Shown here: one piece after another, positions 1 through 64,000 of the stretch | Layout of the letters: every line of letters begins with the position of its first letter | How positions within the stretch are numbered: position 1 is the stretch's first letter | From: Bacteroidaceae bacterium | GTDB lineage: Bacteria > Bacteroidota > Bacteroidia > Bacteroidales > Bacteroidaceae | Assembly (NCBI GenBank): GCA_017466065.1 | Contig: JAFTUV010000034.1 | Coordinates: 1 to 64,000 of the forward strand | DNA: 64,000 nucleotides | Reading direction: 5' to 3' | The notes under the pieces: model-generated | The model's input: only the letters and a program-made list of their open reading frames with translations | Databases searched by the model: none | Told to the model about the DNA's origin: nothing | Made by a program: the position numbers and the translations under genes

Positions 1-33
1 AGTGAGGAAATGGTGGCATTGCTAACTCAATGA
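1..33 (+). CDS. Possible 3' end of an unidentified gene
   Basis: Reading frame 1 gives SEEMVALLTQ followed by TGA at 31-33. This could be the last ten codons of a gene entering from the left. The fragment is too short to identify, and chance is a real alternative. Confidence 0.25.
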   Translation, partial: SEEMVALLTQ

Positions 34-52
34 CAACATATGGTAGGATTGT

Positions 53-93
53 AAAAAAACATTTTCCTTGTTGGGCTAGCCCAACAAGGAAAA
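53..93 (-). terminator. 32-bp perfect palindrome with T-run on the minus strand
   Basis: Positions 62-93 form a perfect 16+16 inverted repeat with no loop bases. On the minus strand it is followed by a run of seven T (positions 59-53 read backwards), as in an intrinsic terminator. It lies about 320 nt beyond the stop of the GH31 gene. It may also end a plus-strand gene entering from the left, but that side has no T-run. Confidence 0.5.
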
Positions 94-200
94 GTATAAG
101 AAATACAGCAAAATAGTGTAAACAAATTTTAGGACGGGACAGTTCTAATTTGTTTCTTCTGTTCTATTGTCTTTTTAACTCCTTTGTACCTTATACAAAA

Positions 201-235
201 AGAGGATAACCCTTTTTGTTTTTGGGTTACCCTCT
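201..235 (-). terminator. Probable terminator of the GH31 gene
   Basis: Arms at 201-212 and 224-235 are complementary over 12 bp with one mismatch. On the minus strand the stem runs into TTTTGTATAAGG. The T-run is short, so termination strength is uncertain. Confidence 0.4.
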
Positions 236-283
236 TTCCTTAATATAATTTGTTTGGTGATAATATACAATGTTACACTTGTT

Positions 284-362
284 TGTCATTTCGACGACTG
301 AGAGAGAGGAGAAGTCTATATATCAACATTGTTGAGATTTCTCACATTTGTTCGAAATGACA
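284..362. repeat. Intergenic palindromic repeat, copy 1
   Basis: A 79-bp unit begins TGTCATTTCGA and ends TCGAAATGACA, giving 11-bp perfect inverted ends. The middle contains AACATTGTTGAGAT. A related unit with the same ends and the same middle motif lies at 37110-37193. Both are intergenic and have no coding potential, which fits a dispersed REP-like or MITE-like element. Confidence 0.6.
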
Positions 363-410
363 GATTCCTATCTATTGGTGTAAAATTATATATGATTGCC
401 ATTTGTTTTT

Positions 411-3400
411 TTAGAACTTTATGCAGTTGAGGTTCTTGTCGACAATTACGCCGTCGGTGGCTTTAAGATTGAACTTGATGTTCTTCTTTGCTTTTAGGGT
501 GATTGTCGCAATTTCAACATCGCCGTTGAGTGTAGGCTGGTCGGCCACGTTCACGAATGTGGGGTAAACAACTGTTGCACCGTTGCCGTGCAAACGGTTC
601 TTTGTGTAGTTGTTCATATTGGCGGTGTCAACAGCCTTCATTGTAACATACTCATAGTCGTTGCTGTTGTAGGGTATTGCAAGGCCCACTGCGTTTACGT
701 TGGCAAGGCCGGTGCCCTTGATGGTGATTGTAACCTCTTCGCCGGCTTTGTAGCTCTTCTTGTCGGATGCGATGGCGATTGTGCCGGCAACCATCTGTGC
801 GGGGTTGGCGTATGCTCCGTCGTCGATGCGTGTGGCTGCAACCGAAATGTCGTATGCGTCGATGAGGCCGTTCTCGTTCATATCTCCTATGCTCACATAT
901 TCAAAGTCGCTGTCGCTGCTGCGCAAGCCTGTGTAGTTCATATAGGATGTGAGGTCGTTCTCGTCAACCTTTTTGTCCTTGTTAATGTCGCCGGGAAGGA
1001 ATGTCTCGGTGCCGGGAACCTTGAAGATGTACATTTCGCGGCCCGAACCGAAGTTACCCACAGCCTCGCTCACGTGAATCTTTACGAAGCGTGCCTTGGG
1101 GTTACCCTCGAAGGTAAATACCTTTGTGTCGGGTGTGCGCTCCCATTTGACGGCAACAGGCTCGCTCCAATTCTCCTTGTTGGTGCTGTAACTAATCTGT
1201 GCGCCTGTGATTGTGCCGTTTCCGCCATCCTCGCGGCCCAGATAGTGCAACTTGTCGAGTGTGCTCATTCCGTTGAGGTCGATAATCATATCAAACGGTA
1301 CTGAATTCTCGCCATAGGCTGTGTGCCAGATGTTGCCCTCCTCAAAGTCGAACAGACGGTCGGGGCCTTGTCCGCCTTGGTTGCGGCAGGTTGTTGTTGC
1401 CGAGAGGCCTGTGAGGGCAAATTCGAGCGGGTTGCTCTTTGTTGTGCTCTCAACTGCTGCCCACTCCGATGTTCCGCTCTTGTTCACGGCGCGTACGTTG
1501 AACTTGTAGGTTGTTTCGGGCTTCAAGTCCTCGAACAACAGCTCGCAGTTCTTTATGGTTGTGTAGTTGCGGCCCTCGAATTCTATTTCGTAGTAGTCGG
1601 CACCGGCAACCTTCTCCCAAGAGGGAGTGAGGGTGTAGGGTTGGCAATTCTCGTCGGTTACTGTGGCAACGGGAGCCTCCAATGTGCCCTCTGTCTTTAA
1701 ATAGGTGTTGGGGGTGTCGAATTTGTAGCCCTTCACGGTGAGTGTGGTGGCTGCGGCTGTAACATCGCTCTTGGCGAGTTTCACCATAACCACGGGGTTC
1801 TTTATAATTTCCACTTTTGCAAATTCACTGCCCTCGGTGGCGAAGCGGTTGAGGTTGGGGGCTGCGTCGTAGAAATATACATTCTCGCTCTTCTCGAACT
1901 CTTCCATCGAAGATACTTTGGCGAGTTTCACGCTCTTCTTGCCTATTTTTGCCGAAACGCTCTTGGGTGCTTCGCTCACATTTACCTTGAAGATTGTTGC
2001 CTTCTCCTTAACAAAGCCGTCGAAATTGCCGGTTGTGGGGGCAATGGTTATTGTGGCTGTGCCCTTGCTGTTGCAAGCCGATGTTATTTTTGTTTCGGTG
2101 AAGTGTCCTGCACGGTAGAGCTCTGTTGTTCCGTCGTCGTCATACTCGGTGAACGATGTTTCGCCGGCGGGGTACAATTCATACATACGCAGGCCTTTGT
2201 CGACCTGTGCTGGTGTGTTGTGAGGAGTGGTAACGGGGATAATGGCTCCTGCCTTCACAAAGAGGGGGAGTTTCCACAGAGGTGCGTCGAAGTTGTTTAC
2301 AATGCAGTTTCCGCTGTATTTCTCGCCTGTGAAATAATCTATCCAAGTGCCCTCGGGCAGATAGATGCCGTTGCGAATGTCGTTGCCGTCCTTGTCCATT
2401 GCAGTCTCCTGATAGATGGGGGCTACAAGGAAGTAGGGGCCATAGAGGAATTGGTAGCGTGTTGCGCTGCCCAAGGTATATTCGTTGGGGTAGTCGAGGA
2501 ACATTGCGCGTATCATAGGCTTGCCGTTGATAGCCTCGCGTGCGATGCTGTATGCGTAGGGCATAATCTCGGCCTTCATTTTCAGGTAGCTGCGGTTGAT
2601 GGATTCTGCGGGGTCGCCGAATACGTGGGGATATTTCTGGCTCGAACCCCAACCGTCCATATTGAGCATCATAGGTGTGTAGGCTTTCCACTGGAATTCT
2701 CGAATGTTGACAGGAATGTTGCTGCCACCGAAAATACCATCAACATCCGAAGTGATGTTAGGCTGTCCGGAAAGGCCCGAACCGATGTATGTGGGTATGT
2801 GGAAACGAATGTACTCCCATTCGCCGCCACTCTGGTCGCCTGTCCATATTCCGGCGTAGCGTTGTGTGCCTGCCCAGCCGTCTACCGAGATGATGAAGGG
2901 GCGTGCGTTGTTGCCGTAGTAGGTCATAATCTGTGCAACATCGGTTACACCGTTGAGGCCGAACGAGTAGCCGGCACCCACCCACGCAACGTCGGTTTTA
3001 AGGACGCGCACACCTGCGTCGCGCACCTCCTTGACAATGTCGCGTTGCAAAATTGCATTAACGCCCTCGCGGGGGTAGAGGTTCGACTCGGTCCACAAGC
3101 CAACCTCCACGCCTTTGCTGTGTGCATAGTCGCCGAATTCTTTAAGGTTCTGTATGTTGCCGTCGATAGTCTCGGTCTGTCCGTAACCTGCACCGTAACC
3201 GTCGTTGGGAAGAATCCAACCGAGGGGCATATCGTTGTCCAGATAGCGGTCGATAACCGCGCGTGCCGAGAATTGATACTGCTCTTTGCCGAACTCTCCG
3301 TTGAGCGACTCTTTTAAGCCACCGTTGTCTGTCTGGCTCTCTTTGTAGCGTTTGCCGTCCTCATACACAAAGCCACTCTCGGCATTCTCTTTCCAATAGT

Positions 3401-4247
3401 CGCGGTTGTAGGCATTGAGGTGTCCCTCGTAGAACCCGAATTTGGGAATGAGAACAGGTTCGCCGGTGAGCTGATAGAAGTCGTTGAGCAGGGCAATGCC
3501 ACAGCTGTTTACCATAAAGAATACATCGAGGTAATCACTTTCGTGCATAAGGGTGACTTTGTCGGATTCTGTTGCGCCAAAGTCGTATGTACCTTTCTTG
3601 AATGTGTGCCACATAAAGCCGTAGCCGCCGGTCGACCAGAAGAAGGGAGTGGGCGATGATACACCGCCGTCGGTCCAGCTGTTCTGATTTTCAATGGCGA
3701 TGATGTTGCCTTTGTGCGAGAAACGGCCGTTCTGCACTCCGCCGCCGTAGTAGTATTCGCCGGGGTTGCTTTTTAGTGTTAGGGTTGTCTTGTTGTTCTT
3801 GAAAAGTGCCGGTGCACTCTCCTCGAACGCTGTCTTGCCGGTTGCGAGGTCTTTAACCTTCATCAGCCCGCTCTTCTTGCAGATGCATATTTCTATCTTG
3901 GCAGTGGCGATTGAGTAGCCCTTCTCGCACTCCTTTACGGTTACGCCCTTAACCTCGCGACGGGGATTGTCTATTAGGATATTAGCCTCGGGCTGCGCAA
4001 CCGGGTCGCGCAGAATGCCGCCGTTGTTGTCGCGGAACAGACGGAAAATATTTTCTCCGTAAAAATCAATGGTTACTCTCTCTTTGTTGCAAAGGTTCAG
4101 CTCCACGGTCGTGGGGTTGATTTTTGTGACTTTGGCAATTGTTGCCTGCGCTTCTCCGTCGTTTGCGTTGGTGGCAAAGAGGGGTGCGCCTTGTGCTAAC
4201 AGCATTGCAACTGCAATTGCTTTAATGCATCCTTTTTTCATTTTCAT
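411..4247 (-). CDS. Secreted multidomain GH31 glycoside hydrolase with FN3, F5/8C and dockerin-like domains
   Basis: The 1278-residue protein starts with a signal peptide (about 1-25). A GH31 (beta/alpha)8 catalytic region follows, with predicted nucleophile Asp419 in LKTDVAWVG and acid/base Asp471 in WTGDQSGG. After the GH31 beta-sandwich come an FN3 domain (about 855-935), an F5/8 type C (CBM32-like) domain (about 936-1080), a dockerin-like repeat pair (DINKDKKVDEND and DMNENGLIDAYD, about 1085-1145) and a cohesin-like beta domain to the C-terminus. The family retains anomeric configuration at alpha-glycosides. This long architecture resembles the gut GH31 alpha-N-acetylgalactosaminidases acting on mucin-type glycans, but glucosidase or xylosidase activity cannot be excluded. 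The gene stands alone between intergenic regions and is divergent from mutS2. No PUL genes (SusC/SusD) are near. Confidence 0.85.
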   Translation of the reverse strand: MKMKKGCIKAIAVAMLLAQGAPLFATNANDGEAQATIAKVTKINPTTVELNLCNKERVTIDFYGENIFRLFRDNNGGILRDPVAQPEANILIDNPRREVKGVTVKECEKGYSIATAKIEICICKKSGLMKVKDLATGKTAFEESAPALFKNNKTTLTLKSNPGEYYYGGGVQNGRFSHKGNIIAIENQNSWTDGGVSSPTPFFWSTGGYGFMWHTFKKGTYDFGATESDKVTLMHESDYLDVFFMVNSCGIALLNDFYQLTGEPVLIPKFGFYEGHLNAYNRDYWKENAESGFVYEDGKRYKESQTDNGGLKESLNGEFGKEQYQFSARAVIDRYLDNDMPLGWILPNDGYGAGYGQTETIDGNIQNLKEFGDYAHSKGVEVGLWTESNLYPREGVNAILQRDIVKEVRDAGVRVLKTDVAWVGAGYSFGLNGVTDVAQIMTYYGNNARPFIISVDGWAGTQRYAGIWTGDQSGGEWEYIRFHIPTYIGSGLSGQPNITSDVDGIFGGSNIPVNIREFQWKAYTPMMLNMDGWGSSQKYPHVFGDPAESINRSYLKMKAEIMPYAYSIAREAINGKPMIRAMFLDYPNEYTLGSATRYQFLYGPYFLVAPIYQETAMDKDGNDIRNGIYLPEGTWIDYFTGEKYSGNCIVNNFDAPLWKLPLFVKAGAIIPVTTPHNTPAQVDKGLRMYELYPAGETSFTEYDDDGTTELYRAGHFTETKITSACNSKGTATITIAPTTGNFDGFVKEKATIFKVNVSEAPKSVSAKIGKKSVKLAKVSSMEEFEKSENVYFYDAAPNLNRFATEGSEFAKVEIIKNPVVMVKLAKSDVTAAATTLTVKGYKFDTPNTYLKTEGTLEAPVATVTDENCQPYTLTPSWEKVAGADYYEIEFEGRNYTTIKNCELLFEDLKPETTYKFNVRAVNKSGTSEWAAVESTTKSNPLEFALTGLSATTTCRNQGGQGPDRLFDFEEGNIWHTAYGENSVPFDMIIDLNGMSTLDKLHYLGREDGGNGTITGAQISYSTNKENWSEPVAVKWERTPDTKVFTFEGNPKARFVKIHVSEAVGNFGSGREMYIFKVPGTETFLPGDINKDKKVDENDLTSYMNYTGLRSSDSDFEYVSIGDMNENGLIDAYDISVAATRIDDGAYANPAQMVAGTIAIASDKKSYKAGEEVTITIKGTGLANVNAVGLAIPYNSNDYEYVTMKAVDTANMNNYTKNRLHGNGATVVYPTFVNVADQPTLNGDVEIATITLKAKKNIKFNLKATDGVIVDKNLNCIKF

Positions 4248-4303
4248 AGTTATAAGTTATTGTTAATTGTTCGGCAAATTGCGGCATACGCCTTAATAAA
4301 CGA

Positions 4304-4334
4304 CAAACATAATTAAAATTCGTGGCTAAATAAA
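4304..4334 (-). promoter_or_regulatory. Candidate promoter of the GH31 gene
   Basis: On the minus strand TATGTTTG at 4311-4304 matches the Bacteroidetes -7 element TAnnTTTG. The region 20 nt further upstream is AT-rich but lacks a clear TTG -33 element. Confidence 0.35.
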
Positions 4335-4451
4335 ATAAATAGTATTAAATAACCATAAACAACGGCTCCTTTATTAAATAAGTGGACCGATGTACCCTTT
4401 ATAATATTTTTTTGAGCTATCTTCGCTCTGTTTTTACGATAAGAAGAGAAA

Positions 4452-6962
4452 ATGATTTATCCGCGGAATTTTGAGAGCAAGATAGAGTTTGATGTAGTGC
4501 GCTCTTTGCTGAAAGAGCGTTGCTTGTGTCGTTTGGGCAGGGAGAGGGTCGACGAAATGTCGTTCCTCACCGATTATCCCACTCTTATGTCGCGCCTTGA
4601 CGAAACAGAGGAGTTTGTGCGCATATTGCAGGTGGAGCAGAATTTTCCTTCCGATTACTATTTCGATGTCCGCGAACCGTTGAAACGTATCCGCATCGAG
4701 GGAATGTATATGACTGCCGACGAACTTTTCGACCTGCGCCGTTCGCTCGATACCATCGGTAAAATCATATCCCTGTTGCGCAAGCAGAGTGGCTCGGGCG
4801 AGGATTCCGAGGATGCTCCGTTGTACCCCTCGTTGCGTCGCTTGGCCGGCGATGTTGAGGCTTGTCCGCGCATAATTCGTGAAATTGATGCCATTATCGA
4901 CAAATTCGGTGCGGTGAAAGACAGTGCTTCGCCCGCATTGGCACATATACGAAGCGAGCTTGTACGCACTTCGGGCAGTATATCGCGCACATTGAGTTCC
5001 ATACTGCGCCGCGCACAGGCCGATGGACTGGTCGAAAAGGATGCTGCACCCACGTTCCGCGACGGCCGCCTTGTCATTCCCGTTGCCCCTGCGCTCAAAC
5101 GCAAGATGAAGGGCATTGTTCACGACGAGTCGGCCAGCGGAAAGACAGTGTTCATTGAACCGGCCGAAGTTGTTGAGGCCAATAACCGCATACGCGAGCT
5201 TGAAGCCGAAGAGAAACGCGAAATAATCGCTATTCTCACAGCCTGTTCGCAGCAACTTCTTCCCGATGTTCCCGCCCTCTTACAATTATATGAATTTCTC
5301 GGTGAAATGGACTTTATTCGTGCCAAAGCCGAGCTTGCGATAAGTTTCGGCGCAGTGAAGCCTGTGGTAGAGAACCGCCCTTTCATCGACTGGGGTGCCG
5401 CCTGCCATCCTTTGCTCGAAATTTCATTGAGCAAGCACGGGCGCAAAATGTCGCGGCTCGATATTGCCCTCGACGGCGAGCGTCGCATACTGCTCATTTC
5501 GGGCCCGAATGCCGGCGGAAAATCGGTCTGTCTTAAAACTGCGGGTCTTTTGCAGTATATGTTGCAGTGCGGAATGCTCGTTCCCCTGCACGAGCGCAGT
5601 CGCGCCGGTATTTTCAAGAGTCTGTTCATAGATATTGGCGATGAACAGAGCATCGAGGACGATTTAAGCACCTATTCGAGCCATCTGCTGAATATGAAGC
5701 TCACTCTCAAAAATTGCGATGAAAATTCGCTTATTCTCATTGATGAGTTTGGTAGCGGAACCGAACCGCTCATTGGTGCCGCCATTGCCGAGGCTATTTT
5801 AAAACGCTTCAACAATAAGGGGGCCTACGGCATAATAACCACCCATTATCAGAATTTGAAACATTTTGCCGACTCTACTCCCGGAGTGGTCAACGGCGCA
5901 ATGCTGTACGACCGTGGTGAAATGCGTCCGCTTTTCCAGTTGCAGATAGGCAATCCCGGCAGTTCGTTTGCCGTGGAGATTGCCCGAAAAATAGGATTGC
6001 CCGAGGAGGTTATAGAGGATGCCTCGCAGATTGTGGGCAGCGACTATATTCAGTCGGATAAATATTTGCAGGATATTGTGCGCGACAAGCGTTACTGGGA
6101 GAGCAAGCGCAAGAATGTGCATCAGAAGGAGAAAGAACTCGATGAAATGCTGGGCAAGGTACAGGAGTCGTCGGAGGAACTGAAAAAGAGCCGCAAACAG
6201 ATATTGAAGGATGCACGCGACGAGGCCGAGTCTCTCTTGCGTGAGGCTAATGCAAAGATTGAGAATACGATACGCTCGATAGTGGAGGCGAAGGCCGAAA
6301 AAGAAAAGACTCGCAAGGCAAGGCAGGAACTGCGCGATTTTGGCAAGGAACTCGAAGAGATTGCCAAGCAGAAACAACAGGTGCAGACCGACAGGGAAAT
6401 GGCACGGATTATTGCTCGTCAGGAACGGAAAAAGAGCGGTAAAAAGGATAAAAAAGCTGTGTCGCAACCGGGAACGGCCGTGCAAGCACCGAAGAGTGTT
6501 CAATTGGAAAAAGGAATGTTCGTGCGCATCGATGGGCAACAGGCTGTGGGCGAAATACTATCCATAGGCAAGGGTGGCGCAATAGTGCGTTTCGGTGCCA
6601 TAAAATCGACCGTTTCCATCGATCGTTTGCGCCCTGCCGATGCTCCAAAGGAGGAGGTGCGCAAGGTGTCGTTCCTCACAAGTGAAACGCAGGAGCAGCT
6701 GCATAATAAACGTTTGAATTTTAAGTCGGAAATTGATATTCGCGGAATGCGTGGCGAGGAGGCTGTGCAGGCGGTGAACTATTTTATAGACGATGCGGTA
6801 GTGTGCAACGTGCGCCAGCTGAGGGTGTTGCACGGCACAGGCAACGGTATATTGCGCACTCTTGTGAGGCAATATTTGAGCACGGTGCCTTTTGTGCGTA
6901 ATTTCCACGATGAACACGTGCAGTTTGGCGGTGCGGGAATTACTGTGATTGAATTAGAGTGA
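4452..6962 (+). CDS. mutS2: Endonuclease MutS2
   Basis: The 836-residue protein has a MutS-like lever/clamp region and an ABC-type ATPase with Walker A GPNAGGKS at 351-358 and Walker B LIDEFGSGTEP at about 428-438. A long charged coiled coil (about 520-660) follows, then a C-terminal Smr nuclease domain (about 755-836) with IDIRGMRGEEA and VLHGTGNGILR. MutS2 family proteins act on branched DNA to suppress recombination and, in some bacteria, on collided ribosomes; they lack the mismatch-recognition domain of MutS. AGAAGAG just upstream of the ATG serves as ribosome binding site. TATCTTCG at 4418-4425, a variant of TAnnTTTG, is a plausible -7 element. Length and motifs are normal. Confidence 0.96.
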   Translation: MIYPRNFESKIEFDVVRSLLKERCLCRLGRERVDEMSFLTDYPTLMSRLDETEEFVRILQVEQNFPSDYYFDVREPLKRIRIEGMYMTADELFDLRRSLDTIGKIISLLRKQSGSGEDSEDAPLYPSLRRLAGDVEACPRIIREIDAIIDKFGAVKDSASPALAHIRSELVRTSGSISRTLSSILRRAQADGLVEKDAAPTFRDGRLVIPVAPALKRKMKGIVHDESASGKTVFIEPAEVVEANNRIRELEAEEKREIIAILTACSQQLLPDVPALLQLYEFLGEMDFIRAKAELAISFGAVKPVVENRPFIDWGAACHPLLEISLSKHGRKMSRLDIALDGERRILLISGPNAGGKSVCLKTAGLLQYMLQCGMLVPLHERSRAGIFKSLFIDIGDEQSIEDDLSTYSSHLLNMKLTLKNCDENSLILIDEFGSGTEPLIGAAIAEAILKRFNNKGAYGIITTHYQNLKHFADSTPGVVNGAMLYDRGEMRPLFQLQIGNPGSSFAVEIARKIGLPEEVIEDASQIVGSDYIQSDKYLQDIVRDKRYWESKRKNVHQKEKELDEMLGKVQESSEELKKSRKQILKDARDEAESLLREANAKIENTIRSIVEAKAEKEKTRKARQELRDFGKELEEIAKQKQQVQTDREMARIIARQERKKSGKKDKKAVSQPGTAVQAPKSVQLEKGMFVRIDGQQAVGEILSIGKGGAIVRFGAIKSTVSIDRLRPADAPKEEVRKVSFLTSETQEQLHNKRLNFKSEIDIRGMRGEEAVQAVNYFIDDAVVCNVRQLRVLHGTGNGILRTLVRQYLSTVPFVRNFHDEHVQFGGAGITVIELE

Positions 6963-6985
6963 TTTCAGCCCCCTCGCTCGCTATT

Positions 6986-7711
6986 TTATTCTTTCCCCTC
7001 CTTTAATATGAATTTCACATTCACATTAACCGAGAAAGTGAGTTTCCCAATCTCGATGACCGGCTCGGCCGAGTCCTCGATGGCGGCATTTTCTGCCATA
7101 GTGGCACGGCTCTTGTAAAGGCGGGGTTGTGCGCCGCCGTTGCTCGAATTCCAAGAATTTATGTTAATGGCGGCCCCGATGCTTTGTCCCACGGCCTCGG
7201 CAAGTGTGGCAGCCTGCGATTGAGCCTTCTTCATTGCTTCGATGCCAAGCTCGTTGTAAAGTTCGTCGGCCTTGCTGTATCGGGTGGTCACAAGCTGTAT
7301 GTTGGTAATATCTTTTTCTTCCAATTTGCTTATCACTTTCTGCATAATCTCGGCATTGTCGAGTTTAAGCATATATGTGGCAGTGGTGCGCGGGGTTATG
7401 TTGCGGCGGAAAGTGGAGTAGCTCACTTGGCTGTCCATAAAATTGAGCGTGAGGTTTTTCTCAACATCTATTCCCAATTGTTGCAATGCCTTTATCATTG
7501 CATTCTGTTGTTTCTCTACGCTCACCTTTCCTTTGTTGTCCTTTTCGTTTATGGTGATGCTTATGTAAAGTTCGTCGGGAGTTACTTTACGCTCGGCTTT
7601 TGCGCTCTGCTCTATGCAGGGTTGTATATCCTGCTGTGCCATTGCACTTAAAGGTGCGAATGCGAGGATTGCTGCTGTTGCAACGGATGCGATAATTCTT
7701 GAAGTTTTCAT
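6986..7711 (-). CDS. SIMPL domain (DUF541) periplasmic protein
   Basis: The 241-residue product has a signal peptide (about 1-25, ending in SAMAQ) followed by a SIMPL/DUF541 domain over most of the mature part, including the typical opening about EQSAKAERKVTPDELYISI and a long central helix with AMKKAQSQAATLAEAVGQ. The family forms oligomeric, channel-like periplasmic or surface assemblies. E. coli YggE lowers oxidative stress, but the exact role in Bacteroidetes is unknown. The gene converges on mutS2 with 23 nt between stops. No operon partner is visible. Confidence 0.85.
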   Translation of the reverse strand: MKTSRIIASVATAAILAFAPLSAMAQQDIQPCIEQSAKAERKVTPDELYISITINEKDNKGKVSVEKQQNAMIKALQQLGIDVEKNLTLNFMDSQVSYSTFRRNITPRTTATYMLKLDNAEIMQKVISKLEEKDITNIQLVTTRYSKADELYNELGIEAMKKAQSQAATLAEAVGQSIGAAININSWNSSNGGAQPRLYKSRATMAENAAIEDSAEPVIEIGKLTFSVNVNVKFILKEGKE

Positions 7712-7943
7712 TGTCTTTTTTACTTTTATAAGAATCTGTTTGAATTTCTAAAAAATATTTTTCTTAATAGAAGCCGAATGTTTCACCATTTTTATATTCG
7801 AGTATGTCTGTTTCCTTCTTTTTCGCGGTTATGCAGCCCGCTACACGCCCTTAATAAAGAAATAAACATCTGTCCTTGCTCTAAAAAAATCTGGCGATAT
7901 AAATTCAAACAGCTTCCAAATATGCCCGCAATTTGGGACTTTT

Positions 7944-7998
7944 GCAATAAAAAAACAAATGGCGTAATCTGTTTTTTGTGATTTTTAACGCCATTTGT
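7944..7998 (-). terminator. Intrinsic terminator of the AraC-family gene
   Basis: The 11-bp perfect arms at 7955-7965 and 7988-7998 are followed on the minus strand by a run of seven T. The hairpin lies 27 nt beyond the stop of the regulator gene. The rest of the 313-nt gap 7712-8024 holds no convincing gene. Confidence 0.75.
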
Positions 7999-8024
7999 CT
8001 GTTTTGAACATAATTTATGATGGT

Positions 8025-8939
8025 TTATATCTCTCGCGATGCGCGTTTGCGGTATTCCAACGGTGGAATACCTGTTTTCTTTCTGAAAAACGTAGAGAAC
8101 TGTCCCAAGCACTCGAAATGCAGTTCCTCGGCAATTTGTGCAATGTTCAGGTTGGTGGAGTAGAGCAGTTCTTTTGCTTTTGCGAGTTTAAGCCCTTGAC
8201 GATATTGTCCCGGTGATATTCCGCAGGTGCGCTTGAACTCGCGGCGGAACAGCGAGTAGCTTATGTTGAGTGATTTTGCAATATCTTCCAGTGCGTGACT
8301 GCCGCTTGTGTCCTCTTTCATTATGGCTTTTGCTTGGTTTATGATGCGTGTCATATAACTGTCGCCAAATGAATGGTTGAGGTCTTCGTAATAGACTCGC
8401 CCTATTAGCGAGAAGGCCAAGCCTGCGGCCATTTGCTGGTAGCCTTTGCGCTCGTTGCTCACGATGTTCAATATGTCGTGGTAGGTGTTTATGATGTGTT
8501 CGTCTACCCCTATGCGAAAGACACAATTCTTGAAAGTGAAAAAGCCGGTCTTTATTTTATCGTCGATAATGCTGCCATTGAAACCTACCCAGTGGTCGTC
8601 CCATCCTGTTTCGGGGTCGGGGTAGAAGGCGTGCCATTCGCCGGGGAAGAGCATAAACATTGTTCCGGCCTCTATTTTGGTTTTAGAGCAGGAGGCGCTC
8701 TCAAAAAAACCGGAGCCACGGGTTATGTACACAAGCTGATATTCGTTGAGCGTGCGTCGGCCATCTTCGGGGAAGTTGTAGCCGTCGGGGTGTGTGGATA
8801 TAGGATATTGTTTCCGGGGAGGGACGTGTTGGTAGCCGGCGGTTGTAACGGCCAGCCCCCAAGATTTGTCTTTGGGCGATATTTGCAGATATTTGAATAG
8901 CTCTATTTTGGTTTCGCAGTTCTTGCTATCTTCTTTCAT
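8025..8939 (-). CDS. AraC family transcriptional regulator with cupin sensor
   Basis: The protein has about 304 residues when started at the ATG at 8939 (MKEDSKNCETK). An upstream in-frame ATG at 9047 would add a low-complexity leader that looks non-coding. The N-terminal half is an AraC-type cupin ligand-binding domain (YQLVYITRGSGFFES, PGEWHAFYPD). The C-terminal ~90 residues hold two helix-turn-helix motifs (DIAKSLNISYSLFRREFKR and IAQIAEELHFECLGQFSTFF). Such regulators often bind sugars and activate nearby catabolic genes. Here the gene is divergent from a DcaP-like porin, so that porin is a possible target, but the ligand is unknown. Confidence 0.88.
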   Translation of the reverse strand: MKEDSKNCETKIELFKYLQISPKDKSWGLAVTTAGYQHVPPRKQYPISTHPDGYNFPEDGRRTLNEYQLVYITRGSGFFESASCSKTKIEAGTMFMLFPGEWHAFYPDPETGWDDHWVGFNGSIIDDKIKTGFFTFKNCVFRIGVDEHIINTYHDILNIVSNERKGYQQMAAGLAFSLIGRVYYEDLNHSFGDSYMTRIINQAKAIMKEDTSGSHALEDIAKSLNISYSLFRREFKRTCGISPGQYRQGLKLAKAKELLYSTNLNIAQIAEELHFECLGQFSTFFRKKTGIPPLEYRKRASREI

Positions 8940-9167
8940 AGTTGTATAAGTATAGTTTCCTCTTTTTACAAAGAAAGTGAAAAAAGTTGACAAATGTATG
9001 ATATTTATAATTTTTTTCACAGTTGTCTTTAAAAAATAAAATTTCATTAAGATGTTGCATCTTCTCCTTATATATATTGGATTGTGAAATATTCTCTTGT
9101 TCCTGAATGGTAAACTTTTTGCTATTGTACTTGTTTTTCTATCTGTAAACTTTCAAACAATAAAATT

Positions 9168-10448
9168 ATGAAAAAAAGATTAAGGACAACAGCTATGTTA
9201 CTGTGTGTATGCCTGTATGCAGTGGAGATGCACGCACAGAATGAGTGGGTGAGCCCGAAGAACGAACCGGTTTCTTTGATTTGTATAAGTGAAACGGTGA
9301 ACGAGGCGCCCGATGTGGTTGAGATTTTCCAAACAACGCAGAGTAATTATTATCACGACCCGCGTGCGCCACGCTTTGTTCTTGTGGACCAGAAAGGCAA
9401 GTGGGGGCTTGGTATCGGAGGTTATCTGCAAGCGAAGGTCGAGTACGACTTCTCGGGGTCTGTTGATAATGTCGATTTCTTTCCTTCGGAAATAGACCGC
9501 AATGGTGTATCGTCGAGTCAGTTCCAGATGGATATGACCAATTCGACGATATTCCTGAAATTGGTGGGCAAGAGCCGCTTGCTTGGCGACTTTTATGTCT
9601 ATACTTCGGCCAATTGGCGTGGCGACGGCGATGATTTCCGCTTGCACAATATGTATATGAATAGTAAGTACTTCCTTTTCGGATACACGGTGGGTGCTTT
9701 TATGGACCTTGATGCTGCTCCGATAACCATTGATTATGGAGGCCCTTGCGGAATGGCTTTTTACCGTACCACTCAATTGAGATTTAAATATTCGTTCGAT
9801 TGGGGCTTGTCTATGGGAATGGGTATAGAGGCTTCGAAGCCGAGCGGTACCACTAATGAGTATGTTGCTATTACCAGCCAGCGTATGCCAAATATTCCGG
9901 TATATTTGCAATATTCCTTTAACGAGAATAACCATTTTCGTGTGGCCGGTGTTGTGCGCAATCTCTCTTATCGCGATATTGTGGCTGGCAAGAAACATAA
10001 TAAGTATGCTTGGGGTGCACAGGCGAGTATGCTTGCCACAATGGGTAAGTTGCAGCTGAAAGGGCAATTTACAATGGGTAAAGGTATTGGCTCATATATC
10101 AATAATGTGTCGAATGTGGGTGTTGACCTTGTGCCCTCGGGCGACCATAATGGCAAAATGACAATGTTGCGTGCCGATGCTTGGTATGTGGGGTTGCAGT
10201 ATAATATCTGTTCTTATATGTTTGCCACGGCTACTTACAGCCAGACAACGCTTCATTCGAGCAGCGGCTATGGCAAGGCTAATCCCGATGCTTTCCGTCG
10301 TGGGCAGTATGTTGTAACCAATCTATTCCTTAATGCTTCGAAGAATATGCAGATAGGGCTTGAATATCTGCACGGCTGGCGCACCGATTTTGATGGTGAT
10401 AAGTATCAGGCCAATCGCATAAATCTTTCTGCACGATATAATTTCTAA
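9168..10448 (+). CDS. DcaP-like outer membrane porin
   Basis: The 426-residue protein has a signal peptide (1-23, ending HAQ) and alternating beta-strand segments ending in aromatic NLSARYNF, typical of an outer membrane barrel. The pattern GKWGLGIGGYLQAKVEYDF and the early SEIDRNGVSSSQFQMD stretch resemble the DcaP-like family, which passes small anionic or dicarboxylate solutes. It is followed by a strong terminator and two phosphate transporters, suggesting but not proving a role in anion or phosphate entry. The divergent AraC gene may regulate it. Confidence 0.75.
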   Translation: MKKRLRTTAMLLCVCLYAVEMHAQNEWVSPKNEPVSLICISETVNEAPDVVEIFQTTQSNYYHDPRAPRFVLVDQKGKWGLGIGGYLQAKVEYDFSGSVDNVDFFPSEIDRNGVSSSQFQMDMTNSTIFLKLVGKSRLLGDFYVYTSANWRGDGDDFRLHNMYMNSKYFLFGYTVGAFMDLDAAPITIDYGGPCGMAFYRTTQLRFKYSFDWGLSMGMGIEASKPSGTTNEYVAITSQRMPNIPVYLQYSFNENNHFRVAGVVRNLSYRDIVAGKKHNKYAWGAQASMLATMGKLQLKGQFTMGKGIGSYINNVSNVGVDLVPSGDHNGKMTMLRADAWYVGLQYNICSYMFATATYSQTTLHSSSGYGKANPDAFRRGQYVVTNLFLNASKNMQIGLEYLHGWRTDFDGDKYQANRINLSARYNF

Positions 10449-10480
10449 TTTCTGATATTCAATAATTTATCTTTTCTAGG

Positions 10481-10520
10481 GGCCTCGCTGTATTAAATAT
10501 ATGGCGAGGCCTGCTTTTTT
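10481..10520 (+). terminator. Intrinsic terminator after the porin gene
   Basis: GGCCTCGC (10481-10488) pairs perfectly with GCGAGGCC (10504-10511) and is followed by TGCTTTTTTTG. It separates the porin transcript from pitA. Confidence 0.85.
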
Positions 10521-10538
10521 TGTGATGTTTTATCTTTC

Positions 10539-10570
10539 TTTGAAACTTTTTAATATTTTTGTAACATTAT
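10539..10570 (+). promoter_or_regulatory. Candidate phosphate-response motif upstream of the first PiT gene
   Basis: TTTGAAAC at 10539 and TTTTTGTAACATT around 10556-10568 lie about 95-120 nt upstream of the start codon. A TGTRACA core also occurs at 81-96 nt upstream of the second PiT gene and of the phosphate porin gene (13034-13040; minus 21378-21372). This is pattern-based only; no Bacteroidetes Pho box is assumed. Confidence 0.25.
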
Positions 10571-10661
10571 TGCAATGTGGTAGTAATATTATTTTGTGAA
10601 TTTTGCATAGCCTTTATTGCGAGGGTGTGAATTGTGGAGATAATTTATAAATCTTTTATAT

Positions 10662-12911
10662 ATGGAATACTCTTATTTGCTGATTGTTGTTTTTCTATTC
10701 CTGCTGGCCGTAATTGATTTATGGGTGGGAGTGAGCAATGATGCTGTTAACTTTATCGGTTCGGCGGTGGGCTGCAAGGCTGCAAAGCTCAAAAATGTTA
10801 TTTTGGTGGCCTCGGCCGGTGTATTTATCGGTGCTGCTTTCAGTAATGGAATGATGGAGGTTGCCCGCAGCGGCATTTTCAATCCTTCTGAATTCTATTT
10901 CTCGGAGGTGATGTGCATTTTCCTTGCAGTGATGGTGAGCGATGTTTTTCTGCTTGACCTTTTCAACTCTTTGGGATTGCCCACTTCGACTACCGTGTCA
11001 CTTGTTTTTGAGCTGCTTGGTGCTGCATTCATCGTGGCTATAATAAAGATGCTTGGCAGTGATGCGGATATAGATATTATAAACCTGCTGAATACCGACA
11101 AGGCCTTGGTGATGATTATTTCTATCTTCCTGTCGGTGGCAATAGCTTTTGTGTTCGGCACTGTGGTCCAGTGGCTGGCACGTTTGATTTTTACGTTCCA
11201 TTATCGCAAGAATCTGGGGCGTAAGATTGGCCTTTATGGCGGTATTGCCGTTACCTCTATTGTCTATTTTATGCTCATTAAGGGATTGAAGGGTACAACC
11301 ATAGTGAGCGACGATGTTAAGGCTTTTATTGATAATAATGTTCTTCTGGTGCTTGCTTCCTGCTTCGTGTTCTTTACGGTTCTTATGCAGTTGCTTCACT
11401 GGTGCAAGGTGAACGTGTTGAAGGTTGTTGTGCTCATAGGTACCTTCTCGCTTGCGTTGGCCTTTGCCGGTAACGACCTTGTGAACTTCATCGGTGTTAC
11501 GCTGGCGGGCTTCGATTCGTTTATGGAGTATACGTTCAATAACCCCGAGGGCTTGTCGGCCGATGCCTTCTCTATGGGTGCTTTGGTGGGAGAGGCAAAG
11601 ACTCCTATATATTTCCTTTTGGGTGCCGGCGTGGTGATGGTGGTTGCTCTTGCTACGAGCAAGAAGGCGCATAAGGTGTTGCAGACTTCGATAGATTTGT
11701 CGACACAGAGCAACGACGAGAATGAGATTTTCGGTACCTCGCCCATTGCGCGTAATCTTGTGCGCACATCTACCAAAATTGCCGATGCTGTTATCTCTAA
11801 AACTCCGCAATGCGTGAAGAAGTGGGTGAACAAGCGTTTTACTCCGCTCGAAGAGCGTGAGGATGTGGCATTCGACCTTGTGCGTGCATCGGTCAATCTT
11901 GTGCTTGCCGGCCTGCTCATTGCCGTGGGTACCTCGCTCAAACTCCCTCTCTCGACAACTTATATAACTTTTATGGTTGCAATGGGTAGTTCGTTGGCCG
12001 ACCGTGCTTGGGGCCGTGAGAGTGCTGTGTATCGCGTTACGGGTGTAATTTCGGTTATCGGCGGTTGGTTTGTGACAGCCGGTGCTGCTTTTATCCTTGG
12101 TGCCGGTGTTGCAGCCATTATGTATTATGGCGGCATTGTGGCTATGTATGCAATGATTGCTCTTGTGGTCTATCTGCTTGTTCAGAGCCACATAAAGTAT
12201 AACAAGAAGAAAGAAGCCGAAAATAAGGATGTCGCAATGCAGGTGATGTTGCGCAGCGACGACGAGGCAGAGGTGTGGACTGCGTTGAAGGAGCATACAG
12301 CGAATACCATAGGTGCTTCGCTCGCATTCTCGGCCGATACTTATAAACGTATGTTCGAGGCTTTTGCAAAGGATGAATTGCGCCCCCTTAAATTATCGCT
12401 CATAAAGATTGTGGAGGAGAAGGCTGCATTGAAGAAGCAGCGTCGTCTGGAAACAAGAGGCTTGCAACGTATCAACCGCCAGCTGTCGTTTGAGCGCAGC
12501 ACTTGGTTCCATCTGTGTACCAACAGCTGCCAACAGATGCTCAACACTCTCACCCGCATAGGCGAGCCGATGAAGGAGCACGCAGGCAATAGCTTCTCGC
12601 CTTTGTCGAAGAGCTATGTGGATGAATTTATGCCCTATTGCGCCGATGTTTACAAAGTGCTGACGGATATCAATACAATTATTACTACCGGGGATTATTC
12701 GGCCGCCGATGAGGTTTCTTCGCGTGCAAAGGATCTTAAACACGCGCTTGCGACATTGCGCAAGGAGCAGACAATGCGTTTGCAGGAAAATAAAGGCAGT
12801 CTGCGTATGGATTTTGAATATTTGAATCTCATACAGGAATCGCACGAATTGCTCAGCGAGGTGCGCAACTTGCTGCGCGGCAGTAAAAAATATTTTGCCG
12901 AGGTTAATTGA
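10662..12911 (+). CDS. PiT family inorganic phosphate transporter with C-terminal PhoU-like extension (copy 1)
   Basis: The 749-residue inner membrane protein carries both inverted-repeat signatures of the PiT/PHO4 family, GVSNDAVNF near the N-terminus and AGNDLVNFIGVTLAG mid-protein. It has about ten or more hydrophobic segments up to residue 510. The remaining ~220 residues are soluble and helical (SADTYKRMFEAFAKDELRPLK, QESHELLSEVRNLLRGS). PiT carriers import phosphate, usually with a cation. The helical tail resembles PhoU-type regulators, implying gating built into the same chain (inference). A close paralogue follows in tandem. Confidence 0.88.
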   Translation: MEYSYLLIVVFLFLLAVIDLWVGVSNDAVNFIGSAVGCKAAKLKNVILVASAGVFIGAAFSNGMMEVARSGIFNPSEFYFSEVMCIFLAVMVSDVFLLDLFNSLGLPTSTTVSLVFELLGAAFIVAIIKMLGSDADIDIINLLNTDKALVMIISIFLSVAIAFVFGTVVQWLARLIFTFHYRKNLGRKIGLYGGIAVTSIVYFMLIKGLKGTTIVSDDVKAFIDNNVLLVLASCFVFFTVLMQLLHWCKVNVLKVVVLIGTFSLALAFAGNDLVNFIGVTLAGFDSFMEYTFNNPEGLSADAFSMGALVGEAKTPIYFLLGAGVVMVVALATSKKAHKVLQTSIDLSTQSNDENEIFGTSPIARNLVRTSTKIADAVISKTPQCVKKWVNKRFTPLEEREDVAFDLVRASVNLVLAGLLIAVGTSLKLPLSTTYITFMVAMGSSLADRAWGRESAVYRVTGVISVIGGWFVTAGAAFILGAGVAAIMYYGGIVAMYAMIALVVYLLVQSHIKYNKKKEAENKDVAMQVMLRSDDEAEVWTALKEHTANTIGASLAFSADTYKRMFEAFAKDELRPLKLSLIKIVEEKAALKKQRRLETRGLQRINRQLSFERSTWFHLCTNSCQQMLNTLTRIGEPMKEHAGNSFSPLSKSYVDEFMPYCADVYKVLTDINTIITTGDYSAADEVSSRAKDLKHALATLRKEQTMRLQENKGSLRMDFEYLNLIQESHELLSEVRNLLRGSKKYFAEVN

Positions 12912-12950
12912 TTTTTCTCACTATAACCACTGTGTTATAATATTTTAGCA

Positions 12951-12998
12951 AAAAGTAATCGCATAAAGGTGTATCTTTGTGCGATTACTTTTTTTTTG
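12951..12998 (+). terminator. Strong intrinsic terminator between the PiT genes
   Basis: The 13-bp perfect arms at 12951-12963 and 12980-12992 run into a T-tract. The loop contains TATCTTTG, which matches a -7 box but has no partner at the right spacing, so it is read as chance. The two PiT genes are therefore probably separate transcription units. Confidence 0.85.
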
Positions 12999-13030
12999 CC
13001 CTTTGTGGGATTTTTAAAATATTTATATAT

Positions 13031-13061
13031 TTTTGTGACAAATTAAAATTATTCTGTCATA
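13031..13061 (+). promoter_or_regulatory. Candidate phosphate-response motif upstream of the second PiT gene
   Basis: TTTTGTGACAAAT (13031-13043) and CTGTCATA (13054-13061) lie 60-90 nt before the start codon. TGTRACA is shared with the upstream regions of the first PiT gene and the pst-linked porin gene, and CTGTCATA resembles half of an enterobacterial Pho box. No experimental consensus is known to me for this group. Confidence 0.25.
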
Positions 13062-13120
13062 TAGGTGCAGAATGGTTTTAAGTGTGGTATGAGAAAATCA
13101 TAACATTAATAAATATATTT

Positions 13121-15382
13121 ATGGATATTGCTTATCTTATTGTGATTGTGTTTATGCTCTGCTTGGCCGCATTGGATTTAACGGTAGGCGTGAGCAACGA
13201 CGCGGTAAACTTTTTGAGTGCAGCCGTTGGTAGCAAGGCTGCAAAAATAAAACACGTGTTATTGGTGGCTGCCGCCGGAGTCTTTATCGGTGCTGCGTTC
13301 AGTAGCGGAATGATGGATATTGCCCGTCACGGAATATTTGCTCCGCAGTATTTCAGTTTCAGCCAAGTGATGTGCATCTATCTGGCGGTGGTAATCAGTG
13401 ATGTGTTCCTGCTCGACCTTTTCAACTCCCTTGGCCTTCCTACATCTACAACAGTGTCGATGGTGTTTGAATTGCTGGGAGCCGCGTTTATAACTGCACT
13501 TATCAATCAAAATGCTCCCGATGTGAGTTTTATGGCAATGTTGAACACCGACAAGGCTTTGACCATTATTATATCTATATTCCTGTCGGTGGCCATAGCC
13601 TTCTTCTTCGGATTGCTGGTGCAATGGATTGCCCGTGTGATTTTTACGTTTCATTATAAAAAGAACCTTGGTCGCAAAATAGGTATCTATGGCGGTATTG
13701 CCGTTACATCAATCGTATATTTTATGCTCATTAAGGGCTTGAAGGGCACGACAATCGTGAGCGAGGATGTAAAGACTTTTGTCGATGAGAATGTACTTTT
13801 GGTGCTTGCGGCCTGCTTCGTGTTCTTTACTGTTTTGATGCAGTTGCTCCATTGGTGCAAGGTGAACGTGCTGAAAGTTGTTGTGCTCATAGGTACCTTC
13901 TCACTTGCGTTGGCATTTGCCGGTAACGACCTTGTGAACTTCATCGGTGTTACTTTGGCGGGGCTCTCCTCGTTCCAAGATTTTACTGCCAACGGTGCCG
14001 GCGTATCTCCCGACCAGTTTATGATGAACTCTCTATTGGAGTCGGCAAAAACTCCCATATACTTCCTCATTGGTGCCGGCGCAGTTATGGTGTTTGCCTT
14101 GTGGACAAGCAAAAAGGCACGCAAGGTGTTGCAGACATCAATCAACCTGTCGAGCCAGCAGAATGAGGAGGGTGATATGTTCGGAACTTCGCCCATAGCC
14201 CGCAATATCGTGCGTGCAACCACAAAAATGGTCGATGGAATTTCACAGGTTACTCCGCAGAGTGTGAAGGACTGGGTTAACAAGCGTTTTACTCCGCTCG
14301 AAGAGCGCGAGGAGGTTGCCTTCGACCTTGTGCGTGCATCGGTGAACTTGGTGCTTGCCGGCCTGCTTATTGCTCTTGGTACTTCGTTGAAACTGCCTCT
14401 GTCCACCACATACGTTACGTTTATGGTAGGTATGGGTTCTTCGTTGAGCGACCGTGCTTGGGGCCGTGAAAGTGCTGTCTATCGTGTAACAGGTGTTGTT
14501 TCGGTAGTGGGCGGTTGGTTCATCACCGCCGGTGCGGCATTTATTCTTGCAGCATTGGTTGCCACCATTATGAACTATGGCGGCGTGCCGGCAATGTATG
14601 TGATGATAGCCTTGGTGCTCTATCTGCTCATTCGCAGCCACATACAGTATAACAAGAAGAAAGAGCAGGAGAAGGCCGATGAGGATATGATGATAATATT
14701 AAGGTCGGAGAATCCCGATGAGGTGTGGCAGAGATTGCAATCTCACTCGGCAAAGACTCTTACAAAGAGTTTGGCTTTCTCGGCAGACACATACAAGAGA
14801 ATGTTCGAAGCCTTTGCCAAGGATGAACTTCGTCCTCTTAAATCGGCACTCATAAAGATTGTTGAGGAAAAGGCGCAGATGAAGAAGGAACGCCGTTCCG
14901 AAACAAGAGGAATGCAGCGCATCGACCAACAATTGGCTTTTGAGCGCAGCACTTGGTACCATCTGTGCACCAATAGTTGCCAGCAGATGCTTAACACTCT
15001 CACCCGTATATGTGAACCTATGAAGGAGCACGCCGAAAATAGCTTCTCGCCCCTGTCGAAGATGTATATTGAGGAGTTTACACCCTTCTGCCGCGATATA
15101 TATACGACGCTAAAAGATATTAACGATATTCTGGCGAGTGGCGATTATAGTAAATCGGACGAGGTTTCTTCGCGTGCAAAAGACCTTAAACACGCGCTTG
15201 CCAATCTGCGCAAGACACAGACAATGCGTCTGCATCAGAGTAACGGCAGCCTGCGTATGGACTTTGTATATCTGAACCTCATTCAGGAGTCGCACGAGCT
15301 GCTCAGCGAGGTGCGTAACCTGTTGCGCGGTAGCAATAAATTATTCGCTCCCGTGACAGAGAAACTGAAAAGCGTAGAATAA
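13121..15382 (+). CDS. PiT family inorganic phosphate transporter with C-terminal PhoU-like extension (copy 2)
   Basis: The 753-residue protein is a close paralogue of the preceding gene along its whole length, including signatures GVSNDAVNFLSAAVG and AGNDLVNFIGVTLAG and the soluble helical tail. The ATG at 13121 (MDIAYLIV) is chosen because it aligns with the first PiT start; an ATG at 13082 would add 13 unaligned residues. The copies diverge most in the loop after the second signature (SSFQDFTANGAGVSPDQ against DSFMEYTFNNPEGLSAD) and at the extreme C-terminus. Tandem duplication is clear. Different affinity or regulation of the two copies is inference. Confidence 0.88.
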   Translation: MDIAYLIVIVFMLCLAALDLTVGVSNDAVNFLSAAVGSKAAKIKHVLLVAAAGVFIGAAFSSGMMDIARHGIFAPQYFSFSQVMCIYLAVVISDVFLLDLFNSLGLPTSTTVSMVFELLGAAFITALINQNAPDVSFMAMLNTDKALTIIISIFLSVAIAFFFGLLVQWIARVIFTFHYKKNLGRKIGIYGGIAVTSIVYFMLIKGLKGTTIVSEDVKTFVDENVLLVLAACFVFFTVLMQLLHWCKVNVLKVVVLIGTFSLALAFAGNDLVNFIGVTLAGLSSFQDFTANGAGVSPDQFMMNSLLESAKTPIYFLIGAGAVMVFALWTSKKARKVLQTSINLSSQQNEEGDMFGTSPIARNIVRATTKMVDGISQVTPQSVKDWVNKRFTPLEEREEVAFDLVRASVNLVLAGLLIALGTSLKLPLSTTYVTFMVGMGSSLSDRAWGRESAVYRVTGVVSVVGGWFITAGAAFILAALVATIMNYGGVPAMYVMIALVLYLLIRSHIQYNKKKEQEKADEDMMIILRSENPDEVWQRLQSHSAKTLTKSLAFSADTYKRMFEAFAKDELRPLKSALIKIVEEKAQMKKERRSETRGMQRIDQQLAFERSTWYHLCTNSCQQMLNTLTRICEPMKEHAENSFSPLSKMYIEEFTPFCRDIYTTLKDINDILASGDYSKSDEVSSRAKDLKHALANLRKTQTMRLHQSNGSLRMDFVYLNLIQESHELLSEVRNLLRGSNKLFAPVTEKLKSVE

Positions 15383-15398
15383 AATCATTTAAAATATG

Positions 15399-15437
15399 AA
15401 GAAACTCGACAAAATAATTCTTGTCGAGTTTCTTTTT
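15399..15437 (+). terminator. Intrinsic terminator after the second PiT gene
   Basis: The 14-bp perfect arms at 15399-15412 and 15421-15434, with an 8-nt loop, lead into a T-rich stretch. The downstream arm overlaps the likely -33 area of the next gene, whose -7 candidate is TATCTTCG at 15441-15448. Confidence 0.9.
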
Positions 15438-15466
15438 TCTTATCTTCGCCCAAAAGAAATAGTAAT

Positions 15467-16300
15467 ATGAAATATATAGGTGCTCACGTTTCGGCAAGCG
15501 GTGGAGTAGAGAATGCTCCGCTCAATGCAACAGCCATAGGTGCAAATGCATTTGCGCTTTTCACAAAGAATCAACGCCAATGGGTGTCGGCCCCTCTCAC
15601 TGCGAAAAGTATCGCGCAGTTTAAAGAAAATTGTGCGGCCGGTGGTTTTGAGCCTCACTACATTCTTCCACACGACAGTTATCTCATCAACCTCGGCAAT
15701 CCCGATGAGGATGCAATGCAAAAATCGCGTGCAGCCTTTATCGACGAAATGAAACGGTGCGAGCAGCTTGGGCTAACAATGCTCAACTTTCACCCCGGCA
15801 GTCACCTTAATAAAATTTCGGTAGAGGAGTGCCTCGATGCAATCGCCGCCAACATAAACCTTGCACTCTCGATGACAAACGGCGTGACAGCAGTAATAGA
15901 GAATACCGCAGGGCAGGGCAGTAATGTGGGTAACAGGCTCGAAGAGATGCGTTACATAATAGACCGTGTGGAGGACAAGAGCCGTGTGGGAGTGTGCATA
16001 GATACCTGTCATTTCTATTCAGCGGGTTACGATATTGTGGGCGACTACGAAGGCTCGTTCAAGGCCTTTGAAGAAATTGTGGGCCTGCACTACCTGAAAG
16101 CTATCCATTTGAACGACACGAAAAAGCCGCTCGGCTCTCGTGTCGATAGACACGAAAGTATAGGCCTCGGCCTGCTTGGCATCGAGTTTTTCCAACGCTT
16201 TATGAAGGATACCCGCTTCGATAATATTCCGATAGTGCTCGAAACACCCGACGAAAGTCGCTGGGCCGACGAAATAGCCCTGTTGCGCAGTTTTCTGTAA
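15467..16300 (+). CDS. nfo: Deoxyribonuclease IV (apurinic endonuclease)
   Basis: The 277-residue protein begins [13 protein letters not shown] and carries the zinc-ligand motifs of the Nfo/Apn1 family in order: [54 protein letters not shown] and IVLETPDE. The enzyme cuts DNA 5' of abasic sites in base excision repair and acts in the cytoplasm. Length is normal for the family. The gene stands between terminators and tRNA-Ser and is probably transcribed alone from the TATCTTCG-type promoter. Confidence 0.96.
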
Positions 16301-16351
16301 GTGCTTAACATTGTCGTTTGCAAATTTATGAAAATATTTTCTCGCAAAATA

Positions 16352-16382
16352 TTGCATATTTCAAAGGAATGTCATACCTTTG
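16352..16382 (+). promoter_or_regulatory. Promoter of tRNA-Ser
   Basis: TTG at 16352-16354, a 20-nt spacer and TACCTTTG at 16375-16382 match the Bacteroidetes sigma-70 consensus exactly. It lies about 38 nt before the tRNA. Confidence 0.85.
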
Positions 16383-16420
16383 CACCCGTTAAACGAAACG
16401 ACCGCGTTTAATTACATATT

Positions 16421-16505
16421 GGAGAGGTGGCAGAGTGGTCGATTGCACCGGTCTTGAAAACCGACGTACTGAGAGGTACCGGGGGTTCGAATCCCTCCCT
16501 CTCCG
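16421..16505 (+). tRNA. tRNA-Ser(UGA)
   Basis: The acceptor arm GGAGAGG (16421-16427) pairs with CCTCTCC (16498-16504). The anticodon loop CTTGAAA gives anticodon TGA. A long variable arm (ACGTACTGAGAGGTACC region) marks a class II tRNA, and the T-arm contains GGTTCGAATCC. CCA is not encoded. Confidence 0.96.
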
Positions 16506-16506
16506 C

Positions 16507-16552
16507 AAAAAAGGGTGTAAATCAAGTAGTTGCGAGATTTACACCCTTTTTT
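16507..16552 (+). terminator. Strong terminator of tRNA-Ser
   Basis: The 17-bp perfect arms at 16507-16523 and 16536-16552 with a T-rich downstream arm follow the tRNA directly. Confidence 0.9.
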
Positions 16553-16587
16553 ACACCCAAAAATCAAGGTTGGGTGTATTTTTTTGA
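16553..16587 (+). terminator. Second tandem terminator
   Basis: ACACCCAA (16553-16560) pairs with TTGGGTGT (16570-16577) and is followed by ATTTTTTTG. It backs up the first tRNA terminator. Confidence 0.7.
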
Positions 16588-16600
16588 ATTTTTAAGATAA

Positions 16601-16648
16601 ATGCTGGCGAAAAAAGAAGAATGAGCGTCTTTCTCTTTTCGTCAGCAT
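16601..16648 (-). terminator. Probable terminator of the pst operon
   Basis: A long imperfect hairpin pairs 16601-16620 with 16629-16648, the outer 13 bp having only one mismatch. It lies about 60 nt beyond the stop of pstB and faces the tRNA-Ser transcript. Confidence 0.4.
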
Positions 16649-16705
16649 CTTTCTTAGGTGCCACCTAAACGAAAACAAAAAACTTATTTGTTGCCTCGAT
16701 GGATA

Positions 16706-17473
16706 TTATCCCATCTTACCCGTGAGGTAGGCTTTCGTGCGTTCATCTGTGGGGTTAGAGAACATGGTGGCCGTATCGCCATACTCGACTAACTCACCGA
16801 GGTACATAAACATTGACTTCGACGATATACGCATTGCCTGTCCCATATTATGAGTAACAATAAGGATGGTTACCTCCTTTTGTAGTTCCTGCATCAGCTC
16901 CTCGATATGGGCGGTTGCAATCGGGTCAAGTGCCGAAGTCGGCTCGTCCATCAGAAGTACATCGGGTTTCATTGCCAAGGCACGGGCAATACACAATCGC
17001 TGTTGCTGACCGCCCGATAGGAATGTACCCTTTTTGTTCAGCACATCTTTAACCTCATCCCACAGCGCAACACTTTTCAGGCATCGTTCAACGGTGGCAT
17101 CTTTCTCGGTTTTTGAGAGTTTAATTCCATTGAGTGCATATCCCGAAAGGACATTGTCGTAGATGCTCATCGTGGGGAACGGCGCAGGACGCTGAAAGAC
17201 CATACCCACACGACGACGCACATCTATAGGCTCCATCGATAGGATATTCTCGCCATTGAGTAATATTTCGCCATCCACTCGGATATTGGGATAGAGGTTG
17301 TGCATAAGGTTTACGGCACGCAGCAGAGTGGATTTGCCACAACCCGAAGGTCCCATAATGGCGGTAATGGTGTTTCTGTCGATGGCTGCCGATACATATT
17401 TTACCGCCATCGTTTGCTTGGTATATGACACGCAAGTCTTATTAAATTCAAGTATAGGTGTTACTGATTCCAT
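16706..17473 (-). CDS. pstB: Phosphate ABC transporter ATP-binding protein PstB
   Basis: The 255-residue ABC ATPase has Walker A GPSGCGKST at 41-49, a Q-loop VFQRPAPFP, signature LSGGQQQR, Walker B VLLMDEPTSALDP and switch His in VTHNMGQAMR. It powers high-affinity phosphate import by the PstCA permease at the cytoplasmic face. Its start overlaps the end of pstA by 13 nt, so translation is probably coupled. It is the last gene of the operon; no phoU follows, unlike enterobacterial pst operons. Confidence 0.97.
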   Translation of the reverse strand: MESVTPILEFNKTCVSYTKQTMAVKYVSAAIDRNTITAIMGPSGCGKSTLLRAVNLMHNLYPNIRVDGEILLNGENILSMEPIDVRRRVGMVFQRPAPFPTMSIYDNVLSGYALNGIKLSKTEKDATVERCLKSVALWDEVKDVLNKKGTFLSGGQQQRLCIARALAMKPDVLLMDEPTSALDPIATAHIEELMQELQKEVTILIVTHNMGQAMRISSKSMFMYLGELVEYGDTATMFSNPTDERTKAYLTGKMG

Positions 17474-18327
17474 TTCTTTGCAAGATATTTAGCTGTAAGA
17501 TTCAATGTAAGAACAAATAATAACAAAAAGAGTGACGCACCCCAAATCAGTTCTTGCAGATTGGGGTCATTAAAGAACTCCCATATAAGCAGTGGTACGG
17601 CTGAAATGGGTTTGTCAATCGCAAAGCGAATGAACGAACAGCCGAGTGCGGTGAACATCAGCGGAGCAGTTTCGCCAATCACGCGCGATATAGCGAGTAG
17701 CACACCCGTAAAGATACCTCCGAAGGCGGCAGGGAGTTGAACTTTCAGCATTACACGAGCACGGTTGCCACCGAGAGCCAAACCTGCCTCTTTGAGTGAT
17801 TGGGGTAATATTTTCAAGGTCTCTTCCGTTGAACGGATGATAAGCGGAAGCATCATAATAAATAATGCAACACTACCAGCAATAGCCGAATAGCCCTTCA
17901 TAGGAACCACAACCCATATATAGGTGACAATGCCGATAATCACAGAGGGGGTGCCTTGCAGTAGGTCGGTGAGGTAACTTACAAATTGTGCAAAGCGGTT
18001 TTTGGGATTTTCTGCCAGAAAGGCACCGCATAAAATACCTGTGGGAACGGCAATCACAGCAGCCATTCCCAGCATAATCATCGTACCTATAATGCCATTT
18101 GCAATGCCGCCGGGAATAGGTTCGCCCGCCTCTATTGCTTTCATCGCCTTGTAGGCTGTGGGTGTCGGCTCGGTGAAGAATGTCCACGATAGCTGGTCGT
18201 AACCACGCAACAGAACCTCACCCAATATGGCTAATAGAGGAACAGCTGTGAGTGTCGCAAACAAACAGACTGCAAACAGCATTGCTCTATCCTTTGCCAA
18301 ACGATTCTTTATTTTCAATGTAGTCAT
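17461..18327 (-). CDS. pstA: Phosphate ABC transporter permease PstA
   Basis: The 288-residue protein has about six transmembrane segments and a binding-protein-dependent transport domain with the coupling-helix region EAGLALGGNRARVMLKVQLPAA. It forms the inner membrane channel with PstC. The large periplasmic loop after the first helix (TEPTPTAYKAMKAIEAGEP) is typical of PstA. It lies 14 nt after pstC and overlaps pstB. Confidence 0.95.
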   Translation of the reverse strand: MTTLKIKNRLAKDRAMLFAVCLFATLTAVPLLAILGEVLLRGYDQLSWTFFTEPTPTAYKAMKAIEAGEPIPGGIANGIIGTMIMLGMAAVIAVPTGILCGAFLAENPKNRFAQFVSYLTDLLQGTPSVIIGIVTYIWVVVPMKGYSAIAGSVALFIMMLPLIIRSTEETLKILPQSLKEAGLALGGNRARVMLKVQLPAAFGGIFTGVLLAISRVIGETAPLMFTALGCSFIRFAIDKPISAVPLLIWEFFNDPNLQELIWGASLFLLLFVLTLNLTAKYLAKKWNQ

Positions 18328-18341
18328 AATTTGGACGGCTT

Positions 18342-19199
18342 TTAAGATATTCTTGCGTGTTTAATCATTATTTTACCTATCATATTGATTGCAGCCGTAA
18401 TAAGGAACAGCACAAGGCCTATGGCAATTAAAGACGAAAAGCGTAAATCGGTAGCCTCGCCGAATTGGTTGGCTATGATTGATGCCATAGAATTTCCTGT
18501 CGAGGTGATTGAATAGGGGATATTGTTGGTGTTGCCTATGAGCATTGTTACGGTCATTGTTTCACCCAACGCACGGCCGATAGCCAATATATAGGAAGAG
18601 AATATGCCCGAACCCGCAACAGGGAATACCACGCGACGAATAACCTCGGCATGAGTTGCCCCCAGGCTGTATGCACCCTCTTTCAGGTCATTTGGAACCA
18701 TTTTGATGAATTCTGCACTTAATGAGGCTGCGTATGGTACAATCATAATTGCCAGCACCAACGATGCTGTTAATATGCCCGAACCTTGTGGCGAGATATT
18801 AAGAGCCATAATCAACGGGCGCAGTGTGTAGAAGCCCCAAAGACCATAGATGATAGAGGGAATTCCTGCCAAAAGGTCGGTTACGGCGCTTAACACCGAT
18901 GCAATCTTTGTTCCTTTAAAGTACTCACCCACAAAAAGCGCAACGGGCAACGAAAAGGGAATACAGAATATGAGAGCCAACAGCGTGGTCATCAACGTAC
19001 CTATAATGAAAGGCAACGCTCCATATTGTTCGGCACCCTCGGTGTAACTCCACTCTTTCGAGCTTAGGAATTTGAAAAATCCGAAATGCTCGAAGGCATC
19101 GTATGCGTCAGTGACGAGGGCGTACACGACACCCCCGCACACTAACGGCATTATTAATGCAGCCACGAACAATAGTGCTTTGTATAGTTTATCGTTCAT
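18342..19199 (-). CDS. pstC: Phosphate ABC transporter permease PstC
   Basis: The 285-residue permease has about six membrane helices and the family motifs LLAGIPSIIYGLWGFY and LKEGAYSLGATHAEVIRRVV (coupling helix). It partners PstA in phosphate import. It sits 12 nt downstream of pstS in the same operon. Confidence 0.95.
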   Translation of the reverse strand: MNDKLYKALLFVAALIMPLVCGGVVYALVTDAYDAFEHFGFFKFLSSKEWSYTEGAEQYGALPFIIGTLMTTLLALIFCIPFSLPVALFVGEYFKGTKIASVLSAVTDLLAGIPSIIYGLWGFYTLRPLIMALNISPQGSGILTASLVLAIMIVPYAASLSAEFIKMVPNDLKEGAYSLGATHAEVIRRVVFPVAGSGIFSSYILAIGRALGETMTVTMLIGNTNNIPYSITSTGNSMASIIANQFGEATDLRFSSLIAIGLVLFLITAAINMIGKIMIKHARIS

Positions 19200-19211
19200 A
19201 GTGTTATGCTA

Positions 19212-20273
19212 TTATTGCAATATTGCCACACCGTCATAAGTAACGGTCTTCAAGTTTGTCATACTCAACTCCTTCGCTTTTGTAGGCAGTGGTGCATAGT
19301 GTACCTCCGATGTGATAGCTTGTGCCTCGTCCGAAAGAATGTACTTCAACAGGTCGAGGGTGGCTTCGGCTTCTTCTTTGCTTCGGCCCGAATAGTTCTG
19401 CTCCTTGTAGATAATCATCCAAGTGAAGGTTGAGATTGGATAAGCACCTGCGGCATTGGTATTGGTAATCGAGCAACGGGTATCGGCGGGAATTACACCC
19501 GATGCTGCTGCCGAAATTGTTACCGAAGAGGGTAGCACAAACTCGCCTTGCAAGTTCTGAATGCTCGCATAAGGAATTTTTTGTGCAAATGCATACTCTG
19601 AGCCTACATAACCAATGGTATTCTTTGTCTGCTTGATGACACCGGCCACACCCGGATTGCCTTTCGCAGCCTGTCCCGATGGAAAATTTACCGACTTTCC
19701 CGCGCCATAATTTGCCGCCCACATAGGACTCACTTTTGTGAGGTAGTCGGTAAATACGAATGTTGTTCCCGAGCCGTCCGAACGATAGACTGGGATAATT
19801 GGCTCATTCGGGAGCTTTGCACCGGGGTTCAATGCTGTCAAACGTGCGTCGTTCCACATTTTTACCTCGCCGGCAAAAATATCGGCAACAAGTTCACCCG
19901 TGAGCTTCAATTCATTTACACCGTCAAGATTGTAGGCTACAACCACGGCACCCATACAAGTGGGAATGTGTATCACAGGTGCCATTTCTGCCATCTCTTT
20001 GTCCGAGAGAAAAGCATCGCTGCCTGCAAAATCCACAATTTTGTCACGCAGATTACGCACGCCACCGCCGGAACCTATGCCGCCGTATGCCACTGCGTCG
20101 CCGTTTTTTTGAGCAAACTGTTCAAAAATTACATTATAGAAAGGAAGAGGGAATGTGGCACCTGCACCCGAGAGTTCCTGTGGTTCACGACTGTTGTTGT
20201 TTGTGTTACTGCTACAAGCTGTAAAAGCAAGTGCTGCAACCAATGTTACGATTGACAATAAATTTTTCTTCAT
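19212..20273 (-). CDS. pstS: Phosphate-binding lipoprotein PstS
   Basis: The 353-residue protein has a lipoprotein signal with lipobox AFTAC (Cys at about 20), followed by the PstS opening LSGAGATFPLPFY. Other phosphate-site motifs are GIGSGGGVRNL, DFAGSDAFLS and YRSDGSGTTFVFTDYL. It captures phosphate in the periplasm for PstCAB. It follows the porin gene by 28 nt, so the two probably share a transcript. Confidence 0.97.
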   Translation of the reverse strand: MKKNLLSIVTLVAALAFTACSSNTNNNSREPQELSGAGATFPLPFYNVIFEQFAQKNGDAVAYGGIGSGGGVRNLRDKIVDFAGSDAFLSDKEMAEMAPVIHIPTCMGAVVVAYNLDGVNELKLTGELVADIFAGEVKMWNDARLTALNPGAKLPNEPIIPVYRSDGSGTTFVFTDYLTKVSPMWAANYGAGKSVNFPSGQAAKGNPGVAGVIKQTKNTIGYVGSEYAFAQKIPYASIQNLQGEFVLPSSVTISAAASGVIPADTRCSITNTNAAGAYPISTFTWMIIYKEQNYSGRSKEEAEATLDLLKYILSDEAQAITSEVHYAPLPTKAKELSMTNLKTVTYDGVAILQ

Positions 20274-20301
20274 AAAATTCTTCTATTAAATGTTTATTTT
20301 G

Positions 20302-21282
20302 TTAAAGTCCGAAATAACAGTTGATATATGCCGAATAGCTGTTTTTTGCATCATCGGCTTTTGGATTATTCATTCTGAAATTGGGGGCAACCTTTACATA
20401 CTTGCCCAATTTGAATTGTGCACCGAGGATTGCAGCCGACTTATCCTTCGAAATGTTCCAATCATCTTTTGAATAAAGGTCATCGAAACGGGCATAAATT
20501 TCGGTGCTCTTGGATAGCTTGACCGAGGCAAACACTGAATAACCATTTTGGTCGGCACCATCTTTGTACGAAGCGTTCCACATTTGGTTATATTCTGCAC
20601 CGATAGTGAACCTCTCGTGCTTGTAGCCCACAAATGCTGCAATATTCGCAATATCTTTTTTATCCTCTTCGCCACTCTCGTTCACTCCTCCATAGAGGCG
20701 AATTTGAAAGCCTTTAACGGGAGTGAGTGTTACGCCTAATCCATAATTAAGTCCATCGTTATTTTGTATTTTCTTGTAACCCTCTCCGTTTACAATGATA
20801 GCATCGGCCGAAATCCACTCGCAGATTTTGTAGCTTGCCGACAATCCTAAATCGGCACTGCTACCGAATTTGTATTCATCCTGAAAAGACTTCATTATGT
20901 ATCGGTAGCCCCAGAATTTTTCTTGGAAATTGAATTGCGTAGTGGAGATAAGCCCGCCGTTAAGAGTGAGATTACCGCTCTTCCAACTAATCATTGCATT
21001 CTTGATGTAGGCTATGCGGTGATAGTCGTCAACCGATGACGATTTTCCAACATCCATTACTCCTTTTACAGTAATTCCCTTGCCAAGTTTATATTCGTAT
21101 CCCAGATAACTGCGCTCCAATTCGAATCCTCGGTCGTCATTCTCCGCTCCGAATCCGGTGTGAAAGTTTCCGAATACTTGTACAATGGCTTTGCCTTTCG
21201 GCTCCTCAGATGTGGCATTCTGCGCTTGTGCGTTGATGCCGATGCAGGTTAAGATTCCTGCCAATAAGATTTTTGTTTTCAT
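20302..21282 (-). CDS. OprO/OprP-like phosphate-selective porin
   Basis: The 326-residue outer membrane protein has a signal peptide (1-21, ending AQAQ) and a beta-barrel pattern of the phosphate-selective porin family (GFELERSYLGYEYKLGKGITVKGVMDVG, FRMNNPKADDAKNSYSAYINCYFGL). It is the first gene of the porin-pstSCAB operon, so phosphate passage across the outer membrane is the best-supported role. It is shorter than Pseudomonas OprP, as is usual for Bacteroidetes members. Confidence 0.85.
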   Translation of the reverse strand: MKTKILLAGILTCIGINAQAQNATSEEPKGKAIVQVFGNFHTGFGAENDDRGFELERSYLGYEYKLGKGITVKGVMDVGKSSSVDDYHRIAYIKNAMISWKSGNLTLNGGLISTTQFNFQEKFWGYRYIMKSFQDEYKFGSSADLGLSASYKICEWISADAIIVNGEGYKKIQNNDGLNYGLGVTLTPVKGFQIRLYGGVNESGEEDKKDIANIAAFVGYKHERFTIGAEYNQMWNASYKDGADQNGYSVFASVKLSKSTEIYARFDDLYSKDDWNISKDKSAAILGAQFKLGKYVKVAPNFRMNNPKADDAKNSYSAYINCYFGL

Positions 21283-21457
21283 TGTCGTTTTTTGTTTAAA
21301 TTTGACACTGCAAAAGTATTGAGGGTATATTTCAGGAGTGTTTCAAAATAATTAAAAACTTTTTTTGTTATTGTTACAATTTTATTAAATATTCCTTGTT
21401 GTGATGTTTCATTCGGCAATTCTACTTACATTTGCGTGAACCTATATAAATAAAGGT
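21283..21457 (-). promoter_or_regulatory. Divergent control region of the pst operon and the two-component genes
   Basis: On the minus strand TACTTTTG at 21318-21311 matches a -7 element for the porin-pst operon. On the plus strand TACATTTG at 21427-21434 matches one for the regulator gene. Neither has an ideal -33 spacing, consistent with activator dependence. A TGTAACA motif on the minus strand (21378-21372) lies between them and is shared with both PiT upstream regions. Confidence 0.45.
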
Positions 21458-22150
21458 ATGGCGGAACGAATATTGATTGTTGACGACGAAGAAACATTGT
21501 GCGAGGTCCTTAAACTCAATCTTGAAAATGAGGGATACGATGTTGATGTGGCTTTCAGCGCCGAACAGGCTCTGACCTATAATCTGCAAGCCTATTCTCT
21601 CATATTGCTCGACATTATGATGGGCGAGATTAGCGGCATTAAGATGGCTAAAATGTTGAAGGCCGATGTAAAGACGGCTGCCATTCCCATTATATTCTGC
21701 ACGGCACGCGACAGTGAGGATGATATGGTTATGGGGCTCAATATTGGTGCCGACGATTATATTATGAAGCCTTATACTGTGCGTAATGTTATTGCCCGCA
21801 TAAAGAGTGTGTTGCGTCGGGTGTCGGGGTATAAAGGCGTTTCGAATGTAGAGAAAGAGAATGTGCTGAGAGTCGATGGCTTGCAGTTGAACCTTGAATT
21901 CAAACGTTGTTCGGTCGATGGCGTGGAGGTGAAGCTCACCCGAAAGGAATTTGAGCTGTTGGCCTATCTTGTTTCGCATCGTGGCAAGATATGTTCGCGT
22001 GAGCAGATTTTAAGCAGGGTGTGGAGCGATGAGGTGGTGGTGCTCGACCGTACCATAGATGTGAATATCACTCGTCTGCGTTCCAAGATAGGTGTTTATG
22101 GTTCTTATATAGTTACCCGCTCGGGCTTTGGTTATGGCTTTCGTGATTAA
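21458..22150 (+). CDS. OmpR/PhoB-type response regulator
   Basis: The 230-residue protein has a receiver domain with acidic pocket (VDDEE), phospho-acceptor Asp52 in LLDIMMGE and Lys in DDYIMKPY. A C-terminal winged helix (about 135-230, LTRKEFELLAYLVSHRGKICSREQIL, DRTIDVNITRLRSKIG) binds DNA. AAAGG lies just before the ATG. Its position divergent from the porin-pst operon suggests a PhoB role (inference); general OmpR-type function is secure. The next gene encodes the cognate kinase. Confidence 0.9.
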   Translation: MAERILIVDDEETLCEVLKLNLENEGYDVDVAFSAEQALTYNLQAYSLILLDIMMGEISGIKMAKMLKADVKTAAIPIIFCTARDSEDDMVMGLNIGADDYIMKPYTVRNVIARIKSVLRRVSGYKGVSNVEKENVLRVDGLQLNLEFKRCSVDGVEVKLTRKEFELLAYLVSHRGKICSREQILSRVWSDEVVVLDRTIDVNITRLRSKIGVYGSYIVTRSGFGYGFRD

Positions 22151-22151
22151 A

Positions 22152-23594
22152 ATGTCCTATCACAGGCGTTTGTTCCTGTTGCTTCTCCTTTTTTCGTGGA
22201 GTATTGTGGCTTGCTTTATGGGTTACCAATATATGCGTGAGAAGCAGTATAAATCCGATTTTCTTGCTGCACAGTTGCAGTTGTATAACCATTGTCTGCT
22301 CGAAATGGTGGAGGAGGGTGTGCCGTTCCGCGATTATATAACCTCGCACAAGCAGCCTTTCGAGGATTTGCGAATATCAGTCCTCACACATTCGGGGAAT
22401 GTCATATATGACAATATGCTCTCTCTCGATCTACTCGACAATCATAGTAACCGTCCTGAGATTGCCGATGCGTTGAAGAAAGGGTCCGGTTCGGTGTTGA
22501 AACGGCGTTCGGCAAGTGACGGGCGTTTGTATTTCTACTCTGCGACAAAGGGTGAACGTGCGATTGTGCGCTGTGCAATACCCTATTCGGCGTCGTTGAA
22601 CGAGATGCTCGAAGTTGATTGGAACAGCTTGTGGGTAATGATAGGAGTGAGCTTTGTGATGAGTGTGCTGGCCTATCTTGCCACACGAAGATTGGGTGAA
22701 ACAATCGACCGCCTTAATCTTTTTGCCGCAAAGGCCGAGAAGGGCGATTCCTTCGATGGAGAAAAGCCTTTCCCAAACGATGAGCTTGGTTCTATTTCCA
22801 ATCATATTGTGCAGATTTATTCTCAATGGCAACAAACAATTAAGGATAGGGATAGGGCTCACGAGGCTGCAATGCGCGAGGAACAAGAAAAAATACGCAT
22901 AAAGCGGCAACTGACAAACAATATAAATCACGAATTGAAAACTCCTGTATCTTCAATACAGGTGTGCCTCGAAACGTTGCTCTCGGGCATTGCTTTGAGC
23001 GAGGAGAAGCGTCAGGAACTGATAGAGAGGTGCTACACGAATAATGAGCGTCTGCGCCGTCTGCTTGTCGATGTTTCGCTCATTACCCGTATGGAGGATG
23101 GTGGGCAACAGATTAGTCGTGAGTGTGTCACCGTCAATAATATAATAAATGAGATAGCCGACGAACTTGCTATTATGCCCGAGGATGAACGCCTCATCTT
23201 GCACACTTCGTTCGAGGAGATTGTGGTGGTGGATGGTAATCTCTCGCTGATAGGTTCGATATTCCGTAACCTCACAGAAAATGCAATAGCCTATTCGGGT
23301 GGCAGGAATATATACATTTCGTTGCTCGAAAATAGTGACGAAATGTGCAGCATCCGTTTCGAGGATGATGGCTGTGGCGTAGAGGAGGAACAATTGTCGA
23401 GGCTGTTCGAGAGGTTCTATCGTGTGGATAAAGGGCGTTCCCGCAGGAAGGGCGGCACGGGGCTCGGTCTTGCCATAGTAAAGCACGCCGTTCAGTTTCA
23501 CGGCGGTGTAATCACTGCATCCAATCGTCCCGGCGGCGGGCTTCGATTCGATTTTTCTTTAAGGAAAAATGTGGTGGCTGCGCTTGGCGTGTAG
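22152..23594 (+). CDS. PhoR-like sensor histidine kinase
   Basis: Started at the ATG at 22152, directly after the regulator's stop, the protein has 480 residues. An in-frame start at 22128 overlapping the regulator is also possible. A first membrane helix (about 6-27), a ~125-residue periplasmic sensor domain, a second helix (about 155-175) and a linker lead to HisKA with phospho-acceptor His260 in NHELKTPVSS. The ATPase domain has N box NLTENAIAYS, G1 DDGCGVEEE and G2 GGTGLGLAIV. Phosphate sensing is inferred from the neighbours. Confidence 0.9.
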   Translation: MSYHRRLFLLLLLFSWSIVACFMGYQYMREKQYKSDFLAAQLQLYNHCLLEMVEEGVPFRDYITSHKQPFEDLRISVLTHSGNVIYDNMLSLDLLDNHSNRPEIADALKKGSGSVLKRRSASDGRLYFYSATKGERAIVRCAIPYSASLNEMLEVDWNSLWVMIGVSFVMSVLAYLATRRLGETIDRLNLFAAKAEKGDSFDGEKPFPNDELGSISNHIVQIYSQWQQTIKDRDRAHEAAMREEQEKIRIKRQLTNNINHELKTPVSSIQVCLETLLSGIALSEEKRQELIERCYTNNERLRRLLVDVSLITRMEDGGQQISRECVTVNNIINEIADELAIMPEDERLILHTSFEEIVVVDGNLSLIGSIFRNLTENAIAYSGGRNIYISLLENSDEMCSIRFEDDGCGVEEEQLSRLFERFYRVDKGRSRRKGGTGLGLAIVKHAVQFHGGVITASNRPGGGLRFDFSLRKNVVAALGV

Positions 23595-23669
23595 CTGTTA
23601 TCTTTATTTAACTCCATCATTTTGTCATTTTCGCTCTAATGCCCTATCTTGTTGCGGAAATGTAATCTG

Positions 23670-24461
23670 ATGATGAATCGCAAAAGAGTAACCATTCTGC
23701 TCCTTGCAGCTTTGTTTTTGCAAATAGTGCGGGCTGCTGCTCCACAGTTGGTAATTGCGCACAGAGGCGGTGCTGCGCTGGGTGCCGAAAATACTTTGTC
23801 GTGCATAGAAGCAGGCATTGCAGCAGGTGCCGATGCTATTGAGGTTGATGTGCGTCTGACAAAGGACGGGAAATTGGTCGTGTGTCACGATGCTTCTGTC
23901 GATGCAACTACCAACGGCAGTGGTAGGGTAGCAGAAATGACATTGCGTCAGGTGCAGTCCCTGAGGGCTTTGGGACACGATGGCACAATCACTGCCGATT
24001 CTGTTCCCACGCTCGCGCAGGTACTCTCTCTTGTACACGGCCGGTGCGGCCTGCTTGTGGAGGTGAAAAGTAACTCCGGCAAGGGTGTCGAGGAGAAGCT
24101 CATAGAGGAAATCTTGGCTGCCGATGCTGCGCAGTGGGTAGCAGTGCAGTCGTTCAGCGATGCGGTGCTTATGCGCCTGAATGAGCTTAACGCTCCCTTT
24201 CCGCTCGAAAAACTGATAGTGTTCAAGCTGCCGTTATTGCCTTTAATCTTCGATGGCTCGTTGCGCTTCTTCTCCCTCGATAAATATAATTTTATTTCCT
24301 CTTTTAATTTCAAATGCAGCTTTTTCCCCTCGCGCCTTGCCCGCCGACTGCGAAATTGCGGCAAGAAGGTGAAGGTGTGGACTTTGTGTGCTCCGTCCGA
24401 CAATTTTGTTGCCGATGTTGATGCGGTTATAACCGATTGCCCGCATTTGTGGAAGAGATAA
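23670..24461 (+). CDS. Glycerophosphodiester phosphodiesterase
   Basis: The protein has about 263 residues with a signal peptide (MMNRKRVTILLLAALFLQ, cleavage near RAAA) and the GDPD barrel motifs IAHRGG...ENT, EVDVRLTKDGKLVVCHD and LLVEVK. It hydrolyses glycerophosphodiesters to glycerol-3-phosphate plus alcohol, probably in the periplasm. ATG at 23670 or 23673 is preferred over the upstream TTG at 23649 because it begins the signal peptide. Location after the phosphate two-component genes suggests a role in scavenging organic phosphate. Confidence 0.88.
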   Translation: MMNRKRVTILLLAALFLQIVRAAAPQLVIAHRGGAALGAENTLSCIEAGIAAGADAIEVDVRLTKDGKLVVCHDASVDATTNGSGRVAEMTLRQVQSLRALGHDGTITADSVPTLAQVLSLVHGRCGLLVEVKSNSGKGVEEKLIEEILAADAAQWVAVQSFSDAVLMRLNELNAPFPLEKLIVFKLPLLPLIFDGSLRFFSLDKYNFISSFNFKCSFFPSRLARRLRNCGKKVKVWTLCAPSDNFVADVDAVITDCPHLWKR

Positions 24462-24770
24462 TTTTCGCCCTGCTGCAAATATCTTTTTGTTAAAAAATAG
24501 AGTCGTAATTATCGTTTTTACTCTTTTGTTCCCTTTTTGTATTTTCCTTTTGCAATTATTCTTCCGCAAAGAATGGTAAAATGTGTATGTTTTTAAATTG
24601 TTGCAAAATTGTAATCATTGTAAAATAGGGGTTAATAGTATCAAAAAAATAGTGTTTAAGTAATATTATTTTCTTATCTTTGTAGAAAATATGCTGCGTC
24701 TGTTGCAATTCGCCATAAATGGATGCAGTGCCGTAAAAGAGAAAATAATTAACTTAAATCATAAGGTATT
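24462..24770 (+). promoter_or_regulatory. Intergenic region with the pflB promoter
   Basis: The 309-nt gap has no convincing gene. TATCTTTG at 24675-24682 is a perfect -7 element, with GTTTA about 18 nt upstream as a weak -33. A leader of about 80 nt would precede pflB. No FNR-type palindrome was recognised. Confidence 0.65.
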
Positions 24771-26999
24771 ATGGAATTGAATAAAATGTTTAAGGATGGG
24801 TTGTGGAGCAAGGAAATTAACGTATCCGACTTTGTACACGAGAATATCACTCCTTACGAAGGTGATGCATCGTTCCTTGTAGGCCCCACAGAGAGAACCA
24901 AGAAAATTTGGGACAAGTGCTTGGAGGCTCTTGCCGAGGAGCGTGCCAACAATGGCGTTCGTTCGCTCGATTGCACAACAGTATCGACCATAACATCGCA
25001 CAAGGCAGGTTACATCGACCGCGAAAATGAACTTATCGTTGGCTTGCAGACCGATGAACTGCTGAAACGTGCCATCAAGCCTTTTGGTGGAATTAAAGTT
25101 GTAGAGAAGGCCTGCCGTGAGAATGGTGCCGAGGTTGACGACCGCGTAAAGGAGATTTTTACCCATTATCGCAAGACACACAACGATGGTGTGTTCGATG
25201 CATATACCGAGGAAATACGCACCTATCGTTCATTGGGCTTCCTCACCGGTCTGCCCGATAACTATGCCCGTGGCCGTATAATCGGTGACTACCGTCGTTT
25301 GGCCCTCTATGGTCTTGACCGTTTGATTGAGGCCAAGAAGAACGACCTCAAAGGCCTGTTAAGTCCTATGACCGATGCAACAATCCGTTTGCGCGAGGAG
25401 GTTTCGGAACAGATAAAGGCTCTTAACGAAATGAAGGTGATGGGCGAGTACTACGGCCTCGACCTCAGCCGTCCCGCAACAACCGCACAAGAGGCCGTGC
25501 AGTGGGTTTATATGGCCTACCTCGCATCGGTTAAGGAACTCGACGGTGCCGCAATGTCGCTTGGTAACGTTTCTACCTTCCTCGACATATATATACAGTA
25601 CGACCTCGACCACGGTAACATCGACGAAACATTCGCACAGGAACTCATCGACCAGTTTGTTATTAAATTGCGTATGGTACGCCACCTGCGTATGCAGTCC
25701 TATAATGACATCTTTGCCGGCGACCCCACTTGGATTACCGAGGCTATCGGCGGTCGTTTCAACGATGGACGCACAAAGGTAACAAAGACCTCGTTCCGCT
25801 TCTTGCAGACACTCTACAACCTCGGTCCCTCGCCCGAGCCCAATATGACCGTGCTGTGGAGCCCCGAACTTCCCGAGGGCTTCAAGGAGTTCTGTGCAAA
25901 GGTCTCTATCGACACATCTTCAATCCAATATGAGAACGATACTTTGATGCGTGAGGTTCGCAACTGCGACGACTACGGAATTGCTTGCTGCGTTTCCTAC
26001 CAAGCTATCGGCAAGCAGATTCAGTTCTTCGGCGCACGCTGTAACTTCGCAAAAGCCCTGTTGCTTGCGATAAACGGCGGTCGTTGCGAGAATACAGGAA
26101 CACTCATTGTTAAGGATATTCCCGTTCTTTCGGGCGAGTTGCTCAACTACGAAGAGGTACTCTCGAACTACAAGAAGGTGCTTATGGAAATTGCGCGTGT
26201 TTACAACGATGCAATGAACATAATCCACTATATGCACGACAAATACTACTACGAGAAGTCACAGATGGCCTTCATCGACACCAATCCCGCGATTAACCTC
26301 GCCTATGGTGTTGCCGGCCTCTCTATTGTGCTCGACTCATTGTCGGCAATCAAATATGGCAAGGTTACCGTGAAACGTAACGAGCTTGGCCTCACCGAGG
26401 GCTTTGAGATTGAAAAGGACTTCCCCTGCTTTGGTAACGACGACGACCGTGTGGACCACCTTGGTGTCGACCTCGTTTACTTCTTCAGCGAGGAGCTTAA
26501 AAAACGCCCCATCTACAAGAATGCACAGGCAACCTTGTCGCTGCTCACAATTACATCGAACGTAATGTATGGTCGCAAGACCGGTGCAACTCCCGACGGT
26601 CGTGCCAAGGGCGTTGCTTTTGCTCCCGGTGCCAATCCTATGCACGGTCGCGACAAGAAGGGTGCCGTTGCATCGTTGAGCTCGGTTGCAAAATTGCGTT
26701 ACCGCGACTCGCAGGACGGTATCAGCAACACCTTCTCCATTATTCCAAAATCGTTGGGTGTAGATACAGAAACACGCATAGAGAATCTTGTGACAATGAT
26801 GGACGGTTACTTCACCAAAGGTGCTCACCACCTGAACGTGAACGTGCTCAACCGCGAAATGTTGATGGATGCAATGGAACACCCCGAGAAATATCCGCAG
26901 CTGACAATCCGTGTATCGGGTTATGCCGTGAACTTCATTAAATTGAGCCGCGAGCATCAGTTGGAGGTAATCTCACGTTCTTTCCACGAGCGTATGTAA
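24771..26999 (+). CDS. pflB: Formate C-acetyltransferase (pyruvate formate-lyase)
   Basis: The 742-residue glycyl radical enzyme has the catalytic Cys406-Cys407 pair in GIACCVSYQ and the glycyl radical Gly717 in RVSGYAVNF. It converts pyruvate plus CoA to formate plus acetyl-CoA in anaerobic metabolism. Length and motifs match true PFL rather than diol dehydratase paralogues. Its activase gene follows after an 81-nt spacer with a hairpin. Confidence 0.97.
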
Positions 27000-27023
27000 T
27001 CCCCGAATTATGAATAAGAGAGG

Positions 27024-27052
27024 CAGAGGCCGGCTGTAAAGGTCGGCCTCTG
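27024..27052 (+). other. Intercistronic hairpin between pflB and pflA
   Basis: CAGAGGCCG (27024-27032) pairs with CGGCCTCTG (27044-27052). It has no T-run, so it is more likely a 3'-end stabiliser or processing signal than a terminator, perhaps lowering pflA relative to pflB (inference). Confidence 0.5.
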
Positions 27053-27080
27053 TTGACTTTAAAAGAATAAAGAACAAAAG

Positions 27081-27809
27081 ATGATTAAAGTACATTCCTA
27101 TGAGTCGATGGGCACATTCGACGGTCCGGGGCTTCGTCTGGTAATCTTTCTGCAAGGCTGCAATTTCCGTTGTAAATATTGCGCCAATCCCGATACGATA
27201 GATGCCACAGGCGAGAGCACCGAAACTTCTATCGAAGAGATTATGCGATTGGCTATGAACGAGAAACCTTTTTTCGGTAAGAAGGGTGGTGTTACGTTCA
27301 GCGGTGGTGAGCCCACGGTGCAGGCCGTCGCGCTCATTCCCCTTGTGAAACGACTGAGAGAGCAAGGTATAAGCGTGTGCATCGACACAAACGGCAGCAT
27401 CTGGAACAAGGATGTTGAGGAGTTGTTCTCTCTTGTGGATATTGTGCTGCTCGATGTAAAGCAGTTCAACCCCGAAAGGCATCGCACGCTCACGGGGCGT
27501 GGCAACGAACAGACATTGCGCACCGCACGTTGGCTCGAAGAGCACAACAAACGCTTCTGGCTGCGCTATGTGCTTGTGCAGGGGCACAGTGCCTTTGAGG
27601 AGGATATCCGTGCGCTTGGCGAGGAACTCGGTAAGTATAAAATGATTGAGCGTGTGGAGATTCTTCCTTATCACACTCTCGGCGTGCATAAATATGAGTC
27701 TATGGGCTGGAAATATGAACTCGAAGGGGTAAAGGAAAATACTCCCGAACAGCTGAATGCTGCACAGGCTCTTTTCGAGGAGTACTTCCCCTGTGTATAT
27801 GTAAACTGA
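27081..27809 (+). CDS. pflA: Pyruvate formate-lyase activating enzyme
   Basis: The 242-residue radical SAM enzyme has cluster ligands Cys27, Cys31 and Cys34 (CNFRCKYC), the SAM-binding FSGGEP motif and a C-terminal region with YHTLGVHKYESMG. It installs the glycyl radical on PflB. It lacks the extra ferredoxin-like insert of other activases, as expected for PFL. It is co-directional with pflB and the acetyltransferase that follows. Confidence 0.96.
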   Translation: MIKVHSYESMGTFDGPGLRLVIFLQGCNFRCKYCANPDTIDATGESTETSIEEIMRLAMNEKPFFGKKGGVTFSGGEPTVQAVALIPLVKRLREQGISVCIDTNGSIWNKDVEELFSLVDIVLLDVKQFNPERHRTLTGRGNEQTLRTARWLEEHNKRFWLRYVLVQGHSAFEEDIRALGEELGKYKMIERVEILPYHTLGVHKYESMGWKYELEGVKENTPEQLNAAQALFEEYFPCVYVN

Positions 27810-27816
27810 TTATAGA

Positions 27817-28380
27817 ATGTCTGACGAGAAAGAAAAAATGTTGCGTGGCGAGTTGTATGATGCCAATTACAATCCGCAACTTATCGAGGAACGCAACGCT
27901 TGCAAGGTGCTGTGCGCAAGGTATAACAACTCCCCCTACGAGGATGTTGAAGGACGTCGTTCATTGCTGTGCAAAATAATAGGTTCGCACAAAGGGAGTT
28001 TCACCATTGAGCCCTCCTTCTGGTGCGATTATGGCTATAATATATCGCTGGGCGAGAATTTCTATGCCAATCACAATCTTGTAATTCTCGATGCAGCCCC
28101 CGTTACATTCGGCGATAATGTCTTTATCGGCCCGGGGTGCGGCTTTCACACGGCAGGGCACCCTTTGAACGTGGAATTGCGCAATAAGGGGCTCGAATAT
28201 GCACGGCCCATAAAGGTGGGTAATAATGTGTGGATAGGTGCCGGGGTACAGGTGTTGCCGGGTGTAACCATCGGCGATAATGTCACGGTGGGGGCGGGCA
28301 GTGTGGTAACCCGCGATATTCCGTCCGATTGTGTTGCGGTGGGCGTTCCCTGCAAGCCTGTTAAAAATATTGCTGAATAG
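27817..28380 (+). CDS. Maltose/galactoside O-acetyltransferase family protein
   Basis: The 187-residue protein has an N-terminal Maa helical cap (MLRGELYDANYNPQL) and left-handed beta-helix hexapeptide repeats (NNVWIGAGVQVLPGVTIGDNVTVGAGSVVTRDIPSDCVAVGVPCKPV). The catalytic His lies in CGFHTAGHPL. It would use acetyl-CoA to acetylate a sugar. It lies 7 nt after pflA, so it probably shares the transcript. The true acceptor is unknown. Confidence 0.88.
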   Translation: MSDEKEKMLRGELYDANYNPQLIEERNACKVLCARYNNSPYEDVEGRRSLLCKIIGSHKGSFTIEPSFWCDYGYNISLGENFYANHNLVILDAAPVTFGDNVFIGPGCGFHTAGHPLNVELRNKGLEYARPIKVGNNVWIGAGVQVLPGVTIGDNVTVGAGSVVTRDIPSDCVAVGVPCKPVKNIAE

Positions 28381-28384
28381 CAAT

Positions 28385-28425
28385 GTACAAAAAAAAGAGT
28401 GTGTCGGGTTCTACCCGACACACTC
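28385..28425 (-). terminator. Terminator of the DUF2147 gene
   Basis: The 13-bp perfect arms (28397-28409, 28413-28425) with a 3-nt loop are followed on the minus strand by eight T. It may serve both converging transcripts. Confidence 0.85.
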
Positions 28426-28463
28426 CACAATACTAAAATCAAAACTTAAAATCTTTTTAAGAT

Positions 28464-28919
28464 TTATTTCAGTTTGGTCCAATAGATAGTGGTACCTATG
28501 CCCCAAATGTTGCCGAACAATTTAAGTTTCTTTGCATTGACAAACTCGGCCTCTACGTTTACTCGTATACCTTTTGAGGGGTCATAAATCTTTGCACCGT
28601 TCCATTCGCCATCCTCCTTGTCAAATTTAAGGCCTTTGACGATAACCACCTTGTCAATATCTACATTGCGCAGGCTCTTGTCGGGGTTGTTTACATCTTT
28701 ACGTTTCTTTCCGTTCTTGTCGAGGGGATTCTCCACCCAGAACAGTTGCGCTGTGTATGTGCCATCGGCAGCCTTGGTTACGCGCACCTTGCTCTTGCTG
28801 CCACCGCGGTCGGTGAGGTATTCGCCAATAATTTCATCGCCGTTCTTGTTGATGTTCTGTGCAAACGAAGGTATTGTAAAGCATACTGCACAGATAAGTG
28901 TAAAGATTACTTTTTTCAT
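28464..28919 (-). CDS. DUF2147 domain secreted protein
   Basis: The protein has about 151 residues with a signal peptide (MKKVIFTLICAVCFTIPSFAQ) and the DUF2147 pattern: DEIIGEYLTDRGGSKSKVRV, then VENPLDKNGKKRKD and KIYDPSKGIRVNVEAEF. It ends with an aromatic GTTIYWTKLK. The family is common in Bacteroidetes as small periplasmic or outer membrane proteins of unknown function. An ATG nine bases upstream is an alternative start. It has its own promoter and terminator. Confidence 0.85.
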   Translation of the reverse strand: MKKVIFTLICAVCFTIPSFAQNINKNGDEIIGEYLTDRGGSKSKVRVTKAADGTYTAQLFWVENPLDKNGKKRKDVNNPDKSLRNVDIDKVVIVKGLKFDKEDGEWNGAKIYDPSKGIRVNVEAEFVNAKKLKLFGNIWGIGTTIYWTKLK

Positions 28920-28948
28920 TTTGTACACATTTTTAAATTAAATATGTA

Positions 28949-28981
28949 CAAAAGTAGTGTAAATTTTGCACAAATACCAAA
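28949..28981 (-). promoter_or_regulatory. Promoter of the DUF2147 gene
   Basis: On the minus strand TTTG (28981-28978), 21 nt and TACTTTTG (28956-28949) fit the Bacteroidetes consensus. Confidence 0.7.
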
Positions 28982-28994
28982 TGAATGTGCAGGA

Positions 28995-29038
28995 AATTGC
29001 AAAAAGCTGCACAAATTTAAGTATTTTGTGCAGCTTTT
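28995..29038 (-). terminator. Terminator of the OmpA/TPR gene
   Basis: The 14-bp perfect arms at 29002-29015 and 29025-29038 lead into a short T-run on the minus strand, 30 nt beyond the stop. Confidence 0.7.
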
Positions 29039-29067
29039 GTACAAAGCGTGGTAAAAAGAAACATCGT

Positions 29068-30363
29068 TTACTCGGTGCCGTTTCTCAAAATCATAAGATT
29101 GAGTGCAGCCTGTTCGTCGCCCATAGTAGCCGCTCTTTCAAATGCCTTTTCGGCAGCATACAGATGGTGCAGACGGTAGTCGATGACTCCCTTTAAATTT
29201 ATGGCTCGTGCATCGTCCTTGTATTGTTCAAGTTCGTGCAACATTTCTGTATAATCGGGTGAGGGATTGTCAATCAATTCGTTCACAATGTTGTTTATGG
29301 CAATAGCTGCGCTGTCGGGCTTGTTCTCATAATATATGGCATTGATTGTTGCTCCACGATGCTTGGCAAACGAAGCTCTTGCAAGTTCGTTGTACACTGC
29401 ACCGTTATCATAGGTGCGCAACATAATCTCGCGTTTGGTGGCCGAAGGTTCGTTTTTCAGACTTGTTATCAGTTCGTTGCCACCGGGGAGGTCGAGTGCT
29501 TCAATGTCGCTGTATATAAGTGCCCAATTTTTGCCGCCATCGGCCACCTCAAATATTGAATCGGGCAGATTGTGATGCTTGCGTATGTGGTTGCGCAGTG
29601 CCAATGCCCGCTGATAGCCCAGTTGCGTGCTATTCTGCTCGGCACTCTCGGGCGAGGTAAATCCCACAATCTGCACCGACTCCACGGTGGTGCTGCTATC
29701 GGCGATTATTCTGTTTATAATATCCATAAAGTCGTTCACCGATTGGGCATTCTGCATATAGCCAACATCAAGCAGAGGGCTGTTGGTGCGGTAGCGCACA
29801 ATTCTTTTATTGTCGGGTGCTATGCTCTCCTCCTTTTGCAGCGGGGTGTAATGTCTTATGCTTTTTACATTGGGGTGTTCCCGCGCAATGTGGTCGGCGA
29901 TGCTGCGCGTAGCCTCTACTTTGTGGCAACTGAGCGAAGGACAATCGGGGAGTATGATTTCTGTCGTATCGAGCGAATATGTGGTGCCGTTCTTGTTGCT
30001 GTATTCGCTGTATGTCACTCCCCAAAGGGTGTCACAAGCGTGTCTTTCGTGCATCGCTATGGTGCACCGGTTGTTGCCGTGGCTGTGCAGCTGCGGTTGA
30101 TAGCCGTGTCTTTTTACATATCTTTTGGCATACTTCTTGCCCTGAAAGTGTCGTGCCGCCGAGCTTATGCAAGTATCGGGGTTGCAAACGTGTGTTATAA
30201 GCAACATTCCGTCGTTCGATGGCATTTTCTCTACGTCGTAGTCGAAGGTAACATACCAGCAGCTGTCCTTATGCTCCACCGAGCAATCTTCGGGGCCGAT
30301 TTGTGCCATTGTCGCAATGCCCGTGCATAGCGTGGCAAAAAAGAATAGGGATATTCGTTTCAT
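29068..30363 (-). CDS. Secreted protein with OmpA-like and C-terminal TPR-like regions
   Basis: The 431-residue protein has a signal peptide (1-20, ending TMAQ) and a cysteine-containing N-terminal domain (about 22-170) resembling DUF3868. An OmpA-like segment (about 185-290) carries VQIVGFTSPESAEQNSTQLGYQRALALRNHI. The C-terminal helices suggest TPR repeats (AINLKGVIDYRLHHLYAAEKAFERAA). In Bacteroidetes such proteins occur with fimbrial or cell-envelope genes, but no fimbrial gene is nearby. The peptidoglycan-binding role is family-based inference. Confidence 0.7.
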   Translation of the reverse strand: MKRISLFFFATLCTGIATMAQIGPEDCSVEHKDSCWYVTFDYDVEKMPSNDGMLLITHVCNPDTCISSAARHFQGKKYAKRYVKRHGYQPQLHSHGNNRCTIAMHERHACDTLWGVTYSEYSNKNGTTYSLDTTEIILPDCPSLSCHKVEATRSIADHIAREHPNVKSIRHYTPLQKEESIAPDNKRIVRYRTNSPLLDVGYMQNAQSVNDFMDIINRIIADSSTTVESVQIVGFTSPESAEQNSTQLGYQRALALRNHIRKHHNLPDSIFEVADGGKNWALIYSDIEALDLPGGNELITSLKNEPSATKREIMLRTYDNGAVYNELARASFAKHRGATINAIYYENKPDSAAIAINNIVNELIDNPSPDYTEMLHELEQYKDDARAINLKGVIDYRLHHLYAAEKAFERAATMGDEQAALNLMILRNGTE

Positions 30364-30420
30364 AGGTCTATGGTTTAAATTACCAATATAAAACGAAGAG
30401 AAGGGTTTTTAGGTTCGCTG

Positions 30421-31128
30421 CTATGGGATTATTAGTGCTTCTAATTCCTCGATGGAGCCTATTATGGCCGTAGGCTCGGCCCCTACAATCACAGGTTCCT
30501 CCTCCCAACATATTTTTTTCAGCCACACGGCCTTGCAGCCGAGCGTGCGTGCGGGGTATATATCCTTGCGGTAAGAGTCGCCAATTACCACAACCTCGCA
30601 GGGGTGCAGTCCGAGTGCTTCCACCCCTTTTGCAAAGAGGGCAGGGTCGGGCTTCCGCAATCCCACCACTGCCGACTCTATTATGTGTCCGAAGCAGTGG
30701 TCGAGCGAGAACTCTTTTAACACCACAGGCATATTGCCATAGAAATTGGTTACAAGCACGGTGGGGAACTTCTGTGACAGCCTCTCGACAATGCTGCGCG
30801 AAATTTTCAGCGTGTCGAGAATCCTGTCGTAACATCTTTCGGCAATCTCATTTGCCTTTGCAGGGGCGATGGGGCTACCCGCCTCTTCAAGATACTGCGC
30901 TTGCAATGCTGTTTTCTTGTGAAGCAGAGTGTTGAATGTGTCGTCGGGGGCTATTATTGGTGCTTTTGCCAATGCACGCTCACCATAAACGTATGCTTCG
31001 CGGAAGAGCTCCCTGCCTATATTTACTCCGGCGTTGATATACTCCTCGCCGATGAGCTCCCCCCAATGAATACCATTGGTGTCGATGGTGCCACCATAGT
31101 CGAATATTATTCCTTTTATATTCATCAT
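30421..31128 (-). CDS. HAD family phosphatase
   Basis: The 235-residue protein has HAD motif I FDYGGTID, motif II VLVTNF, motif III Lys in LRKPDP and motif IV GDSYRKDIYPA. The second Asp of motif I is Gly, as in several active HAD subfamilies. Its start overlaps the stop of the CDP-alcohol phosphotransferase gene by one base, so it is translationally coupled and probably the phosphatase step of the same pathway. The substrate is unknown. Confidence 0.82.
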   Translation of the reverse strand: MMNIKGIIFDYGGTIDTNGIHWGELIGEEYINAGVNIGRELFREAYVYGERALAKAPIIAPDDTFNTLLHKKTALQAQYLEEAGSPIAPAKANEIAERCYDRILDTLKISRSIVERLSQKFPTVLVTNFYGNMPVVLKEFSLDHCFGHIIESAVVGLRKPDPALFAKGVEALGLHPCEVVVIGDSYRKDIYPARTLGCKAVWLKKICWEEEPVIVGAEPTAIIGSIEELEALIIP

Positions 31129-32072
31129 TATCCCTGTCGTTCAATCTTTTTTGTCAACCGTTGGCACAGCTTTTCGTGCTTGTGCAGCATATAGAGGAAG
31201 AGTGCCATTAAAATAACAAGCTCAAAGAACAGGTAGAGCCACAATTTCCCAATGAGCATTGCGAAGCAGAGCATTATAGCCCGTGAATTAAAGGTCAGAA
31301 TATTGGTGTACTTCATCAGCGGGAGGCTCCCTTTGCGGAACTCCTCGCGCAGCCACGCAGGAATGTTTGTGCCATAGTGGTTGCGCACGGCGGCAATGAA
31401 CTTCTGGAAACGAGGGGTCATTCTCTCTTGGTTGTCCACATACGCAACGTATGCGTTGAGAAATATTTTCCAGAAGAAGTTTCCTCTCCATGGTGTTGCG
31501 GCATATTCCTTGCGCTGTGCTTGCGAGTCGTGAAACTCGTTGCCGTTCTCCTCTTTAATGAAATACAGATGTATGTTGCGGTAGTAATCGGCAAGCTGGC
31601 ATTGCGAGCCGTGTACCCAAAAACCGCAGAAGCCGCAAAGTATCCATATCCACACTCCCCATTCGTGCCCGGGAAGGAGAGGTACGGGGTTGAATGTTTC
31701 TCGTGCGGCTATGGCGAAATATATGCAGAAGAACCAACAGTCGCCGGCAAAGCCATCGAGAATGCGCCCCCAGCGGGTCTTTTGCCCGGTGATGCGTGCC
31801 AACTGCCCGTCGGTGCTGTCGTACAGGTTGGCCCACATAAGCAGTAGGGAGCCCAAAATATTCCATCTGAGGCACGGCTGATAGAAACAGACTCCGGCAG
31901 CAATGCCCAAGAAAATGGATATTATGGTTACGGTATTGGGGTGAATTCCACGGTTGCGGAAAAAGAGTGCGCAACGGAAGCCCAATGGGCGATAGAACCA
32001 TAGATCGAGAAACTCCTCGGTGTCTTGTGATTTTATCGATGCGTTGTATATTTTCCTATCCTCTTCGTTCAT
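31128..32072 (-). CDS. CDP-alcohol phosphotransferase family membrane protein
   Basis: The 314-residue protein has several membrane helices and the CDP-alcohol signature from Asp85: DSTDGQLAR, then GRILDGFAGD. In the usual form the last two Asp are spaced D-x3-D, but here it is D-x4-D, an unusual variant. The family transfers a phospho-alcohol from CDP onto a lipid acceptor or onto an alcohol. Neighbouring nucleotidyltransferase, ATP-grasp and HAD genes with overlapping ends suggest synthesis of an activated headgroup, its transfer and dephosphorylation, perhaps to an inositol lipid (inference). Confidence 0.82.
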   Translation of the reverse strand: MNEEDRKIYNASIKSQDTEEFLDLWFYRPLGFRCALFFRNRGIHPNTVTIISIFLGIAAGVCFYQPCLRWNILGSLLLMWANLYDSTDGQLARITGQKTRWGRILDGFAGDCWFFCIYFAIAARETFNPVPLLPGHEWGVWIWILCGFCGFWVHGSQCQLADYYRNIHLYFIKEENGNEFHDSQAQRKEYAATPWRGNFFWKIFLNAYVAYVDNQERMTPRFQKFIAAVRNHYGTNIPAWLREEFRKGSLPLMKYTNILTFNSRAIMLCFAMLIGKLWLYLFFELVILMALFLYMLHKHEKLCQRLTKKIERQG

Positions 32073-32890
32073 ATTGTGTTTTTTGTAATAATCAACTGTG
32101 CTATTGCCTTTGCCGCTTCGTCGCGCACTGCCGAGAAGCTGGGAAAGTCGTTAAGGTCTATGATGAAAATCTCGCCGGAGTGGGTAATTATTGCATCGCC
32201 CCCGAAAATGGATAATCCCACAGCCTCGGCAGCAGCAAATGCCGTCTTTTGCAATAACGCCGCATCGAATGCGTGCTTCCGGGGGGTGCCGTTTATCTTT
32301 TCGAGCCCGAATTTCGTATTTTCGCAATCGGGATAGTGGTAGCGGAAAAATCCACCCTCCACTCCATAGAATTTTACAATGTCGCCCGGAACGTGATTGC
32401 ACAAAATGGCAGTGGGGCAACCGTTGGCAGTAATTGCATCGAACGCAGCCTCGGCTTCTTGCCTGTTGGTCACATAGGCAACATCCTCTTTGCGGGAGGT
32501 CCACCCCTCGGCACGTTTCAGCCACGCAGGGTAGCCGGCATTTTCTAATTGTGCAATGCTCTCAATCACGCTATACTGTGGTTGCTTGATGCCTTTCTGC
32601 TGCAACAGGCTCATAAATCTTATGCGTGAGCAATTCTCCACGGCTCTCGGGCTGTTAATCACCAATCGCCCCAGCCTCTCGTAGCTGCGCAGGCGTTTCA
32701 GTGTGGCGGCTGTGCGCGACATTTGCAATATGGCACAGTATTGCCCGTCTATTTCATCCTTTTCATCGAACTTCTTTACGTTTGCACCCATAACAGACAG
32801 CTCTTTCTCGATGGCGGCGAGAATGGCAGCATCGTTTCCCTCCATTTGCGGGGAGTTGAGCGGGTTGCGGGCTATGGTTGCAATATTCAT
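32069..32890 (-). CDS. ATP-grasp family kinase/ligase
   Basis: The protein has about 273 residues from the ATG at 32890, which overlaps the previous stop; a start at 32929 would run far into that gene. The nucleotide-binding Lys lies in PAWLKRAEGWTSRKED. The metal-binding end GGDAIITHSGEIFIIDLNDFPSFS resembles the terminal motif of ATP-grasp enzymes including inositol polyphosphate kinases (IDxNxFPxx). The reaction is unknown. It overlaps its downstream gene by 4 nt, indicating coupled translation. Confidence 0.7.
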   Translation of the reverse strand: MNIATIARNPLNSPQMEGNDAAILAAIEKELSVMGANVKKFDEKDEIDGQYCAILQMSRTAATLKRLRSYERLGRLVINSPRAVENCSRIRFMSLLQQKGIKQPQYSVIESIAQLENAGYPAWLKRAEGWTSRKEDVAYVTNRQEAEAAFDAITANGCPTAILCNHVPGDIVKFYGVEGGFFRYHYPDCENTKFGLEKINGTPRKHAFDAALLQKTAFAAAEAVGLSIFGGDAIITHSGEIFIIDLNDFPSFSAVRDEAAKAIAQLIITKNTI

Positions 32891-33588
32891 TCTTGTGAAA
32901 GGAACTTTTCGGCTTTTGCAATGTCGCAAGCGTGGTCAATATCTATGATTTTCCCGAAGGGGAAGGCTTTTAGTTGCAGCCCGTCGGCAATGAGTGAGCG
33001 CTGGAAGTTACGCATACGCGCCACTCCCTGTTCCATACAAAGTTGCAGCGTGAGAAGGGACTTTGGCGTTAGCCCGTATATTCCGCCCGAAATGTAGCGG
33101 CTCTGCTTGCCGGCAGTGTCGTTGAATGCGGTAATATTTCCCTCATTGTCGGTTTCTACATAAAGCGGCTTTTCGTCGTCGATAAAATCGGTAACAGCCA
33201 TCAGCCCGTCGAGTTTGCTCTCTTCGAATGCTTTAATGTAGTGCGTGAACTCCTCTTCGTGAAAGAGTGTGTCCACGGTGGTGAGGCAGAATTTCTCATT
33301 GCCTTGCAGGTGGGGTATCAGCGCGTGCATACTGTGCATTGAGCTTGGTGTGTCTTTTACCACAATATTCAGCGGCAGATGCTCTTGCAACCCTCTCAGC
33401 AAGGCGAGCGTTTGTGGCTGTTGTTCGTTTATTATTATGCTTATGGAGCTTGCATTATTGCGCAAGAATATGTTTACAAGGCGTTCTATAATGGGAACAC
33501 CTTGTAATTCGATAAGCGGTTTTGGGCTTTTCACTCCCTCTTGTGCAAGGCGGGAGCCTTCGCCGGCTGCAATTATTGCGAATTTCAT
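32887..33588 (-). CDS. Nucleotidyltransferase (sugar/inositol-phosphate type)
   Basis: The 233-residue GT-A fold protein begins with AIIAAGEGSRL and KSPKPLIELQG, the nucleotide-binding signature of NTP:sugar- or alcohol-phosphate nucleotidyltransferases, with a metal-site Asp in LTTVDTLF. It would activate a phospho-alcohol with NTP. Because a CDP-alcohol phosphotransferase follows two genes later, CTP and a phospho-alcohol such as inositol-1-phosphate are reasonable substrates (inference). It starts 7 nt after pdxA. Confidence 0.8.
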   Translation of the reverse strand: MKFAIIAAGEGSRLAQEGVKSPKPLIELQGVPIIERLVNIFLRNNASSISIIINEQQPQTLALLRGLQEHLPLNIVVKDTPSSMHSMHALIPHLQGNEKFCLTTVDTLFHEEEFTHYIKAFEESKLDGLMAVTDFIDDEKPLYVETDNEGNITAFNDTAGKQSRYISGGIYGLTPKSLLTLQLCMEQGVARMRNFQRSLIADGLQLKAFPFGKIIDIDHACDIAKAEKFLSQE

Positions 33589-33595
33589 TATCCTC

Positions 33596-34693
33596 TTATA
33601 AACTGTCGCCCTGTTGCAGGTTCAGTCGGTTACTGTCGTCGCGCTTCTCGTGATATAGTTTGCGCAAGGGGTTGCGGCGAGCCTCGTTGTACATAGTGCG
33701 GTTGCGGAATATGTCTATCGCTGCGTATATTGCCTGACGGAAGGAATTTTCATCGGCAACGCCTTTCCCGGCAATGTCGTATGCAACACCGTGAGCGGGA
33801 GAGGTGCGTATTATGGATAGCCCGGCTGTGAAGTTTATGCCGTCGCTCATTCCCAATGCTTTTAGCGGAGCAAGTCCTTGGTCGTGGTACATTGCAAGTA
33901 TTGCATCGAAACAGTTGTATTTTCCGCTTCCCATAAAACCATCGACGGCAAAGGGACCGTAGCAGAATATGCCATTGTCGTTCATTTTTCTCACAGTGGG
34001 CGATATAATTTCGCTCTCCTCACTACCCAGCAATCCATTGTCGCCGGCGTGCGGGTTTAGCGAGAGAACTGCTATTTTGGGAGCATCTATGTTAAAATCC
34101 TCTACAAGAGCCTTGTTCAGGATGGTGAGTTTCTCTTCCAACAACTCCGAGGTAATTGCCGCCGGAACATCGCGCAGTGGAAGGTGCGATGTTGCGACAG
34201 CCACCCTTAAATCTCCGTTGCATAGCAGCATCAGCGACTTTTCCTCGCCTCCGCAACGCTCTTGCAGATACTCTGTGTGTCCGGGAAAGTTAAATGCCTC
34301 GTTCTGTATCGTGCTCTTGTTTATGGGAGCCGTTACAAGAACATCTATTTTCCCATCCTTGTAATCCTGTACAGCCTTTTCGAGAGCTTCAAAAGCAGCC
34401 TGTCCGGCCTCTTGGGTGTTGTTCCCAAGCTCTATTCGCACCTCGTCGCTGTTGCAGTTTACAATATTCAGCTTGTTCTCCTGTATCTCGTCGAATTTCT
34501 CTATTGCGTTGTAGGGCACTTCTAATTCGAGGGCTTTGCGGTGATAGGCAGCCGACTTTGGAGAGCCATACACCACGGGAGTGCAGATGTCGAACATTTC
34601 GGCTGTGGCAAATGTCTTGAAGATAACCTCGTATCCTATTCCGTTTATATCACCCTGTGTGATACCTACTCTTATCTTTTGTTTTTCGCTCAT
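33596..34693 (-). CDS. pdxA: 4-hydroxythreonine-4-phosphate dehydrogenase
   Basis: The 365-residue protein has PdxA motifs: VGITQGDINGIGYEVI at the start, VTAPINKSTI, FPGHTEYL, LSLNPHAGDNG, MYHDQGLAPLK and a C-terminal TSPAHGVAYDIAGKG. It acts in the DXP-dependent pyridoxal phosphate pathway. Slightly longer than E. coli PdxA, as is normal for Bacteroidetes. It sits in the rlmN-DUF4837-pdxA operon and is followed tightly by the nucleotidyltransferase. Confidence 0.95.
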   Translation of the reverse strand: MSEKQKIRVGITQGDINGIGYEVIFKTFATAEMFDICTPVVYGSPKSAAYHRKALELEVPYNAIEKFDEIQENKLNIVNCNSDEVRIELGNNTQEAGQAAFEALEKAVQDYKDGKIDVLVTAPINKSTIQNEAFNFPGHTEYLQERCGGEEKSLMLLCNGDLRVAVATSHLPLRDVPAAITSELLEEKLTILNKALVEDFNIDAPKIAVLSLNPHAGDNGLLGSEESEIISPTVRKMNDNGIFCYGPFAVDGFMGSGKYNCFDAILAMYHDQGLAPLKALGMSDGINFTAGLSIIRTSPAHGVAYDIAGKGVADENSFRQAIYAAIDIFRNRTMYNEARRNPLRKLYHEKRDDSNRLNLQQGDSL

Positions 34694-34749
34694 TTGTATG
34701 TTGTTTGGTATTTAATTAAAATAATTGTGTGAAGTTAAGAACAGGGAGG

Positions 34750-35823
34750 CTATTCGGCAACAGCTTCCTGTTCGTTATCCTCTATTATCACTTCGGGAAT
34801 TATAGTGCTGTTCTCAATATCCTTGTCGGCAGGCAGCTTAATCGAGAAGAGAGCCGCTTCGAGCTTGCGTATGAGGTCGCCTTTCTTCTTGTTGGGAGCG
34901 TATAGGAATGTTTCAACCACAATCACACGGCCGTTCTTTTCATCGACCATCTGGTGCGACACAAACGGGCCTCCCATCATATCATTCTCCATTTGCCACA
35001 AGCCCTTTGCCACCTGCATATAACGTTGGCGGAACTCCGTGTCGTAAACATCCACAAACATAGTGTCGGTTGCCATATAGCGGTCGGGGCGGTTGCCGGG
35101 GATATTTATTTTCATAACCGAGTCGCGCTTTTGCAGGAAATTCTCGCGCGAGAAATTATCGGTACTTGTATAGGGATAGCTGTAAACAACATAGTTCTGT
35201 ATGCTGCTGTTGTTGTTCGAAATATCCGATGCCCACAAGAAATCCTTTCCGCTCTTTATGCTGCGTATGTTTTTTGTGATAAACATTTCGCAACCGAATT
35301 TTTGCTTTACGGAGTCGAGGAAACTTTTATTGTGATTTTTCTCCTCTTTCAGGTCCTGCAATTCGCGGTTCATTTCGGTCGAAGTGAAGAAGTCGATTAT
35401 TACCTGCGAGTTCTTTGTTACATAGTCGAGGAACTCCTCTTTCGATGGCGACTGTATGGTCAAAATCATCTGCGGAGCAGCATATTTATCCTTGGTGTAT
35501 TTGAATTTCGTCTGTGTGAATTGCGATTTATCTATTTTAACCTCTATGATGTTGCGGAACGATTTTAACAGACGGGTGAAGCCTGCGGGCTCGGTGAACG
35601 AAACACGGAAGGAACGCTCCGATTGGGGAATTGCGGGTACATCGCTGTCGAGTACACCGAAGAGCGCACGTCCGGCAGGGGCCTCCCAAGTGTTCTTGTC
35701 ACACACTACCAGCACTTCGTAGGGCAGTCCGCTCGATGGCGGGGTGAGTAACGAATTGCCGCCTCCTTCGCCACAAGCAGCCAAAAGTATTGTGGCAAGC
35801 AGTAGAATAAATGATTTTCTCAT
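34750..35823 (-). CDS. DUF4837 lipoprotein
   Basis: The protein has about 357 residues with a lipoprotein signal (MRKSFILLLATILLAAC), then the DUF4837 domain starting LPYEVLVVCDKNTWE and including PQSERSFRVSFTEPAGFTRLLKSFRNII. The start at the ATG 35823 gives a clean signal peptide; a TTG nine bases upstream is less likely. The function of DUF4837 is unknown. Its fixed place between rlmN and pdxA is typical of Bacteroidales. Confidence 0.88.
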   Translation of the reverse strand: MRKSFILLLATILLAACGEGGGNSLLTPPSSGLPYEVLVVCDKNTWEAPAGRALFGVLDSDVPAIPQSERSFRVSFTEPAGFTRLLKSFRNIIEVKIDKSQFTQTKFKYTKDKYAAPQMILTIQSPSKEEFLDYVTKNSQVIIDFFTSTEMNRELQDLKEEKNHNKSFLDSVKQKFGCEMFITKNIRSIKSGKDFLWASDISNNNSSIQNYVVYSYPYTSTDNFSRENFLQKRDSVMKINIPGNRPDRYMATDTMFVDVYDTEFRQRYMQVAKGLWQMENDMMGGPFVSHQMVDEKNGRVIVVETFLYAPNKKKGDLIRKLEAALFSIKLPADKDIENSTIIPEVIIEDNEQEAVAE

Positions 35824-35841
35824 AATTATCAATTTTTGAAT

Positions 35842-36873
35842 TTATTTGTTTTTTTCGTTTTTTAGTGTCGATAGCATTCCGCAAGCGGCAAAAATATCCT
35901 CGCCCCGTGAGGCTCTTATGGTGGTGAAAAGCCCGTTCTTGGTGAGGTAGTCGCGCAACTGCAACATTCCATCCTCGTTAACCCCTTCGAGCTCTATGCC
36001 GGGGATTGCGTGGTAGCGTATGAGGTTGATGCGACAGTCGAGCCCGTCGAGCAGTTGCAACAGCTTGCGTGCGTGGAAAAGACTGTCGTTAATCCCTTTG
36101 AATACAATATATTCGAATGTGAGCCTGCGTTGGTGGCTGAAATCATATTGCTTCAATAACTCCACAATCTCGGTTATCGAATAACCCCGTTCGGCGGGCA
36201 TAATTTCGCTGCGTTTCTCGGGAATAGGGTGGTGCAGGCTGATGGCAATGTGGTAATCGCCGGCGTCGAGCAACTGTTTAAGCCCCTTGCGTATGCCGGC
36301 CGATGAAACGGTGAGGCGGTGGGGGCTCCATCCGAGAGCATAATCGGCTGTGAGAATTTCTATGGTCTTTAAAATGTTGTCGAGATTGTCGCAGGGCTCG
36401 CCCATTCCCATAAAAACAATGTTCGTGAGCCTGTCGTGCTCGGGCAGGGCAAATATCTGGTTCAGAATTTCGTTGGCAGTGAGGTTGGCCGTGTATTTCT
36501 GCTTGCCTGTCATACAAAAGAGGCAATTCATCTTGCAACCTACCTGACACGACACGCACAGGGTGGCTCGCTCGCCGTCGGGGATATATACAGCCTCCAC
36601 AAAATGCCCGTTGTCCACGGCATAAAGGTATTTTACGGTGCCGTCGCAGGAGCGTGCAGCATCGGCCGGTGCGGAATACCCGACCTCGAACAGTTGTGAC
36701 AGCCTTTCGCGGTTCTTCAATGATATATTCGACATATCCTCGATGCTGCGCACACGCTTCCTGTACACCCAGTCGGCAATCTGCTTGGCTGTGAATGTGG
36801 GCATTCCGGCCTCTTGCACGGCAGTTTTAAGCTCGGCAAGTGTCATTCCCAATAGATATCTTTTTTCGCTCAT
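35842..36873 (-). CDS. rlmN: 23S rRNA (adenine(2503)-C(2))-methyltransferase
   Basis: The 343-residue radical SAM enzyme has cluster ligands in CKMNCLFC (preceded by SCQVG). The substrate-methylating Cys near the C-terminus lies in GEDIFAACGML. It methylates A2503 of 23S rRNA and A37 of some tRNAs. It heads the seven-gene minus-strand operon. Confidence 0.96.
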   Translation of the reverse strand: MSEKRYLLGMTLAELKTAVQEAGMPTFTAKQIADWVYRKRVRSIEDMSNISLKNRERLSQLFEVGYSAPADAARSCDGTVKYLYAVDNGHFVEAVYIPDGERATLCVSCQVGCKMNCLFCMTGKQKYTANLTANEILNQIFALPEHDRLTNIVFMGMGEPCDNLDNILKTIEILTADYALGWSPHRLTVSSAGIRKGLKQLLDAGDYHIAISLHHPIPEKRSEIMPAERGYSITEIVELLKQYDFSHQRRLTFEYIVFKGINDSLFHARKLLQLLDGLDCRINLIRYHAIPGIELEGVNEDGMLQLRDYLTKNGLFTTIRASRGEDIFAACGMLSTLKNEKNK

Positions 36874-37267
36874 TTATCTCTCTTTGGTTAATTGTCGATT
36901 CCTATAACCGTTTGTTGCGGCAAAGGTCGTCTTTTAGTCACAATAATGCAAAATTAAGTATTATTTTTCAATTAAATTAATATTTATATTATTATTTGCG
37001 GCCGAATGTAATTTGTTCCCATCTGCTTGTGTGTTATTGCCTCTTTTTTATTATATTCGCAAAAGTAATAATATAAATGTTGACCCGCGACAACTTTTCT
37101 TTGCGAAAATGTCATCCCGACAGAGCGGAGCGACGAGGGATCTCAAAAAACATTGTTGAGATATCTCAGTCGCTATGCTTCTTCGATATGACATCAACCA
37201 AATAACTTTTGGGACAACGATTGTATTATTGCCTTCGCAAATGTGTTTTCAAAATTAGAAATGTACT
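36874..37267. other. Intergenic region between divergent rlmN and GT2/DUF4922 genes
   Basis: The 394-nt stretch contains the palindromic repeat at 37110-37193 and AT-rich promoter-like sequence. On the minus strand TACTTTTG (37067-37060) with TTG 23 nt upstream is a possible rlmN promoter, giving a leader near 190 nt. No gene was found. Confidence 0.4.
37110..37193. repeat. Intergenic palindromic repeat, copy 2
   Basis: The 84-bp unit begins TGTCATCCCGA and ends TCGATATGACA and contains AACATTGTTGAGATATCTCA in its middle, as does copy 1 at 284-362. The left half also holds the inverted stretch GAGGGATCTC. It fits a dispersed non-coding repeat family. Confidence 0.6.
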
Positions 37268-39673
37268 ATGAAAGGTAGCAGTATAGAGCTGTTTATTCCC
37301 CAATTGACCGAGGATTTTCCCGTGGAGGGCCTGCATAAGTTCGCCGAGTGCGAGAGTATTAAAAGCATATGTCTGATGTGTAACGCCACGCCCCCGTCGG
37401 GTCTTCCCTCCAAGGTGAATGTCCTGCGTGTGGAAACGTTCCTTTCCACCGCGGTTTTTAAGCAGATGGCTGCAACAGCCTCGGCCGAATATGTTGTTTA
37501 CTTCTCCAAAGGCTTGCCGCTTGTGGAGGTTGCCGATATTGAAAAATTCTGCGAAACGTTGCCATCCACGGCCTCTATGGGTTATGCCGATTATCATAAG
37601 ATTGTCGACGGTGAGAAATTCGAGGCTCCTGCCATTGATTATCAGCAGGGTAGCTTGCGCAACGATTTTGATTTTGGCTCGGTGTTGCTTTTCCGCACTG
37701 CGGCGTTAAAGAGCTATCTGGCCGGGCAACCCGAGGAATATGTATATGCCGGGCTCTATCAGTTACGCCTTGCGTTGAGCCGTGCGGGTGAGCTTTATCA
37801 TTATAAGGAAATCCTTTATGCCGAGCCCGAGGAGGACAGACGCAAGAGCGGTGAGAAACAGTTCGATTATGTGAATCCCGCGCAGCGCGATGTTCAGGTG
37901 GAGATGGAGTGCGTTTGCACGCATCATCTTAAAGCAATAGGTGCTTTCCTGCCTGCTTGCAAATATGATGGCATAGACCTTTCGCAGGGCACTTTCCCGG
38001 TGGAGGCCTCTGTTATAATCCCTGTCCTGAACCGTGCTTCCACCATTGCCGATGCAATAGCCTCGGTGCTCGAACAGCAAACTTCCTTCCCGTTCAATGT
38101 AATTGTGGTGGACAACCATTCGACCGATGGAACATCCGGAATTATTGATAAATTTGGCGATGGCAGGGTGGTGCATCTGGTTCCCGAACGTTGCGACCTT
38201 GGCATTGGCGGCTGTTGGAACGAAGCGGTTAACAATCCTCTTTGCGGACGCTTCGCCGTGCAGCTTGACAGTGACGACCTTTACAGTTCTCCCGATACTC
38301 TGCAACATATTGTCGATGAATTCTATAATCAGCAGTGCGCGATGCTTGTGGGCACCTATCGCATTTGCGATTTTGAACTCAACACCTTGCCGCCGGGTAT
38401 TATCGACCACCGGGAGTGGACCGAGGAGAATGGCCGCAACAATGCCCTGCGCATAAACGGGCTTGGTGCTCCGCGTGCTTTTTACACCCCTGTGATAAGG
38501 GAGGTAGGCTTCCCCAATGTGAGCTATGGCGAGGATTATGCCGTGGGCCTGCAAATTTCGCGCCGTTACCGCATAGGGCGCATATATGATGTGCTCTATC
38601 TGTGCCGTCGTTGGGGCGGGAATTCCGATGCTGCACTTTCGCACGCAAAGGTTAATGCGCACAATGCCTATAAGGATAGCTTGCGCACGGCCGAGGTTAT
38701 TGCACGCAAACAACTTGTCGAACATATGGAAACTCCGTCGAAAAGGAGTATCGATATATTTTTCGAGCAACAACTTGCCGCTTGGAGCGAGGCTCGCGAC
38801 CGTTACAGAGCGTTGAACGGCGTTGAGGTTCGTAATCTCGAAAATGGAATAACATTGCAATATAATCCGGCCCGTGCAGTGTCGACCGGTGCAAAGGTGG
38901 ATGCTGTGACCGTTGCATCGCGCCCCTGTTTTCTGTGCGCAGCCAATCGTCCCGTCGAGCAATGTTCGCTCCCGGCTATGGGCACGCTCGAAGTGCTTGT
39001 AAATCCCTTCCCCATTTTGCCCTTCCATCTGACAATCCCGTCCGAGGCGCATAAACCGCAACTTATAAAGAACCTGCTTGCCGATATGTTGCATCTTGCA
39101 AAGATTTGGCCGGATGTCGCTCTTTTTTATAATGGAGCAAAATGCGGAGCTTCGGCCCCCGACCACGCTCATTTGCAAGCGGTTCGCGTGGGCGATATTC
39201 CTCTCCTTGGCGAGCCGTGGAGCGAGGCTGTGGAGAATTGCTTGCAGCCGCTCTATGTGCAGCCCGAGGGTGCTATCTATAAGGCCGATGAGTATATTGT
39301 GCCGCTGTTTAAAGTGGTCGCCGGCAGTGTGAGTGTTGCTGTGGGGTTGCTGAAAAGGCTTTTCGAGGCTCTTCCGCTTGTCGATGGGGAGGGTGAACCG
39401 CGTATGAATGTCGTGTCGCACTATTTGCAGGGTGAGGGCTTTGTTACATACGTTATTCCGCGTGGGGAGCATAGGCCGTCATCCTACGGCAGCGGTGAGG
39501 GGGAACGCCTTGTGAGCCCGGGCACACTCGATATGTGTGCTCTTGTGATAACTCCCCGTGAATGTGATTTCAGGGAGATTACTGCCGAGGAGGCTCTTGC
39601 AATTCTCAAAGAGGTGGGGCTGGATGGCTCTGCTTTTGATGCAGTGTGTGAAAAAATCGCCCTCGGCCTATGA
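37268..39673 (+). CDS. GT2 glycosyltransferase fused to a DUF4922 (GalT/Apa-like) domain
   Basis: The 801-residue protein has three parts. Residues 1-235 resemble a degenerate nucleotide-sugar domain. About 240-470 form a GT2 domain (ASVIIPVLNRASTIADAI, VVDNHSTDGT, LDSDDLY). The C-terminal ~280 residues match DUF4922, with CFLCAANRP, a NPFPILPFHLTIP strand and HAHLQ at 633-637, the HxHxQ site of GalT/Apa/GDP-galactose phosphorylase-like enzymes. A nucleotidyl transfer or phosphorolysis step joined to glycosyl transfer is inferred. No signal peptide, so cytoplasmic. It overlaps the SpoIID-like gene by 4 nt. Confidence 0.82.
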   Translation: MKGSSIELFIPQLTEDFPVEGLHKFAECESIKSICLMCNATPPSGLPSKVNVLRVETFLSTAVFKQMAATASAEYVVYFSKGLPLVEVADIEKFCETLPSTASMGYADYHKIVDGEKFEAPAIDYQQGSLRNDFDFGSVLLFRTAALKSYLAGQPEEYVYAGLYQLRLALSRAGELYHYKEILYAEPEEDRRKSGEKQFDYVNPAQRDVQVEMECVCTHHLKAIGAFLPACKYDGIDLSQGTFPVEASVIIPVLNRASTIADAIASVLEQQTSFPFNVIVVDNHSTDGTSGIIDKFGDGRVVHLVPERCDLGIGGCWNEAVNNPLCGRFAVQLDSDDLYSSPDTLQHIVDEFYNQQCAMLVGTYRICDFELNTLPPGIIDHREWTEENGRNNALRINGLGAPRAFYTPVIREVGFPNVSYGEDYAVGLQISRRYRIGRIYDVLYLCRRWGGNSDAALSHAKVNAHNAYKDSLRTAEVIARKQLVEHMETPSKRSIDIFFEQQLAAWSEARDRYRALNGVEVRNLENGITLQYNPARAVSTGAKVDAVTVASRPCFLCAANRPVEQCSLPAMGTLEVLVNPFPILPFHLTIPSEAHKPQLIKNLLADMLHLAKIWPDVALFYNGAKCGASAPDHAHLQAVRVGDIPLLGEPWSEAVENCLQPLYVQPEGAIYKADEYIVPLFKVVAGSVSVAVGLLKRLFEALPLVDGEGEPRMNVVSHYLQGEGFVTYVIPRGEHRPSSYGSGEGERLVSPGTLDMCALVITPRECDFREITAEEALAILKEVGLDGSAFDAVCEKIALGL

Positions 39674-40959
39674 GAACGGTCGATATTGGAATACTGCTTG
39701 CTCCCTGCATAAGGTTCGATTTAATGGGGGATTTTTGCTGTAACGGCTCGCTTGTGACGGGCCCGCAAAGTGTGTCGTTCGTTGGGGGTGAGCTCTCTTT
39801 CTGCGGCCTCTCTTGCGAGCGTCTGTCCTTTGTGCCCGTGAACGACGATTGCCGTTTCCTCCTGCACGATGTTGTGATTGGGGTTGGCTTTCATTGGCAA
39901 CGTGCCGAGAATCAGATGTTTAAAGGTGAACTTCTTTTCCTTGTCGAGGATGGCAGGGTGCGTGCCGTGAACCGTCTTTCCGTGGAGGATTATTTGCAGA
40001 GTGTAATATCGTCGGAAATGTCGGCGACAAGTTCACTCGAACTATTAAAGGCGCACGCTGTAATCTCGCGTAGTTGGCTCTATGCGCAGTTGCTGCGCAG
40101 GGAGAAGGTGCAGAATGGCACGATGGGGTGGGAAACCCCCGATGAAACGGTGCGTTGGTACGCTCGCGAAGACCACACGCTTTTCGACCTTTGCGCCGAT
40201 GACCACTGTCAACGCTACCAAGGGCTCACCCGCGCCTTGAATCCTAATGTTAAAATTGCGGTAGATGCTACAAGAAATCTTGTGCTCAAATATGGTGGCG
40301 AGGTGTGCGATGCACGGTTCAGCAAATGCTGCGGCGGTGCCACCGAACATTTTTCGGCTTGCTGGGAGAATGAGGATTATCCCTATCTTGCTGCTTTTCG
40401 CGATAGTGCCGGCAAGCCCTCCCTGCCTCCTCTCACCACCGAGGAGGGTGCACGCGCTTGGATAGAGTCGGTCCCCGAGGCTTTCTGCTCCTCACCCTCG
40501 GCCGAGGTTCTCTCGCAGGTGCTTAATAATTACGACCGCGAAACGGCCGATTTTTATCGTTGGCAGGTGCGTTACACGCAGGCCGAACTATCGTCGTTGG
40601 TGAAAGAACGTTCAGGTATTGACTTTGGAGTGGTGCAGGAACTGCAACCGGTGGAGCGTGGAGCGTCGGGGCGCATTGTGAGGTTGCGCATTGTGGGCAG
40701 CAAGGCTGTAAAAATCGTAGGCAAGGAGTTGGAGATACGCCGTTGGCTCTCCTCCTCGCACCTTTACAGTTCGGCATTTGTGGTCGATAAAATGCCCGAT
40801 GCGGCAACAGGGAGCTTCCTGTTTGTGTTGAAAGGTGCCGGCTGGGGCCACGGCGTAGGGCTTTGCCAGATTGGTGCGGCGGTTATGGGCGCAAAGGGCT
40901 ATTGCTACAAGGATATACTTTCTCACTATTACCCCGATGCGGTTTTAGAGGAAATATAG
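39670..40959 (+). CDS. SpoIID/LytB domain protein
   Basis: The 429-residue protein has the SpoIID core (VEDYLQSVISSEMSATSSLELLKAHAVISRSWLYAQL) and the typical end GWGHGVGLCQIGAAVMGAKGY with ILSHYYPDAV. SpoIID proteins are lytic transglycosylases acting on denuded glycan strands, or amidase enhancers. No signal peptide is seen at the assigned start, which is odd for a wall enzyme. The ATG overlap with the GT2/DUF4922 gene implies a shared function, which is unknown. Confidence 0.82.
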   Translation: MRTVDIGILLAPCIRFDLMGDFCCNGSLVTGPQSVSFVGGELSFCGLSCERLSFVPVNDDCRFLLHDVVIGVGFHWQRAENQMFKGELLFLVEDGRVRAVNRLSVEDYLQSVISSEMSATSSLELLKAHAVISRSWLYAQLLRREKVQNGTMGWETPDETVRWYAREDHTLFDLCADDHCQRYQGLTRALNPNVKIAVDATRNLVLKYGGEVCDARFSKCCGGATEHFSACWENEDYPYLAAFRDSAGKPSLPPLTTEEGARAWIESVPEAFCSSPSAEVLSQVLNNYDRETADFYRWQVRYTQAELSSLVKERSGIDFGVVQELQPVERGASGRIVRLRIVGSKAVKIVGKELEIRRWLSSSHLYSSAFVVDKMPDAATGSFLFVLKGAGWGHGVGLCQIGAAVMGAKGYCYKDILSHYYPDAVLEEI

Positions 40960-41043
40960 GGGTTGTCTTAAATCTTCGGGATAATGCAAATTGGTTCATC
41001 ACTGCGTTTTTAATGATATTCGTGAAGATGTACTCAATAATGG

Positions 41044-41073
41044 TTGTAGTAGAGAATTAATTTGTTATCTTTG
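41044..41073 (+). promoter_or_regulatory. Promoter of the capsule operon
   Basis: TTG (41044-41046), a 19-nt spacer and TATCTTTG (41066-41073) match the consensus. A leader of about 80 nt precedes the first gene. No invertible repeats flank it and no UpxY-type antiterminator gene is present, so phase variation is not evident. Confidence 0.75.
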
Positions 41074-41158
41074 CACGTTTTTTGTAGCGTTAAGAAAATT
41101 TTAAATAAAAAAACCATTTTATACAATAAAATCGCCTTTATTGAGTTATTATTTAAAA

Positions 41159-41791
41159 ATGGACAAAACAACAGATACTATGACTATTTGTGACGGAATG
41201 AATGCTTTTGAACGCTTTATAAAAAGGCTGTTCGACATTGTATGTTCTTTTCTCGGAATCTTGTTTCTATCTCCGGTGTACATAATCGTTTATGTAGTTA
41301 TGAGTTGCAAGGAACGCGGCCCTGTTATCTTCAAGCAGGAGAGAATCGGTTACAAGGGAAAACCATTCAAAATCTATAAGTACCGCACAATGTGTTTGGA
41401 GTCGGAAGAGGATGGTGAACCGAAACTTGCCCAGAAGGGCGACGAACGCCTTACTCCGGTAGGAAAATTCTTGCGTGAACATCACCTCGACGAACTGCCG
41501 CAGTTGTGGAATGTGCTCAAAGGAGATATGTCTTTCGTGGGCCCCCGTCCCGAGCGTAAATATTTCATAGACAAGATTATGGAACATAATCCCAATTATA
41601 AATATCTCTATCTTGTCCGTCCCGGAATAACATCCTATGCAACAGTGTATAACGGTTACACCGATACATTCGAGAAAATGCTCAAACGCTTGGAAATGGA
41701 CTTGGAATATTTGCAGAAGCGTTCTTTGCTTCTTGATATAAAAATAATAGTTACAACTGTGTTGTGTATAATAAAAGGTGAAAAAATATAA
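41159..41791 (+). CDS. Undecaprenyl-phosphate sugar phosphotransferase (PglC-like)
   Basis: The protein has about 210 residues from the ATG at 41159 (MDKTTDTM); a TTG at 41141 is less likely. One N-terminal re-entrant membrane helix is followed by the bacterial sugar transferase domain with KQERIGYKGKPFKIYKYRTM, LDELPQLWNVLKGDMSFVGPRP and LVRPGITSYA. It starts polysaccharide assembly by linking a sugar-1-phosphate to undecaprenyl phosphate. First gene of the locus; its end overlaps the next frame. Confidence 0.92.
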   Translation: MDKTTDTMTICDGMNAFERFIKRLFDIVCSFLGILFLSPVYIIVYVVMSCKERGPVIFKQERIGYKGKPFKIYKYRTMCLESEEDGEPKLAQKGDERLTPVGKFLREHHLDELPQLWNVLKGDMSFVGPRPERKYFIDKIMEHNPNYKYLYLVRPGITSYATVYNGYTDTFEKMLKRLEMDLEYLQKRSLLLDIKIIVTTVLCIIKGEKI

Positions 41792-41795
41792 TTAT

Positions 41796-44216
41796 ATGCT
41801 GAAAAAAATAGTAATCCCTGCTTTGCTCTTGTTTGCGTCGCAATTCGTTGTTGCACAAACTAATATGAGTGAGGATGATGTCGTGAAATACATACTCGTG
41901 GAGCGTGCCAATGGAACTCCCGACAATACAATTTCATCGAGTCTGTTAAGAAAAGGTGTGTCGCCCAGCCGCATAAAGAATGCGGTAAAAGAGGTTGAGG
42001 AATTGAATAGCAACTATGCCTCTTCGCAAATATCCGAAGATGACGAAATGGTAACCTCTCGTCTGCGCGAATCGGCTTCGTCTGTTACAAACGATGATGA
42101 AACAGCACCGATCGTTGCTGCTGACGAACCCGTTGTTTTTGGTCGCAATATATTCAATAACAAGATGTTGACATTTGCTCCGGCAACCAATGTGCCTACA
42201 CCCGGCAGTTACATTCTTGGAGCCGGCGACCAAGTGATTATAGATGTTTGGGGAGCTTCGCAGGAGGTTATTGACGATTATATCTCTCCCGATGGCTTTT
42301 TGGTCGTAGAGGGAGTGGGCCCTTTGAAACTTGCCGGCAAGAGCGTGGACGAGGCCAATGAATTTGTAAAGAGCCGCCTCGGCGATGTTTACAATAACTC
42401 CGAAATTGCTCTCACCGTGGGAACTATGCGCTCGATAAACATTCAGGTGGTGGGCGATGTTGTTACTCCCGGAACCTATACTGTCAGTGCGCTATCCACG
42501 GCGTTCAATGCCCTGTATGCCGCGGGAGGAATAAATAACATAGGTACATTGCGTTCGATAAATGTTTATCGCAACAGCAAACTCATTGCCAATATAGATG
42601 TTTACGACTATCTCTTCTCGGGCAACAACAAGGGAAATATTCTTTTGCAGGATAACGATGTGATAAGCGTGGGCTCCTATAAATCCATTGTAAATATACA
42701 GGGCAGAGTGAAACGCCCTATGATGTACGAAATGAGCGATGGCGAAACATTTGCAACGCTTCTCGACTTTGCCGGCGGCTTTGCCAACGATGCATATACC
42801 CAAAATATCCGCCTTGTGCGCAAGAATGGAAAAGAGTACTCTGTACACACTCTGTCGAAAAAGGATTTTTCATCCTTTGTGCTGAATGACGGCGACTCGG
42901 TGTATGTGGCTCCCATATTATCGCGCTACTCCAATATGGTTGAGATAGAAGGAGCTGTATTCTACCCCGGTTATTATGAACTTGGAAAAGATGTTAAAAC
43001 CTTTAAACAACTTGTGGAAATGGCCGGTGGCTTGCTCGAAGAGGCATTCTTGGAGCGTGCAGTGTTGCAACATCGCTATTACGACGGCACAAGGGACGCG
43101 CGCTCGATAGATGTAAAAGGCATTATGGCCGGCACAGCTCCCGATTTTGAATTGCAGAATAACGATTTAGTGTTTATTCCCAGTATGGCTCAAATGCGCG
43201 GTGAGCAGACTATAACCGTTAACGGTGAGGTGCGCATCCCCGGTAAATATGCCTATGCCGAAAATCTCTCAATCGAAGATGCTATTTTGCAGGCAGGCGG
43301 CTTCACATTGTCGGCCTCAATATCCAATATAGTTGTTTATCGTCGCTTGTATAATCCTTCGGCACTCGAAGCTGTCGATGATATAACAGAGGTTTACTCG
43401 CTCTCTGTAAAGGACGGCTTTATAATAGAGGAAGAAACTGCTTTTAAGTTACAGCCCTACGATGAGATTGTTGTCAGAAGAAGTCCTGTATACAATAATA
43501 AAGAAACAGTGCAAATTAAGGGTTGTGTGAATTTCGAAGGACACTATGCCATAAAAAACAACAACTATCGTTTGAGCGACCTTGTGAAGGAGGCCAAGGG
43601 CTTTACCGCCGCCGCATATCCCGCAGGAACCCGCCTGTATCGCAAAATGACATCGGCAGAGTTGCAGAACTTGCAGACTGTTCTCGAACGTGAGCGGGTG
43701 CGCATAATGGAAGAAAATCTCAATAGCGAAAAAGATAACAAGGCTACAATGGCTTTGCTCGACTCTATTTTAAATATGAAACTCGGTGCGCAAAGCCAGT
43801 ATCTTGTGGCTGTCGATGTTGAGGAGGCCATCGAAAATCCCGGCAGTGAGGCCGACATCCTGCTTAAAGAGGGCGACCAACTTGTTGTTCCCGAATATAC
43901 AGGTACGGTAAAAGTATCGGGCGAGGTGTTCCACCCTGTTACAATGAGCTACAATAAAGGCGAGAATAAAAAATACTACATAAAGCGTGCCGGCGGATAT
44001 GCCAACAATGCCAAAAAACGCGGAGCATACGTTGTGTATATGAATGGTGCTGTGAAGAAACTATCGAGAAGAAGCAAGGATATTCAGCCCGGTTGCGAGA
44101 TTATTGTTCCTTCGAGAGGTGCAAACAGGTTTACTTGGAGCGATTTCTCAAATGTGGCAACAACCGCTCTCTCCTCGGCTGCGCTGGTTACATCTATTGT
44201 TAATAATCTCAAATAA
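41796..44216 (+). CDS. SLBB-domain polysaccharide export outer membrane protein
   Basis: The protein has about 806 residues with signal peptide MLKKIVIPALLLFASQFVVAQ. A GTG at 41778 would add six residues. After a helical N-terminal part comes a Poly_export domain (GSYILGAGDQVIIDVWG), then about five to six SLBB repeats (VVGDVVTPGTYTV, VNGEVRIPGKYAYAEN, VSGEVFHPVTMSYNKG). It ends in a hydrophobic helix (ALSSAALVTSIVNNL). Members form the outer membrane channel for capsule or exopolysaccharide, like Wza but larger, as usual in Bacteroidetes. Confidence 0.9.
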   Translation: MLKKIVIPALLLFASQFVVAQTNMSEDDVVKYILVERANGTPDNTISSSLLRKGVSPSRIKNAVKEVEELNSNYASSQISEDDEMVTSRLRESASSVTNDDETAPIVAADEPVVFGRNIFNNKMLTFAPATNVPTPGSYILGAGDQVIIDVWGASQEVIDDYISPDGFLVVEGVGPLKLAGKSVDEANEFVKSRLGDVYNNSEIALTVGTMRSINIQVVGDVVTPGTYTVSALSTAFNALYAAGGINNIGTLRSINVYRNSKLIANIDVYDYLFSGNNKGNILLQDNDVISVGSYKSIVNIQGRVKRPMMYEMSDGETFATLLDFAGGFANDAYTQNIRLVRKNGKEYSVHTLSKKDFSSFVLNDGDSVYVAPILSRYSNMVEIEGAVFYPGYYELGKDVKTFKQLVEMAGGLLEEAFLERAVLQHRYYDGTRDARSIDVKGIMAGTAPDFELQNNDLVFIPSMAQMRGEQTITVNGEVRIPGKYAYAENLSIEDAILQAGGFTLSASISNIVVYRRLYNPSALEAVDDITEVYSLSVKDGFIIEEETAFKLQPYDEIVVRRSPVYNNKETVQIKGCVNFEGHYAIKNNNYRLSDLVKEAKGFTAAAYPAGTRLYRKMTSAELQNLQTVLERERVRIMEENLNSEKDNKATMALLDSILNMKLGAQSQYLVAVDVEEAIENPGSEADILLKEGDQLVVPEYTGTVKVSGEVFHPVTMSYNKGENKKYYIKRAGGYANNAKKRGAYVVYMNGAVKKLSRRSKDIQPGCEIIVPSRGANRFTWSDFSNVATTALSSAALVTSIVNNLK

Positions 44217-44274
44217 ACAGTACCATAGAATATAGTCCAATTTTTTTAGAAATTTAATAGGCTTCTTAAACTAT

Positions 44275-45876
44275 ATGAGAGGTAAAAATATATTGTTAAT
44301 GATGTTGCTCCTGTTGACTGCAGGGGGATATTCTCAAAATAAATGCTCGGTAAATTATTTTACCGAGCTTAATACCATAATATCAAAAGGTGATTACGCC
44401 CCCTTCTGGCTCACTGCCAATCGTCAAGGTCTTTCATCGGTGGAGAACTCCAACGGCTATGCGCGTGCAGGTATCTCGCTGTCGGGTAACTTCAAGAATA
44501 AGAACTATTCCTACAAAGCCGTGGCCGATATTGTGGGCGGTTACCACCAAACATCCAATTTTGCGGTGCATCAGCTCTATGGCGAACTGTCGTGGAAATG
44601 GTTGAATATCTCTTTGGGAATGAAGGAGCAGTTTGGCGAAATGTCGGGGTTAAGCAGCATTCATAACACCACTGCTTTTGCCGACAACAGGGCTGCTGCA
44701 ATATTCCCCGGCCTCTATAATAATCGCTTCACCACACTCGGGAGCGGTGCGCAGGGGTATAGCGGAAACTCCCGTCCCATCCCTCAGTTTCGCATAGAAA
44801 TTCCCGAATATGTGAACTTCCCTTGGACAAAGGGGTGGTTGAAGGTGCGTGCGCACATTGCATACGGAATGTTCCTCGATGGCAGTTTCCAAGAGGATTT
44901 CTCTGTCGGCAATCAAAATACACACTATGCCAAGAATGTGCTCTACCATAGTAAATCATTGTTCATAAAGTTAGGCAAGCCCGAGAAATTCCCCGTGACA
45001 TTTGAAGGCGGGCTCGAAATGTACTCACAGTTTGGTGGCGATATTTATAAGCACGGCGAGGGAAAAACAATCTCAATGCCCAATGGCGTAGAGGACTATT
45101 TCAAGGCATTTGTCCCTATGAGCGGCAGCGATGAAACACCCACAGGAGAACAGAACAATATCTCGGGTAACCAATTGGGCAATTGGCACTTTGCACTTAC
45201 ATTGCACACCAAGCCTGTCGATGTCAGGCTCTACGGGCAGCATATGTTCGAGGATTTTTCACAGCTTTTCTTCGTGGAATACCAGTCCGACATAAATGGC
45301 GACAAGAATATCATATATTATCCTTGGAAGGATATAGTGCTTGGTGTGAATATCACAAATAAAACCTCGTTCCTGCCGTTTATTTCGAACATAAGTTACG
45401 AATATATGTCCACATACAACCAGAGTGGTGCGGGTTACAACGACCCGGGGCCACACTTCACCGAGCAGATGGATGGCGTGGACGATTATTATAACCACAG
45501 TATATATTCCGGTTGGCACAACTATGGAATGGGCATAGGCAATCCGTTGGTGTTTTCTCCGTTGTATAACAAGAACGGCAGTCTGCGCTTTGCCGGCAAC
45601 CGCTTGAAGGCGCACCACATTGGAGTAAACGGTGCCTTTGGTGAGAAACTCCCTTTGATTTACAGATTGATGTACACTTACAGCGAGAACTGGGGAACCT
45701 ACTATAATCCCTTCTCCGAGAAGAAATATACAACCTCGGTGGTTGCCGATATTGGTTTTGCTCCCAAAAAATCGAAGTGGATGGCAACCCTCTCATTGGC
45801 ATACGACAAGAGCAACCTGATTGGCGAAAATTTGGGATTTATGGTATCTGTTACCCGTGTAGGAATATTTAAATAG
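44275..45876 (+). CDS. Capsule assembly Wzi family protein
   Basis: The 533-residue outer membrane protein has a signal peptide (1-20, ending GYSQ) and Wzi family features: FTELNTIISKGDYAPFWLTANRQG at the start and barrel strands ending VTRVGIFK. Wzi-type proteins anchor or organise surface polysaccharide. It follows the export protein by 58 nt. Confidence 0.88.
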   Translation: MRGKNILLMMLLLLTAGGYSQNKCSVNYFTELNTIISKGDYAPFWLTANRQGLSSVENSNGYARAGISLSGNFKNKNYSYKAVADIVGGYHQTSNFAVHQLYGELSWKWLNISLGMKEQFGEMSGLSSIHNTTAFADNRAAAIFPGLYNNRFTTLGSGAQGYSGNSRPIPQFRIEIPEYVNFPWTKGWLKVRAHIAYGMFLDGSFQEDFSVGNQNTHYAKNVLYHSKSLFIKLGKPEKFPVTFEGGLEMYSQFGGDIYKHGEGKTISMPNGVEDYFKAFVPMSGSDETPTGEQNNISGNQLGNWHFALTLHTKPVDVRLYGQHMFEDFSQLFFVEYQSDINGDKNIIYYPWKDIVLGVNITNKTSFLPFISNISYEYMSTYNQSGAGYNDPGPHFTEQMDGVDDYYNHSIYSGWHNYGMGIGNPLVFSPLYNKNGSLRFAGNRLKAHHIGVNGAFGEKLPLIYRLMYTYSENWGTYYNPFSEKKYTTSVVADIGFAPKKSKWMATLSLAYDKSNLIGENLGFMVSVTRVGIFK

Positions 45877-45884
45877 GAGTGGAA

Positions 45885-46313
45885 ATGAAAAAAATAACAT
45901 ACATATTTATCTTCTTTACTATGCTTTTCGCCGCATCGTGCGACAAGGCATTTGTGAATGGTGACCTCGATGGAATGTGGCGATTGGTGAAGGTTGAAAA
46001 GGATGGTGGTGAAATATACCCCGAGAATATATATTATTCTTTTCAACGCCACCTTGTGATGATGGGCATTTATGCCGAGGAGGGTACCCCATCTAATTAC
46101 TATATGGGTGTTTTTGCACGCAACGGCAACAGTATGCTGATGAATAATTTTTACCGTTACCCGGGTGTGGATGACAAGTGTGACCCGGCAGAGCTTGCAG
46201 CATTGTATATTTTCGATGAGGAGGTGCATTTTATTATAGAAAACCTTGGCAGCGAACTTCTTGTGATGTCGACGGACAGTGGTAATATAAGATACTATTT
46301 CCGCAAGTGGTAG
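45885..46313 (+). CDS. Lipocalin-like lipoprotein
   Basis: The protein has about 142 residues with lipoprotein signal MKKITYIFIFFTMLFAASC and then a short beta-rich domain opening LDGMWRLVKVEKDGGEIYPENIYYSF, as in small lipocalin-like Bacteroidetes lipoproteins. The ATG at 45885 follows GGAGTGG, a good ribosome binding site. It lies 8 nt after the Wzi gene. A chaperone or surface role in capsule assembly is inference. Confidence 0.7.
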   Translation: MKKITYIFIFFTMLFAASCDKAFVNGDLDGMWRLVKVEKDGGEIYPENIYYSFQRHLVMMGIYAEEGTPSNYYMGVFARNGNSMLMNNFYRYPGVDDKCDPAELAALYIFDEEVHFIIENLGSELLVMSTDSGNIRYYFRKW

Positions 46314-46357
46314 GATTATTAAGGTGTATAATTGATATAGATTAAATAATAGCGATA

Positions 46358-47437
46358 ATGGGTAATAATAGTGTAAAGCAGATAGAAATAGATATTGTAG
46401 AATTGTTGCGACTTCTATGGAATAAACGCAAACTTATTATAAGGAACTGTGTTATTGGTGGAGTACTTGCCATAATTATTGCATTCAGTATTCCCAAAAA
46501 ATACACTTCCACAGTGGTGCTTGCGCCTGAATTTACTTCGAGCACAAAGGTATCCGACGGCTTTAATACTTTGGCTTCGATGGCAGGTGTTGATCTTGCG
46601 ACAATTTCAAAGGGACAAGATGCCTTGTATCCTGAATTATATCCCCAAATAGTTTCTTCTACCTCTTTCTTGTGCGATTTAATGCCTCTCGAATTAGAAT
46701 CCAAGGATGGAGAACTGCGAACAAATATGTATAAATATTTGAATAAACATCAAAAAATGCCTTGGTGGAATTATATTGTTGCAGTTCCAATCGGTATTAT
46801 CCGTCGATTGACATCCTCGAATCAGGTTGATACTGTGATGCCGGTGAGTGGGACAGAAATGAATTTTACTCGTCGCCAATTTTTAACATTGGAATCCTTG
46901 AAGAAGAAGATTGTAGTAGATGTGGACCCCGGAAATTATGTTGTAACGATTAATGTAACAATGCAAGACCCGAAAATCTCGGCTTATGTTGCCAATGTGG
47001 TTGCAGAAAATCTTAAAGAAAAAATTGTTGAATATCGTTTGGCCAAAGCAAGATATGATTTGCAGTATGTTGAACAGATATACAAAGATGCCGAGGGTAA
47101 ATACAAACAGGCGCAGAATATTTATGCCGATTACACTAATCAACATCAAAGAATAATAAATGTCAAATATCAGGTGGAGCAAGAACGCTTGAAAAATGAA
47201 ATGGAGTTAGCTTTCAGTCTATATATGCAAATGGCGCAACAGCGAGAGATGGCATATGCCAAAATACAAGAAGAAACTCCCGTATGCGTAATTCTGCAAT
47301 CGGCAGTAACTCCAATACAAGCCTCCTCCCCTAAAAAGATGATGATGGGTTTGCTGTTTGTCTTTCTTGCATTCTTTGGAACCTGCGGTTGGATAATTTT
47401 GAAAAATCGAATATTGGATAAGGTAAAGATTTTTTAA
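46358..47437 (+). CDS. Wzz-type polysaccharide chain-length determinant
   Basis: The 359-residue protein has a cytoplasmic N-terminus, TM1 (about 27-47, CVIGGVLAIIIAFSI), the PxxYTS-like start PKKYTSTVVLAP of the periplasmic domain, a coiled-coil region (about 205-290) and a second TM near 325-347 preceded by PIQASSPKK. It controls polymer length in Wzy-dependent synthesis. No tyrosine kinase domain is fused. The DNA becomes clearly AT-richer from here. Confidence 0.88.
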   Translation: MGNNSVKQIEIDIVELLRLLWNKRKLIIRNCVIGGVLAIIIAFSIPKKYTSTVVLAPEFTSSTKVSDGFNTLASMAGVDLATISKGQDALYPELYPQIVSSTSFLCDLMPLELESKDGELRTNMYKYLNKHQKMPWWNYIVAVPIGIIRRLTSSNQVDTVMPVSGTEMNFTRRQFLTLESLKKKIVVDVDPGNYVVTINVTMQDPKISAYVANVVAENLKEKIVEYRLAKARYDLQYVEQIYKDAEGKYKQAQNIYADYTNQHQRIINVKYQVEQERLKNEMELAFSLYMQMAQQREMAYAKIQEETPVCVILQSAVTPIQASSPKKMMMGLLFVFLAFFGTCGWIILKNRILDKVKIF

Positions 47438-47473
47438 AGTATAATTTGTCTGAATTATCTGTGATATAGTTTT

Positions 47474-48733
47474 ATGGGTGGGTTACAAGATTTTTTAATA
47501 CTTGTTACTTTTTTATTGGAAGCTGCTGTGCTTTTTTACATTGAGAAAAAGGCATGGCACACCTATTATACCCCTTTGAATTTTTTATTGATTCCATATA
47601 CCATAGTGCTCATTATAACAATTGTTGTTACTAATTGCAATTATGGTTTTGTTGAATTTTACTATCCAAGTATAATTATATGGAATATAGGTTTGCTCTT
47701 ATTTGCAATACCGAGCATTGTATTAAGTTACTTTTTTAGCAAGAATAACATAAACCTGAATGTTGAACATAAATCGTGTTCAATACAAAAAATGTTAATA
47801 ATAGCCTCTTTTATATTGGGATTATTATTTTTGGTTCATTTTATATCATTTAGAGGCTCTTCGGTATTAGGTTCAAGTGAATTCAGTCAAGGATTTAGTG
47901 GTGGCGGTCTTTGGGGGCATCTTCGCATCTTCACCATAGCTCTGTTGATAATGCTTATATATTTTGTAGAGCGCAAATATTGGTGGATGTCCATAATGAT
48001 ATTAGTATTCCTGCTTGTTGGTTTGGCTAATAATGTAAAAGGTTGGATAATAATACCTGTATTATCGGGCGTTTTTTTACGGTTGTATACGGGGAAGATG
48101 AAATTATCCATTCGATTGTTCCTTATAGTCTTTTTGGGTGGAATCTTATTGTTTTTTGTCTCCTATGGCTTGGCTATTATAATTGCATTCGGGAGAGAGT
48201 TTGATATGAACTTCTTTGATTTTATAATTGGTCACTTCTTTCACTATTTAACAAGTGGGGTGTTGGGGCTGAGTATGGATGCATATTATAATTTCCCGGA
48301 TATGGGTAATTTTGAAACGCTTTGGTCACCGGTAATAAATGTCATATATGTGATAATTGGGGAGGATAATTTTGTAAATCAGGTAAACCCCTTGTATTTT
48401 AATTCCGGTTTAAATGTTACCAATGTGAGAACATTCTTTGGAACGATATATATATATACAGATACGATAGAGTTTGTGTTCTATATATTGTTGTCAAGTA
48501 CGTTGATGTATTGTTTGAAATTGGCGATAGTGAAGTGGAATAATATATATATGTATACAATATACTTCTTTGAGTGTGGTTTATTGGCTATGGGGTGGTT
48601 TGAATTTTATTATTTTCATTTGATAGTTTTTGAGTTGCCTGTTCTTGTTCTGCTTCTGTGGTTTACCGATTGGTTGATATTTTCAAAAGAACGTAGCCCC
48701 AATGAGATATGCTGTGAAAAAGAGGCCTCTTGA
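47474..48733 (+). CDS. O-antigen/capsule polymerase (Wzy-like)
   Basis: The 419-residue protein has about ten to twelve membrane helices and a long periplasmic loop (about 265-330, containing YNFPDMGNFETLWSPVINVIY), as in oligosaccharide repeat-unit polymerases. Sequence is poorly conserved in this family, so the call rests on topology and position between wzz and wzx. It is very AT-rich, suggesting a horizontally acquired serotype-specific gene. Confidence 0.75.
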   Translation: MGGLQDFLILVTFLLEAAVLFYIEKKAWHTYYTPLNFLLIPYTIVLIITIVVTNCNYGFVEFYYPSIIIWNIGLLLFAIPSIVLSYFFSKNNINLNVEHKSCSIQKMLIIASFILGLLFLVHFISFRGSSVLGSSEFSQGFSGGGLWGHLRIFTIALLIMLIYFVERKYWWMSIMILVFLLVGLANNVKGWIIIPVLSGVFLRLYTGKMKLSIRLFLIVFLGGILLFFVSYGLAIIIAFGREFDMNFFDFIIGHFFHYLTSGVLGLSMDAYYNFPDMGNFETLWSPVINVIYVIIGEDNFVNQVNPLYFNSGLNVTNVRTFFGTIYIYTDTIEFVFYILLSSTLMYCLKLAIVKWNNIYMYTIYFFECGLLAMGWFEFYYFHLIVFELPVLVLLLWFTDWLIFSKERSPNEICCEKEAS

Positions 48734-48881
48734 ATACTTGTATTATAGTGAAATTTTATTATTGATGTTAAATAAGTCTTGATTGCTTGTCAACTACACA
48801 CTAATCTTATAAAGTAAACGAAAAATAATAAAAAAGTACGGTGTTGACACTGCTATTGCTGTAAATTATCCGATTTTAAAT

Positions 48882-49979
48882 ATGACTGCAACTTCTCAAC
48901 CCACAAAACGAATAGAATATATTGATGCCCTGCGAGGCTTTACTATGATACTGGTGGTTTTTTCCCACGTGGAAATGACTTCATTGGGATTTACCCCTCC
49001 AACATTTCTTAATAGCTTGTTTATGTCGTTCCGTATGCCGCTCTTCTTCTTTATAAGCGGTTTTATCGCCTATAAGGCGGGTGTCGAGTGGAACCGGGAT
49101 AAATGGTGCAGTATGAGCAAGAAAAAAATATTGGTGCAATTGGTACCTACCTTTATTTTCGGCTTAATTTACACTTATGCTTACTTTGGCGTCGATTTTC
49201 AGAGTTTTATCACTCATAATGGCAAATTGGGCTATTGGTTCACCATTGCGTTGCTCGAAATTTTCCTTATTGTATACACTGCAAATACTTTGTTGTATAC
49301 CCCAAACGAGAAAACTTTCCGCAAACGTATGGTTGTCGCTCTCATCCTGTTATCGGGCGGGTTGTTTATTGCAAAATTTGCTATTAAAATGCTTCCGGCA
49401 CTTAATGAAATTGGCAATATCTTTACATTGCATCATACATTCAACTATTTCCAATATTTTGCATTCGGATATATTTGTTCGATGTATAAAGAGGCTTTTA
49501 ATAAGAGCCTCGATAATAAGTTTGTCGTAACAGGCGTATTGCTTTTGTTTGCTGTGGGATTCTATGTGAAGCAGTGTTACATCGGTAATTTCGTGGGCAA
49601 TGGTCTTGATGTATGGAAACTGCTCGATACTTTTGCCGAGCTCATTCTTGGGTATTTGGGATTGCTTATTGTATATAACACAATAAGAAAATATCAGAAT
49701 TCCTTTACTGCGAATACAAAAATAGGTGCTTCGTTACAGTATATAGGAAAAAGAACCTTGGATATATATTTGTTGCATTATTTCCTGTTGCCTAATTTGT
49801 TGCTCGTAAGCGGTTTCCTGCAAACTTGGAATAATGTGGTTCTTGAACTGTTTGTCGGGGTTGCAGTGTCGTTGTTGGTTATATGCATTTGTCTGCTTAT
49901 AAGTAACATTCTGCGTACAAGTCCTATTCTGGCAGAATATCTATTCGGCGTAAAGGCAAAAAATAAACGCGTTAATTGA
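48882..49979 (+). CDS. Acyltransferase 3 family membrane protein
   Basis: The 365-residue protein has about ten membrane helices and the Acyl_transf_3 opening RIEYIDALRGFTMILVVFSHVE with the catalytic-type His. It contains FRMPLFFFISGFIAYKAG and YIGKRTLDIYLLHYFLLP. It probably O-acetylates or otherwise acylates a sugar of the repeat unit across the membrane. A 148-nt AT-rich gap precedes it. Confidence 0.88.
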   Translation: MTATSQPTKRIEYIDALRGFTMILVVFSHVEMTSLGFTPPTFLNSLFMSFRMPLFFFISGFIAYKAGVEWNRDKWCSMSKKKILVQLVPTFIFGLIYTYAYFGVDFQSFITHNGKLGYWFTIALLEIFLIVYTANTLLYTPNEKTFRKRMVVALILLSGGLFIAKFAIKMLPALNEIGNIFTLHHTFNYFQYFAFGYICSMYKEAFNKSLDNKFVVTGVLLLFAVGFYVKQCYIGNFVGNGLDVWKLLDTFAELILGYLGLLIVYNTIRKYQNSFTANTKIGASLQYIGKRTLDIYLLHYFLLPNLLLVSGFLQTWNNVVLELFVGVAVSLLVICICLLISNILRTSPILAEYLFGVKAKNKRVN

Positions 49980-50012
49980 AAATAAGCATGAGAAAAGGCT
50001 TGTGATGAAATA

Positions 50013-51269
50013 ATGAAACATAATTTACATAAAAACCGTCAACTGATAGAGAACTTCTTTTCGCTTTCGGTACTGAATGCATTGAATGTTCTTCTCCCAT
50101 TGATTACTTTGCCCTATATACTGTATGTTATAGGTAAGGGTAATTATGGCGCATACTCATATATATATACGATAATACAATATGTGATTTTGTTCAGCAC
50201 ATACGGTTTTAACTTCTCGGCCACAAAGCAGATTTCACAATGCCGAGACGATGCGGATGCTGTTTCCCGAATTTATAGTGCTGTTACGGCAAGCAAGGCT
50301 GTGATTGCAGTGGCGGTAATCGCAATATTGTTGCTGTTCTCTAAATTTGTGTTGAAAGACAGTGTTGGCGTTTTAATGTTTCTTTATGGCTTGGGGATGG
50401 TAGTGGGCGATGTGTTTACTCCTGTGTGGCTCTTTCAAGGGATGGAGCGTATGAAGTATATGACAATAGTGAATGCCTCCTCAAAAGTTCTGTTTACTAT
50501 TCTTATATTTATTGTAATACGTTCGGCCGATGATGCAAATTTGCTCATTCTGCTTAATTCTTGTGGCTACATTCTTGCCGGTGTGCTGAGCCTGTTTCTT
50601 GTGTATAAGCAATTTAACCTTCGCCTGCAATGGGTCAGATGGCGCGACATTGTATTACAGCTCAAAGATGGAAGCGCAGTCTTTGGCTCCACTTTCGGAA
50701 TGAACCTTTACAGGAACGCAAATGTAATTATACTGAAACAATTTGTGGGCGATGATATTGTCGGCATCTATTCGGCAGCCGAAAAGGTTATTAAAGGTTT
50801 CCAGTCTATAATATCTCCTGCGGCACAGGCTCTTTTCCCGCATTTAAGCCTACGTTTCAAGGGGCAGAGCTACAAGAGCAATATTGTGCTGTTGCGAAAA
50901 ATATCAATACCATTTACAGCTGTGGTGCTTGTGGTTACTTTGCTTGTATATATTTTTGCACCATTGATTTCTGATATTCTTTGTGGCAAGGAGTTTGTTG
51001 CTGCTGTGCCACTAATCCGCATAATGACTTTGGTGATATTTTTTGGCGAAATAAATTATCTTGTGGGAATTGTGGGGCTCATAAATATGAACGGGCAAAA
51101 CTATTTTTTTCGTTCGGTAATAATGACCGGCCTGTTCAGCGTGGCTTTTATGCTGTTGCTGGCTCCCTATTATGGTGCAACGGCTGCTGCTTGGGCAATG
51201 TCTTTGTCCGAGATATTGCTGTTTGTGCTATGTTTGTTTAGTTTGAATAGTGTAAGAAAAAAAGTATGA
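50013..51269 (+). CDS. Wzx-type polysaccharide flippase
   Basis: The 418-residue protein has about twelve membrane helices of the polysaccharide transport (MATE-like) fold, with NALNVLLPLITLPYILYVIGKGNYGAYSYIYT near the start. It moves undecaprenyl-linked repeat units across the inner membrane. It overlaps the next glycosyltransferase start by 4 nt. Confidence 0.88.
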   Translation: MKHNLHKNRQLIENFFSLSVLNALNVLLPLITLPYILYVIGKGNYGAYSYIYTIIQYVILFSTYGFNFSATKQISQCRDDADAVSRIYSAVTASKAVIAVAVIAILLLFSKFVLKDSVGVLMFLYGLGMVVGDVFTPVWLFQGMERMKYMTIVNASSKVLFTILIFIVIRSADDANLLILLNSCGYILAGVLSLFLVYKQFNLRLQWVRWRDIVLQLKDGSAVFGSTFGMNLYRNANVIILKQFVGDDIVGIYSAAEKVIKGFQSIISPAAQALFPHLSLRFKGQSYKSNIVLLRKISIPFTAVVLVVTLLVYIFAPLISDILCGKEFVAAVPLIRIMTLVIFFGEINYLVGIVGLINMNGQNYFFRSVIMTGLFSVAFMLLLAPYYGATAAAWAMSLSEILLFVLCLFSLNSVRKKV

Positions 51270-52210
51270 CTGCGATTATTATATTGAACTGGCACGGTGC
51301 CGATGATACTATTGCCTGTTTGGAGTCTTTAAGAAAGGCCGAAGGTGACTTCCGTGTGTACGTAGTGGATAATGGCTCTACCGACGACTCGGTGAACCGC
51401 ATATCTGCGTGGATAGATGCAAACACCGGGCTTGAGGTGGAACTTTGTCCTTTGGACAAGAATTATGGCTTTGCCAAAGGAAATAATAAAGGAATTGCGC
51501 GTGCAAGAACTTTGAACCCCGATAGCTATTTGTTGTTGAATAACGATACGGAGGTTGAACCCGATTTTCTTATACGTTTGCAAGACTTTTCGAAACGTAA
51601 CCCTCAATACAGAGTTCTCACTCCCCGGATAAATTATTATTACGATAAAAATAAAGTTTGGAATTGTGGCGGTCACCTTTTCTTTGGTTTCCGTAAATAT
51701 TATTATGCCGGTTCCCCGGCCTCGACTATAAAAGAGAAAGGTTATATTCCTGTATCATTTGTGACGGGCTGTGCCCTTTATTTCTATCCGGAAGTGTTGA
51801 ATGAGGAAGGTGCATTGTTTACCGAACGCTTTTTCTTCGGTGAAGAGGACTTTGAACTGTCTATGCGCTTGCATAAAGAGAACAAATACATAGCCTGCGT
51901 GCTCGATTCGTTGATATACCATAAGGTTGGCGCGTCGATAGGCCGGTCGCCATCCGTTTCGAAGGTGTATTTGCATAATCTTAATCGTTTTATAAACGTG
52001 CGTTTGCATTTTGGAGTGTTTAAATATGTATTGTGGCTGTTGTTGAGTGTTCCAATATTGTTTAAGCATCTGTATGGAGCTACAAACAATCTGGCTTTAT
52101 CTTTCAAATTGGCAAGGTCGCTTGTGTGTGATGCCTGCAAAAAGGATGGCGTTACACAAACAGATTTTAAAAAGATATTAAATGGTGAATATTTTACTTA
52201 TAAAGTATGA
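51266..52210 (+). CDS. GT2 family glycosyltransferase
   Basis: The 314-residue protein has GT2 motifs: AIIILNWHGADDTIACLESL, VVDNGSTDDS, KNYGFAKGNNKGI and LLNNDTEVEPDFL, with acceptor-site FFGEEDFELSMRL. It resembles rhamnosyltransferase-like enzymes. It overlaps both neighbours by 4 nt, so the wzx-GT-GT block is translationally coupled. Confidence 0.9.
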   Translation: MTAIIILNWHGADDTIACLESLRKAEGDFRVYVVDNGSTDDSVNRISAWIDANTGLEVELCPLDKNYGFAKGNNKGIARARTLNPDSYLLLNNDTEVEPDFLIRLQDFSKRNPQYRVLTPRINYYYDKNKVWNCGGHLFFGFRKYYYAGSPASTIKEKGYIPVSFVTGCALYFYPEVLNEEGALFTERFFFGEEDFELSMRLHKENKYIACVLDSLIYHKVGASIGRSPSVSKVYLHNLNRFINVRLHFGVFKYVLWLLLSVPILFKHLYGATNNLALSFKLARSLVCDACKKDGVTQTDFKKILNGEYFTYKV

Positions 52211-53079
52211 AATATGTTAGAATTCTGTGGTCATATATATGTGGCCTTTGCTATATTGCGTTATTGAAACTTCTGCCTAAGAAACCATTGAAGAAAGAGG
52301 CGGGCAAGGAGCATCCGCACATGGTTGTTACGTTGACAAGCTATGGAAGGCGTGTAGGTACGACGGTTATCAATGTGCTCGCGTCGTTGTTGGTGCAGAC
52401 TCGCCGTCCCGATAGAATAATACTTTGGTTGGATGATGTCAATTTTAATTCGAACAATGTACCTGAAAGACTTGCAACATTCTGTAAGAAATATGGAGTG
52501 GAAATACGTTTTTGCGAAGATGTACGTTCCTATAAGAAACTTATCCCTACATTGCAGTTGTGCCCCGATGATATATTGGTAACAGTAGATGATGACCTTG
52601 TCTACAAAAGGGGATTGTTGAAGAAATTGTATGAGGCTCATCTGGAAACGCCTACACAAATACTATGTACATTGGCCCACGCTCCACGTTATTGTAATAA
52701 AAAATTCTTGCCTTATCGTGAGTGGAAGCAGAATGTAACATCGATGCAGGGTGGTGGAATATTCCCCTTGGGCGGTGCCGGAACTCTTTATCCTCCTCAT
52801 TCATTGCATAGCGATGTTACTAAAAAGGAGTTGTATATGCAGTTGACACCACAGGCCGATGATATATGGTTCTGGGCAATGGCTGTTATGGCAGGAACAA
52901 AGCACCGTTTAATAGATTTTGGATATTCATTCTATCAAATAGATTTGTTGTATCAGAAACTGCACCGTAATGCTTCTCTAATGTCCTCAAACTTGCACAA
53001 GGATTGCAATGATATGCAGATTAAAAATATATCGGAATATTATGAGGGACTGTTTGATAAGTGGATGAGTCTTTCTTGA
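52207..53079 (+). CDS. Putative glycosyltransferase (GT-A fold)
   Basis: The 290-residue protein opens with a hydrophobic segment and a VVTLTSYGRRVGTTVINVLASLLVQTRRPDRIILWLDD region. A metal-binding LVTVDDDLVY motif follows, then an acceptor site ADDIWFWAMAVMAG. The pattern fits a small glycosyltransferase family seen in capsule loci. Sugar specificity is unknown. It is the last gene before the convergent terminator. Confidence 0.78.
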   Translation: MKYVRILWSYICGLCYIALLKLLPKKPLKKEAGKEHPHMVVTLTSYGRRVGTTVINVLASLLVQTRRPDRIILWLDDVNFNSNNVPERLATFCKKYGVEIRFCEDVRSYKKLIPTLQLCPDDILVTVDDDLVYKRGLLKKLYEAHLETPTQILCTLAHAPRYCNKKFLPYREWKQNVTSMQGGGIFPLGGAGTLYPPHSLHSDVTKKELYMQLTPQADDIWFWAMAVMAGTKHRLIDFGYSFYQIDLLYQKLHRNASLMSSNLHKDCNDMQIKNISEYYEGLFDKWMSLS

Positions 53080-53095
53080 CTATATTGTATTAAAA

Positions 53096-53128
53096 GGGAG
53101 TGAGTCACAAAGACTCACTCCCTGCTTT
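53096..53128. terminator. Bidirectional terminator at convergent gene ends
   Basis: The 11-bp perfect arms at 53096-53106 and 53112-53122 with a 5-nt loop are followed by TGCTTTTTA on the plus strand and TTTTAAT on the minus strand. The acetyltransferase stop codon (53117-53115) lies inside the downstream arm. Confidence 0.85.
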
Positions 53129-53648
53129 TTATTAGCTTTGACGGATTGCCGCCTACAATTGAATATTCAGGGAAATCTTTACATAAAACACAACCACCTG
53201 CAATGATACTGCCTTTTCTTATGGTTCGCCCCGGCATTATGAGTACTTGACAACCAACCCAAACATCATCCTCTATTATGACAGGTTTACGTTCTGTGTC
53301 ACCTTGTTGTATAATGGGAATGTCAATGCGGTCGAATTTGTGGTTCCTGTCGAGTATTGTTACATCGGGCCCCATCATAACATCGTTGCCGATTGTTATG
53401 TTGTTGGGAACCCGACAATTTTTGCCAAGCCCGGAATTGTTGCCGATAACAATCTCAACTCCGGTATTAAAATATGCACCACGTTCAATGTTGACATTCT
53501 TCCCACAAGACTTGAATATGTGCTTGCAACACCAATATCGCATCTTACGGCCTACCGAAGGGCGTGAGGGTAAATGCCTTGCAAAGCCATAATAAAGAGA
53601 AAGAAAAAAAATCTGTTTGAATGATATCTGGCTGCCGTTGATTATCAT
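53115..53648 (-). CDS. WcaF-like hexapeptide acetyltransferase
   Basis: The 177-residue protein has left-handed beta-helix repeats (GKNVNIERGAYFNTGVEIVIGNNSGLGKNCRVPNNITIGND) and the acetyl-CoA site region VIIEDDVWVGCQVLIMPGRTIRKGSIIAGGCVL, ending SIVGGNPSKLI. It resembles colanic-acid-type acetyltransferases. It is the only minus-strand gene in the capsule locus and has its own promoter. Confidence 0.88.
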   Translation of the reverse strand: MIINGSQISFKQIFFLSLYYGFARHLPSRPSVGRKMRYWCCKHIFKSCGKNVNIERGAYFNTGVEIVIGNNSGLGKNCRVPNNITIGNDVMMGPDVTILDRNHKFDRIDIPIIQQGDTERKPVIIEDDVWVGCQVLIMPGRTIRKGSIIAGGCVLCKDFPEYSIVGGNPSKLIKSRE

Positions 53649-53681
53649 ACTGTATTCTTTTTTTTTGTAAATTCTTATCTA

Positions 53682-53712
53682 CAAAAGTAAATGATTTTTG
53701 CAATATAGACAA
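53682..53712 (-). promoter_or_regulatory. Promoter of the acetyltransferase gene
   Basis: On the minus strand TTG (53712-53710), 20 nt and TACTTTTG (53689-53682) match the consensus, giving a short leader. Confidence 0.75.
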
Positions 53713-53783
53713 GGGGTGGGGCTTTTTATAACTTCATTTTGGTTCATCCTTGTTGTGCTGCTGTTTTTTTTCTTATCTGTATG

Positions 53784-53812
53784 TTGTGTTAAAGAATTAT
53801 TATTTATATTTG
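53784..53812 (+). promoter_or_regulatory. Promoter of the last glycosyltransferase gene
   Basis: TTG (53784-53786), 18 nt and TATATTTG (53805-53812) fit the consensus. The ~165-nt leader to 53981 has no gene I can support. This and the minus-strand promoter occupy the 333-nt gap. Confidence 0.65.
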
Positions 53813-53981
53813 CGGTAAACCACGAATATAGACTGCACTCGCTGAAAAATGCTCCAAAGTAAACTTCGTGCATCTTGCTCGTTTGTATGTACATTTGTGG
53901 TAATGGGCAGGCGTGTGGTGAAACCTGTGTCCGGTATCGAAAATATTGCTTGTCTTTTTTTGATATAATAAAATAGTATCG

Positions 53982-55169
53982 ATGAAAGTACTTATAGTGT
54001 CGTTTTATTACGAGCCCGAGCTTGGGGCAGCCCCCAGCCGCATAACAAACCTTGCCAAGGGATTGAAGGCTATTGGCGTGGATGTAGATGTCCTCACCTG
54101 TATGCCCAATTATCCCAAGGGTAAGATATTCAAGGGGTATAAAGGCCGTTTTTCAAAGAAAGAGGTTATCGACGGGATAAATATCTATCGCTATTGGACA
54201 TACGCCACTGTGTCGAAGAACCCCTTTAAGCGTGTGCTGGCGATGACCTCGTATGCTGCCACAATGTGGACCTTTGCCTTTAAGCGCAAGCTCATAAAGA
54301 GTTACGACCGTGTTATAATACAGTCGCCTCCCATTCTTGTGGCAGCGTCGGCGATAAGGCTTTTTGGAAAATGCTTCGGCAAACAGACTGTTCTGAATGT
54401 CTCCGACCTGTGGCCAATGTCGGCCGTGGAGCTTGGGTTTGTGCGCGAGGGCAGTCGTTCCTATAAGGTGTTGTCGCGCCTCGAACGTTACATATACGGG
54501 AATGCTTCGGCGGTGATGGGGCAGTCGCAGGAGATTGTTGACCACGTGCTTGCAATGTTCCCCGGCAAGAGAACTTTCCTGTATCGCAATCTGCAACCCG
54601 AACATAATGGCGAGGTGGTTGCCAAGAAACGCAACACTCCGCTTAAAATAGTGTATGCCGGTCTTTTTGGTGTGGCGCAGGATATATATGCGTTGTTGCG
54701 CTCTGTCGATTTTAAGGCGCTGGGAGTCGAAATGCACCTTTATGGCGGTGGTAATCAGGCGAAAGATATTCAAGAGTATATAAAGAATGGCGACAAGAAT
54801 ATATGGTACCACGGCTATCTCTCGAAGGTGGAAATGAGCCGTGAGTTAAGGAGATATGACCTCTCGATAATTCCTCTTGCCGCTCACATCTATGGTGCGG
54901 TGCCTTCAAAGATATTCGACCTCTTGCCCGAGGGTATTCCCATTTTGTTTAGCGGTGAGGGCGAGGGTGCACGCCTTGTCGAGGAGTGTGGCTTTGGGCT
55001 TGTTTCCAAACACGGCGATTATGCTGCCTTGGCACGCAATATTGAAACCTTCGCAGGGATGAGCGAGGAGGACTATTTGAAGTATGTCGATAATTGCTTG
55101 GCCGAATCGCGCACAACGTTCTCCTTCTCGAACCAGATGGAGCGTTTCTGTAAATTCTTGAATGAATGA
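53982..55169 (+). CDS. GT4 family glycosyltransferase (WbuB-like)
   Basis: The 395-residue GT-B protein has the N-terminal GAAPSRITNLAKGLKAIGVDVDVLT region and LNVSDLWPMSAVELGF. The C-terminal half has IVYAGLFGVAQDIYALL and YGAVPSKIFDLLPEGIPILF, typical of WbuB/WcaI-like enzymes that often transfer N-acetyl-fucosamine-type sugars. It is transcribed separately from the main operon. Confidence 0.9.
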   Translation: MKVLIVSFYYEPELGAAPSRITNLAKGLKAIGVDVDVLTCMPNYPKGKIFKGYKGRFSKKEVIDGINIYRYWTYATVSKNPFKRVLAMTSYAATMWTFAFKRKLIKSYDRVIIQSPPILVAASAIRLFGKCFGKQTVLNVSDLWPMSAVELGFVREGSRSYKVLSRLERYIYGNASAVMGQSQEIVDHVLAMFPGKRTFLYRNLQPEHNGEVVAKKRNTPLKIVYAGLFGVAQDIYALLRSVDFKALGVEMHLYGGGNQAKDIQEYIKNGDKNIWYHGYLSKVEMSRELRRYDLSIIPLAAHIYGAVPSKIFDLLPEGIPILFSGEGEGARLVEECGFGLVSKHGDYAALARNIETFAGMSEEDYLKYVDNCLAESRTTFSFSNQMERFCKFLNE

Positions 55170-55184
55170 TTTTTCCTCTTTTAT

Positions 55185-55229
55185 AAACCATTCCACAACC
55201 CTTCAAAGAGTTGTGGGATGGTTTTTTTG
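55185..55229 (+). terminator. Terminator of the capsule locus
   Basis: The 15-bp arms at 55185-55199 and 55210-55224 (one wobble) run into a T-tract, 15 nt after the glycosyltransferase stop. Confidence 0.85.
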
Positions 55230-55266
55230 TGATGGACCGGCATTTACGGATAGATGTCCCGAAGAT

Positions 55267-55839
55267 TTATCTCTTTTGAATAAAATCCTTTACTTTTTTT
55301 AATTCATTCCACTCGGCCAATTTATAACACCCATTCTTGTCGTACCATTCCTCAATGTCACATATTTCGGATATTATAGATTCGATATTGTCGGTTGAAC
55401 CTTCTGATAGTGATGCGTTAATCTCTCGCAGACGAGCCAATTTGGCCTCACGTGAAGATGTCCCGGTCCCAGTGTCGGCTGATGCAGTAACATCGTGGTT
55501 GAAAAATTCGACAATGGTTGCCGAGGCGGTCAATGTCTTTTTTATAATAATTCCTAAAAAGAATTTATAAGTTGTTTTGATGCGAATGTCTGCCAAAGCC
55601 TGATAGGGTTGCAATTGTGCTTCTGTTATCAATATTTCTACAACATCGGCATTCTCTTTCTGTGACAGGCCGCCAACTATTCCCAAGAAATAAAAAGCCG
55701 AAGTGCTTGCGCTGACCTGTCTGATGAATTTAAAATTACCTTGGTTTATTGCAACCGTTTGCGGTGTTGAAATAGAGGTTGAGCCTATGCAAGAAGATAG
55801 TAATATCGCTGAAATTACGATTAGAAGATGTTTTTTCAT
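55267..55839 (-). CDS. Putative lipoprotein of unknown function
   Basis: The 190-residue protein has lipobox signal MKKHLLIVISAILLSSC. A conserved-looking region NQGNFKFIRQVSASTSAFYFLGIVGGLSQKENADVVE follows, then a beta/alpha pattern and a charged helical C-terminus (EEWYDKNGCYKLAEWNELKKVKDFIQKR). It resembles small Bacteroidetes lipoproteins of the DUF6567 type, uncertainly. GAGGAAA lies before the ATG; further upstream a 13-bp unit is directly repeated (55855-55867, 55871-55883). Confidence 0.65.
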   Translation of the reverse strand: MKKHLLIVISAILLSSCIGSTSISTPQTVAINQGNFKFIRQVSASTSAFYFLGIVGGLSQKENADVVEILITEAQLQPYQALADIRIKTTYKFFLGIIIKKTLTASATIVEFFNHDVTASADTGTGTSSREAKLARLREINASLSEGSTDNIESIISEICDIEEWYDKNGCYKLAEWNELKKVKDFIQKR

Positions 55840-55908
55840 TGTATTTCCTCAAAATTTTACGTTGAGCCCTTTTTACGTTGAGCTCAACTGTGCTGTTCTT
55901 GTAAAAAT

Positions 55909-55954
55909 AAAACGGAGAGAATTTTTCAACTCTCTCCGATTCTGTACCCCAGAC
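55909..55954. repeat. attL of the integrated element
   Basis: Positions 55909-55949 match 60921-60961 at 37 of 41 bases, ending in the shared core GTACCC (55944-55949). The left part is chromosomal and forms a hairpin with GAAA loop on the minus strand (arms around 55914-55938), the presumed original tRNA-Leu terminator. The right part from 55950 belongs to the element. Confidence 0.7.
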
Positions 55955-56102
55955 AAAAGTTTTCTCGAAAGAATTTTTAGAGGATTTGGAAAAGATTTGG
56001 GAGTTACGCCACTTTATTCCTGACCCTACAAAACTTGAATATGCCAACTGTGATTGCGCTCCTTGTTCACGCTACAAGGGAGAAATCTTACAAGGTTGGT
56101 AA
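55950..56102 (+). pseudogene. Detached 3' end of the large serine recombinase gene
   Basis: From the att core GTA CCC, in the same codon phase as in the recombinase at the other end, 50 codons stay open (QTKVFSKEFLEDLEKIWE ... CDCAPCSRYKGEILQGW) and stop with TAA at 56100-56102. No start is available at this end: an in-frame TAA lies at 55908-55910. A plus-strand terminator follows 26 nt later. In a circular form these codons would complete the recombinase to about 557 residues. Not a decayed gene but, by inference, a reversible split. Confidence 0.65.
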
Positions 56103-56128
56103 TGGTATCAAATAGCAAAATTGCACTT

Positions 56129-56153
56129 ACACCCCCTCGTGGGGTGTTTTTAT
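56129..56153 (+). terminator. Terminator after the detached recombinase tail
   Basis: ACACCCC (56129-56135) pairs with GGGGTGT (56141-56147) followed by TTTTTAT. In the integrated state no complete plus-strand gene precedes it, supporting the view that it ends the recombinase gene of the circular form. Confidence 0.8.
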
Positions 56154-56216
56154 CTATGTAACCCCTATCGCTTATTACAAAACCATTTATAGTAGTATAG
56201 GTAAAACAGTTTTTCG

Positions 56217-56232
56217 TTTTTTGTACAAAAAA
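56217..56232. repeat. 16-bp perfect palindrome upstream of the rep region
   Basis: Six T, GTAC and six A form a perfect palindrome in the very AT-rich leader of the replication genes. It could be an operator or part of an origin; no iterons are clear. Confidence 0.4.
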
Positions 56233-56319
56233 TATTTTTCAAAAAAGTTACTTACTATTTACTCTTTTTCTACTTATGCTACTATTTATATATAAATAAC
56301 AATATAAAATTTAATAATC

Positions 56320-56514
56320 ATGCGTAAATATCGTGAATTAAAAGATGATACCAAACAGCGTATCAGTCAATCCCTAAAAGGGCGTGGTTTAACAGACAGC
56401 CACAAACAAGCCATCAGCGATGGCATCAGGGCATATTGGAGTACAATCCCCAATAAGCCCAACAATGAAAATAACGAGAGTAAAAACCTTTTTAATGATG
56501 AAAAGAGTATGTAA
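56320..56514 (+). CDS. Small NUMOD3-like protein
   Basis: The 64-residue protein has one NUMOD3-type helix-turn motif (DTKQRISQSLKGRGLTDSHKQAISDGIRAYW), known as a DNA-binding add-on of homing endonucleases. It has no nuclease domain. It precedes and overlaps the rep frame, so it may act as an accessory of replication or as its regulator. Function unknown. Confidence 0.6.
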   Translation: MRKYRELKDDTKQRISQSLKGRGLTDSHKQAISDGIRAYWSTIPNKPNNENNESKNLFNDEKSM

Positions 56515-57385
56515 AAGACCTGTAATAATTGACGCTTTTACTGTTTGCTGTGAAGTGGGAAACAGTGTTTTATTCAACAAGATTGCTTCACTCGAATTTG
56601 GCGAGAGCATAGAATTTGAAGATTTTACCTTAACCCGTATAGATGGGCGTTACTACAATTATGTAAACACTATTACCTACAACGACTGTGGAGAAATCAA
56701 AACCTTTGGACAGTTGAAATTTGGTCTTAATAATGGTAATGGTGAGGCCCACGACAATGGAAAACCAAAGGCATGGATAACGGTTGATAACACCGCTCTC
56801 TATTCACAAGCAATATGCTATTTAGGTTATATCTGCGAGATACTTCATTTGAATGTGCATAACTTTACAAGCATAGACCTTTGCAAAGACACACCTTTTG
56901 ATGTCAGTCGTGCTTTGCATAGGTTGTATAGAAATAAGAGCATAACAACCATTCTTAATGGCAAGCGCATCATACATCGTGATGAGGATAGACCCGAAAT
57001 TTCAAGGACTTTAAGCGGAAGCCTCAACAAAGACAAATACCAAACCATCTATGTAAAACAGCGTAACGCCATTAGGGATAAGTCTGCTGGAGTTACCCTT
57101 AAAACATACGATAAACTTGCAGAGATTCGGAACGCCTCTGAAAAGGAGTATATCCTCGACTATTACAATAACCCTACAAAACTCTATCGTACAGAGGTGC
57201 ATTTAAACAACGCTGAAATAAAAGAGTATCTACAATCCCATAATATCGACCTCAACCCATATATGATGGACAACAGTGTTCTTGAAGCAATGTTTTTCGA
57301 CTATCTTAATCGTGTTATACGCTTTCAAGATGGCAAGGAGCAAATAACTTGGGAGCAACTGTTGGGTGGCAGAACTACCGCTTGA
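56498..57385 (+). CDS. Putative phage/plasmid replication initiation protein
   Basis: The protein has about 295 residues from ATG 56498 (MKRVCKRPVIIDAFTV); ATGs at 56465 and 56420 are in frame, and the overlap with the preceding gene makes the start uncertain. Segments AGVTLKTYDKLAEIRNASEKEYILDYYNNPTKLYRTEVHLNN resemble the C-terminal half of filamentous-phage/plasmid II/X-type or Rep_trans initiators, in which Tyr residues nick DNA. It would replicate the excised circle. A terminator follows. Confidence 0.65.
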   Translation: MKRVCKRPVIIDAFTVCCEVGNSVLFNKIASLEFGESIEFEDFTLTRIDGRYYNYVNTITYNDCGEIKTFGQLKFGLNNGNGEAHDNGKPKAWITVDNTALYSQAICYLGYICEILHLNVHNFTSIDLCKDTPFDVSRALHRLYRNKSITTILNGKRIIHRDEDRPEISRTLSGSLNKDKYQTIYVKQRNAIRDKSAGVTLKTYDKLAEIRNASEKEYILDYYNNPTKLYRTEVHLNNAEIKEYLQSHNIDLNPYMMDNSVLEAMFFDYLNRVIRFQDGKEQITWEQLLGGRTTA

Positions 57386-57467
57386 TAGGTGTATAACAAC
57401 CCCCTCTGTCAATATCTATATATTTGATGTAACATGTTATAAACTAACATATCTGTATCAAATTAAA

Positions 57468-57515
57468 AATGTATCAAAGTAATCTTATAAATGACTACCT
57501 TGATACATTCTTTTT
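57468..57515 (+). terminator. Terminator downstream of the rep gene
   Basis: The 14-bp arms at 57468-57481 and 57496-57509 with one mismatch are followed by CTTTTTG. The gap 57386-57592 is otherwise AT-rich with no gene seen. Confidence 0.7.
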
Positions 57516-57592
57516 GTATTATTCTAATCTAAAAGATTTGATTGATATATAGATAAGAGATTTTACTTTCCTCATAAATATATGATAGGTTA

Positions 57593-58009
57593 TTACTCTT
57601 GTTTTGTTTTTTGTATAAAATATGTGGTAATGTCTATATCGTTTATATTTGAGTTATATAGATAATATCTATTTTCTAAACATTTAATTCTTATATAATG
57701 GTAGCTTTGTTTCTCATTATAATCAGTATGTGGTGCATATTCTAATAATAACAATATGGGTAATATTATGATACCATTATGTGCAACTGTAAATGACACC
57801 TTATTTACTCCACGATTATACATATCTATTATATGAAACGAGTACCAATAAATACCGCTACCATCAAAATCCTTTGAATTCTTAAAATATACTATTTCGC
57901 CATTTTCCGTTTTATATATATTTCTTCTGTCTATTTTGTTTATGGGTTTTTCCCCATCTGGAAATAGTGTGCATATTTGAGCAAAATTTAGATATTCGTT
58001 CTTTGCCAT
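57593..58009 (-). CDS. Unknown protein encoded in the element
   Basis: The 138-residue protein is not recognised. It is rich in aromatic and Asn/Ile residues, with EYLNFAQICTLFPDGEKPINKIDRRNIYKTENGEIVYFKNSKDFDG at the start and a core IILPILLLLEYAPHTDYNEKQSYHYIRIK followed by YYLYNSNINDIDITTYFI. No signal peptide. It lies 40 nt downstream of the XRE gene on the same strand, so the two probably form an operon. Strong AT bias matches the element, not the chromosome. Confidence 0.6.
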   Translation of the reverse strand: MAKNEYLNFAQICTLFPDGEKPINKIDRRNIYKTENGEIVYFKNSKDFDGSGIYWYSFHIIDMYNRGVNKVSFTVAHNGIIILPILLLLEYAPHTDYNEKQSYHYIRIKCLENRYYLYNSNINDIDITTYFIQKTKQE

Positions 58010-58049
58010 TTTGATATGTATTATATTACATTATTAACTCCAATAATAT

Positions 58050-58343
58050 TTATCGCTTGCAATTTAGCAAATTTTCCAATTCACTCCTACTATTGAATTG
58101 ATATATCTTTCCTCTAATCTTAATAAACCCCTCTACAGCCTCATCGCCCATAGGTTCAAAAAGGGATTTTACACTAACACCCAAAGCAACTGCCATTTTC
58201 TCGATGGTATCTAACCTTGCATTGCCATACATCGCTCTCGTTAGACTTGAAGCGTCAATATCCATGTCGCTTGCAAGGTCTTTAAGTTGCTTGCCTTGTT
58301 GCTTGCAAAGGCGTTTTACATTTTCTGCCAATATCTTTTCCAT
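58050..58343 (-). CDS. XRE family helix-turn-helix regulator
   Basis: The 97-residue protein has an HTH_3 domain at about 5-63 (NVKRLCKQQGKQLKDLASDMDIDASSLTRAMYGNARLDTIEKMAVALGVSVKSLF) and a short C-terminal extension. It is divergent from the small recombinase gene across a 160-nt AT-rich region and is a natural candidate to repress recombinase expression. Confidence 0.85.
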   Translation of the reverse strand: MEKILAENVKRLCKQQGKQLKDLASDMDIDASSLTRAMYGNARLDTIEKMAVALGVSVKSLFEPMGDEAVEGFIKIRGKIYQFNSRSELENLLNCKR

Positions 58344-58429
58344 ATCTATCCTATTTTGGGTGCTAATATACTAAAATTATCATAAATAACAATATATTTC
58401 AAAATATTTGCGATTTTCGCTAATTAAAA

Positions 58430-58461
58430 TTTGTTTCTTAATTTTCTTAAATGTATATTTG
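58430..58461 (+). promoter_or_regulatory. Promoter of the recombinase genes
   Basis: TTTG (58430-58433), a 20-nt spacer and TATATTTG (58454-58461) match the host consensus. It lies between the divergent XRE and small recombinase genes and could be a target of the regulator. Confidence 0.75.
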
Positions 58462-58503
58462 CATTGTAATAATTGATTTATAAAACAAATCTATAATAAG
58501 AAT

Positions 58504-59127
58504 ATGAAAACAATAATTTTTGCAAGAGTTTCGACAAACATACAAGAGTACGACAGACAAGTAAACGAATTGACAACACTTGCCAATAGTAAGGGTTGGA
58601 GCGTTGAGGCTGTGTTTGCAGAGAAAATTTCGGGTGCAAAGGCAAACGCAGAGCGTAGCGAGTTGCTTAATATGGTCGCTTATGTAGAGGCAAATGCCAT
58701 TGATAAGGTGCTTGTTACTGAACTCTCTCGCTTGGGGCGTGATACCTTGCAAGTGCTTGAGGTTATAGAAATGCTGAACAGCAAGGGTATTTCGCTGTAT
58801 ATACAGAACTATAACATCGAAACACTGACAGCAGAGGGCAAGGTAAACCCAATGAGCCAATTCCTTATTACAATACTAGCGGAGGTGGCAAGAATGGAGC
58901 GCAAGACCATTCGTGAGCGTGTAGCGAGTGGTTATGCCAACTATCGTAATAATGGTGGCAAGGTGGGTAGAAAGCAAGGGTATCGCAAGAGCGAAGAGAC
59001 AATGCGTGAGGAGTACAGCGAAGTTTTTAAGTTGCTGAAAAAGGGCATTAGCCTCCGTAACATCAGCAAGATAACTAATGTGAGTGTAAATACTATAAGA
59101 AAATGTAAGGAGAGTGTAAGCGTATGA
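58504..59127 (+). CDS. Small serine recombinase (resolvase/invertase)
   Basis: The 207-residue protein has the catalytic Ser in IIFARVST, the LVTELSRLGRD and AEVARMERKTIRERVASGYA motifs of the resolvase domain, and a C-terminal HTH (LLKKGISLRNISKITNVSVNTIRKC). It may resolve multimers, or invert DNA, or assist integration. A second, larger serine recombinase lies downstream. Confidence 0.9.
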   Translation: MKTIIFARVSTNIQEYDRQVNELTTLANSKGWSVEAVFAEKISGAKANAERSELLNMVAYVEANAIDKVLVTELSRLGRDTLQVLEVIEMLNSKGISLYIQNYNIETLTAEGKVNPMSQFLITILAEVARMERKTIRERVASGYANYRNNGGKVGRKQGYRKSEETMREEYSEVFKLLKKGISLRNISKITNVSVNTIRKCKESVSV

Positions 59128-59297
59128 GGTAGAATGTAAGCAAGCCCACTGTATAAGGCAAGTAGGTAAATGGCATACCGAAAGGTTGTAATTAGGTTTT
59201 TAATCTTCCTTGTTGTAAGATTTTTTATTACAGTTCAGTGGGTAAAAACCAAAAAATAAGCCACAGAGTGCTGTGGCAAGGAAAATTTTGAATTTTA
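59128..59297 (+). other. Spacer with hairpins before the 46-codon ORF
   Basis: GCCACAG/CTGTGGC (59260-59277) forms a 7-bp hairpin with a 4-nt loop. AATCTT/AAGATT near 59199-59219 followed by TTTTTATT is a weak terminator candidate for the small recombinase gene. No gene seen. Confidence 0.4.
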
Positions 59298-59438
59298 ATG
59301 ATAAGTTTAGATGTATGTAAACGAATTTTAGGAAACAACGACAATGAAGAAGTTAAGATGATTAGAGAGTACCTTTATCTGTTGGCAACTCTCCAAATCG
59401 AATGTGAAAATAATGTTGAAAATCAAATTTTAGATTAG
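59298..59438 (+). CDS. 46-residue ORF preceding the large recombinase
   Basis: ATG at 59298 opens MISLDVCKRILGNNDNEEVK and ends ...ENQILD with TAG at 59436-59438, only 2 nt before the recombinase ATG. It is acidic and helical by composition. The tight spacing implies coupled translation. Small proteins in this position can be directionality factors or recombinase regulators; no homology is recognised. Confidence 0.55.
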   Translation: MISLDVCKRILGNNDNEEVKMIREYLYLLATLQIECENNVENQILD

Positions 59439-59440
59439 TT

Positions 59441-60961
59441 ATGAGAGTGATATTGTATTGTAGAGTAAGTAGTGATGAGCAAGCAGATGGTACAAGTCTT
59501 GATTTTCAAGAAAAGACTTTGCGCTCATATTGTGAGCGTATGAATTATGAGGTTATACATTGCTGTAGAGAGGACTTTTCAGCGAAACACCACGATTTTC
59601 ACCGTCCACAAATGCAGTGGTTGAGAGATTACTGCCGTAAGCATAAGCGTGAGGTGGATATGATACTGTTCTTGCGTTGGGATAGGTTCAGTCGTAACAC
59701 AGAGTTCGCTCATGTTTTCAAGCGTGTGTTTATGGATGAAATGGGGATAAAGTTCAATGCTGTTGAAAATCCCATTGACTTTGAAGCAACAGAGTGGAGT
59801 ACTCTTTTCAACCTATATGCAGGTATAGCGCAGACAGAGAACAACAAGATTTCTCGTAGAACTCGTGATGGTATAAGGGAAACGCTTCTCAAAGGCAAGT
59901 GTGCAAACAAAGCCCCAAGAGGTTATAAGAATGTCCGTTCAAGCAAGCACGATACCCATATTGAGATTGATGAAACAGTTGCTCCGCTCATAAGGAAACT
60001 GTTTACAGAGGTTGCAAAAGGTATTGAAACGCCTAACTACATCCGTAGGAAATATGCGAAAAAGTTTTCCGAAAGTTCGTATTTTGCGATGTTGAGAAAT
60101 CCTTTCTACATAGGTAAGATAAGAGTTCCAGCATATAAAGATGAACCCGAGAGGTTGGTTGATGGCGTACACGAACCTCTAATTGATGAAACTATATATA
60201 ATAAGGTACAAGATGTTCTTGATGGTAAGAGGCGTAAAGCGCCTAAATTATCCAAACCTCAAGACCCTATGCTGTTCTTGCGTAAGTTCCTCATTTGCCC
60301 CATCTGTGGGCATTGCCTCACGGGTGCTACAAGCAAGGGGAATGGTGGTAAGTACACCTATTATTTTTGCTGTAATGACAGTAAACATATAAGGGTAAGG
60401 GCAGAAAGAGTAAACGACACTTTTGTTCATTACTTGTCTGTTTTGAAACCCTATGACACTGTTCTTGACCTCTATAAGGAGATTTTGAACGATATAAGGA
60501 AAGAGGATAGAGTGGAGCAGACAAGGCGTACAGAACGCCTTAAAAGCGAATTGAACACTGTTATCAAGCGTATGGATAGTGTTCAAGACAAATATATTGA
60601 TGGAGAACTCGACAAGGTGTCTTATAATAGACTGATGGAGAGGTATTCCAATGAGGCAGAAAGTCTAAAAGAGCGTATCGCTCTTGTGGAAACCCCTAAC
60701 AATGTCAAGGTCGAACCAAAGTTGGGGTATGCTATCTCCTTGATAAGTAATATAGATAGGTTTATTCTAGATGCTCCCGTTTCGCTTAAAATAAAGTTGC
60801 TTGGTTCGATGTTTCCTCAAAAAATAGAGTTTGACGGAAATAAATATCGAACCAATGAATATAACAAGGTGCTTGATTTAATATATCAGCAAACCAATGA
60901 GTTACGGGTGGGTAAAAAAGAAAACGGAGAGAGTTTTTCAACTTTCTCCGTTTCAGTACCC
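59441..60961 (+). CDS. Large serine recombinase, 3' end removed by integration
   Basis: The element encodes 507 codons: resolvase domain (1-150, catalytic Ser in ILYCRVSSDEQADG), recombinase domain (about 160-270, APRGYKNVRS to NPFYIGKIRVP), zinc ribbon (CPICGHCLTGATSKG and FCCNDSKH, about 285-325), a coiled coil (about 350-425) and a C-terminal segment. There is no stop before the att core (60956-60961): the frame continues across antisense tRNA-Leu and into rplM to 61810. The presumed natural tail of 50 codons lies at 55950-56102. It would catalyse attP x attB integration. Confidence 0.88.
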
Positions 60962-60966
60962 AGACC
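60921..60966. repeat. attR of the integrated element
   Basis: Matches attL at 37 of 41 bases and ends at the tRNA-Leu 3' end. On the minus strand it forms GGAGAAAGTT-GAAA-AACTCTCTCC (one mismatch) followed by GTTTTCTTTTTT, a terminator for tRNA-Leu that is now supplied by the element. Confidence 0.7.
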
Positions 60967-61038
60967 CGGGATCGAACCGGGATGGGTTGCCCCACTGGTG
61001 TTTGAGACCAGCGCGTCTACCGATTCCGCCATCTGGGC
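60957..61038 (-). tRNA. tRNA-Leu(CAA)
   Basis: The minus strand reads GCCCAGA...TCTGGGT with anticodon loop CTCAAAC (anticodon CAA), a long variable arm (TGGGGCAACCCA) and T-arm GGTTCGATCC. CCA is not encoded. The gene is intact after integration because the crossover falls at its 3' end. Confidence 0.95.
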
Positions 61039-61061
61039 AATTGTCTTTCTCAATTGCGATG

Positions 61062-61092
61062 CAAAGGTAATGCTTTTTGTTTACTGCGCAAA
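61062..61092 (-). promoter_or_regulatory. Promoter of tRNA-Leu
   Basis: On the minus strand TTTG (61092-61089), 19 nt and TACCTTTG (61069-61062) match the consensus. Confidence 0.8.
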
Positions 61093-61129
61093 GAAAAATG
61101 TACTTTTTTTGAAAAAAAGTTTCAATTGC

Positions 61130-61160
61130 TTGCCTATCTCGTTGAAAAAAAGTAATTTTG
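61130..61160 (+). promoter_or_regulatory. Promoter of the rplM operon
   Basis: TTG (61130-61132), 20 nt and TAATTTTG (61153-61160) fit the consensus. Transcription would start near 61167. Confidence 0.75.
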
Positions 61161-61166
61161 CAGGCC

Positions 61167-61348
61167 GATTATTATCAGCCCGTGAATCGGGCAGTCGATA
61201 CTTCCGGTCTCTGAGTTTGTTCGAAGGCTCGGTCCAGCCAACCGGGGGAGCAAGCGCGAAGAGGGTTTCTGCAAGGCCTAATTCCGTGAGGTTCAAGCAG
61301 AGAGGTGTCGAGGAAATGGAATTATTAACTATTTTAAAAGGAATTAAA
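61167..61348 (+). ncRNA. Structured leader of rplM (candidate L13 autoregulatory leader)
   Basis: The ~180-nt leader is clearly GC-richer than its flanks and contains complementary stretches (GCCCGTGAATCGGGC near 61178-61192; GAAGGCTCGGTCCAGCC region). Bacteroidia are reported to carry a ribosomal leader upstream of L13; I assign it by position and structure, without a covariance search. A ribosome binding site AAAAGGA precedes the GTG start. Confidence 0.55.
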
Positions 61349-61810
61349 GTGGATACTTTAAGCTACAAAACAATTTCAGTTAACAAGGCAACCGCTCAGA
61401 AAGAGTGGGTTGTTGTAGATGCAACAGACCAAGTAATTGGTCGTCTTGGCACAAAGGTTGCCAAACTTTTGAGAGGTAAGTACAAACCCAGTTTCACTCC
61501 TAACACAGACTGTGGCGATAACGTAATCATCATCAACGCAAGCAAGGTGAAGATGACCGGTAACAAGTGGACCGATCGCATTTATCTTCGTTTCTCGGGC
61601 TACCCCGGTGGTCAGAAACAGTTTAGCCCTGCCGATGTTGCCAAAGGTTACAAAGGTTATGAGCGCTTGGTAAAGCACGTTGTAAGAGGTATGCTTCCCA
61701 AGAATCGTCTTGGCGAGCACTTGCTTAACAACCTTTATATTTATGATGGCCCCGAGCACAACCACGCAGCTCAGCAGCCTAAAACAATCGATATTAACTC
61801 TTATAAATAA
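61349..61810 (+). CDS. rplM: 50S ribosomal protein L13
   Basis: The 153-residue protein starts at GTG 61349 (MDTLSYKTISVNKA), preceded at good distance by AAAAGGA. An ATG at 61316 is in frame but would add 11 non-conserved residues within the leader. L13 motifs EWVVVDATDQVIGRLGTKVAKLLRGK, NASKVKMTGNKW and RGMLPKNRLG are complete. It is in the same frame as the large recombinase of the upstream element, with no stop between them. Confidence 0.95.
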   Translation: MDTLSYKTISVNKATAQKEWVVVDATDQVIGRLGTKVAKLLRGKYKPSFTPNTDCGDNVIIINASKVKMTGNKWTDRIYLRFSGYPGGQKQFSPADVAKGYKGYERLVKHVVRGMLPKNRLGEHLLNNLYIYDGPEHNHAAQQPKTIDINSYK

Positions 61811-61819
61811 TAACAGCAG

Positions 61820-62206
61820 ATGGAAATGGTAAATGCATTAGGCAGACGTAAAAGCGCAGTTGCCCGTATTTTCGTTACTGAAGGTACCGGAAAAATTACT
61901 ATCAACAAAAAGGATCTGCAGGATTATTTCCCCTCGAGCATTCTTCAGTACGTTGTTAAACAACCTCTGATGGCTGTTGATGCAGTGGAGAAATACGACA
62001 TCAAAGTGAACCTTGACGGTGGCGGTTTCACAGGTCAGTCACAGGCATTGCGTCTTGCAATCGCTCGTGCTCTTGTGAAGATTAACGCCGACGACAAGAA
62101 AGCTTTGCGTTCCGAAGGATTCCTCACTCGCGATGCTCGTGAGGTTGAGCGTAAGAAACCCGGTCAGCCCAAGGCTCGTCGTAGATTCCAGTTCAGTAAA
62201 CGTTAA
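61820..62206 (+). CDS. rpsI: 30S ribosomal protein S9
   Basis: The 128-residue protein has MVNALGRRKSAVARIFV at the start and the conserved C-terminus REVERKKPGQPKARRRFQFSKR, whose final Lys-Arg reaches the ribosomal P site. It follows rplM by 9 nt. Confidence 0.97.
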   Translation: MEMVNALGRRKSAVARIFVTEGTGKITINKKDLQDYFPSSILQYVVKQPLMAVDAVEKYDIKVNLDGGGFTGQSQALRLAIARALVKINADDKKALRSEGFLTRDAREVERKKPGQPKARRRFQFSKR

Positions 62207-62344
62207 TATTCGGTCTCGAAATATACGTTTAGTATCTAAACCACTCGGGACTTCACCTTATATAATATATAATTGGTGGGCTACCCGGGAGGTTGGTTAA
62301 AATTTAACTAAAAAGAAGGTAAACAATTTTAAAATTAAAACAAA
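62207..62344 (+). ncRNA. Possible structured leader of rpsB
   Basis: The 138-nt spacer has several complementary stretches, for example TTTAGTATCTAAA, TCTCG with CGGGA, and ACCACTCGGGA facing GGTGGGC...CCCGGGAGGTTGGT. A post-transcriptional control element for S2 is plausible; no Rfam family was matched. Confidence 0.35.
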
Positions 62345-63160
62345 ATGTCTAGAATTACATTTGACACACTTTTGGAGGCCGGTGCACACTTCGGTCACTT
62401 GAAACGTAAATGGAATCCCGCAATGGCTCCCTACATCTTTATGGAGCGCAATGGTATCCACATTATAGATTTGCACAAGACAGCAGCTATGACTGAGACT
62501 GCTGCCGAGGCTTTGAAGCAAATTGCAAAGAGCGGTAAGAAAATTCTTTTCGTTTCTACTAAAAAGCAGCTTAAAGAAATCGTAGCCGAGAAGGCTCAGT
62601 CGGTAGCTATGCCCTACGTTATAGAGCGTTGGCCCGGTGGTATGCTCACAAACTTCCCCACAATCCGCAAGGCTGTGAAGAAGATGGCTACAATCGACAA
62701 ACTCACACAGGACGGTACATACTCGAACTTGTCGAAGCGTGAGGTTCTCCAAATTTCTCGTCAGCGTGCAAAACTCGACAAGAACCTTGGTTCAATTGCC
62801 GACCTGACACGTCTTCCCTCGGCTATTTTCGTGGTTGACGTTCTCAAAGAGAATATCGCAGTTCACGAGGCTAACCGCTTGGGTATTCCCGTGTTTGCTA
62901 TCGTTGATACAAACTCTAACCCCAACAATATTGATTTCGTAATTCCGGCAAACGACGATGCTACAAAGTCGGTAGAGGTAATCCTCGATGCTTGCTGCGC
63001 TGCTATCGCCGAGGGCTTGGAAGAGCGCAAGGTAGAGAAAGTTGATGCTGCCGAGGCAACAGAGGGTGCAGAGGAGAATGCAGAGAAGAAACCTGCTCGT
63101 CGTCGCACAACACGTGCTCGCGCTGCAAAAGCAGAGGAGACAACAGAGGCTGCAGAATAA
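62345..63160 (+). CDS. rpsB: 30S ribosomal protein S2
   Basis: The 271-residue protein has the S2 signatures TFDTLLEAGAHFGHLKRKWNPAMAPYIF and PSAIFVVDVLKENIAVHEANRLGIPVFAIVDTNSNP. A charged, Ala/Glu-rich C-terminal extension (about 236-271, ending RARAAKAEETTEAAE) is absent from the E. coli protein but common in Bacteroidetes. Confidence 0.97.
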   Translation: MSRITFDTLLEAGAHFGHLKRKWNPAMAPYIFMERNGIHIIDLHKTAAMTETAAEALKQIAKSGKKILFVSTKKQLKEIVAEKAQSVAMPYVIERWPGGMLTNFPTIRKAVKKMATIDKLTQDGTYSNLSKREVLQISRQRAKLDKNLGSIADLTRLPSAIFVVDVLKENIAVHEANRLGIPVFAIVDTNSNPNNIDFVIPANDDATKSVEVILDACCAAIAEGLEERKVEKVDAAEATEGAEENAEKKPARRRTTRARAAKAEETTEAAE

Positions 63161-63191
63161 TCTTATTAACTATTAAAATAATATTACTACT

Positions 63192-64000
63192 ATGGCTGTA
63201 ACAATGGCTGATATTTCCAAGCTCCGTACAATGACCGGAGCCGGTATGATGGATTGTAAAAATGCTTTGACCGAGGCCGAAGGCGATTTCGACAAGGCTG
63301 TTGAGATAATCCGCAAGAAGGGACAGTTGGTAGCTGCTAAACGTAGCGACCGCGAGGCTTCCGAGGGTTGCGTGCTTGTAAAGGCAGAGAATGGCTTTGC
63401 TGCTATGATTGCTTTGAAGTGCGAGACAGACTTCGTTGCTACAAACGCCGACTTTGTGAAGCTCACACAGGATATTCTTGACGCTGCAGTTGCTGCAAAG
63501 TGCAAGACTATCGAGGAGGTTCAGGCACTTCCCCTTGGTGAGGGTACCGTGCAGGATGCTATCGTAGCTCGTACAGGTATCACCGGTGAAAAGATGGAGC
63601 TCGATGGTTACAAGACTCTCGAAGGCGACAATATCTACACCTACAACCACCAGAAGAAGAATATGCTTTGTACAATGGTCGCTCTTACACAGGCTAACGA
63701 GGAAGCTGGTCACGAGATTGCTATGCAGATTGCTGCATCGGCTCCCCTTGCGCTCACAAGCGAGGACCTCGACCCAACAGTTGTTGCCAAAGAGCGTGCT
63801 GTTGCCGAGGATAAGGCTCGTGAAGAGGGCAAGCCCGAGAATATGATTGCTCGCATTGCCGACGGTCGTATTCAGAAGTTCTACAAGGAGGTTTGCCTCT
63901 TGCAGCAGGGCTACTGCCAGAATGAGAAGATTTCTGTTGCCGACTTCTTGAAGGGCTTTGATAAGGAGCTCACAGCAACAGGCTTCCAGCGTTTCACATT
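63192..64000 (+). CDS. tsf: Elongation factor Ts (partial, cut by the window end)
   Basis: From ATG 63192 the frame is open to the window edge (269 codons). The N-terminal UBA-like domain MADISKLRTMTGAGMMDCKNALTEAEGDFDKAVEIIRKKG is followed by the core with ALKCETDFVATNADF. EF-Ts recycles EF-Tu by nucleotide exchange. rpsB-tsf is a classic operon. Confidence 0.96.
   Translation, partial: MAVTMADISKLRTMTGAGMMDCKNALTEAEGDFDKAVEIIRKKGQLVAAKRSDREASEGCVLVKAENGFAAMIALKCETDFVATNADFVKLTQDILDAAVAAKCKTIEEVQALPLGEGTVQDAIVARTGITGEKMELDGYKTLEGDNIYTYNHQKKNMLCTMVALTQANEEAGHEIAMQIAASAPLALTSEDLDPTVVAKERAVAEDKAREEGKPENMIARIADGRIQKFYKEVCLLQQGYCQNEKISVADFLKGFDKELTATGFQRFT

Follow-up and report, generated by a model that had tools for sequence, protein, structure and literature searches.

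A Bacteroidales integrative element whose attachment site probably lies within its own large serine recombinase gene

We analyzed a window of 64,000 nucleotides, i.e., positions 1–64,000 of the forward strand of contig JAFTUV010000034.1 (GCA_017466065.1, Bacteroidaceae bacterium). It contains a small integrative element (5.0 kb, 55944–60961), which belongs to Bacteroidales of the gut and sits at the 3′ end of a tRNA-Leu gene. The target is tRNA-Leu(CAA) (60956–61038, minus strand), with the attB′ motif TCGAAC in its T-arm. The six-nucleotide core GTACCC given in the initial annotation is present at 55944–55949 (attL) and at 60956–60961 (attR), where it overlaps the tRNA 3′ end, but the repeat at the element ends is in fact 47 nt long with 89% identity (55903–55949 and 60915–60961). 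Its left copy consists of a displaced tRNA terminator hairpin plus the core and may represent the left half of attB or, alternatively, a scar that an earlier element left behind. The left flank is a host gene of the DUF6567 family (55267–55839, minus strand; assigned by Pfam and flank comparison), whose homologue adjoins tRNA-Leu in L065, an element-free relative that presents the empty site.

The element backbone includes a conserved small NUMOD3-like protein (56320–56514, plus strand; weak match) and a probable replication protein (56498–57385, plus strand) without a family match of its own. In other elements, the occupant of this replication slot matches Rep_trans below cut-off (L013) or Phage_CRI above cut-off (L002). 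A 138-residue open reading frame with no assigned function (57593–58009) and an HTH repressor-like protein (58050–58343) are encoded on the minus strand. A small serine resolvase/invertase that itself carries an HTH domain (58504–59127, plus strand; HTH_7, 27.0 bits, cut-off 23.8) is conserved beside the large serine recombinase (LSR), whose gene runs from 59441 to the right core at 60961 on the plus strand without a stop codon. None of the nine window sequences scanned matched Phage_integrase, the family of the tyrosine integrases of tRNA islands. Tyrosine-integrase genes come after the right end of the elements in L002 and L010.

The LSR has the resolvase and recombinase domains (PF00239, 1.9e-23; PF07508, 9.3e-10; each exceeding its gathering score) and matches the integrase family phrog_95 (1.1e-75). 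The zinc ribbon PF13408 scored below its cut-off of 25.3 bits in the window protein (21.5 bits, E 0.0003) and above it in the LSR of L014 (26.3 bits). With residues C286, C289 and C310 invariant and long helices at residues 339–417 in a structure model, the combined evidence identifies the zinc ribbon and coiled coil of large serine recombinases. The NCBIfam CcrB model gave 90.9 bits, far below its cut-off of 900. Mean pLDDT of the structure model was 72.5 and fell below 50 for residues 444–491, so the model is silent on the tail described below.

From its start at 59441 the LSR frame meets no stop before the core, where GTA CCC (60956–60961) forms codons 506–507. Residues 1–491 lie in one frame upstream of the core, hence the catalytic domain is not split off by integration. 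Beyond the core, no stop interrupts the frame for a further 282 codons (60962–61810, plus strand), passing through the antisense strand of the target tRNA and then in frame through ribosomal protein L13. The host-derived codons that the initial annotation had postulated are thus the antisense of the target tRNA. At the left end, the same core is followed by 50 open codons in the LSR phase and by TAA at 56100–56102 (tail plus stop, 55950–56102, plus strand). All coordinates on which the initial annotation built its case, i.e., the LSR frame open to the core, the left core in the same phase, the 50 codons and their stop, are hence correct. In a free circle, the LSR gene would end with this tail.

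We compared the window with related elements having both ends on one contig (24 elements; L102, L103, L126, L129, L133, L134, L155, L157–L162, L164 and L165 do not show both ends and were left out). Tail and LSR share the same phase across the core in 24/24 of them, a regularity that is not due to chance, although the elements are related, many from metagenome-assembled genomes, and hence do not amount to 24 independent events. In L099 both ends are in phase 2, i.e., they differ from the other elements and match each other. Elements with other cores (GTAGC, GTGCCC, GCTCT) at other tRNA genes keep the phase as well. The tail was found in 12 of 13 LSR-bearing genomes searched. It is 25–50 codons long, with length and sequence varying past the first ~28 codons, and its residues show a FLxDLxxIWxLR pattern that looks amphipathic by eye. 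Beyond the FSN motif formed by its first codons, pN/pS was 0.30 in the LSR frame compared with 0.87 and 1.65 in the other two frames, so that the tail is under protein-level constraint in the LSR frame. Third-position entropy of the tail pointed the same way (1.34 vs. 0.77 and 0.45). Of 100000 column shuffles, one was as extreme.

Behind the tail, the window has a terminator-like hairpin with a T-run (56129–56153, plus strand; −11.5 kcal/mol; 3/200 shuffles equally stable). The structure that the initial annotation reported as a terminator is hence present, but a terminator at this place occurs in only 2 of 20 elements, and we rejected a conserved terminator after the tail as a family trait. 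Likewise, the window indeed contains no ATG, GTG or TTG from the in-frame stop that precedes the tail to its conserved Phe, but this absence of a gene start extends to only half of the family (10/20 attL), some start codon being present in the other 10/20.

The att arms were analyzed across the same elements. tRNA-Leu, -Arg, -Glu or -Asn genes abut 18 of the 24. The P′ arm of attP, with a TTCTCGAA motif, falls within the first ~24 nt of the tail. In the element arm, the TCGAA-like motif has an offset of 21 in 23/24 elements and of 22 in L099; in the target arm the offset is 16 in 19/24, with no match in five. In the element arm, the motif therefore sits 5 bp more distally than it does in the tRNA arm, a shift read on one side of the att site. 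The shift matches the rule by which the zinc-ribbon domain (ZD) motif distinguishes attP from attB, as far as described in PMC3783163. A symmetric motif in the P arm and a motif in the attB left half were looked for by eye without success. The P arm itself consists of LSR codons, and its opposite strand (60920–60955, minus strand) folds into a terminator-like hairpin for the tRNA, with −17.1 kcal/mol and 0/200 shuffles as stable; a hairpin on the tRNA strand was present in 18/20 elements.

We searched for joined or free forms. Uninterrupted recombinases ending in the tail, for which the initial annotation had proposed a search, were not found: none occurred among the 120 homologues listed, and the tail had no match in plasmids, phages or IMG/VR. 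Plasmids and phages otherwise gave only short matches, mostly over the tRNA, and LSR relatives in 132 and 439 records, all below 60% identity. Viral contigs yielded a single LSR relative (L027), the other searches there being empty. A search of long proteins for a tail behind an LSR (query length 506 residues; scored region 455–504, leaving the last two tail residues outside) gave one candidate and none that scored, and 90% clusters may hide members. No tail match in an open frame above 144 residues was among the matches listed. We found no free element, and LSR C-ends were read from database proteins. A core-like motif was matched in 110 of the 120 homologues listed, and nine more seem by eye to continue into other tRNA-like sequence. 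Only P0121 ends before the motif; homologues ending short of the core would have spoken against the initial annotation if carried by free elements.

In-frame junctions of LSR end and tail do exist. Three database open reading frames, P0122–P0124, join the two, but they begin inside the last LSR codons and hence resemble successive insertions next to older scars more than circles. Short in-frame scars of this kind occur in G817 and L154, and old LSR 3′-end scars as well as serial insertions are present at many loci. An in-frame stop interrupts the LSR remnant preceding the tail in G250, and the LSR remnant neighboring L099 has another phase. The tail homologues in genomes sit at the left ends of such elements wherever these are visible. 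They did not turn up in unrelated genes, the other outcome that would have contradicted the initial annotation; in P0140 and P0141, the tail is fused to the replication gene of the element itself. We also considered that the scars beside tRNA-Leu are cargo cassettes and discarded this, as the L050 case is explained by an ISL3-type transposase.

Layout, phase, tail constraint, empty site and motif shift, together with the occurrence of the tail in genomes and the junctions in P0122–P0124, support the central claim of the initial annotation. We therefore propose that attP very probably lies in the LSR gene near its 3′ end and that integration exchanges the C-terminus of the enzyme. In the free circle, the LSR gene would cross the core and end at the stop codon of the conserved tail. 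Once the core has recombined with the tRNA 3′ end, the tail would remain at the left end, and the LSR would be continued by the tRNA antisense strand. The integrated enzyme would keep its catalytic, recombinase and zinc-ribbon parts and obtain a C-terminus that depends on the site. The final LSR codons ahead of the core would double as one half of attP and seemingly as a replacement tRNA terminator. The tail would then act in the free state only, either in integration or in that its loss shuts the enzyme down once integrated.

What the exchange does to the enzyme can be read in several ways. attP might overlap the LSR 3′ end merely by chance, as a compact arrangement without regulation, with both enzyme forms equally active and the tail mildly useful for folding. 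All recognized LSR domains lie before the core, the integrated C-ends vary freely, both in sequence and in length (11 to 284 codons between core and stop among the 24 elements), the tail length varies as well, and the authors describing the DsiB recombinase of Dehalococcoides name a trivial variable C-terminus as one reading in the available text (PMC3146451). However, the tail is constrained as protein although it is untranslated when integrated on this model, and hence must matter in the free state; we consider chance overlap a serious possibility that stays short of probable. That the tail is a small gene on its own or mere attP-arm DNA seems highly improbable to us. The codons of the FSN motif, TTCTCGAAC, are conserved at the DNA level like a binding motif, gene callers report short open reading frames at the tail, and half of the attL have some start codon upstream. 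But the other half lack any, the codon-like constraint reaches well past the arm in the LSR frame only, and even in L099 the tail keeps the phase of the LSR in the same element. We hence disfavor an independent tail on start codons, phase and codon statistics.

If the tail belongs to the LSR, its loss together with the gain of antisense codons may inactivate or destabilize the enzyme, and the element would be locked in until an intact copy arrives. Such self-silencing has been put forward for archaeal suicidal integrases and mentioned as an idea for DsiB; the loss of a conserved tail, the integrated frame of the window reaching into L13 and the old scars with serial insertions in many loci would fit. 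Against it stand the whole catalytic domain, unlike in SSV1, and LSR frames that reach the core with at least 480 open codons in 20/24 integrated copies, which may mean either that this form is still used or just that insertion is recent; we regard self-silencing as rather unlikely. We give no more credit to a switch of direction, in which the tail form carries out attP × attB and the tail-less form favors or permits attL × attR, without or beside a separate directionality factor. Here, the C-terminus is exchanged at the very step that changes the substrate, phase and constraint suggest that the tail is selectable only where the substrate is attP × attB, and the FLxDLxxIWxLR pattern would follow the zinc-ribbon/coiled-coil region, described as regulatory in other LSRs (PMC3783163, as available). 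The small conserved genes (HTH, NUMOD3-like) could, however, encode a directionality factor, and the switch may be unnecessary, since TndX of Tn4451 is said to integrate and excise without such a factor (PMC5704250, as available).

The initial annotation likened the arrangement to mycobacteriophage integration-dependent immunity, in which attP lies in the repressor gene and integration changes the C-terminus of the protein and the decision circuit. There the altered gene is the repressor, whereas here it is the recombinase itself, the HTH gene lying elsewhere in the element (58050–58343). The Listeria phage A118 integrates at comK, not at a tRNA. The Listeria A118/LI integrases share the order of resolvase, recombinase, zinc ribbon and coiled coil, the two-arm att site and the 5-bp attP/attB shift with our LSR, but the available descriptions do not place attP inside a coding sequence (PMC3783163, PMC3556126). 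NBU1 and MTnPi4 of Bacteroidetes use the same target, the 3′ end of tRNA-Leu, but with tyrosine recombinases and no own-gene att in the text available (PMC5704250). Precedents for an att site in the integrase gene are the archaeal suicidal integrases of SSV1, pTN3 and pT26-2, which usually target tRNA genes (PMC8371274, as available). As there, integration cuts the gene; in contrast, the SSV-type enzymes are described as tyrosine recombinases of archaea whose Int(N) is cut from the catalytic Int(C), whereas our bacterial serine recombinase, with serine recombinase domains and no match to PF16795 (Phage_integr_3), exchanges only its C-terminus.

DsiB of the Dehalococcoides ssrA islands is the closer precedent, where the same idea was speculation. 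It is a serine recombinase whose 3′ end is reported always to overlap att, with the stop codon only outside the island, as for our LSR; its authors suggest that full function is possibly attained only on the circle and call the stop codon 'unclear' (PMC3146451, as available). In common are further a CcrB-like LSR of ~500 residues, the 3′ part of a structured-RNA gene as target, a smaller serine partner and tandem islands. The two differ, by description, in phylum and target, ssrA encoding tmRNA compared with tRNA-Leu, -Arg, -Glu and -Asn here (no tmRNA gene was called in the stretches of the 24 elements), in the small partner, which lacks a DNA-binding motif there and has HTH_7 here, and in that a conserved 3′ fragment backed by codon evidence is absent from the available account of DsiB. 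The conserved tail and the sequence evidence that it belongs to the LSR gene are hence what is new here.

The speculation of 2011 on DsiB (PMC3146451, as available) becomes a concrete case, with a 3′ fragment that is present, conserved and in frame. DsiB and this LSR family together speak against own-gene disruption being exclusively archaeal, as it was called in PMC8371274 (available text). The shared T-arm suggests how one family of serine integrases uses several tRNAs, and the integrated LSR frame accounts for database proteins whose C-ends are antisense tRNA peptides. Moreover, serine integrases are commonly held to owe their direction to a separate directionality factor (PMC3783163, as available). 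Here, nature would offer matched pairs, i.e., one enzyme with two C-termini, one per DNA state, which makes the question directly testable. It is conceivable, if not quite an even prospect, that this is a bacterial family of serine integrases encoding its own state, with the tail form made for attP × attB, the form with tRNA-derived residues of excision type or silent, and att-site codons that also carry a tRNA terminator. The attachment site would then act as a directionality switch and, together with DsiB, may represent a recurrent principle of serine integrases that target RNA genes.

The window element measured 5,012 bp and was bounded by copies of the core GTACCC at 55944 and 60956. To its left lay a DUF6567 gene (55267–55839), to its right a tRNA-Leu(CAA) gene on the minus strand (60956–61038), followed by the genes for ribosomal proteins L13, S9 and S2. 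From left to right, the element carried the 50-codon tail (55950–56102), genes for a NUMOD3-like protein and a probable replication protein, a 138-aa ORF and an HTH protein gene (both minus strand), a small serine resolvase gene (58504–59127, upstream of the large serine recombinase, LSR) and the LSR gene at its right end (59441–60961). Relatives of the small resolvase were present at most loci searched. The initial annotation had placed the att site inside the LSR gene, and its reading of both ends held. The LSR frame reached the right core, i.e., its codons 506–507, without a stop, and the tail, QTKVFSKEFLEDLEKIWELRHFIPDPTKLEYANCDCAPCSRYKGEILQGW, followed the left core in the same phase with its own stop; neither a gene start nor any start codon was found before it. 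Past the core, the LSR frame remained open for 282 codons, antisense across the tRNA and then in frame through the L13 gene. The resulting single open frame of LSR, antisense tRNA and L13 gene spans 59441–61810 (789 codons). The replication slot of the backbone was occupied by differing proteins, i.e., the probable replication protein in the window (56498–57385, no family assigned), a Rep_trans-like protein below the cut-off in the related locus L013 (2011–2949) and a filamentous-phage G2P-like protein above the cut-off in locus L002 (4588–5586), a hint that the free form may replicate by rolling circle.

An empty site was present in an element-free relative, L065, where a similar hairpin and the core separated a DUF6567 homologue (57% identical) from tRNA-Leu. 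The window flanks (left, 55607–55774 and 55898–55954; right, 60915–61181) matched neighbouring L065 DNA at 77–89%.

From the stretches fetched around tails and LSRs, we obtained 24 elements, including that of the window, with both ends on one contig; L102, L103, L126, L129, L133, L134, L155, L157–L162, L164 and L165 had only one end found and were excluded. Tail frames were set from the tail motif itself, LSR frames from homology with the window LSR. Both shared one phase across the core in 24/24 elements, which are not 24 independent trials because the elements are related. The most telling cases are L099, where tail and LSR were both in phase 2 instead of 0, and the elements with changed cores and shared phase, i.e., L098 (tRNA-Glu; GTAGC), L163 (tRNA-Leu CAG; GTGCCC) and L136 (tRNA-Asn; LSR 35% identical; GCTCT). 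The L099 tail followed the phase of its own LSR, and the neighbouring remnant of a window-type LSR was in another phase. A tRNA gene (Leu, Arg, Glu or Asn) adjoined 18 of the 24 elements and was missing beside six (G250, L092, L097, L101, G817a, L156). Twenty of the 24 had an LSR frame with at least 480 open codons leading up to the core, and in L097 the LSR was split. Across all 24, the integrated frames continued for 11 to 284 codons between the core and the stop. Three mini-elements, L092 (1.71 kb), G817a in L128 (1.46 kb) and L154 (1.47 kb), comprised the tail end, the last LSR codons and both att cores without LSR, and might be mobilized in trans by a complete element. L092 had two other ORFs of 204 aa and 244 aa, the latter weakly DUF4145-like.

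The tail was constrained as protein, in a codon test first made on 14 and then on 24 distinct tails. Past the first three conserved codons, pN/pS was 0.30 in the LSR frame and 0.87 and 1.65 in the others; third-position entropy was 1.34 versus 0.77 and 0.45. As extreme a result arose in 1 of 100,000 column shuffles, a test that ignores kinship among tails. The FSN codons (TTCTCGAAC) were near-invariant, third positions included, which would be expected if they double as a DNA motif. In 10 of 20 left ends, the interval from the preceding in-frame stop to the conserved Phe contained no ATG, GTG or TTG; in the other 10 it contained some start codon. Given this coding constraint and the start codons missing at half of the left ends, the tail resembles the 3′ part of a gene whose front is located elsewhere; LSR would be the partner across the joint. 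The terminator that the initial annotation had counted into its case followed only 2 of 20 tails and is no trait of the family.

In-frame joints from LSR end to tail occurred in the database proteins P0122–P0124 and in short scars preceding the tails of G817a and L154. All start inside the final LSR codons and resemble fresh insertions next to scars of old elements, not circles. The LSR remnant preceding the G250 tail contained a stop. In proteins P0140 and P0141, the tail was joined to the replication protein at DPTKLYRTEV; since the two window genes have CCCTACAAAACT in common, both proteins appear to be deletion derivatives or artefacts of assembly.

We found 1,627 LSR homologues and examined the C-ends of the 120 listed. 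The uninterrupted recombinases ending in the tail, as envisaged in the initial annotation, did not appear among these (0/120 of 1,627). A tail-region search for proteins of matching length gave one candidate and none scored; LSR-tail proteins may be hidden there because the database is clustered at 90%. An antisense tRNA-Leu peptide formed the C-end in 47 of the 120, and a regular expression for the core-like motif matched 110; nine of the other 10 appear by eye to run into other tRNA-like sequence. Only P0121 ended before the core. The predicted LSR structure was too weak at the C-end to inform on it. A genome scan for LSR gave 14 loci, and the tail matched once each in 12 of the 13 genomes searched (L009, a 3.2-kb contig, was excluded). 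Wider searches matched 38/399 genomes with P0122, a query that also matches LSR ends, and 11/398, 9/158 and 14/393 genomes in the others; plasmids, phages and IMG/VR gave no tail match. The LSR/tail arrangement is real and present in several Bacteroidales groups.

In 23/24 element arms, a TCGAA-like motif started at 21 counted from the core's first base (L099, 22); in 19/24 target arms it started at 16, and the remaining five targets had no such match and no tRNA there. The target-arm distance is fixed by the tRNA, because the motif is its T-arm; the element-arm distance is not so fixed. According to a passage in PMC3783163, serine integrases have their zinc-ribbon motif 5 bp closer to the centre of attB than to that of attP. 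Taking the left end as the putative P′ arm and the tRNA as B′ arm, the offsets fit this rule, and the shared T-arm motif may explain one family's use of different tRNAs. No motif was made out in the other arm, i.e., the last LSR codons. On the tRNA strand, these codons formed a terminator-like hairpin in 18/20 elements (window, −17.1 kcal/mol; 0/200 shuffles equally stable). This stretch of DNA thus appears to have three uses, as LSR codons, as half of attP and as tRNA terminator.

We inspected 26 related tRNA-Leu/L13 loci by eye (L058–L083, of which L076 and L079 are truncated or misread where the contig ends). Unrelated terminators occurred at some (e.g., L059–L061); others had the same hairpin but no LSR (e.g., L065, L067), and remnants of the LSR 3′ end were seen in six (L058, L066, L068, L070, L074, L078). 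Of the LSR, L034, L035 (=L066), L037 (=L058), L042, L047 (=L078), L050, L051, L052, L068, L070 and L074 retained no more than the final tens of codons ahead of the core, as if the terminator hairpin had been kept while the rest of the element was lost. The L050 remnant adjoined an ISL3 transposase. In L099 (1238–1360) and L013 (1244–1471), a second element had inserted next to what remained of the 3′ end of a window-type LSR (98% identical), i.e., one tRNA was used serially. L126 (genome G426) had two tails 7 kb apart (3311 and 10338; cores GTACCT and GTATCT) with no LSR found in the stretch searched around them, possibly an array of decayed elements.

By its description, the closest known case is DsiB of Dehalococcoides ssrA islands. 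Passages of PMC3146451 describe a CcrB-like serine recombinase whose 3′ end always overlaps att and for which a stop codon is present only beyond the island; the authors call this stop codon unclear. A smaller serine recombinase lies alongside, and the islands are inserted into the T-loop portion of the tmRNA gene. The authors suggest that DsiB may need the circularized element, or a neighbouring island with the requisite 3′ fragment, to be fully functional. The window LSR likewise has a small serine partner, whereas its family targets tRNA genes, in another phylum. Beyond what those passages describe, the 3′ fragment of the LSR family is identified, conserved and in phase. Suicidal-type integrases, with att inside their own gene as in the LSR family, are exclusively archaeal according to a passage in a review (PMC8371274); unlike LSR, they are tyrosine enzymes, and integration separates the catalytic domain from the rest. 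Targets in tRNA genes are usually used by tyrosine integrases, as the abstract of the Islander paper (PMC4383910) states, and the tRNA entries are all tyrosine in the covered passages of an IME review table (PMC5704250).

Sequence shows the layout, the shared phase, the coding constraint on the tail and the empty site; from these we infer a circle, translation of the tail and a function for it. In the most likely scheme, the LSR gene would carry the tail on the free circle; crossover at the tRNA 3′ end would leave the tail at the left end and give LSR tRNA-antisense codons, and excision would restore the tail. Because the tail is conserved as protein though apparently untranslated once integrated, it should be useful while the element is free, where the enzyme's task is integration. 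A direction switch is not a necessity, since a passage of PMC5704250 reports serine recombinases, such as TndX, that act in both directions and need no directionality factor. Loss of the tail on integration may silence the enzyme, turn it to excision or have no effect.
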